Made by a program: the position numbers and the translations under genes. A stretch of DNA of 64,000 bases from Candidatus Gullanella endobia (GTDB lineage Bacteria > Pseudomonadota > Gammaproteobacteria > Enterobacterales > Enterobacteriaceae): assembly GCF_900048035.1 (NCBI RefSeq), contig NZ_LN999832.1, forward strand, positions 806,001 to 870,000, given 5' to 3'. Positions 1 to 64,000 of the stretch are shown here, piece after piece. Each line of letters starts with the position of its first letter. The stretch's first letter is position 1. The notes below the pieces were generated by a model. The model made no database searches. It was given only the letters and a program-made list of their open reading frames with translations, and was not told the origin of the DNA.

Positions 1-639
1 GTATAATACAGTAATAATTTCTATTATTTTATAAGAACTAATTTTAATTATTTAAAAATATATTTTGTAAATGTTTTATTGTATTTATTTTTAATAAGTA
101 TCTTTGTATTTATTAAAATACAGATAATAGACATAATTAATGATATATAAAGATATACAAAGATAGCAAGATATTAATATAGTAGTATTAATAATAGAGC
201 ATAGGAATATCAAACGATAAAAATTATATTTTTTAGAATTATTTTAATATAGTAATAGCTTACATTTTTTATTCTACTTAAAAAGTATTAAAAGAGTAGT
301 GATAATGTATATCTACAAGCTAATTCAAATTTATTTAGCATTAATATATAATAAGATTAATGTATATAGATAAATACTTTCCGCTTTTATTATTATAACT
401 ATCACTAATAGTATAGCTAATAATGAGGGAAATGCATAATTTTTTCTAATCAGGATTAGAATTTACCTACTAGTATATTTAAAGTTAGTGACGGTAATAA
501 ATTCTAGCTCTTTTCGCAATTATATCATTTTCTAGCACAAAATATTATTTCTTTATCAATTCTACCTATATCTATGATAAAATATTTAACTTCTGCTATT
601 TTTACGATCATAGTATGTATTTGTATCGAAAATATCCAT
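1..639. other. AT-rich gap, no gene recognised
   Basis: No open frame of useful length and no RNA gene is visible. By synteny this is where most of a decayed comM (yifB) would lie, because the next fossils are comM, maoP and hdfR in the E. coli order, but I could not align this part. Confidence 0.5.
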
Positions 640-760
640 AAAAAGATAAAGTAATACTAAAATTAATATCAGATTAACAGATAAAGACAGAATTAAGAGA
701 ATCTATTTGATAGTAGTATTCATTTATCATTATGTTAACCAGCTACTATAAAAATTGTAG
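640..760 (+). pseudogene. comM: comM (yifB) C-terminal remnant, tentative
   Basis: Translating the plus strand gives a stretch ending IKRIYLIVVFIYHYVNQLL, then a stop at 749-751. It is collinear with the C-terminal end of E. coli YifB/ComM (ITRQHLQEAVSYRAIDRLL), with I, R, L, Y and the final LL at the same spacing. ComM is a hexameric AAA+ helicase linked to branch migration in transformation. The call rests on this weak alignment plus synteny: in E. coli comM and maoP converge and hdfR follows, which is the arrangement here. No start or Walker motif was found upstream, so the gene is dead. Confidence 0.4.
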
Positions 761-816
761 TATTATGCTTGTGATAGACATTAGTAAAATAAAGAAAAAT
801 TATAACTACTTCTTTA

Positions 817-1156
817 TTAATCTTCAGTATCAGTATAGTCTTCCACTATATCCATCTGTGGTTTTCCGCCGGAAAGAGTATGAAAACGTTTAGGGCGGCG
901 AATATGCTCTATATATTTTAACCAAACTTTTTCATGCTCATTAGTCGGAGATAATTCACTATGACATACTGCAATAAACCGCCGCTCATCATTTGTTACT
1001 GGTTCACGCTTACCACTATCTAAATCATTATAAGCATGACCGTAACGCTCCAATAATTGCGCTTCCCGAATAGTAAAACAACCATGTCGAGAGAAGCCGT
1101 GAGGATAATTTTTGTTATCAAAATAACGATTAGTAGTAAAAAAAACTTTCCACCAT
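817..1156 (-). CDS. maoP: MaoP (YifE), macrodomain Ori protein, with a one-base frameshift in an A8 run
   Basis: MaoP organises the Ori macrodomain in E. coli together with the maoS site. The C-terminal 78 residues are open and very close to E. coli MaoP, including [25 protein letters not shown] and the EDYTDTED end. Upstream of the TTG at 1053 homology continues without a stop ([22 protein letters not shown]). The only start that fits family homology is ATG at 1154-1156 (MVESFF), and it lies one base out of frame because of eight A's at 1138-1145 on the plus strand. Removing one base gives exactly 112 codons, the E. coli length. The rest of the gene is clean while both neighbours are wrecked, so it may still be expressed through transcriptional slippage on the homopolymer. 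A sequencing or assembly error, or a very young pseudogene, would look the same. Confidence 0.75.
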
Positions 1157-1280
1157 TTTACATGATTCCATTTTTTATATAAAAGTTATATTACTTAATA
1201 ATTTATAGTATTAATTAGTTTTAATTTTCTGTAAAACAAAATATTTAAATCAATATGATAATTTTTTGAAGGCGTAGTTA

Positions 1281-2078
1281 GTAGATATAGAACTACTTAA
1301 ACGTTCTTAGAAGTAAATTATATACGACATTTTAGACGTGCAACAGAAGCGTTATATTTAACACAATCAGCAGTAAGTTTTTATCCTTTAGTTAGAAATA
1401 TAACTCAGCATCATCTTTTTTACTTATCATAGGAATAATATTCATTTAACGTCAGCAGACGAGAGACTTCTACGCCATGTAAAAAATGATATTAACATAG
1501 CAATTTGCTAAGCAAGAAGTAATATGCTTATCGCAATACAATCCGATATCTATCGGAGCTAATATTTTTCTATGGGAAGCATATCTAGGGATTGGTTAAA
1601 AATTTATTAATAATCGCTAAACATAAAATTAGAAAAACGTATTTCTCTACATAAAAAATTGATAAAAACTTCACGAATATTAATTCGATTTAATGATTAC
1701 TACTGAAGCGAAAAAATAGAAGAATTAGCAAGTTAACAACTGGATAGTTTTTCTCTAACACTCTTTATCGATACTAACTATGTATTAGTAAGCAAAAAAA
1801 ATCCCTATATTCAAATTAAATGGGAGATGATTTTTCATACATACAAAAGTATGTTAAAGTTAAATAAACAAATTCCGCTTTTTACTACTACCTCAGAGAA
1901 ATTAACACGTTAACTATTAAAGGTTAGTGCTGCTTATACTTTGCCTAGCTACTGGTAATATTTTTCAGATTTGCGATTTGTCAACGATGTGGTATAGATA
2001 GTTTGTCTACTTTATACAATTCGGTTAAGAAAAAAAATAGCATATGATAATCAGATACTCATTAAAGAATCTTTATAA
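1281..2078 (+). pseudogene. hdfR: hdfR (LysR-family regulator) pseudogene
   Basis: HdfR is a LysR-type regulator divergent from maoP in E. coli, as here. The plus strand reads DIELLK, then after a one-base loss near 1301, FLEVNYIRHFRRATEALYL and TQSAVSF. These match the HdfR helix-turn-helix region ([33 protein letters not shown] in the family, joined here in two frames). Later blocks are also collinear: RNNIHLTSADERLL, EKIEELAS, LTLFIDTNYVLVSKKNPYI, PLFTTTSEKLTR and a final ESL before TAA at 2076-2078. ATG has become GTA, and several stops and frameshifts interrupt the frame. The gene keeps roughly its full length, so decay is by point changes and small indels. Confidence 0.85.
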
Positions 2079-4519
2079 TATAACATTTATATTAAAGTTA
2101 TATATACTTTAATTAATCTTATTGATCATAATCTAAAATGGAATGCTTGCATAACTACTACTGAGATAGTATTCAATTATATGCTATTAACTACTATATT
2201 ATAAACCAATATGAGACATAATAAAAACATAAAATCTGATAATATTATTAGGAAACTTACAACATATGAATCCATATCGTACCATCATATTTTATATATG
2301 TTTATTATCATAGCGAATAACTTTTTTATTTATTATATAAATATAATAATGAAGGTATGTTCTCTATACGAAAACTAATCTCGAATGGTTAACATAAAAT
2401 ATGATTTTTTCTAAAAAAAGCTATAATTAATAATTTTAAGAAAACTACCGAAAATTTTATAAAATATGAAATATTACTAAAATAAAAGTAGCGAAATTGA
2501 ATAGATAAAATAAATATTTCCAGTAGGATAAAATAATCCTAGTAATTTTTCCTATTAAGAAGAAAAATTAATGATATCTTTAAGATAAAGTTTTTATGCT
2601 GTAATATCCCTAAATGATATTCACATTAATATTTAAAAATAAGCCAAAGTATGCTTAGTATAATGTTCTTTTAGTAATATTAGATATTATTAATGATATT
2701 GGATTATTCTGAATAAATTTCAGCGATAATTTTTTGTTCTTTCATTATTATCGGTATATTTAAAAATATGCTCTTTTATACTTGATACTAGTATTAATTC
2801 AAGTATTGATATTACTTTAATTTACTAAATAGATCTTAGAGTCGCTTATTTTAAGTACTATAATAACAAAACTTGAAAAAAGGAATGTTCTTATTATTTC
2901 TATTTAATGAAGTTATTCATTATTATTTTAATACTAGTAATATTAAAAATAAATTATTTTAATATTAAATTATTCTATAATATTTTATATGAAATTATTT
3001 TATAATTGAAAACGATTTTATCTTAAATTATACCTTACAGTTTTATTGAGTTATAGATTTTATTGATTATTTATTTTAATATCTATTAAAAATCAGATTT
3101 TGTTCTTGTTTTTGTTCTTTTTCTAGAAGTAATTACATAAGATATAAAGTAATAAACTAATATCTTATATTATAAATATAATAAAAATGAAATATTTTTG
3201 TTACGGTAATAATAACAATATATAATTGTAATAATATAAATTATATTATCAGTAAATAAATTATTAATTTAGCAAAAATATGAACAGTAATTTTAAAATC
3301 ATATAAATAAATAATTGATAATAAATTTTTAATTCTAAAAATTATTTTTAATGAATTAATATAAAAACAGAAAATATTTATAACAAATTATTATCTATTG
3401 CTTTTGTATTATAAATTTAATAGTGAATATTAATTACTACTAACAGAAAGTAATTGTTAATCTCATTAATATTAAAATATTTAATATCATTGTAGTTATA
3501 AACTATTAATCAATTATTTTAGATTGGAATAACGATATTTTATTCCTGTTAAAAAGTATAGTAACAAATATTACTAGCAATAATTTTTATATTTTATAAC
3601 ACGTTGAAATAAAGATTCTTCTAAATTTAATTAGAAATTTAAAAAAGATTATTGATATATTTTCTTTACTAAATCAACATATCGGAAAAATATAAGCATT
3701 ATTACATTTATAATTTCATACTCTTAATGATATTTTATAATTTTATTATTAATAATTTTTAAAAAGAGTTAGATCAGTAGATAGTTTTATAAACTAAATA
3801 TTTATAAAACATTATTTTCGATAATCTAAATTATTAGTTTAATAAAATAAACTATGGAAAAAATTAAATAGTTAACGATAGTAATCATAAAATTAGTTAT
3901 AATGTAATAGTTGTTTTAAAACTAATAATATAGAGAGATATATTGAGTAATAAAATATCATGACATATAATCAATATTTGATCAATAACGAATTCAGTAA
4001 AACAGAGTTATCTTTAAATTATTGTAAGTATTCAAAAAAAAATTAATATTTTCTCATTTCTTTATATTTCTTAGTTTATATTTTTATATTTTTTAAAATA
4101 GTTCGACTACTATCGATAATACTTCTATTAAATCTTATTATAATTAATCCGATATGACTAAATTTCATCTATATCGCTATTATATTTATATCTAGTCACT
4201 CATCTCTGTAACTAGATTTTAGATATTAAAACTAAAAGTATATCTAAAGTATCGAATTACAGTATGAACGGTGTTTTATTGCCTTTATAGCTATTCTATA
4301 TGCTAACATCTTCTTCAATTAAAGAAGAAATAAATTTATATCTTTTTATAAGAGCAATATAATTTTTAAAAAATAAAAAAATAAAATACAATAAATAATA
4401 AATTCTTTATTAAATCATTTAAAAGACTTCTTCATTAATTTAAAGTAATTTAAAAATATAATCTACATGAAAAGAATCTATTGATTTTAATAATATAAAA
4501 TAGACTAAACCAGTGTAAT

Positions 4520-4550
4520 AATAAGAAATTAGGGAGGCTGATTTCTTATT
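4520..4550. repeat. Inverted repeat, 10-bp stem with G-rich loop
   Basis: The arms 4520-4529 and 4541-4550 are perfectly complementary. The 11-base loop holds AGGGAGGCTG, the most G-rich run in several kilobases. A T-rich tract (AATTTTTATT) follows on the plus strand, as in an intrinsic terminator, but no gene is seen upstream. Confidence 0.6.
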
Positions 4551-4665
4551 AATTTTTATTTTAATTGTTACCATGTTATATATAGGTTATATTATAGATT
4601 ATTGTAAACGGTAATATTAATACTATATAAATAGTAATAACTTAATCTAGTTACCTATATTTGAT

Positions 4666-4706
4666 GTTTTATTAATACATCTTAGCATAAGATGTATTAA
4701 TAAAAC
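4666..4706. repeat. Perfect 19-bp hairpin, 3-base loop
   Basis: Arms 4666-4684 and 4688-4706 are exact reverse complements around GCA. The inner part of each arm contains ATACATC/GATGTAT, as does the separate hairpin at 25707-25743. No gene is nearby, so a terminator role for a surviving gene is not supported. Confidence 0.8.
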
Positions 4707-4780
4707 TATAGAAAGGTATATCATATTATAATTAGCAGTAATAAGAAAATAAAAGTTTAAAACTATCTGTTTTTGCTAAT

Positions 4781-4831
4781 AAAATAATAACTATTTGTCA
4801 TGATTAAAATCATAAAAATAGTTATTATTTT
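4781..4831. repeat. Interrupted hairpin, 16-bp outer and 5-bp inner stem
   Basis: Outer arms 4781-4796 and 4816-4831 are exact reverse complements. Inside them a 5-bp stem (4800-4804 with 4809-4813) closes on TAAA, leaving a small asymmetric internal loop. The shape is that of a structured RNA or an imperfectly corrected palindrome. No gene context explains it. Confidence 0.7.
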
Positions 4832-5399
4832 CTGATGAGTCATCGGAAAGCTTATGGATATAATTACATATACAAGATAATTTTTCGTCTAGTTCGTAGA
4901 ATATATCATAATGAATGCTAAAATTTATCTTAATAATAAAATTTTTCTGATTAAAAATCAGTAGAGTGAATAATCTACTATTTATATATACATAGTTTAA
5001 TAAAATTGTACTAAATTCTTATTATGACTTAGCGTTTATTAATATAATTAATATAACCTAAAATGATAATAAATAAAATCAATAATAATACTTAAATAAG
5101 TATTTAGTTATTTTTGTGTCTTTAAATACAGAATATTTATTAGGTTCAATGTTTTTATTGAATAGTTCATTTAATATTATAAATCTTAATTATAATTCGG
5201 ATATTTATATTATCGAATAATAACCTAAATCAAGCTATAAAAAGAAACTAATGAAAAATAACTTATTTTACCGCTAGTAAGCTAAAAATATAAAATCGGT
5301 GATGTCAATATTTTAAAATGATTTTATAACTAATATACTTATATTGCGATTCTATATGAAGATAATATTATAAATAACTATTTTTAATTAGTTTAGTAT

Positions 5400-5437
5400 A
5401 ATTACTTATGATAAAATATGCTTTATCATAAGTAATT
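5400..5437. repeat. Perfect 16-bp hairpin with following T run
   Basis: Arms 5400-5415 and 5422-5437 pair perfectly around ATATGC, and the plus strand continues TTTAG. It resembles a terminator for a gene reading rightwards, but no such gene remains. Confidence 0.7.
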
Positions 5438-7509
5438 TTTAGTCCAAAAGGATTAGTATCTATATTTCAAACTTATTTTTTCGATAATATGCGATATATA
5501 CAATTAATTTAATTGATAATGTACTGGTTGTTAACATAATGACTATATATTATAGATATCAAAATTTCTATAATGCGTTCATTATGATCAGAAAAAATAA
5601 ATCCTAATTAAGATCTTTTTGTATTAAATTATTCAGAAGTAATAATATCGATTTAAGTCGATATTATCTTAATTAATTTTTTCGATATACAATCTAGTTA
5701 AAAATACTTATCAGTTTTAATCTTATTACTAATTTTTAGATAAACTCTCGTATAACCAAATTTCATCGTCTCCCTAATAATGTTACAATAATGTAATAAA
5801 ATAACTAGGTATAATTAAAAATAATCGATATCTATACTTTAATTGTAATTAAGTAGTAATAGACGGAATAATCTATATTTAATCTAATTTATATAAAGCA
5901 ATTTTTTCTTTTATATAATAATTTTCATATTATTATTCTTTCATCTCGCTTGTGTAGTGTATTTATTGTTACTACTATAGATTTTATTTTTTTATTTTAT
6001 ATTAATCTTATTAAAAATCATCCATGCGGTATTTATAATATAAAATAATATAGCATTAATAGTATATTTTATAAATAATCTTATATTCTATTAATAAATA
6101 TTTAAAAATCTTATGTTGATATTAATTATTTATTAAAAAGTTGATGTATGTTTATTATTGTTTCTTTCATTTTGACAAATGGTTAAGATTAATAAATTGA
6201 TAATAAAAACATAAAATAATTACTTTATCTTTTTAAAATCTGAGAATACTGTTTTGATAAACAATCTATTGCAAAATTTTATTGGAAACTCTGAAAAAAT
6301 TAAAAATATTTTTTGTTAAATTAAAAAGTTTAAATTAAAGTATGTTATTATATATGAATCAATAAATAATTATAGGGGGTGAATCTATAAAAATTGAAGT
6401 ATAAATATTATAGTTATGCAGCAAACAATTTGATTGTGTATACCATTTAGGCTCTAATAAAATACATTATAAATATTACTACTATAGTATAGTATAAAAA
6501 ATAAAATCAAAAAATCGTATTCGACTGAAGTGCAACTACTAGGAAATAGTACGTTGATACTTTATATATAAAGTAATTAATTTCAGCTAAAAATACAGTT
6601 TATAACTTAATTAATTCAATTATAAATTAATAAAATTTTAATAAATTTAAACAAATAAGTTTTCTATCTAAATAAATGATATGAAATGAATAGTAATACT
6701 AATAATGCTATTATATAAAATACTGCTTTTTAAATTTTTCGTCGGTTTTTGGATATATATAGAATATATGTAGTGTATGTAAGCACAATAAAACTTATCA
6801 TAACCTAGATAAAAGAGCAGTAATAAATAGTTTTTGTAATAAATATAAATTTTTAGTTTTAACTAGCATTAAAAATTGGAGAATACATTAATTTTAATAC
6901 TAGAATGAAAATATTAAATAAATAATAAAATAATAATAAAGTAGAAAATAAAACCATCGTAGTAATGAAAATTACTATTTAATAATTAAATAAATTCATT
7001 AGTATATTACTAACAATAAAACCTATAAATACAAATAACGACTCTAATAAATAGAATACATTATAATAGTACTATTTTATTACTGATAAATTTAAATTTA
7101 AATCAATGCATTATATTTATCAAAATCATTGTTATTATCAGAACTAAAGTAGTTCGATATTAATCGATAATAAAAGTTATATCATTTTATGCTTTTATCA
7201 CTAATTAGTGTGGTTTATTAAAATAAAATAGAAAATAATATAATAAATACTAAAAATCAGGATAGATTATATTTAGTTTTCGAGAAAACAAACTTCAATG
7301 CTATTGATATAAATCAATAGTTAATGTATGAGTAAAGAAAATTTAGAGATAATTATAAATAATTAAATTAAATTATGTATAATATTACATTATTAATTAA
7401 TAAATATCCATTTCATTGTTATAAAATCCTGTTTCATTCATAATGAAGTTATTAATGTAACGTAACTATAAACACTATAATCGAGAAATAAAATTAAAAG
7501 ATATAACAC

Positions 7510-7589
7510 TTTAGAAAAAATATAAAAATAAAGATCGTTTTACGTTAAGTTTTAAATACTATAGATTTAAAACTTAACGTAAAACGATC
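7510..7589 (-). terminator. Very long terminator-like hairpin at the lpxL stop codon
   Basis: Arms 7533-7557 and 7565-7589 form a perfect 25-bp stem with a 7-base loop. The lpxL stop codon (7588-7590) overlaps the proximal end of the stem. Reading on the minus strand, the stem is followed by a T-rich tract (rc of 7513-7532, TTTATTTTTATATTTTTTCT). This is what an intrinsic terminator for lpxL should look like, although the stem is unusually long and AT-rich. Confidence 0.75.
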
Positions 7590-8511
7590 AATGGTACAAG
7601 GAGGGTGCTCCTGGCGGTCGAGTTTTAAAACGTCGATGCAACCACATATACTGATCTGGCGCCAGAAGTATCGCTTGTTCTACTATTTTATTTATATAGC
7701 TAGCAACAGCAATTTCGCTATCTAATGGCATATTGCGTTCATTAGATAAAATCAATAACTCATATCCGCGTCCCTGAGGTAAACGACGCGGCATAAATGG
7801 AATTACAGCTGGTTTAGCTATTTTAACTAGAATATAAGTACCGATAGTAGTTGCAACCTGTGGAACAGCAAACAGCGGAGCGAATACGCTACTTTTAGGA
7901 CCATAGTCATGATCTGGCGCATACCAAATAATATCACCATTTTTTAAAGCACGAATCATACCTTTAATATTCGATCTATCCAACATAGATTTATTGGATC
8001 GCATACGTCCCCAAGTTTGTAACCAATCCAACAATGGTTTATTATTAGGTCGGTAAACACCGATACCTGGGTTATACATACCAAAAATACGTGCTCCTAA
8101 TTCAAGGGTGAGAAAATGCATGCCAATAAGCAAAATTCCTTTATTTTCTGCACGCGCATCAGCGATATGCTCTAGACCTCTGACAGAGATCCAGGGCTTA
8201 ATACGCCAGTCAGGCCAAAACCAAGCAATACCAGTTTCAATAAGCCCCATGCCAACTGATTCAAAATTCTGCTGTAATAATATTTCACGTTCCATTTCCG
8301 ACATCTCAGGAAAACATAATTGTAAATTACGACGTGCGATTGTTTTCCTGTAGTGCATAAAACGCATTGCAATCCTTCCTAGACGGGTACCTAGCGCGTA
8401 AAGCAAAGGATAAGGTAACAGTACTAATAAATAGAGTACTCCAATACCTAGCCAAGTAATCCAATTACGTGGATACAGAAAAGAACGATTAAAAGCAGGA
8501 AGTGTGGTCAT
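7588..8511 (-). CDS. lpxL: Lipid A lauroyl acyltransferase LpxL (HtrB)
   Basis: LpxL transfers laurate from acyl-ACP to Kdo2-lipid IVA at the inner membrane, a late step of lipid A synthesis. The 307 residues match E. coli LpxL (306) along the whole length. An N-terminal hydrophobic helix lies at about residues 17-40. The HxxxxE acyltransferase motif appears as HFLTLE near residue 132, and [17 protein letters not shown] and [11 protein letters not shown] are family blocks. The end, [13 protein letters not shown], is also diagnostic. As in E. coli, trhO lies upstream in the divergent direction. A GC-rich hairpin (ACGGGTAAACCCGT, 8532-8545) sits in its leader. Its survival, with lpxC also in the window, indicates that the symbiont still builds acylated lipid A. 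Confidence 0.96.
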
Positions 8512-9748
8512 GACGTCTCAAATATAAACATGACGGGTAAACCCGTATCTTCAGTTGTACTGTTAATAATTTATAATATTCTGACATTTTTCTATGGTGT
8601 AAAAACCTCTCTCCATGAGAATTATTAGCCTAATTGAATATTTTTTGTAATTAAAGATGAGTAGCAATATTATTATAGAAATAATCTTTTTATTTCAAGA
8701 TATTATATAGTCAATATTGTTTTTGTCTTTTTTAGAATTTATTTTATTAACCTATATTAGTATTAGACAGGAATTATATATCGTACTATAGATTAGCACG
8801 ATGGCATCTACATCATTATTTTCTTCTATTTTAGTTTTGTTATTATTTTTTCTGAAAGTTTCATAATTACTATTTCTTTCGTATCCGTCTAACGGAAAAT
8901 ATCTAATAACTAATGTCTAAGTTGATTTAGCATGTTAGTAATAAGCTATAGCTTAAATACAAGAGCATAATTGTATTATTTATTTTAATTTGAAAATAAA
9001 AATAATGTAATAGATAACTATAGAAATCGTGCAGTTTGATAAGATAAAGTAAATACTTTATGTGTATCAATTTGTAATAGCAAACTGATATTTGAGCATT
9101 GCTATTTTTTATAAAAATAGCAATCTATTTCCTATGAAAGGATAAACAATAAATGTAGCGAATATGTTCACAAATTGCATTATTTCGTAGTAATAGACTG
9201 ATAAAAAACTATGTTAACTTGTTAATTTATTTTTTCTAGATAAACATTGACTATAACTAGAATTTATCGAAATTAAAAATAAGATATATATTATCTAGTT
9301 CCACTTTTATTTTATGCAATTACTCTAATCGCCTAATAAATTTATATCTTATATTGAGATGAAAGCTAAGCTTAAGAAAAAATTAATAGCGTTTCATAAA
9401 CTCTCTTTTTTTAAGGAAAATATTATTCCATTAAAGAAGTTGAAAACAATAATAATATAGTTTTTAATCTGAAGATTGCTTAAACTTCTAAAGAGAAACG
9501 ATTTATTAGGAATAATTTTATCTATAAACAGCTTATTAAGAGGAAAAAATCAGAAACCAATACCGCTTTGAGATAAGAGTAATTGTTTTATAGAATAAAA
9601 CCACTCTGTTGCCTTAGCATAATCATATATAGATTAATTTAAAAATTAATTTGTTCTGACAATTTATTATAAATTTAATAAAAATACAATCTGACGACAT
9701 AATTGTATATTACAGCAATAATTTAACTGTAAACAGGAATATAAAACT
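8512..9748. other. AT-rich divergent gap between lpxL and trhO
   Basis: About 1.2 kb with no open frame I recognise; in E. coli the same genes are much closer. It must hold promoters for both genes, but none could be chosen with confidence. A GC-rich inverted repeat ACGGGTAAACCCGT lies at 8532-8545 near lpxL, and a 12-bp hairpin lies at 9098-9124. Confidence 0.5.
9098..9124. repeat. 12-bp perfect hairpin
   Basis: Arms 9098-9109 and 9113-9124 (ATTGCTATTTTT and its complement) pair around TAT. It lies mid-gap between two divergent genes, so it terminates neither. Confidence 0.6.
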
Positions 9749-10729
9749 ATGCCAGTTTTGCATAATAAAATCTCAAACTATAAATTACGGACGAGTATGT
9801 TATCTGAAAGTGAACCCCGTATTACTATTTCGTTTTACCGCTATTTTATTTTAAATAATCCACATAAGTTCCGTGATAATCTTTATCGTATTTTCAATAC
9901 GCTGCAAATTTTTGGTCGCATTTATATTGCATCAGAAGGTATTAATGCACAAATTAGTGTACCTAAAAAACATTTTAATAAATTTCGTAAAACATTATAT
10001 ACCTTACATCCTCAATTGAATGGATTACGGTTAAATATTGCCTTAGAAGATAATGGAAAATCTTTTTGGGTATTACGTATGAAAGTTAGGCCACGCATTA
10101 TCGCTGATGGTATTAATGATTCTACTTTTAATCCAAGTGATGTTGGTCATTATTTGAAAGCAGAATTGGTTAACGCTATGGCAGACGATCCAAAAGTATT
10201 GTTTGTTGATATGCGAAATCACTATGAGTACGAAGTAGGACATTTTAATCAAGCTATTGAGATACCCTCTAATACGTTTCGAGAACAACTGTCTATGGTT
10301 ATAAAAATATTGTGGCACAATAAAGATAAAAAAATTGTGATATATTGTACTGGTGGAATTCGTTGTGAAAAAGCAAGTGCTTGGATGCGACATAATGGTT
10401 TCAAAAATATCTATCAAGTAGAAGGCGGTATTATTGAATACGTACGTCGCGCAAGAGAAAAAGCTTTACCATTAAAATTTATTGGTAAAAATTTTGTCTT
10501 TGATGAACGTTTAGGCGAACGGATTACTCCAGATATTATAGCTTACTGCCATCAATGCGGTAAGCCCTGTGATAGTCACACCAATTGCCAAAATCAGAAT
10601 TGCAACCTATTATTTATTCAATGTCACATTTGTAATGAACGTTATATAGGTTGTTGTAGCATAACTTGTCAAGAAAAGCAATCACTTCCGCTTCTACATG
10701 CACTAAAAAATAGTAAAGAAATGATATAA
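9749..10729 (+). CDS. trhO: tRNA uridine(34) hydroxylase TrhO (YceA), rhodanese family
   Basis: TrhO makes 5-hydroxyuridine at wobble position 34 of tRNAs using oxygen. The 326 residues match E. coli YceA (350) from [14 protein letters not shown] onwards. The N-terminal part carries [18 protein letters not shown]. The central rhodanese domain has [14 protein letters not shown] and the active-site loop [13 protein letters not shown] near residue 200. A cysteine-rich C-terminal segment ([14 protein letters not shown] and CCSITCQE) is intact. The poorly conserved last residues of the E. coli protein are missing, a likely harmless trim. It lies next to divergent lpxL as in E. coli. Confidence 0.95.
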
Positions 10730-11180
10730 AAATTTTTAACAAATCTAGTGCACTTTTATAAAAATGTTAACAAAGATAGTGCTCTTATTAAGAATTGATA
10801 ATATTATCTCGAATATATACTGACAACAATTTTTTATTCTAAATTATATTATCTTATTATTAATATCAAAAATCTTGATAATACACTGGTGTAAATTTAC
10901 GCTGATATAACGTAACTATCGTTTAATAGATTGCTTCAAAAATACTATAATCGGAAAACTATTAAAAATAACAGAAAAAATTAAATTTTTATAATTGAAT
11001 AGTAGTAAAACGTTATGTTCTAATAGAGTTAATATTGTACATGCTATTATTATATAATTAATCATGATAATCGTTACGACTAAAAATCCAATGAATAAAA
11101 TATAGCAATGCTTTATTTATCAGAAATTTTTATAAAAAGTATAAAATGCAGTTATTTCAATACATACTTTGGTACATGAA
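10730..11180. other. Gap between convergent trhO and rne, with an imperfect direct repeat
   Basis: In E. coli a large flagellar and metabolic block separates these genes; here it is gone. An imperfect direct repeat of about 30 bases (TTAACAAATCTAGTGC and TTAACAAAGATAGTGC) lies at 10736-10795 just after trhO. I see no remnant gene. Confidence 0.5.
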
Positions 11181-11200
11181 TAAAATCCGCCTTAAGCGGG
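11176..11200 (-). terminator. Intrinsic terminator of rne
   Basis: On the minus strand, 20 bases after the rne stop, a short GC stem CCGC-TTAAG-GCGG (11187-11199) is followed by ATTTTATT. It is one of very few GC-rich stems outside genes in this window and is correctly placed for rne. Confidence 0.65.
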
Positions 11201-11221
11201 TCTAAGATAAGAACAAAGAAT

Positions 11222-14200
11222 TTACGATGGATATAATATGTCATTAGGACGTGTTACTGCTGCATTCGCTTGGGTTTTTGCAGTATGAGCACCAGCGGCG
11301 CCACGACCCTCGAAGAGGTAGTTTTGTCGTTGCCAATTGCTGATCGGTATAACTGAAGATGATATATAATGTGGTGAAGATACTTTAGTTACCGGTGCAT
11401 TGGCATGATTCTTAAATCGTGTAGTAAAAATTTTTAAACTTTCCGGTAAAGATCCTTCTTCTTTTGCTAAAAGTATGCTAGTAGTAGGCAAAATATGACG
11501 TACGGCTTCTTTTGGTTCGGTAATAGATGTAGTCTTTCCAATAACAAAAAACTCACTATCTGTTGATGGTATCGCTTGAGGGAGTGTGGTATCATAAGGC
11601 AATGCAACATCTGACGTGATAATAGTATTTTCTATTTTCTTAGAATATTGCATCTCTTTTATAATAGTAGATTCAACCTTTTCTGATATTGAACTAACAG
11701 AATATTTATCACCACCTGCTACTACAGACTGAGATAATATCATATTACTTTTATGGATGGGATTTCGTAGAGGTGTGCTATCCGGCATGGAAAACGATTT
11801 TTTTAGCTGTACGTTTTTTTGTTCTAGTTGCTCAGTAATAGTGGAATAGCTAACTAACTCTTTATTCGTAGTTATCTCAGATGACAAAAGCGAATAATGT
11901 TCATTGCGGTAACGACTACGGCGCTGACTGCTTACGCGTAGATGACGTGGAGAACGTCGTGAATGGCGCATTAGATTTGCTTGGTTATTATTGTGTCCAA
12001 TATCAGTATTATCAGAATTAAGCATAATATTATGCTGTAGAATTTTATTCTCATCATTACTGTTCTGATTTTCAATTACCGTATTAAATGTATCGGTATT
12101 GCTTTCCATAGTAGTAGTTATCCTTTTAACAAAAGGATCAGATTGATTATGAACTCGTATTTTACGGTTTAATGTACGATAGTGACGACGCGATGACTGA
12201 ACTTGAATCGGTTTATTATTCTCATTAAAACTATTTCTATAGTTTGATTTTATTATGTTTTCAGTAGATTGATCTTTAAATCCTTCTTGATATTGATTTT
12301 GATGATCTTGGTTAAACATACGGTATGATTTAGTTTGGTCTTCTTGTGATTCTTTTTCAAAAATATCATTTGCATTTTCTTTTATAGCAAAGGTTTTAGA
12401 ATGTTTTTGATACAGATCATTACAATCGTTTTGACGCTGAATATTATCTTGATTAGTATGATTTGGTTTGATATTTCTATTATAGTGGTTATCTTGCTTA
12501 CTTTGACCGCATTGATTTTGCTGCTCTTGAAATTGTGGCTTTCCAATCTTACCTTGCGTTTCAACGACCACTGTATTGGCAGAGTTAATCTCCTGCTGTG
12601 GTATTAGTGTATTAATAATAGATTTAAATCCATCTAAAAAACAGGCAAATATTTTTCTTGAAACGCTAGTATTTGTCACGTTCACAGCATGCGTCACTTG
12701 CACACCATTCGAATTAATTACAGTTTTTTTCTCACTAACTACTGATGAATTTGGCATTAGAAATGCTGACAGCGCTGGCTGTCCAAAGTTTTTTCGCTCG
12801 GAAGCGTACTCTTCTTGCGGTTGAGTCATTTCTGCTTCATGTAACTGCGGCAAAAGATAGCTTAAGGTAGGAGCTACTTCTCCTTTTCGTACACGTAATA
12901 CTACATAATGCGGAGTTTGCATTTGATCATTTGGTACAATGATAGCTCGAACACCACCTTGACGTTTTTCGATTGTATTAACAGCTTCGCGTTTTTCGTT
13001 AAGCAAATAAGAGGCAATAGGCACAGGTACGATAGCATGTACTTCATGAGTATTATCTTTTAAAGCTTCTTCTTCAATAAGACGCAATATGGAAAGGGAA
13101 AGAGATTCATTATCACGAATAGTTCCAGTACCACTGCAGCGAGGACAAACATGATGACTTGATTCACACAGCGATGGACTAAGACGCTGACGAGAAACCT
13201 CCAATAGACCAAAACGAGAAATACGTCCGATTTGAATACGAGCACGATCTTGACGGACTAATTCACGCAGACAATTTTCTACTTCGCGTTGATGACGCGA
13301 AGTAGTCATATCGATAAAATCAATAACAATTAAACCACCTAGATCGCGCAAACGTAGCTGACGAGCGATCTCATCCGCCGCTTCTAGATTGGTATTGAAA
13401 GCAGTTTCTTCAATATCACCACAACGAGTTGAACGCGCAGAATTAATATCAATAGCAGTCAACGCTTCAGTCGTATCGATAATAATTGAGCCACCAGATG
13501 GTAATCGTACTTCACGCTGAAAAGCAGATTCAATCTGTGATTCAATCTGGTAATGACTAAATAAAGGAACTTCTCCACTATAAGACTTAATTTTATTAGT
13601 AAAATCAGGGCGACCCAATGAAGCAATATGCTCCTTTGCTAAATCTAGCACCTTGGGATTATCGATCAATATTTCACCTATATCAGGCCGTAAATAATCG
13701 CGGAAGGCACGAACAATAACATTACTTTCCTGATGTATCAAAAATGGCGCTGGACGACCTTCAGCGGCCTTTTTGATCGCTTGCCAATGCTTGAGACGGA
13801 AAGTTAGATCCCATTGCAGTGCATCAACCGATTTTCCAACGCCGGCAGTTCTGACAATTAGTCCCATGCCATCAGGAAGTTCAAGAGAAGATAGAGTCTC
13901 TTTCAGTTCAGTACGATCATCACCTTCGATACGGCGTGATATACCACCAGCACGTGGATTATTTGGCATTAATACTAGATAACTTCCAGCTAGACTGATA
14001 AATGTGGTCAATGCTGCGCCTTTATTTCCACGTTCCTCTTTATCAACCTGTACGATAACCTCCTGACCTTCGCGTAACACATCCTTAATATTAGGTTTAC
14101 TATGAGTAGAATATTGAGAAGGAAAATACTCACGAGAAATTTCCTTAAGTGGAAGAAAACCATGGCGGTCAGCGCTATAATTTACAAACGCTGCTTCCAA

Positions 14201-14356
14201 GCTAGGTTCAATACGAGCAATTTTACCTTTGTAAATATTAGATTTTTTCTGCTCACGCCAGGGACTTTCAATATTCAGGTCATACAATCGCTGTCCATCT
14301 ACTAGAGCGAGACGCAACTCTTCTTGTTGAGTTGCGTTAATTAACATTCTTTTCAT
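11222..14356 (-). CDS. rne: Ribonuclease E
   Basis: RNase E starts most mRNA decay and processes tRNA and 9S RNA; it scaffolds the degradosome on the inner membrane. The 1044-residue product begins [21 protein letters not shown]1 domain, 5-sensor and DNase I-like catalytic parts are conserved ([17 protein letters not shown]), and the zinc link CPRCSGTG lies near residue 404. The second half is mostly low-complexity N/Q/S-rich sequence, but islands survive: an amphipathic membrane helix ([19 protein letters not shown]), the arginine-rich [19 protein letters not shown], and the last 39 residues, [18 protein letters not shown], the PNPase docking site in E. coli. That suggests a membrane-bound, PNPase-binding degradosome persists. 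The divergent rluC neighbour is as in E. coli. Confidence 0.97.
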
Positions 14357-14912
14357 TATAACTTACTCATTTTATGTATTAGCAACAGATCTGCAGGTAA
14401 AAACTATATGATCAAGTAATCATAGACATTTCTGTAATTTAGTTCAAAAATAGATAATTTCACAGTTATCTCTTATTAAGTAGTATATTATTTTACTAAT
14501 CTACTTCTTATGATAAAAATAAATTCTTTATAAGAAAATAATATCTAATAATTATTATTAGAATGGATTCTTTTTTCAACTAAACTACAATCTATAATCT
14601 AGTAACTATTCGATTAACTATTATATTTTATACTATTGCTATGCTTAGACTAAAGCGGACATATTTAAGATTCTTCGAATACTTTCATTCTAGATGTGAA
14701 AGCATGAAAGAAAAATATATTATTCCACTGCTAATACACATATAGCAAGATGACTTTATAAATTGATAACAAATTTAAGACCTATTCTGATAGAATATCA
14801 ACTAAGCATAGCAAGCCTATCTGACAATACAAAAGTTTTTGCTGATTAAACCACAGTTAAACACATAAAAAAAGTAGCATTATGATGTTAGCATGTTGAG
14901 AACACTACTCAA
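14357..14912. other. rne-rluC divergent leader region
   Basis: In E. coli this interval is of similar length and holds the long rne 5' untranslated region whose hairpins mediate RNase E autoregulation. The length (556 bases) is kept here although most other gaps have changed. I see only a weak stem (CTTTCA/TGAAAG near 14689-14709) and cannot confirm the regulatory hairpins. Confidence 0.4.
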
Positions 14913-15869
14913 ATGAGCAAAAATAATTCTAGCGTACATTTTATTACTATCTCCGCAGATGAAGCCGGTCAGCGAATTGATAATTTTTTGCATATGTACC
15001 TTAATAGGGTACCGAAAAGCATGATTTACCGTATTATGCGTAAAGGTGAAGTACGCGTTAATAAGAAAAGGATAAAACCAGAATATAAACTAAAAAATGA
15101 TGATGAAATACGTATTCCACCAGTACAATATTCTAATGAAAAATACATAACTATTTCTACTAAATTAGATAAAGTAATTGCATTAAATGACGCTGTATTG
15201 TATGAAGATGAACACCTCTTAATATTGAATAAACCAGCGGGTACAGCAGTTCATGGTGGTAGCGGTCTTAGTTTTGGAATTATAGAAGGCTTGCGCGCGT
15301 TACGTCCCGATGCAAATTTTTTAGAATTAGTTCACCGTCTAGATAAAGATACATCTGGAGTACTCTTATTAGCTAAGAAACGATCGGCTCTCTGCGCATT
15401 GCATGCGCAGTTTCGTGCTAAAGAAATGAAAAAAGATTATCTAGCTTTAGTGCGTGGTCAGTGGCAGTCTCATATGAAAACAATAGCAGTACCGTTATTA
15501 AAAAGTATATTTGCCCGTGGCAAACATATTATGCGGGTAAACAACGCAGGAAAAGAATCTGAAACCCATTTTGAGATTAATGAACAGTTTAGATTAGCTA
15601 CGTTAGTGCAAGCCAGTCCAATAACTGGACGCACGCACCAGATTCGTGTTCATGCTAAATATGCTGGTCATCCAATTGCATTTGATGATCGATATGGCGA
15701 TAGTGTATTTAATCAGCAGCTAAAAGACTCTGGTTTAAATCGATTATTTTTGCATGCAATTGCATTACGTTTTAAGCATCCAAGTAGCGGAGAAGTATTG
15801 CAAATAAACGCACCTCTAGATACATCTTTACGCCAGTGCCTATTATATTTACGTAACGATCGCAAGTAA
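14913..15869 (+). CDS. rluC: 23S rRNA pseudouridine synthase RluC
   Basis: RluC makes pseudouridines 955, 2504 and 2580 in 23S rRNA. The 318 residues match E. coli RluC (319). An S4 RNA-binding domain fills residues 15-75 (QRIDNFLHMYLNRVPKSMIYR). The RluA-family catalytic motif HRLDKDTSGVLLLAKK, with the active aspartate, lies near residue 145. The RTHQIRVH and HPIAFDDRYGD blocks follow. It reads away from rne and is followed by fossils of its E. coli neighbours yceF and yceD. Confidence 0.96.
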   Translation: MSKNNSSVHFITISADEAGQRIDNFLHMYLNRVPKSMIYRIMRKGEVRVNKKRIKPEYKLKNDDEIRIPPVQYSNEKYITISTKLDKVIALNDAVLYEDEHLLILNKPAGTAVHGGSGLSFGIIEGLRALRPDANFLELVHRLDKDTSGVLLLAKKRSALCALHAQFRAKEMKKDYLALVRGQWQSHMKTIAVPLLKSIFARGKHIMRVNNAGKESETHFEINEQFRLATLVQASPITGRTHQIRVHAKYAGHPIAFDDRYGDSVFNQQLKDSGLNRLFLHAIALRFKHPSSGEVLQINAPLDTSLRQCLLYLRNDRK

Positions 15870-15879
15870 TCATATCAGA

Positions 15880-16030
15880 CATTAGTAGTTATCGATATAA
15901 TGGATTGATGTTATTCAATCAAAGAATAGCAGTTAGCCCCAGTCAAGTACTATTGACAGGTAGATTGGTATATTTATATCTAATCTTAGATTATTTAGAA
16001 TGATATAATCTCTGATTATTTATATTAAAA
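15880..16030 (-). pseudogene. yceF: Possible yceF (Maf-like) C-terminal remnant
   Basis: On the minus strand a translation containing NST-LGLTAIL and NPL is loosely collinear with the YceF end (DPNTLVGLPLIALCQML...NPL), with stops. E. coli has yceF here, convergent with rluC. The similarity is weak and the call leans on synteny. YceF is a nucleotide pyrophosphatase of the Maf family. Confidence 0.3.
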
Positions 16031-16699
16031 AGATTACTTACATATATTAAGAAATAAGAGTATTTCAAAGCATGTAGAAATATACAATACAGATTTTTAT
16101 CTGGATTTGAAAAAGTTCTCTATCTATTAATATTAAATATCATCGTAGATCGGTATAGAGCATTATATACTTCTTATATACTTCTTACTTCTACTACTAA
16201 GAGTAGTTATACCAACCAATAATATTTTTGTAAGTAAAGTGGTTTTTCATGCGAAATTACTTTCCGATATGGAGTATTAATTATTGCTAATAATTAGATA
16301 CTATGGATAACACAACAGTAAGCTAGTTCTAACTATTCGCGATAATTTATATATTAACGTATTATTTACAATAGTTTTTATCTGGTAAGTAATATTTTAT
16401 AGATATCTTTTTATAAAAATTAAACAGCATGATTAATTTTTATAAAAAGATAATAATTTCAATAAAAAAGAACAATAAAACTATTTTATAAATTATTTGA
16501 TTATCTAAAAAATTATAAAATATGTTGTTATACTATCAAATATTTATTATTAAGATTATGAATATAATTAAAATCTCTATAGAACAATTTTTTTCTTTGA
16601 CCTTCCCTTGTTAAAAAGTTAACATATGTTCTTTATATTAAGTAATATATTTCGACGCATAAAGAGAGAAGATTACTCCTATTTATTTTAAGTTTAGAT
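16031..16699. other. AT-rich gap in the yceF/yceD fossil region
   Basis: No intact frame. By synteny it should hold the rest of yceF on the minus strand and the start of yceD on the plus strand, but I cannot align it. It contains the 20-bp hairpin at 16404-16452. Confidence 0.4.
16404..16452. repeat. Perfect 20-bp hairpin, 9-base loop
   Basis: Arms 16404-16423 and 16433-16452 are exact reverse complements around ACAGCATGA. It lies inside DNA that by synteny was once coding (yceF or yceD), so it probably formed after those genes died. Confidence 0.8.
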
Positions 16700-16945
16700 A
16701 GTAAAATTAAAGATGTGTTGTAACTTTCCGAAATACATGAAATTTTCTATATTGCTAAACTTAGCGATGTAAGTTTATTGGTGATAATAAGAAATAAATA
16801 GTCCTGCTCTATTAAACCAATATATATTATTGAATAATATAAAGTATTTAAAAATTAAAACAAATATTTAAATAATACTATCCGTAGAGGAAAAAATTAT
16901 CTAGTTAATATAGTTAACTATATTAACTCATAAACAAAGGAGAAA
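16700..16945 (+). pseudogene. yceD: yceD (DUF177) pseudogene
   Basis: Just upstream of rpmF, where E. coli has yceD, the plus strand reads LSEIHEIFYIAKLSDVSLL then VIIRNK and a stop. This is collinear with the E. coli YceD block LPEAYEPIEVNEFGEIDLL followed by AMVEDE. A later piece NIVNYINS-stop-TKEK matches the YceD end NPFAVLASLKRK. Stops and frameshifts show the gene is dead. YceD is an rRNA-linked DUF177 protein usually co-transcribed with rpmF; the downstream rpmF keeps its own strong ribosome binding site. Confidence 0.6.
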
Positions 16946-16956
16946 TAACAAGATCT

Positions 16957-17127
16957 ATGGCCGTACAAAAAAATAAACCTACCCGCTCCAAAAGGGGTAT
17001 GCGTCGTTCTCACGACGCGCTAAGCTCTTGCTGTATATCAGTTGAAAAAGTTTCTGGTGAAACTCATCTACGTCACCATATCACTACAGATGGTTTTTAT
17101 CGTGGTATTAAAGTTATCGTTAAATGA
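16957..17127 (+). CDS. rpmF: Ribosomal protein L32
   Basis: The 56-residue product begins [20 protein letters not shown] and ends GIKVIVK, matching E. coli L32 (57 residues) almost throughout, including [15 protein letters not shown]32 is a small 50S protein near the peptidyl transferase side. An AAAGGAG ribosome binding site lies 14 bases before ATG. E. coli order yceD-rpmF-plsX-fabH is kept, but both yceD and plsX are now fossils, so rpmF stands alone between dead genes. Confidence 0.96.
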
Positions 17128-17174
17128 TTCTAAAATAATATATTAAAATTTTTGGCTCTTGTATGAGCTCCTGT

Positions 17175-17202
17175 TGACGACAGAAACTTTTTTCTGTCGT
17201 CA
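17175..17202 (+). terminator. Perfect 12-bp hairpin after rpmF, possible terminator
   Basis: TGACGACAGAAA and its exact complement (17175-17186, 17191-17202) enclose CTTT, 47 bases beyond the rpmF stop. The stem is relatively GC-rich for this genome. No T run follows, so termination is uncertain; an RNase processing site or the former plsX leader are other readings. Confidence 0.45.
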
Positions 17203-17209
17203 TATTACC

Positions 17210-17945
17210 CTAGTTCTTACAGGTACTTATCTATGTATCCATAGCTTATATTATTATTTATCTGCAAATCCCTCAACAATATATCCTTTACTAATAAGTA
17301 TTAATTTAATTTTAATTAAAAAAATTGATAGTTTTTCAGCTAAATTAGTTATGCCAGTAATCTAAATTGTCTTAGGCACTTTTCGATGTAGTTTATCAAA
17401 AATAGCATTTTAAATAGTTAATATCATAAAGTTGATAATACTGACGCGTACTGATTAAATTATAAAGTTAATACTTAAAGATTATTGAAAATAATAAACG
17501 AGCAAGGTTGATGATGAAGTTTTTGATCCCTTAAACTAAGGTAGAATAATTATTATAAATTCTAGCAACAACATTTCTTGTAATGGAGCGATAATAGTGA
17601 AATTGACGTAATTAATGTAGATGATGGTATAGTATATTGTATGGGATTGTTTTAACCTGAATATGGTGTTATTAAATAACAATTAAAATAAATTAAAAGA
17701 TTCGATTCGATATAAAACACAGTAATACTGTTAAATGAACAGTTACCTAATGCATCAATTTGATTGCCTAAATCCTGATTAATAGAATAGCACTTACCTG
17801 ATATATCTGAAAGATACGGTTATCGACAGTTACTGCTTGACTAAGTAATTCACTTTTACCCCGCTATCGAAAAAGAAATATAAGAAGTGTAGCGGCAGAT
17901 CCTTTAGCAGATAAGTGCATACCTGGATATGATATTGCCTAAGAG
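17210..17945 (+). pseudogene. plsX: plsX (acyl-ACP:phosphate acyltransferase) pseudogene
   Basis: PlsX makes acyl-phosphate for phospholipid synthesis. Fragments in order along the plus strand match E. coli PlsX: LILLFICKS (LTLLLVGNS); DNTDAY-stop-LNYKV (GNTGALMGLAKL); IDVINVDD (TDVLVCDG); LNPD-two stops-N...TVIDS (LNPDQYN...TVIKS, from 17768); and AIEKEI-stop-EV-stop-RQ (AIEQAVQAVQRQ, from 17863). Several stops fall where the family has Gln, as expected from CAA/CAG to TAA/TAG changes. Position between rpmF and fabH is exactly that of E. coli plsX. PlsB could replace it in phospholipid synthesis, but plsB is not in this window. Confidence 0.8.
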
Positions 17946-17958
17946 TGATTAAGTGTAC

Positions 17959-18912
17959 ATGTTTACAAAGATTCTCGGTACCGGAAGTTATCTTCCGGCG
18001 CATATCCGGTCTAATGCCGATCTTGAAAAAATGGTGAATACATCTGATGAGTGGATTGTTACTCGAACTGGTATTCGTGAACGTCATATTGCTAAAGCTG
18101 ATGAAACTGTATCTAGCATGGGATATGCTGCTGCTGAACAGGCATTAACTATGGCTGGTATTTTAGCAGATAAAATCGGTATGATTATTGTTGCAACTAC
18201 ATCTTCGAGCCATGCTTTTCCTAGTTCAGCTTGTCAAATTCAACGAAAGCTAGCCATTGATGAGTGTATTGCTTTCGATTTAGCAGCTGCTTGCGCTGGT
18301 TTTGCTTACGCGCTGAGCGTAGCGGATAATTATATTAAAAATAGTGTAGTCGAATACGCGTTGGTAATTGGCTCTGATGCATTAAGCCATACTCTAGACC
18401 CTGCAGATCGCGGGACGTTAATTTTGTTTGGTGATGGTGCCGGTGCAGTTGTTCTAGGGTGCTCTACCGAGCCGGGTATTATCTCAACGCATCTACGTGC
18501 TGCTGGTCGCTATGGTGATTTATTAACGCTTCCATATCATGATCGTCTTAATCCTGCTGCGTCTGCTTACTTAACAATGTCTGGTAATGAAGTATTTAAA
18601 GTAGCAGTAACCGAATTAGCTCATATCGTTGATGAAACGCTTAGCGCTAATGGATTCGACTGCAGTCAACTGGACTGGTTAGTACCACATCAAGCTAACT
18701 TGCGTATTATTACTGCTATAGCTAAACGTCTTGGAATAGATATGAAAAAAGTAGTTGTAACCCTTGATGGGCATGGCAATACCTCTGCTGCTTCTGTACC
18801 TCTAGCGCTAGATGAAGCAGTGCGAACTGGCCGTATTCAAGCGGGACATTTAGTAATGCTAGAAGCATTTGGTGGTGGTTTTGCTTGGGGTTCAGCGTTA
18901 TTACGATTTTAA
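17959..18912 (+). CDS. fabH: Beta-ketoacyl-ACP synthase III FabH
   Basis: FabH condenses acetyl-CoA with malonyl-ACP to start fatty acid synthesis. I chose ATG at 17959 ([13 protein letters not shown]), which gives 317 residues, the E. coli length, over the upstream GTG at 17953. The Cys-His-Asn triad is visible: [12 protein letters not shown] (Cys near 112), VPHQANLRI (His near 244) and [11 protein letters not shown] (Asn near 274). It leads a tight fabH-fabD-fabG group with gaps of about 15 bases. The plsX fossil runs right up to its start, so its promoter or a read-through transcript must come from decayed DNA. Confidence 0.96.
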
Positions 18913-18928
18913 TCGATAGGAAAAAAAA

Positions 18929-19858
18929 ATGACGATCTTCGCCATGGTATTTCCAGGACAAGGTTCACAGACAATAGGTATGTTTTCAGAATTAGCAGCA
19001 AACTACGCATTAGTTGAGAAGACATTTTCTGAAGCTTCTGCTGTTCTAGGTTATAATTTGTGGCAGTGTGTACAAAAAGGTTCAGCTGAAGAACTAAATA
19101 AAACATGGGTAACCCAACCGGCATTATTAGCATCATCAGTTGCTGTTTGGCGCGTTTGGAAGCAACAAGGCGGTCAAATGCCAGCGCTTATGGCTGGTCA
19201 TAGTCTAGGCGAATATTCCGCCCTGGTATGTGCAGGAAGTTTAGATTTCACAACAGCAATTTCGTTGGTAGCGCTTCGTGGTAAATTAATGCAAAACGCA
19301 GCGCCAGTCGGCACAGGTGCAATGTCTGCTATTATTGGTCTAGATGATAATTCTGTTTTTTCTGCTTGCGAACAAGCAGCTCAAGGACAAATAGTTTCGC
19401 CAGTTAACTTTAATTCCCCAGGCCAGATAGTTATTGCTGGGCATAAAGAGGCGGTGGAACGCGCAAACTTAGCTTGTAAAAAAGCTGGTGCAAAACGAAC
19501 AGTAACTCTACCAGTCAGTGTACCATCCCATTGTGCTTTGATGAAACCAGCAGCAGAAAAATTTGCAAAAATATTGGAAAAAGTAACATTTACATCGCCA
19601 AAAATACCAGTGATTAACAATGTAGATGTACGCGTAGAGAAAAACCCAATGGCTATTCGACAAGCTTTAGTACGTCATCTTTATAGCCCAGTGCGATGGA
19701 CAGAAACTGTAGAATTTCTTATATCCCAGGGTGTAGAGGTATTGGTGGAACTTGGTCCTGGTAAAACCCTTATTCATCTGACTAAGCGTATTAATAGCAA
19801 ACTTTTAGGTGAGGCAGTAAATGATCCTGCCTCGTTAGCTGCAGCGATCAAACACTAA
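18929..19858 (+). CDS. fabD: Malonyl-CoA:ACP transacylase FabD
   Basis: FabD loads malonate onto acyl carrier protein. The 309 residues equal the E. coli length. The entry motif FPGQGSQ is at residues 8-14, the nucleophile elbow GHSLGEYSA (Ser near 92) and the catalytic histidine in VPSHCALM (near 201). The C-terminal VELGPGKTL block is intact. A GATAGGAAAAAAA leader precedes ATG, 16 bases after fabH, so the two are co-transcribed. Confidence 0.96.
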   Translation: MTIFAMVFPGQGSQTIGMFSELAANYALVEKTFSEASAVLGYNLWQCVQKGSAEELNKTWVTQPALLASSVAVWRVWKQQGGQMPALMAGHSLGEYSALVCAGSLDFTTAISLVALRGKLMQNAAPVGTGAMSAIIGLDDNSVFSACEQAAQGQIVSPVNFNSPGQIVIAGHKEAVERANLACKKAGAKRTVTLPVSVPSHCALMKPAAEKFAKILEKVTFTSPKIPVINNVDVRVEKNPMAIRQALVRHLYSPVRWTETVEFLISQGVEVLVELGPGKTLIHLTKRINSKLLGEAVNDPASLAAAIKH

Positions 19859-19872
19859 AATTAGGATTATAA

Positions 19873-20607
19873 ATGAATTTAGAAGGCAAAATAACGCTAG
19901 TAACTGGCGCAAGTCGTGGTATTGGCCGCGCAATTGCAGAGATGCTTGCAGATAGAGGCGCAACAGTAATTGGTACTGCTACTAGTGAATCAGGTGTTTC
20001 CGCTATAAGCGCCTATCTAGGTAATAGTGGTAAAGGAATGAAATTAGATGTTTCTAATAGTATTTCAATCGATACATTTTTAAATAAAATGCGCTCTGAA
20101 TTTGGTGATGTAGATGTTTTAGTAAACAATGCAGGTATTACGCGTGATAATCTGCTGATGCGAATGAAAGAAGATGAATGGAAAACTATTATTGATATTA
20201 ATTTGACGTCCGTATTCCGTATGTCAAAAGCGGTAATTCAGGCTATGATGAAAAAAAAATATGGAAGAATTATTACTATTGGTTCTGTTGTAGGTGTTAT
20301 GGGCAATCCCGGACAAACAAATTATGCTGCTGCTAAAGCAGGCTTAGTGGGATTTACTAAATCACTAGCCCGTGAAGTTGCTTCACGTGGTATTACAGTC
20401 AACGTGGTAGCACCAGGTTTTATTGCAACGGATATGACTAAAGCATTGACAGATGAGCATCGTAATAGCATTTTATCCTATATTCCAGCAAACCGTTTTG
20501 GTTATCCGAAAGAAATCGCTAGTGCTGTCGCTTTTTTTGCCTCTGAAGATGCAGCATATATTACTGGTGAAACGGTACATATTAATGGCGGCATGTATAT
20601 GTTGTAA
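19873..20607 (+). CDS. fabG: 3-oxoacyl-ACP reductase FabG
   Basis: FabG is the NADPH-dependent short-chain reductase of the elongation cycle. The product is 244 residues, as in E. coli. The cofactor motif TGASRGIGRAIA is at residues 12-23, NNAG near 86-89, the active Ser in TIGSVVGVMG and the YxxxK pair in NYAAAKAGLVGF. The end, TGETVHINGGMYML, is typical. It follows fabD by 14 bases and precedes acpP, the E. coli order. Confidence 0.97.
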   Translation: MNLEGKITLVTGASRGIGRAIAEMLADRGATVIGTATSESGVSAISAYLGNSGKGMKLDVSNSISIDTFLNKMRSEFGDVDVLVNNAGITRDNLLMRMKEDEWKTIIDINLTSVFRMSKAVIQAMMKKKYGRIITIGSVVGVMGNPGQTNYAAAKAGLVGFTKSLAREVASRGITVNVVAPGFIATDMTKALTDEHRNSILSYIPANRFGYPKEIASAVAFFASEDAAYITGETVHINGGMYML

Positions 20608-20717
20608 AAGTACAAAAAATCATTTGTGTTGTTTGTAATAAAAATAGAAAATAGCAAAAATTGTAATTTGACTAGCTTAGATTGAGTTATATCTTTTTAA
20701 ACATTTTATACACCACG

Positions 20718-20741
20718 AAAACCATCGCATAAGCGAGTTTT
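20718..20741 (+). promoter_or_regulatory. Small hairpin in the fabG-acpP gap
   Basis: AAAAC-CA-TCGC-ATAA-GCGA-GTTTT folds into two short stems just upstream of acpP. It could be a weak terminator of the fab operon or part of the acpP leader. The spacing and the T run are modest, so this is tentative. Confidence 0.3.
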
Positions 20742-20759
20742 GATAGGAAATTTAATAGC

Positions 20760-20993
20760 ATGAACACTATCGAAGAAAGTGTTAAGACAATTATCGCTGA
20801 ACAACTGGGTGTTAAGAAAGAAAAAGTTGTTAATAATGCTTCTTTTGTTGAGGACCTCGGCGCTGACTCTCTTGATACCGTTGAGCTGGTTATGGCGCTG
20901 GAAGAAAAATTCGATATAGAAATTCCGGACGAAGAAGCTGAAAAAATCACTACTGTTCAAGCAGCAATTGATTTTATTCAGGCAAACCAGTAA
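20760..20993 (+). CDS. acpP: Acyl carrier protein
   Basis: ACP carries growing acyl chains on a 4'-phosphopantetheine. The 77-residue product matches E. coli ACP closely, with the modified serine at residue 37 in [11 protein letters not shown] and the acidic recognition helix after it ([19 protein letters not shown]). This is one of the most conserved proteins in the window, in keeping with its use by fabHDG, lpxL and lipoylation. A clear terminator follows, so acpP ends a transcript; fabF, next in E. coli, is absent. Confidence 0.98.
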
Positions 20994-21007
20994 TAAGTAA
21001 ATACCCC

Positions 21008-21036
21008 TAGGCGGTTGTTTAACCGCCTAAGTTTTT
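21008..21036 (+). terminator. Intrinsic terminator of acpP
   Basis: TAGGCGGTT (21008-21016) and AACCGCCTA (21021-21029) form a perfect 9-bp GC-rich stem with loop GTTT, followed by AGTTTTT. It is the clearest classical terminator in the window, 15 bases after the acpP stop. Confidence 0.9.
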
Positions 21037-21335
21037 AATCTAAATATAAAGATACTTCCCTCTTTGAAATGGAAGTATATAAGTGTTTAATTTAATAGTT
21101 ATACTCTGATTTGTTATACTATTATTTTAAGAATATCGTAGAACCTAGTAGAAATTTACTTTTACTAGAGAATGGTATCAAACTAATCTAGTATTTTACT
21201 ATTTATTATATAGTGTGTCTTAAAAGTTTAGTTAAGAAATTTTAATAACAGAGAAATCGGATTACGTAAAAATTAATAATTTCTTCGTATCGTCGAATAT
21301 CATCAATATAATGATCAATTATTTCCATTATGCAC
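21037..21335. other. Gap where fabF should be
   Basis: E. coli has fabF (about 1.2 kb) between acpP and pabC. Only about 300 bases separate the acpP terminator from the first pabC-like remnant, and I find no fabF fragment, so fabF was mostly deleted. Confidence 0.5.
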
Positions 21336-21560
21336 AACTTTTAATTAGTATAGTATTTATACTATACACTTATGTTATATTCTGAATGTATAATATCTAT
21401 ATACAGCGTAAATGATCGAATTATTACAGTTCGGATATCTTACTAGCAAGTAAGAACTTAAAGATGATGCCTTCATTAGTAATGATATACTACTAGTAGT
21501 ATTTATCAAAAAAATAGACAAATAGAACGCTATAATAATTTTTACTTGTAGTTTTACCAA
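21336..21560 (+). pseudogene. pabC: pabC (aminodeoxychorismate lyase) remnant
   Basis: PabC makes 4-aminobenzoate for folate. Fragments just upstream of mltG match its C-terminal half in order: NF-stop-LV-stop-YLYYT (NLFWRKGNVVYT), SVNDRII (GVNGIM) and ELKDDAFISNDILLVV (EESLQADEMVICNALMPV), then TL-stops-FL (TLYEYL). Frames differ between fragments. The position matches E. coli fabF-pabC-mltG. Individual matches are weak; the order and place make the case. Confidence 0.5.
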
Positions 21561-21641
21561 ATATGCTAAAAGACATTAAATCTAAAAATACTATTGTTGG
21601 CTATCTAGTAAACCTACAAGATTAAAATAAAATAACAGTAT

Positions 21642-22667
21642 ATGATGAAAATAAAACTACCGTTTATCATAACTTTTTTGATAATAGTTGTATTGAATAT
21701 TGGTTGTTTATTGCAATTAAAACACTTCGCTGAAAAACCTTTACCTATTAAACAGGAAATAATTTTTACTCTACCGCCTGGAACCAGCCGTGATGGTTTG
21801 GAAAAACTCCTACGCCAGAAAGATTTAACACGGCATGTTAGGTGGCTACCTTGGTTAATGGGATTAGAGTTTAAGCTTGCACCAGTTAAAGCTGGCACTT
21901 ATCGTATAAAACCGGGAATGACAGTTCGTGATCTTCTAAAGTTGTTAGTAAGTGGTAAAGAAGCACAGTTTACTATTCGTTTTGTTGAAGGATCAACTAT
22001 TAAAGACTGTCTTGGTGTACTTGCACAAGCTCCATATTTGAAACATGATCTAAAGAACATCACACCAAAAGCATTAGCTGAAAAATGGGGTTATTCAATG
22101 TCTAGCTTGCTAGAAGGTCAATTCTATCCCGATACCTACCTATACACAGCCAATACCTTAGATAGTACCATTCTCAAGCGCGCTAGTCAACGCATGAAGG
22201 CTACTTTATCAGAAATCTGGAAAAGGCGGGATGAAGGTTTGCCATATACATCGCCGAAAGCGCTATTAACTATGGCATCTATTGTTGAGAAAGAAACTGG
22301 AGTGAAAGAAGAGCGAGCACGAATAGCGTCAGTTTTTATTAATCGGTTACGTGCGGGTATGAAATTACAAACTGATCCAACAGTAATTTATGGTTTAGGT
22401 GACAATTATCGTGGTGTGATTACACGGCAAGATCTAATCAAACCGACACCATATAATACTTATATTATTACTGGATTACCGCCGACTCCAATTTCAATAC
22501 CTAGCCAAGCTTCCCTAGAAGCTGCTGCACATCCAGAGAAAAGTACCTATCTTTATTTCGTTGCCGATGGATGCGGAAGTCATGTTTTTTCTACTAATCT
22601 AGTACATCATAATCATGCAGTGCAGCAATATCGACAACAGAAAAATGAAAAAGAAAAACATGAATAG
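21642..22667 (+). CDS. mltG: Endolytic murein transglycosylase MltG (YceG)
   Basis: MltG cleaves nascent peptidoglycan at the inner membrane and is thought to set glycan length. The 341 residues match E. coli MltG (340). A single membrane helix lies at residues 6-26 (PFIITFLIIVVLNIGCLLQL). The catalytic glutamate is in MASIVEKETGVKEER (near 218), and LQTDPTVIYGLGDNYRG and PYNTYIITGLPPTPI are family signatures. ATG at 21645 is an alternative start. It lies between the pabC and tmk fossils, so the operon has been thinned around it. Confidence 0.94.
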   Translation: MMKIKLPFIITFLIIVVLNIGCLLQLKHFAEKPLPIKQEIIFTLPPGTSRDGLEKLLRQKDLTRHVRWLPWLMGLEFKLAPVKAGTYRIKPGMTVRDLLKLLVSGKEAQFTIRFVEGSTIKDCLGVLAQAPYLKHDLKNITPKALAEKWGYSMSSLLEGQFYPDTYLYTANTLDSTILKRASQRMKATLSEIWKRRDEGLPYTSPKALLTMASIVEKETGVKEERARIASVFINRLRAGMKLQTDPTVIYGLGDNYRGVITRQDLIKPTPYNTYIITGLPPTPISIPSQASLEAAAHPEKSTYLYFVADGCGSHVFSTNLVHHNHAVQQYRQQKNEKEKHE

Positions 22668-22859
22668 TAAATTTATAGTAATTTAAAGTTTAAAAGGTTC
22701 TGTAAAATTAGTACTATCGCCATACCATTTGTAAATACCTTTGTTTAAACCTATAAATACAATATAAACGACGAGCATATAAGCAACTATTTAAAATTAC
22801 TTATACTCTATGTTATATAGACAGAGATAATAAAAGGTATTATTAAAATAATATATACT
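22668..22859. other. Short AT-rich gap before the recognisable tmk remnant
   Basis: Probably the N-terminal part of tmk by position, but no P-loop or other Tmk motif can be read. Confidence 0.4.
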
Positions 22860-23170
22860 ATAGATAACTGAATGGCAGAAAATCGCTACGACCTTTCTTA
22901 TTAGACTAATTCAGGTGAAAGATAAAACATTCATATATTTGTTATAAATTATGTAAAAATACGATATTAGAATATTTATATCAAATTTAAAACTGTATCT
23001 AGATATTTCTCTAATGCTTTGTTTTTTTCTAATACCTACAACCTAATCGAAGTAGAATCGTTATGACTTTTCAATCAGATCATGTACATTATTAGATGTT
23101 AATAAAATTGATGATTATATCGTCATTTTTAATGGTAATCAGATACTTTTTATGCTGAGTATCTGGTTTT
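22860..23170 (+). pseudogene. tmk: tmk (thymidylate kinase) pseudogene
   Basis: Between mltG and holB, where E. coli has tmk, the plus strand reads NRYDLSY-stop-TNSGER (Tmk DRHDLSTQAYQGGGR, from 22881), then NLKLYLDISLMLCFF (DLTLYLDVTPEVGLK) and NRYDFSIRSCTLLDV (ESFDFFNRTRARYLEL), continuing DDYIVIFNGNQILFML (KSIHTIDATQPLEAVM). Stops, frameshifts and loss of the N-terminal P-loop show the gene is dead. Thymidylate kinase (dTMP to dTDP) is nearly universal, so loss needs another kinase or host dTDP. Confidence 0.75.
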
Positions 23171-23212
23171 ATTATAAATTTATATAATGGTTAAAAACCT
23201 AGTTTCATTACT

Positions 23213-24211
23213 ATGAAATGGTATCCTTGGCTAAATACTACTTATCAACAGATTTTATATCGCTACCAAAAAGCGAATGGACATCATGCTTTATTATTAC
23301 ATAGCCAGCCTGGTAATGGTGAAATCTCATTACTCTATGCATTGAGTCGCTGGTTAATATGTCGACAATCGAATGGTGTTAATAAGAGTTGCGGTCTTTG
23401 TAAAGATTGTCGATTAATGATCGCTGGAAACCATCCTGATTTTTATCAATTAGAACCAGAAAAAATTCATAAAAATTTAGGAGTAGATTATATTCGTAGT
23501 ATTATTGAGAGTATACATCACAACGCCCATCAGGGCGGAGTAAAAGTTATATTGCTTCCTAATACTGAGTTACTTACTGATCAATCGCCAAACGTGTTAC
23601 TGAAAGCTCTAGAAGAACCACCAACAGATACTTATTTTCTTTTAGGCTGCCATACACTATCACGTCTATTACCAACTCTTAGAAGTCGTTGTCTTTATTG
23701 GTCGCTATCAACTCCAAATGAGGAAATTGGTTTACGTTGGTTGAAGAAAGCAGGTTTTGAAGACTCATTATCTGCTTATACTGCATTACGAATATGTGCT
23801 AACGCGCCGCTTTTAGCAGAAGCGCTACTTCAGCCGGCATGTTGGCAGAAAAGAACATCTCTGTGCGAAGCACTACAAGAAGCTCACATTAGCGGAAATT
23901 TTTTAATCCTCTTACCGATATTAAATCGAGATAAAGATTATGAACCGTTACATTGGCTGCTTAGCTTAATAAGCGATGCTTTGAAATGGCAGAAAAGTGC
24001 GAAAATCTCGTTAGTAAATATTGATAAAGTGGAATTAGTTGCGATTATAGCTAATCGATGGCCAGCTAGAACACTACATATGCAATGGCGAAATTGCCTA
24101 AAATGTTTATGTCAATGTCAAGAGATAAGCGGTATTAATCGAGAACTTTTACTGATACATTACTTGCTTAATTGGGAGCGAGGTATATCTGATTCTTACC
24201 TTTCTTTATAA
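23213..24211 (+). CDS. holB: DNA polymerase III delta-prime subunit HolB
   Basis: HolB is part of the clamp loader. The 332 residues match E. coli delta-prime (334), starting MKWYPWLNTTYQQ. The P-loop region is degenerate (SQPGNGEISLL), as normal for this subunit. The zinc module is present (CGLCKDCRLM), as is the LLKALEEPP sensor region and LRSRCLYWSL (the SRC motif). The C-terminal collar is more diverged. It overlaps no neighbour; ycfH begins 16 bases later, the same pair as in E. coli. A short inverted repeat CAGATACT/AGTATCTG with following T's (23140-23170) lies just upstream, within the tmk fossil end. Confidence 0.94.
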   Translation: MKWYPWLNTTYQQILYRYQKANGHHALLLHSQPGNGEISLLYALSRWLICRQSNGVNKSCGLCKDCRLMIAGNHPDFYQLEPEKIHKNLGVDYIRSIIESIHHNAHQGGVKVILLPNTELLTDQSPNVLLKALEEPPTDTYFLLGCHTLSRLLPTLRSRCLYWSLSTPNEEIGLRWLKKAGFEDSLSAYTALRICANAPLLAEALLQPACWQKRTSLCEALQEAHISGNFLILLPILNRDKDYEPLHWLLSLISDALKWQKSAKISLVNIDKVELVAIIANRWPARTLHMQWRNCLKCLCQCQEISGINRELLLIHYLLNWERGISDSYLSL

Positions 24212-24227
24212 CTTAAAAGGTTCAAAT

Positions 24228-25004
24228 ATGTTTTTAGTTGATTCTCACTGTCATCTTGATAGTTTGAATTATAAAATATTACACCGAGATGTAGAGGATG
24301 TAGCTGATAAAGCCCGAAAAAACGGTGTAAATTTGATGTTGTCGATATGTACTTCATTGATCGGTTTCTATACCATGACAGCAATGGTAGGTTGCCGTGA
24401 TGATGTACTGTTTTCTTGCGGAATTCATCCACTAAATCTTGATAAGCATCATGATTTCAATGAATTGCGGTATTTAGCAGCTAGAAATGATGTAGTAGCA
24501 CTAGGTGAAACTGGTTTAGATTACTATTATCAGCATAATAATAAAATACAACAACAGGCAGTTTTCCGCGAACATATCCATATAGGACGTGCACTAAATA
24601 AACCAGTAATAGTACATATGCGAAACGCACGTGAAGATGCACTGTTCATTCTCCGTGAAGAACAAATCTATGAATGCGGTGGAGTATTACATTGCTTTAC
24701 TGAAGACTGTGCGACAGCTAAAGCACTATTAAACTTAGGCCTTTATATCTCGTTCTCCGGAATTATTACCTTTCGTAACGCAGGAGCACTGCACAAGGTA
24801 GCACGTTATGTTCCTTTAGATCGGTTACTACTAGAAACTGATTCTCCCTATCTAGCACCAGTACCTCACCGTGGTAAAGAAAATCAGCCAGCTTATGTAC
24901 GTAATATAGCGGAATACATGGCGACACTAAAAGGAGTTTCTCTAACAAAATTAGCGGAAATCACTACCGCTAATTTTGGAAGTTTATTTCATGTTGATGT
25001 GTAG
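24228..25004 (+). CDS. ycfH: TatD-family metal-dependent hydrolase YcfH
   Basis: TatD-family proteins are metal-dependent hydrolases with reported nuclease or D-aminoacyl-tRNA deacylase activity; the in vivo job of YcfH is not settled. The 258 residues match E. coli YcfH (265) from MFLVDSHCHLDSL. Metal ligands are visible: HCH near residue 7-9, GETGLDYYY, KPVIVHMRNA, LHCFTED and ETDSPYLAP. It lacks the last few residues of the E. coli protein. It follows holB closely and was followed by ptsG, now a fossil. Confidence 0.93.
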   Translation: MFLVDSHCHLDSLNYKILHRDVEDVADKARKNGVNLMLSICTSLIGFYTMTAMVGCRDDVLFSCGIHPLNLDKHHDFNELRYLAARNDVVALGETGLDYYYQHNNKIQQQAVFREHIHIGRALNKPVIVHMRNAREDALFILREEQIYECGGVLHCFTEDCATAKALLNLGLYISFSGIITFRNAGALHKVARYVPLDRLLLETDSPYLAPVPHRGKENQPAYVRNIAEYMATLKGVSLTKLAEITTANFGSLFHVDV

Positions 25005-25809
25005 TAATATTAACTCGGCGCAAGATTATATAAATAAATTACTTGTTACAATATAAAATTATTAATAGTATTACTATTTTATAATTATAATTGTGTGAAC
25101 AAGATTGTAAGTATTCCTTAACAAAGCGCTCGAATAGATATCTTCTATTATCTTTTGTCTATAGGAATTTTAGCATGATAAGTTAATGAATAATATTGAG
25201 ATCTAATATAGATCTAAAGATACTAATTAAAATCTAGTGTTTTATTTTAGAGTATAAATAATATTTCTTTATATATTTATTGCTTTTTATCTTTTTATTT
25301 TTTAAAAACTATTATTCATTTATTAATGAAAATCATGTTAAAAAGTATATTCATTTATCTGTAAAATAAATGATCTGTTTAAAATTGGTAAAATACTAGT
25401 CTCGTTAATTCATATTAGCTATTACTAGTACTTAGTATAAGTAGTTTATATAATTTAATTAGCTATTAACTAATTTATTAGGTTTAGAAATAAGGGATCT
25501 GCTTTTTTATTAATCTAATATATTGCTAATTTATCTCGGATAGAATGATTTATTAGAAAGATAAGTTATCGTAGGATAATTATTGCTATATTTATATTGA
25601 TTAGTAATTACTTTTTAAACTTATATTGTTGTTTATTAGATATAATATTTAATTTTTCAATTAAAAATTAGAATATAGAACTAATAACGCTATTTATTTT
25701 TTCACCTTATTTAAATACATCCCTTTAAGATGTATTTAAATAACTTCAAAATACTACTAATCAAATTTTATATAACAAAATTTTGCTATGTAGTTATTAG
25801 ATTTTACCG
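25005..25809. other. AT-rich gap, position of the N-terminal part of ptsG
   Basis: No open gene. The distance from ycfH to the recognisable ptsG motif fits a full-length ptsG start here, but I cannot align it. It contains the 15-bp hairpin at 25707-25743. Confidence 0.4.
25707..25743. repeat. Perfect 15-bp hairpin
   Basis: Arms 25707-25721 and 25729-25743 are exact complements around CCTTTAA, with ATACATC/GATGTAT at the tip as in the 4666-4706 hairpin. By synteny it lies within the former ptsG reading frame. Confidence 0.75.
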
Positions 25810-26020
25810 ATAGAAAATTTTCAGTTTTTTATTTTAATGCATACTACTTAACCAAAGTAAACGGGATATGCTATAATTTGTATTATTATTTTTTCTATTA
25901 CGCTGATTGCCTATCTATCCAATATTATCAAGCTAATTAAGTTTTTTCTTTACATTCATAGCATTGATTTTGTATATTATTTATAGTTAACTAGTTAATT
26001 TAGTGTTTTGTTATGTACTT
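25810..26020 (+). pseudogene. ptsG: ptsG (glucose PTS enzyme IIBC) remnant
   Basis: PtsG takes up and phosphorylates glucose. The plus strand reads ILMHTT-stop-PK-stop-T from about 25828, collinear with the EIIC signature FLTGITEPIEF, both stops replacing Glu (GAA to TAA). It continues IIIFSITLIAY (YIIHAILAGLAF) and IHSIDFVYYL (SHGLIDFIVL). The order, spacing and place between ycfH and hinT fit ptsG. Nothing of the IIB domain was recognised. Confidence 0.5.
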
Positions 26021-26599
26021 TACAAAGTGAAAGTTTTAATTTTTTAATCAGTTCACAAAATTCTAATTCTTATTAGTAAGAGAAGTCACATCTGTTTTTT
26101 CTATAGTTATTATAATAACTATAAATTACAGTATATCGTAGACTATTTCTTTTATATATTATAGACTTAAATTTTAGCAAATCTAAGTTTGATGTTTTAA
26201 TTATTAGATTAATTCTGATAATAAATTTTTAAAAAACAAAATAAGTCATTTTTGAAAAAACTGGATACTTGCGGTATTATTACAATAATTTTTAGTATAC
26301 AATCAGTTTTTGATATTCGATCAGATAGTTTAAAAATAAAGCACATAATTATTTTGAATAATTCTCTAATCAATACTAATACATAGAATTTAAATTGATA
26401 CACTGCTGTAGTGAAACATGCATGTTCGTAATGTGAATTTTATATCTAAATATAAACATAAATTTTATTTATATTTATTAAATGTAGTGAATACATTATA
26501 ATGCTATTATGCATTAAAAAATTTATTTAAAAATTCTTTATTAAAAGAAAAAACTTCTTTTTCATATTTTTGTTAAAAAAAGATTAAAAGGATATTATT
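26021..26599. other. AT-rich gap before hinT
   Basis: Probably the rest of ptsG by position. A 22-bp perfect palindrome of A/T with two C/G steps lies at 26102-26123. No gene recognised. Confidence 0.4.
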
Positions 26600-26947
26600 T
26601 TGGAAAAAAAAAATATTTTTAGCAAAATTATTTGCCGAGAAATTTCAGCTGATATCCTTTATCAAGACGATTTAATTACTGCTTTCCGTGATATTAACCC
26701 AAAAGCACCTACTCATATTCTGATTGTTACTAATACGCTAATCCCTACTAATAATGATGTTACAGAAAACGATGAAACAACGTTGGGACGATTTTTTATC
26801 GTTGCAGCGAAAATTGCTCGAAAAGAAAACATTGATAAGACAGGTTATCGTTTAATAGTAAATTGTAACCATCATGGTGGCCAAGAAATTTATCATTTTC
26901 ACATGCATCTTTTAGGTGGAAAACCACTTGGACCGATAATAATTTAA
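26600..26947 (+). CDS. hinT: HIT-family purine nucleoside phosphoramidase HinT
   Basis: HinT hydrolyses AMP-lysine and aminoacyl adenylates. The 115 residues match E. coli HinT (119): [33 protein letters not shown] and the HxHxH motif in [15 protein letters not shown]. No ATG is available; the start is TTG at 26600, with AAAAGGA eight to nine bases before it. Codons 2-5 fall in a run of ten A's (26604-26613), a slippage-prone site right at the start. The last four residues of the family are missing. A 10-bp A/T hairpin overlaps the stop (26945-26969). Confidence 0.92.
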
Positions 26948-28924
26948 TTTATTAAGAAATAATAAATTAACACTGTCAAGCATAGTAGTAGTGGTGATAT
27001 TTATATTATCTATTAACAATATTAAGAATGTTTTTTCATTATTTTAAGTAAAGTTTATCTTGAACCTATTATCTTATATTTTTATCAATTCTATCCATTA
27101 AATTTCATATTGTTCTTTATAATGCTATTTATATGCTCACTATACTGCTTAGTTATAAAACTTTAGCAAAGTCGTGAGTGTAATCCGGAGGTTAAACAGG
27201 TTCATCTATATCTTTATATTTGAAATAAATAGTAAATATAAGATTTATAACAAAAAATAAAGATTATAGCGATATTTGTTATAAGAATCTTTGCTTTTTA
27301 AGCAGTCACTCTACTATTAATCAATATTGTTATTATTTTGCTATTATTATGTCTTATAAAGCTACTTTTGATTACCAGTGAAATAGTACTAATTTTATTA
27401 AAAAGTAAAACTATAGATAGTATATAAACTCTTACCTTATAAATAGTAGATATTTAGTTCTTTTTCTATATAATATCCAGAAAAGCTTATTATAGTTTTT
27501 AGTAAACTATCTATTTAATAAGATAATTTATATTTAATATTGATAATATACATAGATAGTATCTATATTAGTAATAATACAGATACTTTACATAAAGTAC
27601 TAGAATATAAGTTATCTATTATATCTATGTTTGTATATTATTTTTAATAATTAAATATTGATCTAATATAATATTTAATAACTTACTTGATATTAAATGA
27701 TAGTACATATCAAATCGATATTACTGAAATAGAGACGAAATCTATTCTAGCATTAATAAACTGAAAGAACATTAATAACTATAGTATCAATTTTTAGTCA
27801 TTATTAGTTTTTAGAGTCATAATTTTCTATTTATAGCTAATAGGCGAGTTCTAATTAACTACATAAAGAAAATTTTATTTATTCAGTATTGTTATTTATA
27901 TTGGTATGTTAATGCTTATATTTCCTAGATGAAATATCTAATAATATACACTAAAATATATTGTTATTGGCGTGATAATTACAATTTTATTGCTATAGCA
28001 ACATTGTTATATTAGATAGCTAATATTAGAGTAGCTATAAGGTTTCTATCTCAGTACTAAAGATATCTCTAGATCTATAGCGTAACACTCTTATCTAACA
28101 TGATTTTAATATAGCTATAATAAAAATTATATCAATGAAATCCTAGTATTAAAACAAATAACAAGAATTTCTATTCTAGAATAGCATAACTATAAAAATA
28201 TAACTATAAGATATATTTTTATCAATAGCGCATATTAATAGCGCGATAACTGAAAAATAACATGATACTACAGAATTAAATGGTATTACATAAAAACAAT
28301 ATTTAAAACATTCACTTTTTATTTGGAATGAAAATATTTTTATTTACTATCAGTAAATACTCTTATTTATTTAAATATAAAAGATATTTATAGATAGATT
28401 TATTTTTATATATTTAATAAAAACTGATTAAAATCAGAATAGATTTAGATGAAAATCACAGGTAGAAATCAATATTACTATGTAATATAGTTATTATATA
28501 GTATGATAGATTATATCAAGCAAAAATATAATAAATAAGCTATTATATAGTGTAATCTATTAATATATCCGTTTTAAGTGTATACGATATAACAAAAAAT
28601 AACAATCTTGATTCTTTTATTAATAGTTTAATTAAATTAATATATTTCAAATAAGTAGTGAAGACTTGTTTTTAAATAAAAAATAATCTATATTATCAGT
28701 AATATACATTTCAGTTTCAGTATATTTTTAAAATCTAAATAATAATATTAAAATTACGTAAGCATATTATATCTTTTTTATTTTTTAGTTTTAAATCTAA
28801 CTTTTCTTAATACTTAAGAAAATACTAGTTGATGTAATTTTAATAAAATTTAGAATTTTTTAAAATAGTTAAGCAAAGCTATTATTAATAGAAGTGTATA
28901 TATCTTATTTTTCTGTAAATAGAG
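26948..28924. other. 2 kb AT-rich gap at an inversion endpoint
   Basis: No intact gene or recognised remnant. hinT on the left and nudJ-mnmA on the right are not adjacent in E. coli; from here to about 41 kb the gene order is inverted relative to E. coli. Remnants of rluE and icd could be expected on the minus strand next to nudJ, but I found none I trust. Small stems (for example 28803-28823) are present. Confidence 0.5.
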
Positions 28925-29050
28925 CTTAGCAATTAAGCCTTATGATTAAATAAGGTAATACAGTAATTAATTATAATAAAATAAATCTTCTGATTTACTA
29001 ATTCGTGTAGTGCGAGATATTTATCTTACAAGAAAATTATATCTAAAATT
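28925..29050 (+). pseudogene. nudJ: nudJ C-terminal remnant
   Basis: Immediately before mnmA, as nudJ is in E. coli, the plus strand reads [14 protein letters not shown] then RKLYLKL, collinear with NudJ ASNLRSPLVAESIR then QRYPLEMI. NudJ is a Nudix phosphatase acting on HMP-PP and nucleoside di/triphosphates. Only this C-terminal part can be read and the alignment is short, so the call depends on position. Confidence 0.45.
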
Positions 29051-30163
29051 ATGATTAAAAAAAAAGTAATTATTGGTATGTCCGGTGGTGTAGATTCTTC
29101 CGTTTCTGCTTGGTTTCTTCAGCAGCAGGGTTATTTGGTGGAGGGAGTATTTATGAAAAACTGGGAAGAGGATGATAACGAAAAATATTGTACCGCAGAA
29201 AATGATCTTAATGACGTTCGTATGGTGTGTAATAGCTTAGGCATAACGTTACATACTGTTAATTTTTCTGCTGAATATTGGGATAATGTTTTTACAAACT
29301 TTCTTGACGAATACCAAGCTGGTCGAACTCCAAATCCAGACGTTATATGTAACAAAGAAATTAAATTTAAAGTTTTTCTAGATTTTGCCATTGACGATCT
29401 TGGAGCCGATTATATTGCTACCGGTCATTACGTTCGTTGTGCCAACGTAAATGGTAAAACCCGATTATTACGTGCTTTAGATAAGAATAAAGATCAAAGC
29501 TATTTTCTGTATACACTAAGCTATATTCAACTTGCACGCTGCCTATTCCCAATAGGAGAGCTGATAAAACTGAAAGTTCGTCATATTGCTGCTGAGCTTG
29601 GTTTTATAACAGCTAAAAAAAAAGATTCTACCGGCATTTGTTTTATTGGTAAGCGAAATTTTCGTGACTTCCTCGGCCAGTATTTACCAGCACAGCCTGG
29701 AACAATTATGTCGGTTAACGGCCAAGAAATAGGTCATCATCAAGGTCTTATATATTATACGATTGGTCAGCGCAAAGGATTACGAATTGGTGGTATGCGA
29801 GATAATGGTAAAGAACCCTGGTATGTAGTAGAAAAAGATCTTGATCATAATCGACTAATCGTTGCTCAGGGTAAAAAGAATCCTTGGTTGATGTCTACTG
29901 GTTTTATTGTAAGTCAACTACATTGGGTAGAACGGAAACCACTTACTAAACCGTTACGTTGCGTAGTGAAAACCCGTTATCGTCAGCCCGATATTGGTTG
30001 TGTAATAATGCCAAAAACAGATGGATATTTTCAGGTTACTTTCGATAAACCTATTACTAGCGTTACGCCGGGTCAATCAGCGGTGTTTTATCTAAAGGAA
30101 CATTGTCTAGGAGGTGGGATAATAGAAGCAAGAAAACCACTTAAGTTATTGAAATATATCTAA
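29051..30163 (+). CDS. mnmA: tRNA-specific 2-thiouridylase MnmA
   Basis: MnmA thiolates U34 of tRNA-Glu, -Gln and -Lys. The 370 residues match E. coli MnmA (368). The PP-loop [13 protein letters not shown] is at residues 9-21. The two redox cysteines lie in [13 protein letters not shown] (near 102) and [12 protein letters not shown] (near 199). [19 protein letters not shown] and [10 protein letters not shown] are conserved. Together with trhO it keeps wobble-uridine chemistry in the window. Downstream hflD is gone and purB is a fossil. The sulphur relay genes are not in this window. Confidence 0.96.
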
Positions 30164-30224
30164 AAGTTCTTTTTAATTATTAAATAAAAATTTTTCTTTT
30201 TAAAATTATTACGAATGTCAATTT

Positions 30225-31110
30225 AATAGTGTCGATTGTATTAAAATTATTTCGTGTACTGTTAATCATAATATAAAAATTACAAAATTTTTATTAAGAG
30301 AGCAGTACATTGCATAACTCGTACTTTTATCCACCTCTTTGAGAAAATTAATAATTTTCTCATTCGCTAATGCTGGATACAATTCGTACATCTATTATAC
30401 TATTAGATTTATGTCAGGTTATAGTAAAGATAATATATCTGAATAGACGATATCATAATATTTCTATGTTATCGCTTACTCATGGATAGCCAGCGATGCC
30501 ATTAATGCCTGGCGCTAATATTAGCTATTATGTAATGTATTAATATTATTAATTAAAACAAGTATAAATACTAAGCAAAAATCAACAGTGCTATCAGAAA
30601 TTATAATACTCATATACTTATCTATCCTGAAGCAAAACATTTTTACTTTAGTAAAAATGTTTTGATCAACTTGATATTAGTTAGCATGTTTATGCTACTT
30701 ACACTAAACAGTATGATTATATTGTTATCAATTTTAATTGATAATATGTGGAATTATATTCCTGATTTTAAAAACATACTATAAAACATACTATCTATTA
30801 ATAATAGTTGACTTTTAGTCTATGCAAAATAAAATTAATCCTATCAATTTCGAAAATGTATAAGAGAACATTAATATATCAAATGCAGTAATAAAATATA
30901 TAGTAACGAAACTTACTATTTCGCACTTTCATTGAAATTTAATCAATTCAACTATGCTAAAAAATTTAGGTGTTAAGTTTTAGATATATAATTATTTTAT
31001 ATCAATTTTCAATAAAAAATTAGTCAATTAAAAATGAATGAATTTACTTTACTAGTAAGTAGTTATAAAATAGTTTTGAAATCTCAACCAGGAAAATATA
31101 AATAGTAATA
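30225..31110 (+). pseudogene. purB: purB (adenylosuccinate lyase) pseudogene
   Basis: PurB acts twice in purine synthesis. A long series of collinear fragments matches E. coli PurB: NHNIKITKFLLRE (NHDVKAVEYFLKE, from 30264); SHSLML then 36 gapless residues to LSLTHG-stop-PAMP (LSRTHGQPATP, H at 30481); LKQV-stop-ILSK (LNQVEILGK); MWNYI (VWGYI); KINPINFENV-stop-EN then ISNAVIKYI (KVNPIDFENSEGN, LSNAVLQHL); and KNLGV (RNLGV). Stops often replace Gln or Glu. The first 80 or so residues and hflD are missing. Order mnmA-(hflD)-purB is that of E. coli. Confidence 0.88.
30633..30664. repeat. Perfect 15-bp hairpin inside the purB fossil
   Basis: Arms 30633-30647 and 30650-30664 pair exactly around TT. 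It lies between two readable purB blocks, so it must postdate loss of purB function. A second, 11-bp palindrome (30340-30362) and a 9-bp one (30725-30743) lie in the same fossil. Confidence 0.75.
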
Positions 31111-31492
31111 TATAGTTACAATGATAATATTAAAGTACTACTTTAGTTATTAAAGTAATATTTAAAGATTTTAATAATAGCAACGATTATATATCAATAT
31201 AATCAGTAGTTTAATATAGTATTTAATAAATATTAAGCTATTTATAAAAACTAGGATACATCATTATAAATATGTTTTTTTAATATAAAATATAAAATTA
31301 TTCAATTTTTCAATAATTCTATTTGTTAGAATCACTTTTAATTTCCTTATAGTATTAAGTGAAAAACTTCACTGCTTTATTTTTCTCGTTATAGGAAATT
31401 CTATATTTAGAATTATCATTCTAAATATAGAAATAGAATTCTATAAAACCAGATTAGCTAGTAATATATGCTCTCATTTATTCTATAGAAGT
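31111..31492. other. Gap between purB fossil and lolE, with a 15-bp hairpin
   Basis: Arms 31399-31413 and 31418-31432 are exact complements around TATC, about 60 bases beyond the lolE stop on the minus strand. No T run follows in the lolE direction, so a terminator role is only possible. The rest probably holds the unreadable end of purB. Confidence 0.5.
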
Positions 31493-32728
31493 TTATCGAC
31501 CACTTAATACTTTGGTAGGATAGATATAGGTTATATGTTTCGCTGTATAAAAGCTAATTAGAATAGTTAGTAATATTGCTGTTGTTAGTACGTATGTTAC
31601 ATCCATCCAGTTCAGCTCAGTAGGTAAAAAATCGATAAAATAGATATCATCGGATAAAAAATGATAACCAAGTATTCGCTCTAATCTATTCACTAGAGTT
31701 GTTAGATTAACTGCTATTAGTACACCTAAAACTGCTCCAAAAATAATACCAGTAATACCTATTAAAGTGCCATACCAAATAAAGATAGTGTAAATTAACT
31801 CATCTCTAGCTCCAAAAGTACGCAAAATTGCGATATCGGTATTTTTATCTTTTACTGCTATTACTAATGTAGAAATAATATTGAAACAAGCGATACCTAT
31901 TACTAATATCATTGCTAAATACATGATGGTGCGAATCATTTGAATATCATGATATATATAGCCATATGTGCTAATCCAACTACTAGTTTTAACATAGGTA
32001 TTTGTAATCCTGCCAGCATCGCGTACTATTTTATTAGCCTTAAAAATATTATTTACCTTAATAGAGATACCACTAATATCTTCTCCAAGCTGTAAATAAC
32101 ATTGTGCATCTAAAAGAGGAACAATTGCAAAACTATGATCTAGTTTACAGTTCAGAGTTAAAATTCCACTGACTTGCAAACTGATATGTTTTAACTTCAT
32201 TTGCTGATTTCTTTCGGGAATCATTACTGTTAACCAATCGCCAGAATTTATTTTAAGGAAATCAGCAAGCCCTTTTCCTACGATGATTTTTTGTTGACCA
32301 GTATGAAAATATTTCAAGGAATTATCCTGAATATATTGAGATAAAGTGCTTAATCGCATTTCTATATCTGGATCAATTCCTTTGATTTGTATTATTTTAA
32401 ACTTATTATTATATTCGACTAAGCTAGTGAAGTTTACATAAGGTGTAGCAGAAAGAATGCCAGGCACTTTTTCGATATATTTCAATATCTTCTTCCAATT
32501 AACAAACGGGGGATATACCGGTTCGATTTCTCCGTGTGGTAAGACTGATAATATGCGGTTATTTAACTCGCGCTCGAATCCGTTCATAGCACTAAGTCCA
32601 ATAATTAGTACCACTACGCCTAGAGCAATACCAATAATAGAGATAACTGATACTAACGATAACATACCATTTCGTCGTTGCCCATAACTAAAACGAAGTG
32701 CGATCTGTAATGATAGCGGAATTTTCAT
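31493..32728 (-). CDS. lolE: Lipoprotein-releasing ABC transporter permease LolE
   Basis: LolE pairs with LolC and LolD to extract outer-membrane lipoproteins from the inner membrane and pass them to LolA. The 411 residues match E. coli LolE (414). One membrane helix lies near residues 22-45 ([20 protein letters not shown]) with MNGFERELNNRIL after it; a large periplasmic domain follows, then three helices at the C-terminus (about 270-400). Its start codon shares a base with the lolD stop. lolA and lolB are not in this window. Confidence 0.94.
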   Translation of the reverse strand: MKIPLSLQIALRFSYGQRRNGMLSLVSVISIIGIALGVVVLIIGLSAMNGFERELNNRILSVLPHGEIEPVYPPFVNWKKILKYIEKVPGILSATPYVNFTSLVEYNNKFKIIQIKGIDPDIEMRLSTLSQYIQDNSLKYFHTGQQKIIVGKGLADFLKINSGDWLTVMIPERNQQMKLKHISLQVSGILTLNCKLDHSFAIVPLLDAQCYLQLGEDISGISIKVNNIFKANKIVRDAGRITNTYVKTSSWISTYGYIYHDIQMIRTIMYLAMILVIGIACFNIISTLVIAVKDKNTDIAILRTFGARDELIYTIFIWYGTLIGITGIIFGAVLGVLIAVNLTTLVNRLERILGYHFLSDDIYFIDFLPTELNWMDVTYVLTTAILLTILISFYTAKHITYIYPTKVLSGR

Positions 32729-33432
32729 TATAAAGATTCTAATGGTGTATTGTGATCTTTCAGTTCACCATCTTGCATTTCTACTTGCCGATGTAGCCGC
32801 TTCGCTAATTTAAGATCGTGCGTCACGACAAGAAATGCAGTATTTTGACGCGCATTTAATTCACTTATAAGATTAAAAATCTTATCAGCATTGAACTGAT
32901 CTAAGTTACCAGTCGGTTCGTCAGCTAACACTAAAACTGGACGATTTACTAACGCACGGGCGATCGCTACTCGTTGTCGTTCACCACCAGATAGTTCTGA
33001 AATTCGATAGAGGTCTCGTTTCTCAAGACCCACCATTGATAACATTTCGCGCGCTGTTTCTTTTGCTTGTGTTAGACGAGCACCACCAATCAACATCGGC
33101 ATTGCTACATTTTCTAGCGTAGTAAAATCAAACAGTAAATGATGAAATTGATAAATAAATCCTAGTCGTTTATTTCGTATCATAGCACGTACAGTAGATG
33201 AGAGTTTATTTAGTATTTTTCCTTCAAATATTACTTCACCACTAGTCGGTTCATCTAATCCACCTAGCAAATGTAACAATGTGCTTTTGCCAGATCCAGA
33301 ACTACCGACAATTGCCATCATCTCACCATACTCTAATTTTAAACTAACATTACGTAATACATTAGCTCGAAAATTACCTTCCTGATAATCTTTATTAAGT
33401 TGAAAACAGTGTAATAAAAGATTTTTATTCAT
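32728..33432 (-). CDS. lolD: Lipoprotein-releasing ABC transporter ATPase LolD
   Basis: LolD powers LolCE. The 234 residues match E. coli LolD (233). Walker A is GSSGSGKST near residue 42, the signature [15 protein letters not shown] near 147, Walker [12 protein letters not shown] near 166, and the switch histidine is in VVTHDLKLA. The gene overlaps lolC by 8 bases and lolE by one, so lolCDE is one translationally coupled transcript. Confidence 0.96.
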
Positions 33433-34627
33433 AACGTAAAGCCTCAGTAGGGAGAATACTGACAGCGCGCCAAGAAGGATAAATCGTCGAGAGCAATGCT
33501 GTAACTATAGCTAATAGTGCAATGATCGTTATCTGTAGTGGTTCGATAGAAACTGGTAGTGTGGCATCGTCAAGTAATACAGTGAATACTAGCATTAGCC
33601 ATTTTAGTTGACTGGCTAGTAATATTCCTAGTCCAGTTCCAAGTAAAGTACCAATAATACCGATAATTGTCCCTTGAGAAATAAATATCAACATTACCTG
33701 AAAACGAGTCAGACCCTGAGTTTGCAGAATTGCTATCTCAGTTTGTTTCTTTATCACCATTAGTCCAAGTGAAGTGATAATATTGAATACTGCCACTACG
33801 ATAATAAGACTTAACAATAAGCATATCATATTTTTTTCCATCCGTACTGCTTGAAATAACTCACCTTTACGTTCTCGCCAATCATGCCATACAAGTCCAT
33901 CCGGAAGATGTTGAGAACTAATCTTATCTACTGCTAGTGGCTTATGAAGCCATAAGCGCAAGCCAGTAATATATCCAGTTGGATAATGCATTAAGCGTGA
34001 CGCATCCTGTTGATTGACTAGTAATTGATAATCATCTACTTCACTATTAGCAGAGAAAGTACCGACTACGGTAAAGAGTCTTTGGATTGGAATTCGGCCA
34101 ATTGGTGTAAATTGGCTAGAATCAAGTACTATCAACCGAACTATATCACCGTATTTTACACCAAGTGTTACAGCTAACTTATCGCCAAGGATAACCCGGT
34201 ATTTTCCAGCGATCAGATCGTCCTGTCTTGTGTTTATTAAATAATGCGATAAGGGCTCAGGATCAATCTGATTTACGCTCAGCATAACACCGATCGCTAT
34301 ATTATTTTCGCTTTGTAGAACTACATCACTAGTAGTTAGCGGCGAAACGCGTGTTACGCCTATAAGTGAATCTTTGATCGAGGTTAAAGCACAGTTAGAA
34401 TTAAGATATCCATCTGAAGTGGTTAATATCGCTTGAGGTATTAACTCTAGAATTTTATTTTCTAATTTTCGTTCAAAACCATTCATTACCGATGATATAG
34501 TTACCAACGCCATAACACCAAGAGCGATACCGATAATAGAGAGCCAAGATAAAAAACGACTGAAGCGGTCTACTTCAAGTCCATACATATAGCGAAGGCT
34601 AATATATAATACAACAGATTGATACAT
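33425..34627 (-). CDS. lolC: Lipoprotein-releasing ABC transporter permease LolC
   Basis: LolC is the LolA-recruiting permease partner. The 400 residues match E. coli LolC (399). The N-terminal helix ([20 protein letters not shown]) is followed by [20 protein letters not shown], the periplasmic domain, and three C-terminal helices from about residue 265. lolC and lolE share the FtsX fold but are clearly distinct here by these family blocks. The gene leads the operon and is divergent from mfd, with about 200 bases between for both promoters. Confidence 0.94.
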
Positions 34628-34835
34628 TAATTTCCGTCTAAATTCGATTGTAAAAATAAATTTATTAAGGATAATAAAAGGTCATATAGAATTATGAAAC
34701 TATTAAAAACCATTTTTAGATAGTTTTTATAGCAATAAAAGCGAATATTTTTATTATCGCTATTGCAATCTTGGTATTTCACTATAGGTCGCTTTGCGAT
34801 TCATCTATAATATAAGAAAATATTTATAATTACCT

Positions 34836-37800
34836 ATGTCAGAACGCTATCGTTATACTTTACCTACCCGAGCCGGAAATAAATTAGTTTTAGGTCAGCT
34901 TATTGGTTCAGCCAGTGCTATCGAATGTGCTAAAATCATCGATAGATATCCAGGAGTAGCATTACTTATTACTTCTGATAGAAAAAGTGCAATGCGGCTG
35001 CACGATGAAATCCTGCAACTGACTTCTCTTCCAATAATAACTATTCCAGATTGGGGAACTCTACCATATGATAATTTTTCTCCTAATAAAGAAACTATCT
35101 CTAATAGGATTTCTATTCTCTACCGATTACCTTCATTTTCTCGCGGAGTAATTATCTTACCAATAAATACTTTGATAAAAAAAGTTTGTCGACATGCTTT
35201 TTTATATTGTCGTATGATTTTGATAAGTAAGGGTCAATATCTGTCTAGGGATATATTGCAAACGAAGTTGGAAAAAGCCGGATATTACTGTGTCCATCAA
35301 GTTCTGGAACGTGGTGAATTTTCTATTCATGGTCCATTACTAGATCTTTATCCAATGGGAAGCGATAAATCTTATCGTATTAATTTTTTAAATAATAAAA
35401 TAGAAAGCTTGCGAATTTTTGATATCAATACCCAGCAATCTTTACAAGAAGTGAATACTATTGATTTATTACCAGTATGCGAATTCCCCGTCGATAAAAC
35501 TGCTATAGAGTTATTTTGCAGACAATGGCAAGAGTGGTTCTCTATACGACAAGATTCTGAACATATTTACCAACAAGTAAGCAAAGGGATTTTACCGGCC
35601 GGTATCGAATACTGGCAACCGCTATTTTTTAACGAACCGCTTGTATCACTTTTTAGTTATCTACCTGAAAATACTCTAGTAATCAACACTAGTGACCTTG
35701 AATTAAATTTAAGCCGATTTTGGGATGATATCTATGCACGCTTTAATAAGCGACGCGCAGATCCAATGCGACCACTTTTGCCGCCTGAAACACTCTGGCT
35801 TAAAATAGATAATTTTTTTTCCGAACTTAAAAATTGGCCTTTTGTACAACTCAGTACACTAACACTGCCTAAGAAAGCTGGTTACTACAATATGGATTAT
35901 CGGCCATTGCCGGATTTAGCAGTAGAAATGCAGAGTAAAGCTTCTATGCATATGTTGTGTAAATTTTGCAAACAGTTCAACGGTCCAGTGGTTTTCTCAG
36001 TAGAAAATGAAAGGAGAAAAGAAGTAATAATAGAATTACTTATGAAAGTAGAGATTATACCAGAAGTGATAGACCAGCTGAACAGTGCAGTTATGCCAGG
36101 CACTTATCTTATCATCAGTGCTAATAAGCAAGGTTTTATAGATGCTTCATGTTCACGAGCACTAATTTGCGAAAGTGATCTATTTGGTGAATTGATTGGT
36201 CGTCATCAAACGAATAATCTCCATGTCATTAACTCTGATTTTCTAATTCATAATACAGCCGAATTAAATAAAAATCAACTAGTAGTTCATTTAGAATATG
36301 GGATTGGTCGCTATTCTGGCATGATTACACTGGAAACTGGTGGTATTAAAGCTGAATACTTAATTCTCACTTATGCTTGCAATGACAAGTTATATGTTCC
36401 AATCTCTTCTTTACATCTTATCAGCCGCTATGTTGGTAACACTGATGAAAACGTGCCATTAAATAAGCTTGGTAGTGATACTTGGATACGAAAAAGGAAA
36501 AAAGCAACTGAGCGGATTCAAGATGTAGCGGCGGAACTTCTAGATATTTATGCTAAACGTGCAGCGAAAAATGGCTTTGCTTTCCGACAAAATCAAGAAA
36601 ATTACCAACTATTTTGCGAAGAATGTCCCTTTGAACTTACTATTGATCAAGTTAAAGCAATTAATTCGGTCTTAAGCGACATGTGTCAACCATCTCCTAT
36701 GGATCGTCTGATCTGTGGTGATGTTGGCTTCGGAAAAACAGAAGTGGCGATGCGTGCTGCTTTTTTAGCAATTAATAATCACAAACAGGTAGCTGTTTTG
36801 GTACCGACTACCTTGCTAGCGCAACAACATTTTGACAATTTCCGAGATAGGTTTGCTAATTGGCCGGTTCGTATTGAGATGATTTCTCGTTTTCGCAGAG
36901 TTAAAGATCAAATAAAAGTATTGAATCAGACTTCTGATGGTAAAGTAGATATTTTGATTGGTACTCATAAACTCTTGCAAAGTGATGTTAAATGGCACGA
37001 TTTAGGTTTGCTTATTCTCGATGAAGAACATCGTTTCGGCGTACGTCATAAGGAACGTATTAAAGCGATGCGAACTGATATAGATATTCTAACCCTAACT
37101 GCTACGCCTATTCCGCGCACGTTGAATATGGCGATGATGGATATACGTGATCTATCAATTATAACTACCCCTCCAGCGAGACGACTAGCAGTGAAAACGT
37201 TTGTACGTGAATATGATACACTTCTAGTACGTGAAGCTATTCTACGTGAAATTTTTCGTGGTGGTCAGGTCTATTATATTTCTAATAATGTAGAAAATAT
37301 TGAAAAAATCGCCTACTTTCTAGAAACGCTTGTGCCTGAAGCACGTATTTCTATCGGTCATGGTCAGCTACGCGAACGTGAATTAGAACAAGTAATAAAT
37401 GATTTTCATTACCAACGTTTTAATGTATTAGTATGTACTACTATCATCGAAACTGGTATCGATATCGCTAATGTTAATACTATTATTATCGAGCAAGCAG
37501 ATAATTTCGGATTAGCACAATTACATCAATTGCGTGGTCGTGTTGGCCGTTCTTACCATCAGGCTTACGCTTATCTATTAACTTCACCAAAAAAAGTATT
37601 GAGTCAAGATGCTAAAAAACGACTGGAGTCAATTGCTTCACTTGAGGATCTTGGCGTTGGCTTTGTGTTAGCAACACATGATCTCGAAATTCGTGGTGCT
37701 GGTGAGCTTCTTGGAGAAGATCAAAGTGGTCAAATAGAAACAATTGGCTTTTCCCTGTATATGGAGTTTCTGAAAAGTGCAATTGATACCATTAAAAAAG

Positions 37801-38285
37801 GTGGTAAACCATCATTAGATAATTTACCCTACCAGATGACTGAAATAGAACTACAGATACCTATGCTGTTACCAGAAGAATATATTCCTGACGTTAATAC
37901 CCGCTTATTTTTTTATAAGCGTATTGCTAACGTTGAAAATGATTATGAGATCGAAGATATAAGGATGGAACTTATTAACCGTTTTGGTTTACTACCAGAT
38001 CCAGCGCAGTATTTGCTGTCGATAGCTAATCTTCGGCAACGATCGAAAAATCTAGGAATACAACGTATCGAAGTTAATGATAAAGGGGGTTTAATAGAAT
38101 TCAATCCTACTAATCGTATAGATCCTACTTATTTTATAAGGCTTCTTACAAAAGAAGCAGAGACTTATCGATTAGATGAATCAAACCGATTAAAATTTAT
38201 CTGTGATCTAGCGAACCGCACAACACGACTACAGTATATCGATAGATTATTACGGGAATTCCAGAAAAATGTTTTGAGTAACTAA
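34836..38285 (+). CDS. mfd: Transcription-repair coupling factor Mfd
   Basis: Mfd removes stalled RNA polymerase and recruits UvrA. The 1149 residues match E. coli Mfd (1148), so all domains are kept: UvrB-homology N-terminus, the RNA polymerase interaction domain (LVVHLEYGIGRYSGM near 480), and the translocase with Walker A GDVGFGKTEVAM near 625 and DEEH in LILDEEHRFGV. The RecG-like motor blocks TATPIPRTLNMAM and the C-terminal TRCF domain are intact. Retention of this large repair gene in a shrinking genome is notable; uvrABC are not in this window. Confidence 0.97.
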   Translation: MSERYRYTLPTRAGNKLVLGQLIGSASAIECAKIIDRYPGVALLITSDRKSAMRLHDEILQLTSLPIITIPDWGTLPYDNFSPNKETISNRISILYRLPSFSRGVIILPINTLIKKVCRHAFLYCRMILISKGQYLSRDILQTKLEKAGYYCVHQVLERGEFSIHGPLLDLYPMGSDKSYRINFLNNKIESLRIFDINTQQSLQEVNTIDLLPVCEFPVDKTAIELFCRQWQEWFSIRQDSEHIYQQVSKGILPAGIEYWQPLFFNEPLVSLFSYLPENTLVINTSDLELNLSRFWDDIYARFNKRRADPMRPLLPPETLWLKIDNFFSELKNWPFVQLSTLTLPKKAGYYNMDYRPLPDLAVEMQSKASMHMLCKFCKQFNGPVVFSVENERRKEVIIELLMKVEIIPEVIDQLNSAVMPGTYLIISANKQGFIDASCSRALICESDLFGELIGRHQTNNLHVINSDFLIHNTAELNKNQLVVHLEYGIGRYSGMITLETGGIKAEYLILTYACNDKLYVPISSLHLISRYVGNTDENVPLNKLGSDTWIRKRKKATERIQDVAAELLDIYAKRAAKNGFAFRQNQENYQLFCEECPFELTIDQVKAINSVLSDMCQPSPMDRLICGDVGFGKTEVAMRAAFLAINNHKQVAVLVPTTLLAQQHFDNFRDRFANWPVRIEMISRFRRVKDQIKVLNQTSDGKVDILIGTHKLLQSDVKWHDLGLLILDEEHRFGVRHKERIKAMRTDIDILTLTATPIPRTLNMAMMDIRDLSIITTPPARRLAVKTFVREYDTLLVREAILREIFRGGQVYYISNNVENIEKIAYFLETLVPEARISIGHGQLRERELEQVINDFHYQRFNVLVCTTIIETGIDIANVNTIIIEQADNFGLAQLHQLRGRVGRSYHQAYAYLLTSPKKVLSQDAKKRLESIASLEDLGVGFVLATHDLEIRGAGELLGEDQSGQIETIGFSLYMEFLKSAIDTIKKGGKPSLDNLPYQMTEIELQIPMLLPEEYIPDVNTRLFFYKRIANVENDYEIEDIRMELINRFGLLPDPAQYLLSIANLRQRSKNLGIQRIEVNDKGGLIEFNPTNRIDPTYFIRLLTKEAETYRLDESNRLKFICDLANRTTRLQYIDRLLREFQKNVLSN

Positions 38286-39345
38286 CATAATTAAATATTA
38301 TAAAAAGCAGTATATTTGTATACAACGTTATATAATTTTATTGCAGTATACAGATACGATTGTAAATTACAGATTAGTAAGATTAAGATCAATTATTTAG
38401 TATAATTTAATCTTTAAAATATAAACATGACTTTTCATATTTATAGATCGTAGTTTACATTTTCATTTTCATTTAGATTTTTATATTTTTATTACTAATG
38501 AAAACTTTATATATAAAGTTAATATTACAGTAATGTTTGTGATGTATAATGAATATATGCCAATGTCATAAAATAGTGACGTACGAATTGCGATTCTATT
38601 ATAATTTTATAAATTATTCTTGATTTAATTTCAAAATAAGTGCTAATTAGCATAGCAGTTACAGCTGTAATGTTATAATTTTATATTTTCTAGCTCTAAG
38701 CTAATAGCTGGAAAATTATACATTTTAAGTTGGTAGTGATGGTAGCTATAACGCAATTCTAAATTTAATATTTTCATTTTTCGTTATTTTATTAATAGTT
38801 AATACTATAACAACTTTAATATATTCCATAATAAGATAAATATATCTAATCCTGCTATTATCAGGATGTTTAGCACGGTATTAACATTAATACTAATACA
38901 TATTAATAATAATTTATTTACAAAAAACTTTGATAGCAAAATAATTATTTATGCTTAATAAAGATAAATAAATATAAAAATTTACTTTTTAAGTAAAATA
39001 AATACTTTATATCAGTATTTTCAAGAACAGATAATATAATAATTTTATAAGATTGTTTTTAATTCTATCTAAAGAAAGCATTATCGATAATAATACTGAA
39101 GAATAGGAACCTCTATCGGATTATTACTTACTGATAGAAATACATATTAGTATTTACCCAGTATAAATAAAAACTAGAATTTTGTCAATAAGACAAGCTT
39201 GAGAGTATCTCAAGTATATAGTAAAAATTATAATAAAACAAAGAACCAGTACGCGAGAATAACACAAGAGTATTTAAGCTTATTTAAATAGAAATAATAA
39301 CTGATATGAAAAATCGGTAAAAGGATATCTCTGACCGGACCTACC
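38286..39345. other. AT-rich gap between convergent mfd and ndh
   Basis: E. coli has several small genes (ycfS/ldtC, ycfR, ycfQ, ycfJ) between mfd and ndh. None is recognised here. Two short palindromes (TGCTAATTAGCA and ATTACAGCTGTAAC-like near 38640-38675) occur. Confidence 0.5.
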
Positions 39346-39383
39346 AACTGTATTAGTAATAATACGAAATTACTAATACAGTT
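39346..39383 (-). repeat. Perfect 15-bp hairpin overlapping the ndh stop codon
   Basis: Arms 39346-39360 and 39369-39383 are exact complements with an 8-base loop. The ndh stop (39373-39375) lies inside the arm, so the last ndh codons are part of the palindrome, as at lpxL. No T run follows on the minus strand; GGTAGGTCCGG comes next. It may act as a 3'-end stabiliser rather than a terminator. Confidence 0.7.
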
Positions 39384-40683
39384 TAATGCATTTGCGTATT
39401 AAGCGATTGATACTACTTATCAATATAATAAGAGCTGTTTTGATATATCCGTGTAACGCAATTTGGTGTATACGATAGAGAAAAATATAAATCGCACGAG
39501 CAATAATTCCCTCTATTGTCATCGAACCACGTATCAGGCTTCCCATAAGACTGCCAACAGTGTTAAAACGTGATAGTGATACTAGTGAACCATGATCTTT
39601 ATAACTATAAACTTTTAACTGTTTCCCGTGCAATAGCGCTAGAATATTACCATAAACGCAAGAAGCCATTTGATGTGCTGCTTGAGCGCGCGGCGGTACC
39701 TTCCTACCTGAAGACATCATATAGGAAGCACAATCGCCGATAGCAAAAATAATCGAGCTACGCGTTGTTTGAAGTGTCGGTTTGACTATTAGTTGATTGA
39801 TATGATTTGTTTCTAGGCCAGCTATATCTTTCATAAAATCAGGTGCTTTAATACCGGTAGCCCAAACCATTAATTCAGCTTGAATATATTTTCCGTTATT
39901 TGTATGTAGCCCACCCATATCAACACTAGTAACCATAGTCTTAGTTAAGATATTAACGCCTAGCTTTATTAGCTCCTGATTTGCGATAGCAGATATTTTC
40001 GGCGATAGAGCAGGTAAAATACGTTCACTTGCCTCAAGGAGAGTGATATTCAATATCTTATTATCAAGTCCTTTAAAACTATAACTATGTAATTGCTGAA
40101 CTGCATTGTGTAATTCCGCTGATAGTTCAACGCCGGTTGCACCGCCGCCAACAATGGCGATATTTATTTTTTTTTCCTGATTTTCACCTTGAGTAGAAAA
40201 TTTTAAAAATAAATTCAGCATTTTATCATGAAAACGCTTTGCTTGGGTTAGATTATCAAGAAAAATACAATGCTCTTTGACGCCAGTTATACCAAAATCA
40301 TCAGAGGTGCTACCAAGCGCTATCACTAAAATATCATAATCTATTCGGCGGGCTGGTACTAAAAGTATTCTCTGGTCATCATAGATTTCATCCAGTAATA
40401 CTTGATGATTATTATGATCAATATCAATCATTGAACCAAGCTGAAATTGAAAATTATGATTACAAGCATGAGTTGTATAACTAACAACATCTATTATCTG
40501 CTCATTTAATGAGCCTACAGCTACCTTATGTAGTAATGGTTTCCAGAGATGAGTATACTTGTGATCTATAAGTGTCACCTTAGCTTGCCTGTGCTTTCCT
40601 AGCTTATGTCCAAGATTAGTTGCTAGTTCTAAACCGCTAACACCACCACCAACAATAACAATATTTTTTAATGAAGTTTTCAA
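39373..40683 (-). CDS. ndh: NADH:quinone oxidoreductase type II Ndh
   Basis: Ndh passes electrons from NADH to quinone without pumping protons. I start at TTG 40681-40683 ([14 protein letters not shown]), 436 residues, close to the E. coli length (434) and with TAGGGGG just upstream; a TTG at 40701 is possible but has no such site. FAD motif [18 protein letters not shown] is at the N-terminus and the NADH motif [17 protein letters not shown] near residue 170. AIGDCAS and [12 protein letters not shown] are conserved, and the membrane-binding C-terminus ([14 protein letters not shown]) is kept. It can reoxidise NADH from the pyruvate dehydrogenase encoded at 49-55 kb. Confidence 0.94.
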
Positions 40684-41547
40684 AATACCCCCTAAATACA
40701 AACAAGTTGTTAACTAAATGTTAACAAAAACCGTTATACAACATATGGTTATATATTATAATATGTGCCTTATTTAGAATACCACGAGGGATTATCAGTA
40801 TCAATAAAATTGATATAGATTATTTTTTAGTCTATTATTTAATACAAATGTTATTTTTTGTAACTGTATTAAAAATACTTTTAAAGACCTTTAAAATATA
40901 TAAGTATAAAGAAATATTTTTAATTTATAATTACTTGTATTTTTCTAAAAAATTCTATAAAAAATAAAATAACACTACGATTTAAGTATATTATTTAAAT
41001 ATAAAAATATCAGAATCTTATCACTATCTATAATAAGTCATATCAATAATGGCTATTATATTAATTACAATATGGATGAGTATAAATTATTTTTAATCGC
41101 TGAATACTATTTCTCTACTTAATCTACATAGATAACGGTAATTATTTTAAATATAGCAAGGATTTTTAAGTATTTAGAAGTGTTATTTTACGATGAGAAT
41201 AAATTCTTTGCTAAGAATAGCATCATTTAAGATGATATATTATACGAAAATTAACTAGATTTATATCATCGGATAATTTTCTACTTATACAATAGATTTT
41301 ATAAAGTTTTCTATGCTAACTTATCAAGTTTTATCTACAGTCTATTTCATTTTTCAAAATTAAAAGATTTTTTATTATTTAAATCTAAACTACTAACTAC
41401 ATACACGAAAAAGACTGAAACAAAGCTTTTTAATATAGTTTGATAAACTTCCTATCTTTGAACTGATGAAACCTATTAAAGGTTATATTAAATATAAGTA
41501 ATATACTAAAAATTACTTTATTGATATAAATTAATGATAATTATTAT

Positions 41548-41586
41548 ATCTAATTTTATATTTTAAAATAAAATATAAAATTAGAT
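41548..41586. repeat. Perfect 17-bp hairpin
   Basis: Arms 41548-41564 and 41570-41586 are exact complements around AAAAT. It is almost pure A/T, so chance is less remote than for the mixed ones, but the length is still striking. Confidence 0.65.
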
Positions 41587-42085
41587 TTATAGATATAAAA
41601 TATGTTGCACTAATTATACAAAAATATAGTACAGTATCAGAAAAGTAGGAAAGCTATAAATTAGGATTAAAGGATTCTAATTTTATATAAAGAACTAGTA
41701 TTCTATATAAATTAATAGTTAAAAATCTTAATATAAGAACATTATTATCTATAGAGTACTTATTCTATGCTATCTCTATGGTATATTATATTATATCGAC
41801 TATCATTATATTTTCATGTTTTCTATCTTCCTACCACTTTTAGTAACTAGAAGTAACTTATTTTCTATCTGTAAATTAAATATTATTTTATAATGATTTT
41901 TAGATTCAATAAAAAATAAAACCTATTTACGCTTGAAATGAAAAGATCAAATTTTATAGTAATTTTCTTTTTTTTGTCTTAATCTGGCTATCAATGTATT
42001 GTGACGTCACATAACAGACTGGCATATTATAAGATTTTCAACCAAAACTAGCTAATTATTCTATTAAGTAGAATAACCAAAACTC

Positions 42086-42115
42086 AACTATAATCTTTTA
42101 TAAAAGGTTATAGTT
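42086..42115. repeat. Near-perfect 30-base palindrome
   Basis: The halves 42086-42100 and 42101-42115 are complementary except for one T-G wobble. It has no loop beyond its own centre. By synteny it lies inside the former sfsA frame. Confidence 0.65.
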
Positions 42116-42317
42116 ATACAAGAACAGATAATTATTATATTAGTTAATCTTTATGCTAAATCTAGATATTTAAATAGATACTACATATTAAGTTATTTTA
42201 AATCTAATAAATATGTATATTATAAAAAATAAAATAAGATCTAACCTAGAAAATAATAAAATATCAGAACAACTTGATTATATTTATAATAAGATCGTGT
42301 TGACTTGCTATAATCTA

Positions 42318-42470
42318 AGATCTGTTATTCTATTTTTAATATCTTTCAGTTTATTTATTATATACAATTATATTATATAGAAAAAGTATTTATAAAAGTT
42401 ATAAGCAACAGCATAATAATATATTGTTTAGAGTATTATTCAGTATTGTATTTAAACGTTAAATAGCAAT
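42318..42470 (+). pseudogene. sfsA: sfsA C-terminal remnant
   Basis: The plus strand from 42318 reads RSVILFLISFS, then KKYL-stop-KL and ATA-stop-stop-YIV. This is collinear with the E. coli SfsA end QRAVIFFAVLHS, EKYAQLL and EAQQRGV, the double stop replacing Gln-Gln. E. coli has sfsA immediately upstream of dksA in the same direction. SfsA is a putative nuclease linked to sugar metabolism; its role is not well defined. Confidence 0.6.
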
Positions 42471-42687
42471 ATTATAAATATCCTGTATTCTATACCGATT
42501 TGGTATCAGACATAAATATGTTGGTATTTCTAATACCTGTTATCACGCTAAATATATACTCCAATACCATTAGTCTTATTTAATAAAGTATTATAAACAG
42601 TTTCTAATTTTAATATTATCTAATATTTGTCAATGGTCTATTTTATTAAAGTTTGAATTTCTAGTTTATATTAAAAGGAGAAGCACT

Positions 42688-43143
42688 ATGCAAGAAATTA
42701 AAAACCGTAAGATATCTTCTTTAAGTATTCTTGCCATCGCTGGAGTGAAACCATATCAGAAAAAATCTGGTGAAAAATATATGAACGAAGCGCAGCTTCT
42801 ACATTTCAAGTGTATTCTGAAAGCATGGCGTAATCAGCTCGGAGATGAAATTAAGCGTACTATCTCATATATGCAGGATAAAACAACCAACTTCCCAGAT
42901 CCAGTAGATCGTGCTGCAAAAGAAGAAGAATTTAATTTTGAGCTACTTAACCGTGATCGGGAACGAAAACTTATTAAAAAAATTGAAAAAACTCTAAACA
43001 AAGTAAAAACTAATGATTTTGGTTTTTGCGAATCTTGTGGAATGGAAATTGGTATTAACCGTCTTGAAGCAAGACCAACAGCCGATTTATGTATTGATTG
43101 CAAAATCTTAGATGAAATTCGTGAAAAACAGCTAATAAGATAA
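42688..43143 (+). CDS. dksA: RNA polymerase-binding factor DksA
   Basis: DksA acts in the RNA polymerase secondary channel and with ppGpp controls rRNA and amino acid promoters. The 151 residues equal the E. coli length. The coiled-coil tip carries DPVDRAA (the DxxDxA motif, residues about 71-76). The four-cysteine zinc finger is [20 protein letters not shown] then CIDC. An AAAAGGAG ribosome binding site lies 8 bases before ATG. Its survival suggests that some stringent-type control remains; relA and spoT are outside the window. Confidence 0.97.
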
Positions 43144-43334
43144 AACAAATCTATTTCATTAGAATATCAATAATAGAAAAAATGATATTGCGGCAAATTA
43201 TTAGTTAACTTTTATCATTACACTATAACATCACTATGATAGTAACTTTTATATTGAGTGTTTTTATACATAAAATATACCTGTTATAACTAATAGTGTA
43301 TGTAAATCAAATATTAAAATATAATATGATACGA
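43144..43334. other. Short AT-rich gap after dksA
   Basis: Holds the unreadable front of the gluQ fossil at most; the N-terminal half of that gene must be largely deleted, since dksA is too close. Confidence 0.4.
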
Positions 43335-43510
43335 GAAGTAGCTATTATTGTTAATAATCTGATACATAAAATGTAAAGTTATATTTTATTGGGATAAACT
43401 AATTACATATTAATGTCAGCGACATGGTGCATATTTAACTATACTAGCAATATTATATTGATACAATATCGATGATTATCGTATTTACATCTGCAATCTA
43501 ATCTAAAGTT
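43335..43510 (+). pseudogene. gluQ: gluQ (yadB, glutamyl-Q tRNA-Asp synthetase) remnant
   Basis: GluQ glutamylates queuosine in tRNA-Asp. The plus strand from about 43335 reads EVAIIVNNLIHKM then a stop, SYILLG, and WCIFNYTS, collinear and gapless with GluQ NLAVVVDDHFQGV, TEIVRG and ISLYQLFG. E. coli order dksA-gluQ-pcnB matches. Stops interrupt the frame and the N-terminal half is missing. Confidence 0.6.
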
Positions 43511-43862
43511 TAGATAGATACTGACAACAGCGATTGAGATAATAGATATATTATTATCCAATGTGAACTATACTGACGTTATTATTTTCATAATAAATTA
43601 TCTAATTGAATAGATATAAAACTTTTATTTAAATAAAAGTTATCACTTATTTTACTAAATTTAGTAATAGAAAATTGATAGCATTAATATAATGCTAGTT
43701 TTGTCTATTTTCTATAATAAATCAAATATCCGTCTATATTTAAAATAGGTATAGGTAATTTGTTCTTTTATTAATTTTAATTTTTAAAGCTATTTCTATT
43801 TTTAACTATAAAGATATGTTATTTTTATTATAACCGATCAAGTTATACCATAAAATTCTTAT
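43511..43862. other. AT-rich gap before pcnB with a 22-base palindrome
   Basis: A perfect palindrome AACTTTTATTT/AAATAAAAGTT lies at 43620-43641. No gene recognised; the pcnB promoter must be here, or pcnB is read from dksA. Confidence 0.5.
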
Positions 43863-45179
43863 ATGAAAATATTACATAGGCATAGAAATCATTTAACGAT
43901 TATTCCGAGAGATCAACACATTATATCTCGTAAAGATATTAGTAAAAATGCATTAAAAGTCCTTTATCGATTAAACAAAGCAGGATATGAGGCTTATTTA
44001 GCCGGTGGTAGTGTACGTGATCTTTTGCTTGGTAAAAAACCAAAAGACTTCGATATAACTACTAACGCAACCCCGGAGCAAATACGTAAACTATTCCGTA
44101 ATTGTCGTTTAGTTGGCCGCCGATTTCGATTAGCTCATATTATATTTGGATCTGAAATTATTGAAGTAGCTACTTTTCGTGGTCATCATAAAATGATAGA
44201 ACTTCAAGAAAGTGCGATGGAATCAACTCTAATTGGCCATAATGGTATGTTGCTTTACGATAACATTTTTGGGTCTATCGAAGAAGATGCTCAACGCCGT
44301 GATTTTTCTATAAATAGTCTTTATTATAATGTAGCTGACTTTACTCTGCGAGATTATAACAGTGGAATAAAAGATCTACAAGAAGGCACTATTCGTTTGA
44401 ATGGTGATCCGGAAACTCGCTATCGAGAAGATCCAGTTCGCATGCTGCGTGCAATACGATTTTCTGCTATGTTAAACATGAATATTAGTCACGAAACCGC
44501 TGAACCGATTTCCCGTTTGGCAAGGTTATTACATAATGTTCCACCGTCTCGTTTATTTGAAAAAGCAATTAAATTACTTCAAACAGGTTATGGCGAAACG
44601 ACTTACCGATTACTATGTAAATATCAACTGTTTCAATCGCTTTTTCCGCTGATTAGTTGTAACTTTACTAAGCATGGTGATAGCTATATAGAACAGATGA
44701 TAATTCGTGTTCTGATCAAAAGTGATTATCGTTTTCACAATAATATGCGGATTAATCCAGCTTCCCTATTTTCTGCCATGTTATGGTATCCACTACTAAA
44801 ATGTACGAAAAAATTAATACAGAAGAACAATTTATCTTATTTTCAGGCATTTTCTTTAGCAATTAATAAAATTTTAGATGAACAATGTTTAACGTTATCC
44901 ATCCCAAAACGTTTAACTACCCTAATGCGAGATATATGGCAAATGCAATTTCGACTACTATGTTACCAAGGAAAAAATCCAAAAAAGTTAATGGAACATC
45001 CCAAATTCCTAGATGCTTATAATTTGCTAACTCTACGAGCTGAAGTTGAAAATGATTATAAATTACAGTTAGCTAGTAAGCGGTGGAATGAGTTTCAATT
45101 CACTTCATCGCTGCAGAAAAATAATATATTTTCTGCTTTTAATAAGAATCGTTTAACACCGAATCGCAATAGAACTTAA
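43863..45179 (+). CDS. pcnB: Poly(A) polymerase I PcnB
   Basis: PcnB adds 3' poly(A) tails that speed RNA decay. The 438 residues match E. coli PcnB (about 465). The nucleotidyltransferase motif [19 protein letters not shown], with the DxD pair, is at residues 42-60. [28 protein letters not shown] and [14 protein letters not shown] follow. The arginine-rich C-terminal tail of E. coli PcnB is missing; the product ends [12 protein letters not shown]. Its stop overlaps the folK start (TAATG). With rne it forms the RNA-decay pair in this window. Confidence 0.94.
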
Positions 45180-45697
45180 TGGAACGAATCTGGATCGCTA
45201 TTGGTAGTAACTTTGGGAAACCTTTAAAACAGGTAAATACTGCGCTTTCAGAATTAGCAAAGTTACCGAAAACCAGATTTTTAGCTTGCTCATCTTATTA
45301 TCGGAGTCGTCCGCTTGGTCTACAGAATCAGCCCGATTTTTTAAATGCTGTAGCGGTATTAGATACAGCTCTGACACCTGAAATATTACTTAATTACATT
45401 CAAGCAATCGAACTAAAACAGGGGCGTGTACGTAAGGCGAATCGTTTCGGGCCACGTACTTTAGATCTAGATATTTTATTATTCGGTATGCGTACTATTG
45501 TAACTCCTCGTCTAACTATACCGCATTATGATATATATAATCGGGAATTTTTTTTATATCCCCTTAAAGAACTCTCTCCTAATCTTCAATTTCCTAACGG
45601 AGTTATGTTATCTTATTATTTGACTCAAGTACCATATAATAACCTCACTTATTGGAATGAAGATTTAAGCATTACCACTCATATCCCTATAAGATAA
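45179..45697 (+). CDS. folK: HPPK, 2-amino-4-hydroxy-6-hydroxymethyldihydropteridine diphosphokinase
   Basis: FolK activates the pterin for folate synthesis. The 172 residues begin [15 protein letters not shown] and carry the HPPK signatures SSYYRSRPLG, QPDFLNAVA and GPRTLDLDILLFG (the two Mg-binding aspartates). It is slightly longer than E. coli FolK (159) through a C-terminal tail. The start overlaps the pcnB stop by one base, so translation is coupled. pabC upstream is decayed, so p-aminobenzoate may come from outside while the pterin branch persists. Confidence 0.94.
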   Translation: MERIWIAIGSNFGKPLKQVNTALSELAKLPKTRFLACSSYYRSRPLGLQNQPDFLNAVAVLDTALTPEILLNYIQAIELKQGRVRKANRFGPRTLDLDILLFGMRTIVTPRLTIPHYDIYNREFFLYPLKELSPNLQFPNGVMLSYYLTQVPYNNLTYWNEDLSITTHIPIR

Positions 45698-45948
45698 TAT
45701 TATGATAATGTCTATATTATTTTTAGATTTGTGTGTGTTCTTGTCTTATGCTAGAAGATAAGTTTTTTCAATTTTCTATTATGTATTTTCTGACGTAATA
45801 CGGTTTAGTACTGAATGCTCGTATTTTTCCCTTATCTTTTCTATCTCATATATAATAAAATATATATCTCTGAAAAATCTTCTATTAAAATAAAATTTTA
45901 TTTTTTATAATGATATTATATATTTCTGATACATAGAGATTATACACT

Positions 45949-46737
45949 ATGACTACAATTTCTCATTTGCTAAAATGGAAACAACAACAAAAAAAATTTG
46001 CATCTATTACTGTTTATGATGCTGTATTTGCTCGTTTGTTCTCTGAACAGGGAATAAAAGTAATGTTAGTGGGAGATTCTCTAGGAATGACAGTACAGGG
46101 ACATTCCTCAACGTTACCGGTTACTATAGAAGATATAATTTATCACATCCACTGTGTTCGTCGCGGTACTTCTTCATGTTTATTAATAGCCGATTTGCCG
46201 TTTATGAGCTATGCAACACCAATACAAGCATTTAAAAATGCTGCAGTATTGATGCGTGCTGGCGCAAATATTGTTAAGCTTGAAGGTGGTTCTTGGTTAT
46301 CCGATACAGTCAATGGTCTGACTGAAAGAGCAGTACCCGTCTGTGGCCATCTTGGCTTAACTCCACAATCAGTGAATATTTTTGGTGGCTATAAAATTCA
46401 GGGGCGCGATTTAGATAGTGCAGAACATCTACTGACTGATGCACTAGCACTTGAACAGGCCGGTGCTCAATTGTTAGTGTTAGAATGCATACCTGTTACT
46501 TTAGCAGAACGTATTACACATGAACTAACTATTCCAGTTATCGGTATTGGTTCAGGTGCTGTAACAGACGGTCAGATTCTTGTTATGCAAGATGTACTTG
46601 GTATCAGTGGTGATAGAGCACCATCCTTCGCTAAGGATTTTTTATCAACAGGCGGGAGTATTGCTGCTGCCATACGTAGCTATATACAAGATGTAGAAAA
46701 AGGCTGGTTTCCAGCAATAGAGCATAGTTTTCAATGA
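45949..46737 (+). CDS. panB: Ketopantoate hydroxymethyltransferase PanB
   Basis: PanB makes ketopantoate from ketoisovalerate, the first step to pantothenate. The 262 residues match E. coli PanB (264). [19 protein letters not shown] holds the metal and substrate residues (about 41-60). [26 protein letters not shown] and LVLECIP are conserved, as is [17 protein letters not shown]. It follows folK by 250 bases as in E. coli. The next E. coli gene, panC, is not intact here. Confidence 0.95.
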
Positions 46738-48982
46738 TAAAAAAGTCTCAATTAGTATTTATCATATAAATGTTTGTTATTCTATATTCGATAAATAAAC
46801 TATAATATCAGAATTATAGTGTATTAGATTAATTCTAATGACGATTAATTTTTGTAAAGATCAATATAATTCTGATTAATTATAGGCATATTTTAAGCTA
46901 GATTAGCTGAAAAGTTGTTTGTTAGATATCTAATATCTTTTTAAGGATAACAGCGATAAACTACTAATAGCATTAGTAGTTAGAACTTTTAATTTATTTT
47001 TATTTTTTAATATGGTAAAAATCTGAAAACTAGCTTTGTTATTTTTTGCATTAATACAATGATAATTAATTTATGTAATTGGTTTTATTTTTTTTTAAAA
47101 TATTTTTCATTTAACTACTAGTAACTTAGTTTGAGAAGATAAATACTATATCGATAAGTTATAACTTTAGTAATAAAACAATTATTTTAGTGTAGTCTTA
47201 AATTAGATGACTGTATAGTGCAAAAAAATACGAAAATATTGTAGTTATTGAATATTAATAAATATTTAAGTTTGAATATATTTCAATTTTAAAATCTATG
47301 GAAAAACAGATGATTATATTGTTATTTAATATGAAATGTTGTTTATTGTGCATGAATAAGAAATAATACTAATATAAGTAAAACTTTTATTAAATAAAAA
47401 CATTAATTATCTCGTTGCGAAAACAGTACTTTAATTTATATTATTAATACTATCAAAATAGATCTAAAACGATTCAAAATAGCAACACTTGTAACATTAA
47501 TATAATTATTAATCATGCTAACATATAAATAATAAGCTATAATATAATTAGGTATAGCTATAATTAACAATTAGTAGTTATTTACTACTATACTAAAGTC
47601 AGTGCTGAAAATAGTAAGATAGTAAGACTATATTTAGTATAGGAGTGACTAATAATTGTTAGCATAACTATGCTAAGTATAAAAAATAAATTATATGCAT
47701 TAAAATCCGTTTATTAATTTAAAATATCTTCAATCTTCAATTTAATAAGATTACTAAAAGATAATAGAATATACTACTATAGTAAAGTAGTAGTTTGTAT
47801 ATTATTATTAATAATATTTTTGATAGTTAGTTGATTTTTTTCGTAAAATATTTCAATTAAATATAATTTAACACAATTTTATTTTATAATTTTTTAAATG
47901 ATTAAAAACTATTAAAGATTTGTTTTTATATATCTTTTTATGTTATTATATAATAGCAATTAAGATATTAATTCAAATTTAATAACGAACTTTTAATGAA
48001 AACATAATATGAATTACTATATAGTTATAGTACTAAATATTATTTAGATCTTAAAAACTGTATATTATTTAGATCTTAAAAACTATATAATATTAACGGT
48101 TAATTTTGAGGATAATAATTTTTGATTTTTTAATTAAAATAAATTAACCAAGCGCACTTTTTGTATATACTCCCTAGAGATATACAATTAAGATACATAT
48201 TTCGATTATAATCTATTTATTCCATGCGATAAAGCATGCTTATTTCTTAATGTAGTACGTTTGAATCGGTAATTTTAAAAAAGATTTTATTAAATTTCTG
48301 TTAAGAGAGGATTTCACATTAATAATCTCTAGTCTTTATTATTAAGAAATAACTCTTACTTTATTAGTATTTTATTTAAAAATTATATATAATAATGATT
48401 ATTTTCGTCCCTTGTAATCAAGTAAATAGTTAGTTTTCATATTGCAATTTTATCTATGCTTAGATTTAATTTATTATAATTAGCCTATATATTTATAATA
48501 ATAAATTTTTTATATAAAAATGTTATAATATTCTTATTTATACTGATCTTAATTACATATATTGTATATTAGTTAATCAATATAAAGATAGTTATTAATA
48601 ATATTAATCATTAAGCTTTAGATTATTAATATCAGATCCTGAAGAATATACAAATAAAAATTAATTTAATTAGAATATCTAATCTTCTATACAATATTTT
48701 TAAAGAAAAATACTAATTAATTAAGCTAATCTCTGCTTTATGATAGTTTTTAAAAATTATTATCTTTTTATTAAGTTTTTTATTAGAATAATTTATATAT
48801 TTTTAAGTAAAAATTAAAATTTGCTTTAACGTTTTATTCATATTTTTATAAAATTTTTTACTTAACTAGCTAAAATATTTCTAGAATAGAAATTAACGGT
48901 AAAAACTGCTATTCCAATGATGAGTTTTAACACTAAAATTTGTATATTCAGTAAATAGCGAATAAAACCAAAAAGAACTCAG
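46738..48982. other. 2.2 kb AT-rich gap between panB and lpd
   Basis: In E. coli panC, panD and about 20 kb of other genes separate panB from lpd. No gene is intact here. A weak panC-like start (MFVILYSINKL near 46770) and RLILMT near 46830 could be panC traces, but I would not rely on them. A 10-bp hairpin lies at 46959-46981 and a tandem repeat at 48037-48086. Confidence 0.4.
48037..48086. repeat. Tandem duplication of a 25-base unit
   Basis: Two adjacent copies (48037-48061 and 48062-48086) of ATATTATTTAGATCTTAAAA plus ACTGT/ACTAT differ at one base. It is a recent local duplication in non-coding DNA. Confidence 0.85.
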
Positions 48983-50410
48983 TTATTTTTCTTTCTTTGC
49001 TTTAGTATTAAGCAAATCAGTAATAGTGCCAGAATATATTTCTGACGCTAAACCTATTGACTCATGCAATGTAGGATGCGCATGTATAGTTAGTGCGATA
49101 TCTTCTACATCGCAGCCCATTTCAATTGCTAAACCGATTTCACCTAGTAGTTCTCCGCCATTAAAACCAACTACAGCTCCACCAATAAGCTTATGATTTT
49201 CTTTATTAAAAATTAGCTTAGTTATACCATCCTGGTAGTCAGAAGCAATAGCACGACCGGAAGCAGCCCATGGGAAAATAGCGACTTCATAGCTGATATT
49301 TTTTTCTTTTGCTTCTTTTTCTGTTAGACCAACCCATGCTACTTCTGGATCGGTATAAGCAATAGAAGGAATGACCTTAGGATCGAAATAACATCTCTTA
49401 CCAGCAATAACTTCTGCTGCTATATGGCCCTCGTGAGTACCTTTATGCGCCAGCATAGGCTGACCGATAATATCACCGATAGCATAAATATGTGGTACAC
49501 TAGTGCGCATTTGTTGATCAACACGGATAAAACCGTAATTATCAACTTCTATTCCGATCTGATCGACATCTAGTAACTTACCGTTTGGCACACGACCGAT
49601 AGCAATCAAAAGAGCATCATAACGTTGTGTTTTTAATGGTATATTTTCCCCTTCCATCATGACATATATACCATCTTCTTTACTTTCCACTTTAGTAACT
49701 TTAGTGTTTAGCATCAGATTAAAATGAGAACTGATATGCTTAGTGAATACTTTTATTATATCTTTATCTGCCGCTGGAATAACCTGATCACACATTTCTA
49801 CTATGTTAATTTCTGATCCTAATGCATGATAAATAGTTGCTATTTCTAATCCAATAATTCCACCACCCATAATCAGAAATCGGTTTGGTATTGACTTTAA
49901 AGCGAGTGCATCAGTAGAATTCCATATACGAGGATCATTATAAGGAACAAATGGCAATTGAATCTGACGAGAACCTGCAGCGATAATAGCATTTTCGAAG
50001 AAAATAGTGGCAGTACTATTTTTATTTTCTACTTTTAATGTGTTAACATCAATAAATTTACCATAACCATTTATTATTTTAATGTCACGTGCTTTAGCCA
50101 TACGGCTTAGGCCGCAGGTCAGTTGATTGACTACCTTTTCTTTCCAGGTTCGAACTTTATTAATATCGATCTTCGGCTCATCAAAAATGATACCATTATT
50201 CCTTATCGCCTTAGCTGATTTGATAACTTTAGCAACGTGCAATAGTGCTTTAGAAGGAATACAACCTACGTTTAAGCAAACCCCGCCGAGAGTGGAATAA
50301 CGTTCGACTAGGACGGTTTCTAGACCTAAATCCGCACAGCGAAATGCCGAGGAATATCCGCTAGGTCCTGCCCCAACCACTAAAACTTGAGTTTTTATTT
50401 TAGTACTCAT
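48983..50410 (-). CDS. lpd: Dihydrolipoamide dehydrogenase Lpd
   Basis: Lpd is the E3 subunit of pyruvate dehydrogenase, reoxidising lipoyl groups and making NADH. The 475 residues match E. coli Lpd (474). The FAD motif VVGAGPSGYSSAFRCADLG, the redox pair GGVCLNVGCIPSK (near 44-49), the NAD motif GGGIIGLEIATIYHALG and the active His-Glu in HAHPTLHES are all present. It is last in aceE-aceF-lpd order, 200 bases after aceF, which leaves room for its own promoter. oxoglutarate dehydrogenase, which shares E3, is not in the window. Confidence 0.97.
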   Translation of the reverse strand: MSTKIKTQVLVVGAGPSGYSSAFRCADLGLETVLVERYSTLGGVCLNVGCIPSKALLHVAKVIKSAKAIRNNGIIFDEPKIDINKVRTWKEKVVNQLTCGLSRMAKARDIKIINGYGKFIDVNTLKVENKNSTATIFFENAIIAAGSRQIQLPFVPYNDPRIWNSTDALALKSIPNRFLIMGGGIIGLEIATIYHALGSEINIVEMCDQVIPAADKDIIKVFTKHISSHFNLMLNTKVTKVESKEDGIYVMMEGENIPLKTQRYDALLIAIGRVPNGKLLDVDQIGIEVDNYGFIRVDQQMRTSVPHIYAIGDIIGQPMLAHKGTHEGHIAAEVIAGKRCYFDPKVIPSIAYTDPEVAWVGLTEKEAKEKNISYEVAIFPWAASGRAIASDYQDGITKLIFNKENHKLIGGAVVGFNGGELLGEIGLAIEMGCDVEDIALTIHAHPTLHESIGLASEIYSGTITDLLNTKAKKEK

Positions 50411-50610
50411 TATAACCTCTTAGTTGATTCTTCGGCAGATCAAATTTTTTATTTGATAACGTGTATTTATACAATATTAATGTATTCAATAAATATTTTT
50501 ATAGAAATTAGTATATAGAAACGCTAGTAAACTATAAATGTATTACGATAAAAGCTTTTAATAAATTACGATAAATGCACAATAAGTTATTCTGGTAATC
50601 TTATAAGTAA

Positions 50611-52059
50611 TTACATTAATAGGCGACGAATATCAGACATCATATTATTGATAAAACTAATGAAACGTGCACCATCTGCACCGTCGATAAATCGGTGATC
50701 ATAGGATAGTGACAATGGTAACATCAAACGCGGAATAAATTCTTTACCATTCCATATTGGTTTTATCAATGATTTTGATATACCAAGAATCGCTACTTCT
50801 GGCGCATTAATAATAGGCGTAAAAGCAGTACCGCCAATACCTCCTAAATTTGATATAGTAAAGCAGCCACCTTGCATATCTAATGTAGTTAGTTTACCGG
50901 CACGTGAATTTTGTGAGATCTCTGTTAGCTCACGTGATAGCTCTAAGATATCTTTTTTATTAACATCTCGAAATACCGGGACAACTAAACCATGCGGAGT
51001 ATCAACCGCTATGCCGATATTGATATATTTCTTTAATGTCAATTTTTGGACATCGTCAACTGATAGAGAACTATTAAAAAGCGGTAATTCTTCTAAAGCT
51101 TTTGCGACTGCTTTCATAATAAATACCAGCAAAGTAATTTTCACATTTAGATTTTTATTTTTAGCTTCAGCATTTTGTTGTTTTCGAAAAGCTTCTACTT
51201 CAGTAATATCAACTTCGTCGAACTGGGTTACATGCGGAATCATAACCCAATTACGATATAAATTTGCACCGGAGATTTTCTGAATTCGGCCAAGCTCTAT
51301 TTTTTCTGTATTACCGAATTTGCTAAAATCTACCTTTGGCCATGGTATTAACCCAGGAAGAGAACCACAATTAGCAGCGTCAACAGATGCGGTTTCGATA
51401 TGTTTAATAGCTTTTTTAATATAATCCTGAATATTTTCACGCAAAATGCGCCCTTTACGACCAGTACCTTTTACATTTTCCAGATTAATATCAAATTCAC
51501 GCGCTAAACGACGAATTACCGGTGTAGCATGTGCATAAGAATCATTATCGGAAAATTTATTTTTACTTTCAGATGCTAACGGAGTAGAAATCACACTTTT
51601 TTTAGTATCTGATACCGTTTTATGAAATAAATCTACAGCTTTTTCGTTTTCAGTAGCTAGTATGGGAGTAGAGGTATTTTCTACTTCGAATATCATAATA
51701 TTCGAACCAGTACTAACTTTATCACCAATATTAATCTTTAACTCTTTAACGATACCTTCAAATGGTGCTGGTATTTCTATTGAGGCTTTGTCACCTTCGA
51801 CAGTGATAAGTGATTGTTCAGCTTTAATCTTATCACCAACTTTAACGAACACTTCAGTTACTTCTACCTCATCATCACCAATATCAGGAACATTAATATC
51901 CTGACAATACCTATTGGAATATTTATCGTCTTCCAGAATAGTCAGTGATTGATCGCTCTTGATCTTTTTGTTTGTACTAAGAAAAGCTTTATTAATTTCT
52001 GGTGTATCTGCACCGATATCTAGTATATTATGATCTGGTGTATTAATTTCAATAACCAT
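50611..52059 (-). CDS. aceF: Dihydrolipoamide acetyltransferase AceF with one intact lipoyl domain and a decayed extra one
   Basis: AceF is the E2 core of pyruvate dehydrogenase. E. coli AceF has about 630 residues and three lipoyl domains; this one has 482. Residues 55-130 are an intact lipoyl domain ([20 protein letters not shown], lipoyl lysine in [13 protein letters not shown]). Before it, residues 1-52 look like a degenerate half domain ([28 protein letters not shown] against [26 protein letters not shown]). The Ala/Pro linkers are gone. The E1/E3-binding domain ([16 protein letters not shown]...[11 protein letters not shown]) and the catalytic domain with [13 protein letters not shown] are intact. 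Confidence 0.95.
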
Positions 52060-52074
52060 TATTTACTTTACCTC

Positions 52075-54747
52075 TTATGCTAAACGCGGGTTAGCTTTCT
52101 CTGAATTAATTTCAAATTTTTTAATAGCTTTCGCTACAATATCAATGCCGATATCACCGCGTTTAGCCAATTCACCTAATGCTGCTACCACCACATATCT
52201 ATGGTCTACTTCAAAATGATAACGTAAATTCTCTCGGCTATCTGAACGACCAAAACCATCGGTACCAAGAACATGAAAATCGTTAGTAGGAATAAAATTT
52301 CGGATCTGTTCTGCGAATAATTTCATGTAATCGGTAGATGCAACTACTGGCGCATTATTTAGTATAGTTGTTACATAAGGTACTCGCGGAGTTTCTGTTG
52401 GATGAAGCATATTCCAGCGTTCGCAATCCTGGCCATCGCGTGCTAAGTTAGTAAACGAAGTCACGCTATACACATCAGAGTTTATGCCATAGTCTTTTAA
52501 TAGAATCTGAGCTGCTTTACGTACATGTCGTAGAATAGCGCCAGAACCCATTAACTGCAACTTACATGCATCGTTACCACTATCTAGTGTTTCGAGCTTA
52601 TAGATCCCCTTTCGAATACCTTCTTCCGCATTTTTTGGCATAGCAGGCATAGTGTAATTTTCATTTAGAGTAGTCAAATAATAGTAAATATTTTCCGGAT
52701 TATTACCATACATTCGTATCAGACCATCATGCATGATAACTGCAATTTCATAGGCATAAGCTGGATCATAGGAGATGCAGTTTGGAATAGTTAGAGATTG
52801 AATATGGCTATGACCATCTTCATGCTGTAATCCTTCACCGTTTAAAGTTGTTCGTCCAGAAGTACCACCAATAAGAAAACCACGCGCTTGTTGGTCACCC
52901 GCTGCCCAACATAGATCGCCTATACGCTGAAAACCGAAAATCGAGTAATAAATATAAAATGGAATCATTGGAAAATCGTTATTACTGTAGGAAGTAGCTG
53001 CTGCTAGCCAGGAAGCGGCAGCACCCAATTCATTAATTCCTTCTTGTAGAATCTGCCCTGTTTTATCTTCACGATAATAAGCTACTTGCTCACGGTCCTG
53101 CGGCGTATATTTCTGACCGTTAGGACTATAGATACCTATCTGACGAAAAAGACCTTCCATACCAAATGTACGAGCTTCATCGGCAATAATCGGAACTAGA
53201 CGATCTTTTATTGATTTATTTTTTAACATTATATTTAGTACTCGAACAAAAGCAATAGTAGTAGAGATTTCTTTCTTTTGTTCTTCTAAAAGCGGTGTAA
53301 AATCTTCAAGCGTAGGTAATTTAATTGGTTTTGTAAAATCTTTTAAACGGCTTGGCAAATAGCCGTTTAATGCTTTTCGACGTTCATGCAAATAAGTATG
53401 TTCTAAAGATCCTTCTTTAAATATAATATAAGGTAGTTCTTCAATTTTTTCATCTGTAATATCTTTCAAGTTAAAACGATCACGAAAGTAACGTACTCCA
53501 TCCATGTTCATTTTCTTAACTTGATGGGCAATATTCATACCTTCTGCAGTTACACCCATTCCATAGCCTTTAATTGTATGCGCTAGAATTACTACAGGCT
53601 TATCGACAGTATTTTTAGCCTTTTGTAGAGCAGCGTAGATTTTTTTCGGATCATGACCGCCTCGGTTGAGCGCCCAAATCTCATCATCGCTCATATCCTT
53701 CACTAGCGCAGCAGTTTCCGGATATTTACCAAAAAAATTCTCGCGCACATATGCACCGTTTTTCGACTTAAACGTCTGATAGTCACCATCAACAATTTCG
53801 TTCATTAACTGAATTAACTTACCAGAGTTATCTTTACGTAGTAATATATCCCATCGACTACCCCAGATGACTTTAATGACTACCCAACCAGCACCACTGA
53901 ATACACCTTCTAATTCATTAATAATTTTACTATTACCAGTGACGGGACCATCTAGACGCTGAAGGTTACAATTAATAATAAATACTAAATTGTCTAGCTT
54001 TTCACGGGCTGCAATCGTGATAGCACCTTTAGATTCTGGCTCATCCATCTCACCATCGCCTAAAAAGGCGTATACAGTTTGATTACTGGTGTCTTTTAAT
54101 GCACGATGATTCAGATATTTAAGAAATTTTGCTTGATAAATGGCACTGATTGGGCCAATTCCCATCGATACCGTTGGAAATTGCCAAAATTCTGGCATTA
54201 ATTTCGGATGTGGATAAGATGATAATCCTTTACCATTTACTTCTTGTCTGAAGTTATTTATTTGATCTTCACTTAGACGGCCTTCAAGAAAAGCACGAGC
54301 ATATACACCTGGTGAAATATGTCCTTGAAAATATACTAAATCGCCACCGTCTTTGTTATTTCGTGCACGAAAGAAATGATTAAAGCACACTTCATAAATA
54401 GTAGCAGACGATTGAAATGATGCTATGTGACCTCCTAGTTCTAAATCTTTTTTCGATGCATGAAGTACTATCATAACAGCGTTCCAACGAATAGCAGAAC
54501 GGATACGACGCTCGATTTCTAGATTACCTGGATATTCTGGTTCATCTTCAAGTGAAATAGTATTGATGTAGTTACATCTAGTAGAATTTTGTCTAATAGC
54601 GATTCCATTTTTACAAATCTCATTTAACACTTGATCAATTAAAAATTTTGCGCGTTCAATGCCTTCTTTACGAATAACAGATTTGATTGCTTGGAGCCAG
54701 TCGCGTGTTTCGATCGGATCCACGTCATTATACAAATGTTCTGACAT
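52075..54747 (-). CDS. aceE: Pyruvate dehydrogenase E1 component AceE
   Basis: AceE decarboxylates pyruvate with thiamine diphosphate. The 890 residues match E. coli AceE (887), starting MSEHLYNDVDPIETRDWLQA. The cofactor motif GDGEMDEPES...NCNLQRLDG lies near residues 230-265; GHISPGVYARAFLEGR and EGLQHEDGHSHIQ are conserved. It leads aceE-aceF with a 15-base gap. The usual upstream regulator pdhR is not seen; the upstream DNA instead holds zapD, yacG and mutT fossils, so pyruvate control by PdhR has probably been lost. Confidence 0.97.
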   Translation of the reverse strand: MSEHLYNDVDPIETRDWLQAIKSVIRKEGIERAKFLIDQVLNEICKNGIAIRQNSTRCNYINTISLEDEPEYPGNLEIERRIRSAIRWNAVMIVLHASKKDLELGGHIASFQSSATIYEVCFNHFFRARNNKDGGDLVYFQGHISPGVYARAFLEGRLSEDQINNFRQEVNGKGLSSYPHPKLMPEFWQFPTVSMGIGPISAIYQAKFLKYLNHRALKDTSNQTVYAFLGDGEMDEPESKGAITIAAREKLDNLVFIINCNLQRLDGPVTGNSKIINELEGVFSGAGWVVIKVIWGSRWDILLRKDNSGKLIQLMNEIVDGDYQTFKSKNGAYVRENFFGKYPETAALVKDMSDDEIWALNRGGHDPKKIYAALQKAKNTVDKPVVILAHTIKGYGMGVTAEGMNIAHQVKKMNMDGVRYFRDRFNLKDITDEKIEELPYIIFKEGSLEHTYLHERRKALNGYLPSRLKDFTKPIKLPTLEDFTPLLEEQKKEISTTIAFVRVLNIMLKNKSIKDRLVPIIADEARTFGMEGLFRQIGIYSPNGQKYTPQDREQVAYYREDKTGQILQEGINELGAAASWLAAATSYSNNDFPMIPFYIYYSIFGFQRIGDLCWAAGDQQARGFLIGGTSGRTTLNGEGLQHEDGHSHIQSLTIPNCISYDPAYAYEIAVIMHDGLIRMYGNNPENIYYYLTTLNENYTMPAMPKNAEEGIRKGIYKLETLDSGNDACKLQLMGSGAILRHVRKAAQILLKDYGINSDVYSVTSFTNLARDGQDCERWNMLHPTETPRVPYVTTILNNAPVVASTDYMKLFAEQIRNFIPTNDFHVLGTDGFGRSDSRENLRYHFEVDHRYVVVAALGELAKRGDIGIDIVAKAIKKFEINSEKANPRLA

Positions 54748-55142
54748 GGTGGTGTTCCTTATCTATCTTTAATATTAGTTTAGTTTTAGTCTGTTTTCCT
54801 ATACTATATTTCTCATAAGATATAAAAACAGACCTATAGCTTCATACTGAGTCTTTGACTGTATATTCTATAGCCAAGCGAAATATATAACTAAATAATT
54901 AAATATGAGTGTTATATCCAGTTAACGCTACATTGAGAGTTACATGCTAAATATTATATGCTATTTAGCACTTTTTTAAGAAAAAATCAGTTAAATAGTT
55001 TTTTGTAAGATATTATTTACAATAACAATTGTTTATACGACTTTTCATATCAATCAATTATAATAATCATATAAAATCATCTGTTTATGAAACCTGTTAC
55101 ATTATTCATTTCTATCCTTAAATAGTAATAGATTTTTAGTTT
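54748..55142. other. AT-rich gap upstream of aceE
   Basis: It should contain the aceE promoter. No pdhR remnant is readable. By position the right part may be decayed zapD on the plus strand. Confidence 0.4.
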
Positions 55143-55208
55143 TAAGCGCTTACCGTATGAATTAATTTTTTTGTTAAAATAATATTTCCTAAGAATACAT
55201 TTATTATT
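55143..55208 (+). pseudogene. zapD: zapD C-terminal remnant, tentative
   Basis: Directly before yacG, as zapD is in E. coli, the plus strand reads AYRMN with stops, then NN and E at the spacing of the ZapD end AIRFMPLDTENG...PERLDFE. ZapD bundles FtsZ filaments. The match is thin and depends on adjacency to the clear yacG fossil. Confidence 0.35.
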
Positions 55209-55376
55209 ATGAATGATAGTATCGTTTATGTCAATTATCCAACCTGTGGTAAAGCAATAGAGTGAAGTCTAATAAGTTCATTTTGTTTTTTTTACAGCAA
55301 ACGTTGTTGATTAATTGATTTTGGCGAATGGGTAAAAAAAAAGGAAAAATATATTCCAAATAATAAAAAATATTGA
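55209..55376 (+). pseudogene. yacG: yacG (gyrase inhibitor, zinc protein) pseudogene
   Basis: YacG is a small zinc protein that inhibits DNA gyrase in E. coli. From ATG 55209 the frame reads MNDSIVYVNYPTCGKAIE, a stop, SLISSFCFFYSKRC, a stop, LIDFGEWVKKK. This is gapless with E. coli YacG ([32 protein letters not shown]) apart from one early residue. The first stop replaces Trp and the second Gln. Two of the four zinc cysteines have become Tyr. Strand and place, opposite to secA beyond mutT, match E. coli. Confidence 0.88.
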
Positions 55377-55599
55377 TATCGATGATACATTATAGATTCA
55401 TGCACTTTATTATGTAATAATTGCATCAATTCTCATAATCTTTATTATTCTTATAAGCTATTAATATTATAATATATTTTCGCTTTATAATATGAATTAT
55501 GAAAATCTGATATATTTGAAAATACATTATCTGTATATCTTATATGTCTATAATAAGATGTGAATTTATCTACTAATGCTATATGCTTTTTGATCTGCT

Positions 55600-55800
55600 T
55601 TTGGTTAGATAATCACTATTGTTTTAGTTATTAGAAACTTTTCCGTATATAATACTTACTAAGAACGCAGATAAAGCCATCGTTTGTTTTGTAGAGTATA
55701 CTTACACTTCTTTTTTACTGTTCTTAGTAGAATAGAAGTGTATTTTAGAAAATACGCTTAGTAATAGTAATTTACGGTACTAAATTTCAATATCGGTTTT
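55600..55800 (-). pseudogene. mutT: mutT (8-oxo-dGTP diphosphatase) remnant
   Basis: On the minus strand downstream of secA, where E. coli has mutT, a translation reads VP-stop-ITITK (MutT FPDRHITL), then RWLYL (EWMSL) and KFLITKTIVII (DFPPANEPVIAKL). Stops and frame changes interrupt it and the Nudix box was not found. MutT sanitises oxidised dGTP; its loss would raise A:T to C:G transversions. Confidence 0.45.
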
Positions 55801-55894
55801 TAGGTAATTATAATATAATTCCTAATTGGACTAGAAATTTTTTATTTTTATCACTTGAATACTAATAAAGTATATTCATGCAAATATTCTTAGA

Positions 55895-55922
55895 TTACCA
55901 GAAAATATTTATTTTCTGGTAA
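55895..55922. repeat. 13-bp hairpin downstream of secA
   Basis: Arms 55895-55907 and 55910-55922 are exact complements (TTACCAGAAAATA and its complement) around TT, about 170 bases after the secA stop. No T run follows on the minus strand. It could mark the transcript end of secA or be one of the unexplained palindromes. The flanking DNA (55801-56087) shows nothing else. Confidence 0.6.
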
Positions 55923-56087
55923 ATTTCACGAAAAATACTGAAATGGTTTATATCGACGTAACTATTAAAGTTTATTTAAGTTTTTATATAGGAAGACCAT
56001 ATGTCATAAAAGTATAACTTTTTTACTAATATAATTGAAGTAGTTGATCATGATATATAACTTATTTGCAATAATAAAATAAAGTAA

Positions 56088-58802
56088 TTAGTATAATTTG
56101 CCATGGCAATGTTTAAATTTTTTACCAAAACCACACGGACAAGGATCATTGCGCCTGACTTTTTGATTTTCTTTTTTTTGTATCAACGCTGAGTTATTTT
56201 GTATTATTTTTTCTATTAAAGTTTGATGACTAAATTGATGTTGTTTTATTAAATATTCGGCTTTTTCACGCTGAAATTCCATCAGTTTTAATTTTTCCGA
56301 CATATGTAATTTAACTTTGCTAAGTATGCTAATCACTTCATATTTTAATGATTCTAGCATAGTAGAAAACATTATAAAAGATTCACGCTTATACTCTTGT
56401 TTCGGATCCTTTTGTGCATAACCGCGTAAATGGATACCTTGTCGGAGATAATCCATTGCAGCTAGATGTTCTTTCCATAGATAATCCAAAGTTTTTAACA
56501 TAATATTTTTCTCAAAACAGAGAAATACCTTTCTATTAACGATCTGTTCTTTAGGTTGATATTTAGGTAATTCACTTTCTTCTATAACCCGGTTACGCAA
56601 GATTTCTTTATGCAAATTAGGTTCGTTTTCTAACCATTTTGCAATCGGTATCTCCAGATCAAAGTCCTCTTTTAAGCGATGCTGTAATCCAGAAACATCC
56701 CATGTCTCCTCTAGAGATTGAGGTGAAATGTATCTATCAAAAACATTTTTTATAACATCTTTTCGTATACTATTGATAGTATTACTAATATCTATCATAT
56801 CTAGGAGTTCATTACGCTGGGTATAGATTGCACGGCGTTGATCATTAGCAATATCATCATATTCTAGCAATTGCTTACGAATATCAAAATTACGACTTTC
56901 TACTCTACGTTGAGCGTTAGTAATCGCTTTTGTAACCCAGGGATGTTCAATAGCTTCGCCGAATTTTACTCCTAATTTACGCATCATATCAGAGACGCGA
57001 TCTGAAGTAAAAATACGCATTAAGTCATCTTCCATCGATAAATAAAAACGAGAGGAACCAGCATCACCCTGTCGACCAGATCGGCCACGTAGCTGATTAT
57101 CGATACGGCGAGATTCATGACGTTCAGTACCAATAATATGTAAACCACCAGCGGCTATTGCTGCCTCATAACGAAGCTTCCAGGCATTCTTGATTTCAGA
57201 AATTTGCTGCTTATTTTTAGATTTTAGAGCTGAAACTTCTGCTTTCCAACTACCACCTAGTACAATATCGGTTCCACGTCCAGCCATGTTTGTAGCAATA
57301 GTAACCGCTCCTGGCTGGCCTGCTTGAGAAATAATTTCGGCTTCTATTGCATGAAATTTAGCGTTTAGTACTTTATGCGAAATATTAGCTTTTTTTAACA
57401 TACTAGAAAGCAACTCTGACTTTTCAATGGAGATTGTTCCTACTAGAACAGGTTGACCGCGTTTAGTACAAGTTTTTATATCTTCAATAATAGCATCGAT
57501 TTTTTCTTTTTCCGTCATATAAACTAAATCAGCTAAATCCTTACGGATCATAGGGCGATTAGTCGGCACAACTATAGTATCGAGTTTATAAATGGAACTA
57601 AACTCAAACGCTTCAGTATCAGCGGTACCACTCATACCAGCTAATTTTTCATACAGGCGAAAGTAGTTCTGAAAAGTAATTGAGGCTAACGTCTGGTTTT
57701 CATTTTGGATTGTGACATTTTCTTTAGCTTCTATTGCTTGATGTAACCCATCAGACCAACGACGTCCCGGCATGCTACGGCCAGTATGCTCATCGATAAT
57801 AATAACTTCACCATTTTTTACAATATAATCTACATCGCGTGAGAATAATACATGAGCACGCAAAGCAGCAGTGATATGATGCATCAGAATAATATTAGTT
57901 GGTGAATAGAGTGATTCATCCTCTTCCATGAGTCCGGTTTTTACTAGCAATTCTTCAATAAATATTAATCCTCGTTCTGTTAAATGTACTTGTCGTAATT
58001 TTTCATCTACTGAGAAATGCCCATTACCATTGAAATTTTCAGAATCTTCTTTGTCTTGACGAATCAGATAAGGAATCAGTTTATTAATATAATGATATAT
58101 ATCCGAACTATCCTCTGATCGACCAGAGATAATTAGTGGAGTACGTGCTTCATCGATAAGAATTGAATCTACTTCGTCTATTATCGCATAATGCAATTTG
58201 CGTTGTACTCGATCTTCCGGAGAAAATGCCATATTATCACGCAGATAGTCAAAACCGTATTCATTGTTAGTACCATAGGTGATATCGGCGGAATAAGCAG
58301 CACGTTTAGCTGAAGCTGACAACCCTGGAAGGTTAATGCCAACGTTTAGCCCAAAAAACTCAAATAGTGGACGGTTGTTTTCTGCATCACGCTTCGCCAA
58401 GTAATCATTCATTGTAACTATATGCACACCTTTTCCACTCAGAGCATTTAAATAGGCTGGTAGCGTAGCCGTTAAAGTTTTCCCTTCACCAGTACGCATC
58501 TCAGCGATGCAATTATTATTAAGAACTATACCGCCTATTAATTGTACATCGAAATGACGCATACCGAAAACCCGTTTGCTACCTTCTCGCACTACAGCAA
58601 AAACTTCTGGCAAAAGACTATCAAGAGTAACGCCTTGAGTAATTCGGTTTCTAAATTCCACAGTTTTAAACGCGAGCTGTTCATCACTCAGACATTCTAT
58701 TGTTGTTTCCATCTGGTTAATTTTATCTACTACTTTTCTCATACGGTGTAGAATACGATCGTTACGACTACCAAAAATATTAGTAATTAATTTTTCTAGC
58801 AT
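56088..58802 (-). CDS. secA: Protein translocase ATPase SecA
   Basis: SecA drives export through SecYEG. The 904 residues match E. coli SecA (901). Walker A is in [20 protein letters not shown] near 100, the DEAD-type motif in [20 protein letters not shown] near 208, and GTDIVLGG and [19 protein letters not shown] in the second motor half. The C-terminal zinc motif [14 protein letters not shown] for SecB and lipid contact is intact. The SecM arrest gene that precedes secA in E. coli was not found, so secretion-sensing control of secA is probably absent. Confidence 0.97.
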
Positions 58803-59131
58803 AGTTATTCACATCTCATCATAACCAATCTATTGGCTACCAAAAAATCGTTTTTTAAAAAAAATGCTTCTTTAATGTTATAAAATACTGTAGAAAATTT
58901 CTAAGATAAACTAGATGGCTAAATCTGGTTTGAAAAATGCTTTATTTTTTGATATTAGAAAAATTATCAGTTCAGTATAATATTTTCTGATTAAAGAGTT
59001 ATAACAAAAATCTATAAAACTAACTATAATTATCCTTAAAAGGAAATACTTCAATAAATAACATCTGATAATTTGTTATTAATGATTTAAAATACCTATT
59101 ATTTGATAATATTTTACTCTGGAGTGTTATT
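58803..59131. other. Divergent gap between secA and the DUF721 gene
   Basis: E. coli secM would lie on the minus strand about here. I found no arrest motif or other secM trace. It should contain promoters for both secA and the DUF721 gene. Confidence 0.45.
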
Positions 59132-59461
59132 ATGCGTGATAGTCGTCCGCATCCAGTTAATAGACTATTTAGTGAAATCGATAAAAACGGTCATGTTTCT
59201 TTGTCAAAAATTCAGCAGCACTGCATGCTGCTACTGAAGCTTAATCGCATAGTTAATACATTATTACCAATACCACTTCGCCCTTGGTGCCGTGTAGCTA
59301 ACATCCGCCAAGGAATTTTAATACTAGAAACAGCTAACGCCAACTGGAAGTTACGATTGTATTATGAACAATTTCACTTATTATCTTCGTTGAGAGCACA
59401 GATTCTACCATCATTATTGTCTATTGATATCAAGATAAACCCTGGTCTAGCAAGAAAGTAA
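59132..59461 (+). CDS. DUF721 protein (DciA-related), between lpxC and secA
   Basis: The 109-residue product begins MRDSRPHPVNRLF and carries the DUF721 core RPWCRVANIRQGILILETAN then WKLRLYYEQFHLLSSLRAQ and LPSLLSIDIKINPGL. DUF721 is the domain of DciA, a helicase operator that loads DnaB in bacteria without DnaC; many gammaproteobacteria carry such a gene beside lpxC and secA. Whether this enterobacterial version loads helicase is unknown. It reads opposite to lpxC and secA. It is intact in a region where small genes have decayed, which suggests it is needed. A TCTGGAGTG leader precedes ATG. Confidence 0.8.
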   Translation: MRDSRPHPVNRLFSEIDKNGHVSLSKIQQHCMLLLKLNRIVNTLLPIPLRPWCRVANIRQGILILETANANWKLRLYYEQFHLLSSLRAQILPSLLSIDIKINPGLARK

Positions 59462-59728
59462 GAATACAACAATTTTTTAAGCTTCTTAGTAAGGTTTACT
59501 TAAAATAAAGATAATAAATTTAAATATACAGAACATAACGTTTATTCACAATTTATTAGAGACTAGTAAAGGAAAAAATTCGAAAAATGTGCTGTAATAA
59601 TTGATGTAAACTAATCGAAGAGAACAAAAACAACGTCCTGTTTTGGAAAAAATATAGAACTAATAATAATTGCAATGAAAAACTTATAGACAGTAATAAT
59701 ACCGTATTAAAAATATAATCTACATCGA

Positions 59729-60646
59729 TTAGACCATAAAAAAGGAAGGAGCTTTAAACATTAGCGGTAATTCAGCTTGATCTTCAAAAGTTACTAATTC
59801 CCAAGCTTCTTGCCGTTCCAGTACTGCCTTTAGAAGCTGATTATTCATATTGTGTCCAGATTTAAAGGCAGTAAATGCACCGATAATATTGTGACCACAC
59901 ATAAATAAATCACCAATGGCATCAAGCATTTTATGGCGAACAAATTCATCTTCAAAACGCAGACCATCTTCATTTAGTACTCGGTTATCATCAACTACGA
60001 TAGCACAATCGAAACTTCCACCAAGTGCTAGACCACGAGATTGCAAATACTTAATATCGCGCATAAAACCAAAAGTTCGTGCACGGCTTATCTGGTTAAC
60101 AAATGACTCCGCAGAAAAATTTAAAAAGTAATGTTGCAAGTGGGCTTTAATCGCAGGATGCTTAAAGTTAATTGTAAAATCGAGTGTAAAACCGTTATAT
60201 GGCGCTAGTTCTGCCCATTTATCTCCATCTTTAACGCGTACTGTTTGTTTTAAACGTAGAAATTTTTTAGCACTATTAAGTTCCGCAATATCGGCATCTA
60301 ACAATAAGTAAACAAAGGGACTAGCACTGCCATCCATGATTGGAATTTCAGGGGCATCCACTTCAACAATGATATTGTCGATTCCTAAACCAGCAAGTGC
60401 CGAATTTAAGTGCTCTACGGTAGAAATGCGCACATTATATTTATTTACTAGACAAGTACAAAGTACCGTGTCGCGTACTGATCGAGCATCTGCAGGGAAA
60501 TCTACTGGTGGGTTTAAATCAGTTCGACGATAGATTACTCCAATATTTTCCGATGTAGGTCGTAGTGTCATTTTAACCTTTTTACCAGTATGTAATCCTA
60601 CACCGGTAGCTTGTACGATACGTTTTAATGTCCGTTGTTTGATCAT
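59729..60646 (-). CDS. lpxC: UDP-3-O-acyl-N-acetylglucosamine deacetylase LpxC
   Basis: LpxC catalyses the committed step of lipid A synthesis. I start at ATG 60644-60646 ([21 protein letters not shown]), which gives 305 residues, exactly the E. coli length; a start 27 bases upstream is possible but lacks homology. Zinc ligands are in [12 protein letters not shown] (His near 79), [10 protein letters not shown] (His and Asp near 238-242); the catalytic His lies in YKSGH-like FKSGHNMNN near 265. It ends the ftsQ-ftsA-ftsZ-lpxC series. The poorly conserved C-terminal end, which FtsH recognises in E. coli, differs (FKAPSFFMV). Confidence 0.96.
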
Positions 60647-60756
60647 CTTTTTCTCTCGCAATGTTATAACCATATTGCTTACTTTTTAAATATTATAGAG
60701 AAAAGTAGACATATCTGTTTAGCGTAAAAGACAGTGTTTCAAAAAAATTTTATAAC

Positions 60757-61920
60757 TTAATCTGCCTGTTTTCGTAAGAATGTTGGAATATCCAGATAGT
60801 CTAATTCCTGATCTCTTTTGAAATTCTGCTCATTAACTACTTTAGTAACTATTGCTTTCTTTTCCTTAATAAAGGATGAGATATTTTTATTATGATTATA
60901 GTAGCACTTATCTATCACTGGCTGTCTGTTCTGCTTATTAGTTATCAATGTAATTTCTGATCGTTTATCTATACCGATACCAGTCGCTACTACAGTAACT
61001 CGCAGTTCATCGCTCATATCCGGATGTAATGAAGTACCAATAACTACAGTAGCATTATCAGAAGAAAAAGCGCGAATAGTATTACCAACGGTTTCAAACT
61101 CATCTAAACGCATATTAAAGCCTGAAGTAATATTGACTAAAACCCCATGGGCGCCAGACAAATCGATATCTTCTAGAAGTGGGCTAGAGATCGCCATTTC
61201 TGCTGCTTTTTCCGCACGATCTTCACCGCAAGCAACACCAGAGCCCATCATGGCACAGCCCATTTCTGACATTACAGTACGTACATCAGCAAAATCAACG
61301 TTCATTAATCCTGGACAGGTTATAAGTTCAGCGATACCTTGTACTGCATCTTTTAATATATTATTAGCAATACTGAATGCATCTAATAACGAAATGCCAC
61401 GCCCAAGGACTTTTAATAACTTATCATTAGGAATAGTAATAAGCGAATCGACATGCTTAGAAAGTTCGATAATACCTTTTTCAGCAAAAGACATGCGTTT
61501 CTTTCCCTCAAAATTAAAGGGTTTTGTAACTACTGCTACGGTTAAAATACCAATATCCTTAGCAATTTCTGCAATAACTGGTGCAGCACCAGTACCAGTA
61601 CCACCGCCCATACCAGCAGCAATAAACACCATATCAGTCCCTTCAAGTGCAGTTAAGAGTAGTTCTCGGTCCCCTTCGGCTGAGTTTCGACCTACTTCTG
61701 GATTAGCGCCAGCTCCAAGTCCTTTTGTAATACTACTGCCAATTTGAATAGCTTGGCCTACTGATATTTTACGTAATGCCTGAGCATCAGTATTAACTAC
61801 GAAAAAATCTACACCTTCAATTTGTTCGCGTACCATATGTTCGACGGCATTTCCGCCACCTCCGCCGATACCAATGACTTTAATTACTGCATCGTTGGTT
61901 AATTCCATAGGTTCAAACAT
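60757..61920 (-). CDS. ftsZ: Cell division GTPase FtsZ
   Basis: FtsZ forms the division ring. The 387 residues match E. coli FtsZ (383). The nucleotide loops GIGGGGGNAVEHM and GMGGGTGTGAAPVIAEIAK are intact, and the T7 loop is NVDFADVRTVM. The C-terminal linker is short and diverged, but the tail LDYLDIPTFLRKQAD, which binds FtsA and ZipA, is kept. It sits between ftsA and lpxC in the standard order. zapD, an FtsZ bundler, appears to be a fossil at 55.1 kb. Confidence 0.98.
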   Translation of the reverse strand: MFEPMELTNDAVIKVIGIGGGGGNAVEHMVREQIEGVDFFVVNTDAQALRKISVGQAIQIGSSITKGLGAGANPEVGRNSAEGDRELLLTALEGTDMVFIAAGMGGGTGTGAAPVIAEIAKDIGILTVAVVTKPFNFEGKKRMSFAEKGIIELSKHVDSLITIPNDKLLKVLGRGISLLDAFSIANNILKDAVQGIAELITCPGLMNVDFADVRTVMSEMGCAMMGSGVACGEDRAEKAAEMAISSPLLEDIDLSGAHGVLVNITSGFNMRLDEFETVGNTIRAFSSDNATVVIGTSLHPDMSDELRVTVVATGIGIDKRSEITLITNKQNRQPVIDKCYYNHNKNISSFIKEKKAIVTKVVNEQNFKRDQELDYLDIPTFLRKQAD

Positions 61921-61991
61921 AATTTTCTCCTATAATTTTTTCTTTTTATATCTGCTAATTTTAATTCGATCAATTGATAAACAGAAAAATT

Positions 61992-63263
61992 TCATTTTAA
62001 AATCAAAAAAATTCCTTTTTTTAACCAGATACTTAATCGTTTAAACCATCTATTAATTAATAATTTTTTTTCTATATTCACTTCGCTGTTTAAATGTAAT
62101 TCTTTACCATAATGTAATAATCCTACGACAGTAGAATAATCAGGTGCTTTTGTATGATCTGTTAAACCAGTTATATTAAGCGGCTGGCCGATACGTACTT
62201 GAGTATGAAATACTTGTTTTGCGCATGCTGTTAAGCCATCAATTTTCGTTGCTCCACCAGTCAAGACAATGCCCGCGGCGAGATTATGTTTTACTCCTTG
62301 TTCTCGCAGTTGTTCCTGCAATTGTAAAATCTCGTTTTGAACTAGAGCAAATAATTCACTGTAACGTGGTTCGATCACTTCAGCCAAAGTTTGACGCTGG
62401 AGATTTCTCGGTGGTCGGCCACCGACGTTTGCTATTTCTATATTCTCATCTTTATTAACCATAGCACTAAGTGCACATCCGTGGCGAATTTTGATTTCTT
62501 CAGCATCTGTAGGTGATGTACCAAAGGCGTAGGCGATATCGCTAGTAACTACATTACCTGCATAAGGAATTACTTTTGTATAGCGCAACGCTCCTGCAGT
62601 ATATACTACCATATCCATAGTTCCACCACCGATATCAAGCATACATACACCCAATTCGCGTTCATCTTCAGTGAGAACTGCATAACTTGACGCTAAACCA
62701 CTAAAAATAAGTTGATCAACTTTAAGACCACAACATTCAACTGCTTTAATAATGTTTTTGGCCATATCATTATGGCAGGTAATCATATGGACTTTAACCT
62801 GCATACGAATACCTGATAGTCCAATTGGATTTCTAATTCCTTCCTGATAATCAATTGCATAATCCTGAGGAATAACATGCAATATACGACGCTCATCTAG
62901 CATACGAACCGATTTAGCAATATGCACTACATTCTCAATATCTTCTTGAGTTACTTCTTCTTCGGAAATCGGCACCATACCAATTTCATTCTGGTAACTG
63001 ATATGTCTACCAGATAAGGAAAGGTAAACTGAAGAAATATGGCAATCTGCCATTAACTCAGCTTTATTAATAGTATGCTGGACACATTTTACGACTGCTT
63101 CCAGATCGTTAACATCACCTTTTTCCATGCCACGAGATTGACAACTACTAATACCGATTATATTTATCATAATATCGGGCAATAGTTCTCCTACCAGTGC
63201 AGCTACCTTGGTAGTACCGATCTCTAATCCTACTAGCAGTTTTCTATTTATTGCTTTGATCAT
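61992..63263 (-). CDS. ftsA: Cell division actin-like protein FtsA
   Basis: FtsA tethers FtsZ to the membrane. The 423 residues match E. coli FtsA (420). The ATPase motifs VGLEIGTTKVAALVGE, MLDIGGGTMDMVVYT and IVLTGGATKIDG are present, as is the 1C domain with EEEVTQEDIENVV. The C-terminal amphipathic membrane helix is kept (WFKRLSIWLKKGIFLIL), slightly longer than in E. coli. It is co-directional with ftsQ (23-base gap) and ftsZ (71-base gap). Confidence 0.97.
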   Translation of the reverse strand: MIKAINRKLLVGLEIGTTKVAALVGELLPDIMINIIGISSCQSRGMEKGDVNDLEAVVKCVQHTINKAELMADCHISSVYLSLSGRHISYQNEIGMVPISEEEVTQEDIENVVHIAKSVRMLDERRILHVIPQDYAIDYQEGIRNPIGLSGIRMQVKVHMITCHNDMAKNIIKAVECCGLKVDQLIFSGLASSYAVLTEDERELGVCMLDIGGGTMDMVVYTAGALRYTKVIPYAGNVVTSDIAYAFGTSPTDAEEIKIRHGCALSAMVNKDENIEIANVGGRPPRNLQRQTLAEVIEPRYSELFALVQNEILQLQEQLREQGVKHNLAAGIVLTGGATKIDGLTACAKQVFHTQVRIGQPLNITGLTDHTKAPDYSTVVGLLHYGKELHLNSEVNIEKKLLINRWFKRLSIWLKKGIFLILK

Positions 63264-63286
63264 TCTTATTTTGCCTGTATTTGAAT

Positions 63287-64000
63287 CTATTGCTGATTAT
63301 TAATTTTCGATCCGGTATAAATTTCGGCCCAACCGACAGCCAATCCTGATTTATAGCGCATATCTATATAACTAATACGTTTATTATCATTTATGGCTTG
63401 CTGGAGAAGAATCGGATAAATCCTAATAAAGCGCTTTAAGCGCTTAGCTCTATCATCTCGGCCTAATTCAAGTTTAATACCGTCTCGTAACGTTAATTGC
63501 CACGAGTGGCGAGCGCTCATACTGACTGATTTAATCTGAAACTTAGTCGTCATTAGCATTTCGTTCATTATACGATATTCGTTCAGTATCTCTCTTTCGC
63601 TACCCTCTGGACCATAAAGCATTAGAATAGGATGATTACTAATACGCTCCGATGGAGCACTAAATACTTGGCTGCTGCTGTCAAGTAGATATTGATCATT
63701 CCAGCGCGCTATAGGTACATATTCTAGAAAATGTATTTTTAACTCGTCCGGCCATCGCTTACATACACTAATTTTTTTTATCCATGGCATACGCTTAATT
63801 TGCTGATGAATAATATTAACCTCTTGCCGTATAAAGGCATCGGTCGTTCCTAATGCTAGGATTGCATTGCGGATATCATCATTGGTAGTATAATGACGAT
63901 ATCCGGTTACTATTAATCGAGATAATGGTAAATGATAGGTATCTTTCATCCAATCTACGATTATCCATCCTCCTAATAGGAGGGTATAGAGTAATATTAG
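63287..64000 (-). CDS. ftsQ: Cell division protein FtsQ, 5' end beyond the window
   Basis: FtsQ links early and late divisome proteins across the membrane. The frame stays open to the window edge, giving 237 visible residues. The first visible part, LILLYTLLLGGWIIVDWMKD, is the end of the membrane helix, followed by the POTRA domain (LPLSRLIVTGYRHYTTNDDI) and the beta domain (WPDELKIHFLEYVPIARWND). The apparent ATG at 63949 is internal, matching E. coli WMEDAQRLPLSKL, so the true start lies outside. The C-terminal end is shorter than in E. coli. Confidence 0.95.
   Translation of the reverse strand, partial: LILLYTLLLGGWIIVDWMKDTYHLPLSRLIVTGYRHYTTNDDIRNAILALGTTDAFIRQEVNIIHQQIKRMPWIKKISVCKRWPDELKIHFLEYVPIARWNDQYLLDSSSQVFSAPSERISNHPILMLYGPEGSEREILNEYRIMNEMLMTTKFQIKSVSMSARHSWQLTLRDGIKLELGRDDRAKRLKRFIRIYPILLQQAINDNKRISYIDMRYKSGLAVGWAEIYTGSKINNQQ

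What the first reader, a model, noticed from the sequence alone, without database searches (positions are those of the whole stretch)
7533..7590. 25-bp perfect hairpin fused to the lpxL stop codon
The stem starts at the stop codon and is followed by a T-rich tract in the lpxL direction, so it looks like a terminator. Its length is well beyond usual intrinsic terminators and it is perfectly paired although AT-rich. It may compensate for low GC content by length.
Basis: seen in the sequence. Interest (0 to 1): 0.5.

Follow-up and report, generated by a model that had tools for sequence, protein, structure and literature searches.

The report
Perfect hairpin ending the lpxL gene
A perfect 25-base-pair hairpin sits right at the end of a lipid A gene in an insect-symbiont-like genome, where it probably helps end the gene's message; it is one of many such perfect hairpins in this genome, which look like products of replication slipping onto its own new strand rather than of design.

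Summary
The hairpin is real: arms 7533-7557 and 7565-7589, 25 of 25 pairs, 7-nt loop. It shares two bases of the lpxL stop codon and is followed, in the lpxL direction, by 16 T in 20 nt. It is single-copy and matches no Rfam family. Placement and T-run fit an intrinsic terminator, by far the most stable among 137 gene ends scanned. 'Length compensates for low GC' is not supported. Long perfect hairpins occur across the half of the genome examined (42 stems of 15 bp or more in 464 kb; controls 0-0.2), mostly away from gene ends and without T-runs. Stems of 18 or more pairs are more often perfect than near-perfect, and a murF hairpin is 18/18 here but 11/18 in the closest relative, which points to replication template switching. 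Best reading: a template-switch hairpin beside a T-run, probably working as the lpxL terminator. Termination, and this origin at this exact site, are inferred. Loss of nucleases that restrain fold-back copying is suggestive but does not predict hairpin density across 23 genomes.

The parts
7588..8511 (-). lpxL-like gene (Kdo2-lipid IVA acyltransferase, 307 aa), stop TGA at 7588-7590
   Evidence: ORF list; NCBIfam NF005340 497 bits (cut-off 398), TIGR02207 466 bits (cut-off 298)
7565..7589 (-). 5' arm of the hairpin in lpxL sense; shares 7588-7589 with the stop codon
7558..7564 (-). 7-nt loop
7533..7557 (-). 3' arm of the hairpin in lpxL sense
7513..7532 (-). T-run directly after the stem in lpxL sense, 16 T of 20
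   Evidence: 0.05% of sampled non-coding 20-mers as T-rich
4666..4706 (.). another perfect hairpin of the same population, 19 bp, not near an ORF of 100 codons
5400..5437 (.). perfect hairpin, 16 bp
16404..16452 (.). perfect hairpin, 20 bp, 9-nt loop
25707..25743 (.). perfect hairpin, 15 bp
31399..31432 (.). perfect hairpin, 15 bp, 60 nt after a lolE-type ORF, 5 T of 12 behind it
39346..39383 (.). perfect hairpin, 15 bp
41548..41586 (.). perfect hairpin, 18 bp

Best explanation
The feature is one member of a population of long perfect inverted repeats, spread over this genome, that arise or are kept perfect by replication template switching: a nascent strand folds back on itself at an imperfect or short inverted repeat, copies its own arm and returns to the template. 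This one lies between the lpxL stop codon and a T-run, so the lpxL transcript would end in a 25-bp hairpin followed by a U-rich tract. It most likely acts as an intrinsic terminator, and as a 3' block against exonucleases, for lpxL. Shown: the structure, its placement and orientation, the excess of perfect stems, their preference for perfection, and one case of arm homogenisation in a coding gene. Inferred: that template switching made this particular hairpin, and that RNA polymerase stops here.
For: 90 perfect stems of 12 bp or more in 464 kb against about 3 in Markov controls, and 42 of 15 bp or more against 0-0.2. Stems with at least 18 pairs: 19 with no mismatch and 5, 2, 5 with 1, 2, 3 mismatches; controls 0, 0.2, 0.4, 1.0, so perfection itself is favoured. 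murF: 18/18 in this genome, 11/18 and 10/18 in the two nearest relatives, 4-10/18 in the other six of eight examined. This parallels the lpxL layout. For termination: rank of the T-run, fold energy, and -29.6 kcal/mol against -8.7 for the next of 137 gene ends.
Against: No genome of the same genus was among the relatives offered, and records very near the window may be left out, so the state before the hairpin cannot be read at lpxL. The Sodalis-clade loci with a stem-loop at this place have unrelated GC-rich sequence and no T-run. Loss of nucleases that restrain template switching does not predict hairpin density over 23 genomes (ExoI test p = 0.86; G005 has lost four kinds and shows no stem of 15 bp or more in 100 kb). 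Per non-coding base G007 (48 per 100 kb) and G013 (22) exceed this genome (16.5), so it is not extreme on that measure. Most hairpins here have no T-run, so the coincidence at lpxL could be luck. In the ssb case a stretch between stop and loop also lacks a counterpart in G064, so more than one event is needed. Only 464 of 938 kb were examined.
Confidence: 0.55

Rival explanations
1. A mutational by-product with no role in termination: the hairpin happens to lie at the lpxL stop and next to a T-run by chance, and lpxL transcripts end elsewhere or by Rho.
For: 52 of 63 perfect stems of 13 bp or more lie away from ORF 3' ends and hairpin flanks as a whole are not T-rich; hairpins with only 5 and 3 T of 12 behind them also follow rpsL and rpsG (genes); an intact Rho gene is present; about 6.5 kb without an ORF of 60 codons lies downstream, so read-through may cost little.
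Against: A tail with 16 T of 20 is found in 0.05% of sampled non-coding 20-mers, and it lies on the one side and strand where a terminator needs it.
Confidence: 0.25
2. A terminator lengthened by selection to make up for weak A-U pairs.
For: Position, orientation, T-run; in the compact AT-rich genome G007, 6 of 10 perfect stems of 14 bp or more lie within 150 nt behind an ORF, three of these between convergent ORFs; here 8 hairpins lie in the 80-nt zones behind ORFs against 3.3 expected, p = 0.017; terminator-like stems behind lpxL can be long elsewhere too (about 17 bp in L124).
Against: Only 6 of 137 gene ends gave a terminator-like match, hardly more than shuffles (2.1) or the reverse complement (5), and the other five stems have 6-11 pairs; most long perfect hairpins are not at gene ends.
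Confidence: 0.13
3. An RNase III processing or mRNA-stability element, or a ribosome-release brake, rather than a terminator: 25 bp is just over two helical turns and the stem shares the stop codon.
For: An RNase III gene without internal stops is present; stem length and overlap with the stop codon are seen in the sequence. That helices of this length are RNase III substrates is recalled.
Against: The T-run is not needed for this role; nothing comparable stands at this place in the related symbionts examined.
Confidence: 0.04
4. An assembly or amplification artefact (fold-back chimera).
For: Chimeric by-products of strand-displacement amplification are described in a paper seen only in the listing (PMC9484634).
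Against: 62 of 63 perfect stems of 13 bp or more are not inside ORFs although ORFs cover 46% of the sequence, which random chimeras would not give; the murF hairpin keeps the reading frame and a conserved protein. Read data were not available.
Confidence: 0.03

Closest known systems
Intrinsic (Rho-independent) transcription terminator
   Same: Stem-loop right after a stop codon followed by a T-run in the gene's direction; a simple scan finds such a structure after lpxL in 32 of 80 named relatives.
   Different: 25 bp, against 5-13 bp in that scan and about 17 bp in the longest one folded (L124); 6 G-C pairs in 25; the stem shares the stop codon; 3' end not mapped.
Template-switch (quasipalindrome-correction) hairpins; PMC8794818 (abstract and one section read), PMC7202029 (passages), van Noort 2003 (seen only as cited in PMC6649704)
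   Same: Perfect arms, more perfect than near-perfect stems, homogenised arms in murF.
   Different: Ancestral state at lpxL unknown; density per base is the highest of 23 genomes sampled (9.1 per 100 kb, next 8.0) but not per non-coding base.
Coding palindromes in Nematomorpha mitochondria, PMC6649704 (start of abstract in listings and passages read)
   Same: Many long perfect inverted repeats in a reduced genome; template switching proposed there as a mechanism.
   Different: Those lie in coding sequence and reach 284 bp; here 62 of 63 are not inside an ORF of 100 codons or more.
REP/MITE-type repeated palindromes
   Same: Intergenic palindrome next to a gene end.
   Different: Single copy in the genome.

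Membership tests
Intrinsic terminator | Stable stem-loop just 3' of the gene | tested here: met
   25/25 pairs, -30.8 kcal/mol, bottom five pairs with three G-C
Intrinsic terminator | U-rich tract directly after the stem on the sense strand | tested here: met
   7 T of the first 8, 16 of 20
Intrinsic terminator | G+C-rich stem | tested here: not met
   6 of 25 pairs are G-C; stability comes from length
Intrinsic terminator | Transcripts end in the U-tract | not testable with these tools
   no RNA data
Intrinsic terminator | Element kept in related symbionts (supporting, not strictly defining) | tested here: not met
   nothing comparable with a T-run in L113-L117, L176, L004, L005; the scan gives none for L113-L116 and L176 and only a 5-bp match for L117
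Template-switch hairpin | Arms exactly reverse-complementary, and stems more often perfect than near-perfect across the genome | tested here: met
   19 perfect against 12 with 1-3 mismatches at 18 or more pairs; 464 of 938 kb examined
Template-switch hairpin | Ancestor with one arm or an imperfect palindrome at the same site | tested here: inconclusive
   met for murF and, in another genome, supported for ssb; for lpxL the relatives are too far
Template-switch hairpin | Density follows loss of ExoI (expectation, not strictly defining) | tested here: not met
   23 genomes, Mann-Whitney p = 0.86
REP/MITE repeat | Several copies in the genome | tested here: not met
   only the locus itself, on both strands
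Known structured RNA | Match to an Rfam family | tested here: not met
   0 matches at gathering threshold in 4000-12000

The most novel reading that the evidence does not exclude
In this reduced genome the nucleases that cut or abort fold-back DNA are all gone or broken: SbcC and SbcD and ExoVII were not found, and ExoI and RecB are left as fragments with internal stops. Template switching has become a major source of new structure: it turns weak palindromes into long perfect hairpins across the non-coding DNA, and where one forms between a stop codon and a T-run it founds a new terminator in one step, as at lpxL.
Probability: 0.25. Interest if true: 0.6.

Novelty: new member of a known kind. 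Interest (0 to 1): 0.4.

Why it matters
Terminators and other RNA hairpins are usually assumed to be built by slow selection on paired bases. This genome offers dozens of perfect hairpins, most of them away from gene ends and without T-runs, and one that sits where a terminator is needed. It is a natural setting in which to test whether template switching can supply regulatory hairpins ready-made. It also warns against reading long perfect hairpins in such genomes as designed terminators.

Tried and rejected
Rejected: a repeated mobile palindrome (single copy); a known RNA family; a conserved lpxL 3' element of the Sodalis group (stem-loops in L113, L004 and L005 have unrelated sequence and no T-run; L115, L116 and L176 have nothing comparable); a general rule that gene ends of this genome carry long terminators (that scan takes only unbroken stems of 6 or more pairs with loops of 3-9 and 6 T in 8, so interrupted terminators would be missed).

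Tried without success: linking hairpin density to loss of repair genes. Of the 16 genomes of 2.0 Mb or less among the 60 searched, none has an SbcD match over the cut-off (G043 and G056 have weak ones), whether or not they have hairpins; G060-G063 were not searched for SbcCD. ExoI status does not separate hairpin-rich from hairpin-poor genomes (p = 0.86 over 23; p = 0.96 among those under 40% GC); G004, G026 and G062 were counted as having ExoI although their matches hold one in-frame stop. A RecB match over the cut-off is found in 20 of 23 genomes, not in this one, G005 or G058; G005, which also lacks SbcCD, ExoVII and ExoI, shows no stem of 15 bp or more. RecA status does not separate them either, judged by eye. 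The samples of the other 22 genomes are 100 kb each, and the contrast of 9.1 here with 8.0 in G007 rests on 42 and 8 hairpins.

A 2023 survey (PMC10434271; abstract and passages) reports that genomes with many inverted repeats are more often endosymbiotic.

Recalled, from no call: that ExoI and ExoVII restrain quasipalindrome mutation in E. coli (a title on ExoI stands in the reference list of PMC6357072, whose passages also discuss RecBCD); that SbcCD cuts hairpin DNA; that model NF008746 (PRK11779) is ExoI; that rpsL and rpsG share an operon; that a 938,041-bp mealybug symbiont may be Candidatus Gullanella endobia (taxonomy entry only; identity not tested).

Full report
At 7533-7589 two 25-base arms are exact reverse complements around a 7-base loop. 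The gene before it, on the minus strand, is an lpxL-type acyltransferase whose TGA lies at 7588-7590, so the stem shares two of its three bases. In the sense of the gene the stem is followed by TTTATTTTTATATTTTTTCT. As RNA the element folds at -30.8 kcal/mol, z -10.1, with none of 200 shuffles as good; as DNA at -23.8. The sequence occurs once in the genome, and the region 4000-12000 matches no Rfam family.

Is the long perfect stem special to this gene end? I took 20 spread-out 20-kb stretches of the same 938-kb genome and, with the window, searched 464 kb for perfect stems with loops of 3-12. There are 90 of 12 bp or more, against about 3 in trinucleotide-Markov controls whose longest was 14, and 42 of 15 bp or more against 0 to 0.2. 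The lpxL stem is the second longest (the longest is 28). Of the 63 with 13 bp or more, 1 lies inside an ORF of at least 100 codons, 10 near the 3' end of one, and 52 elsewhere. Of the 62 centred in non-coding DNA, 8 lie in the 80 nt behind ORFs against 3.3 expected, p = 0.017. The flanks of all 63 hold 4.60 T per 12 nt, background 4.67. As a class they do not look like terminators. ORFs here are mechanical calls covering 46% of the sequence, so some 'elsewhere' hairpins may lie in pseudogenes or short genes.

The lpxL hairpin still differs from the class in its tail: 16 T in 20 nt, found in 0.05% of sampled non-coding 20-mers. A scan of 137 gene ends (ORFs of 150 codons or more with 100 nt free behind them) for an unbroken stem plus T-run gave 6 hits (2.1 in shuffles, 5 on the reverse complement). 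lpxL was at -29.6 kcal/mol and the next at -8.7. By that scan the genome has few recognisable intrinsic terminators, and lpxL has by far the strongest. Rho and RNase III are encoded.

How do such stems become perfect? With at least 18 pairs, 19 stems have no mismatch and 5, 2 and 5 have one, two and three; controls give 0, 0.2, 0.4 and 1.0. Random origin followed by decay, or slow selection on RNA pairing, should leave many near-perfect stems; copying one arm from the other leaves perfect ones (inference). A direct case is murF, where a hairpin lies inside the reading frame. The two arms pair 18/18 here, 11/18 and 10/18 in the two closest relatives, and 4 to 10 of 18 in the other six; in the closest, only 2 of 1200 other positions in the gene pair as well. 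An existing imperfect palindrome was made perfect. A second hairpin that begins at a stop codon stands behind alaS.

A telling case came from another genome. In G018 a 79-bp perfect hairpin consists of the end of ssb, with its stop codon and the sequence behind it, and an inverted copy. In G064, of the same genus, the T-run that in G018 lies behind the hairpin stands 6 nt after the ssb stop, and there is no inverted copy. Insertion by fold-back copying is the simplest reading. Deletion in G064 is not excluded, and the stretch between stop and loop in G018 has no counterpart in G064 either, so more than one event is needed. The resulting layout (stop codon within the stem, T-run behind) resembles that of lpxL.

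At lpxL itself the ancestral state is not known. Sodalis-clade loci L113, L004 and L005 carry a GC-rich stem-loop shortly after the stop, with unrelated sequence and no T-run; the reduced symbionts L115, L116 and L176 have nothing comparable, and L117 at most a weak 5-bp match. Of 80 named relatives, 32 have a terminator-like structure behind lpxL by a simple scan; the longest stem I saw folded has about 17 bp (L124). The ORF downstream in L004 and L113, on the same strand (it reads like an MFS transporter; no family search was run on it), has no counterpart as an ORF here: none of 60 codons or more lies between 1053 and lpxL.

Among 23 genomes sampled (464 kb here, 100 kb each elsewhere) this one has the highest density of stems of 15 bp or more, 9.1 per 100 kb; G007, G013, G018 and G029 follow at 8, 7, 5 and 4, while ten small genomes (G005, G006, G008, G010, G030, G033, G060-G063) have one or none, seven of them none. 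Per non-coding base G007 (48 per 100 kb) and G013 (22) are higher than this genome (16.5). SbcC, SbcD and ExoVII were not found, and ExoI and RecB are left as fragments with internal stops. That fits what is known of E. coli (PMC6357072 passages; otherwise recalled), but it does not predict density across genomes: ExoI test p = 0.86, and G005, with the same losses, has no stem of 15 bp or more. The cause of the excess is open.

Verdict: a true hairpin far beyond chance; probably the lpxL terminator; its length and perfection are best explained by a mutational process acting across the genome, not by compensation for low GC. Papers: PMC8794818 (abstract and one section), PMC7202029 (passages), PMC6357072 and PMC6649704 (passages), PMC10434271 (abstract and passages); others were seen only in search listings.

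Noticed in passing
L220:15864-16027 (genome G018, C1:490001-510000): 79-bp perfect hairpin that duplicates the end of ssb in inverted orientation; the genus-mate G064 lacks it. A likely case of fold-back template switching.
   Followed up: partly
L051:7175-7221: 18-bp perfect hairpin inside the reading frame of murF; an imperfect palindrome in the two closest of eight relatives.
   Followed up: yes
L041:5826-5856: 14-bp perfect hairpin that begins at the alaS stop codon, a second hairpin fused to a stop codon.
   Followed up: partly
L034:9649-9677 and 10195-10235: Perfect hairpins of 13 and 19 bp behind rpsL and rpsG (one operon in E. coli, recalled), with 5 and 3 T in the 12 nt behind them.
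   Followed up: no
G000:C1:320459-321338 and 87859-90081: Remnants of ExoI (sbcB) and RecB with internal stops in a genome that keeps an intact recA.
   Followed up: partly
window 1054-7532: About 6.5 kb without an ORF of 60 codons or more, 20-21% G+C over 1-8000, holding further perfect hairpins.
   Followed up: no
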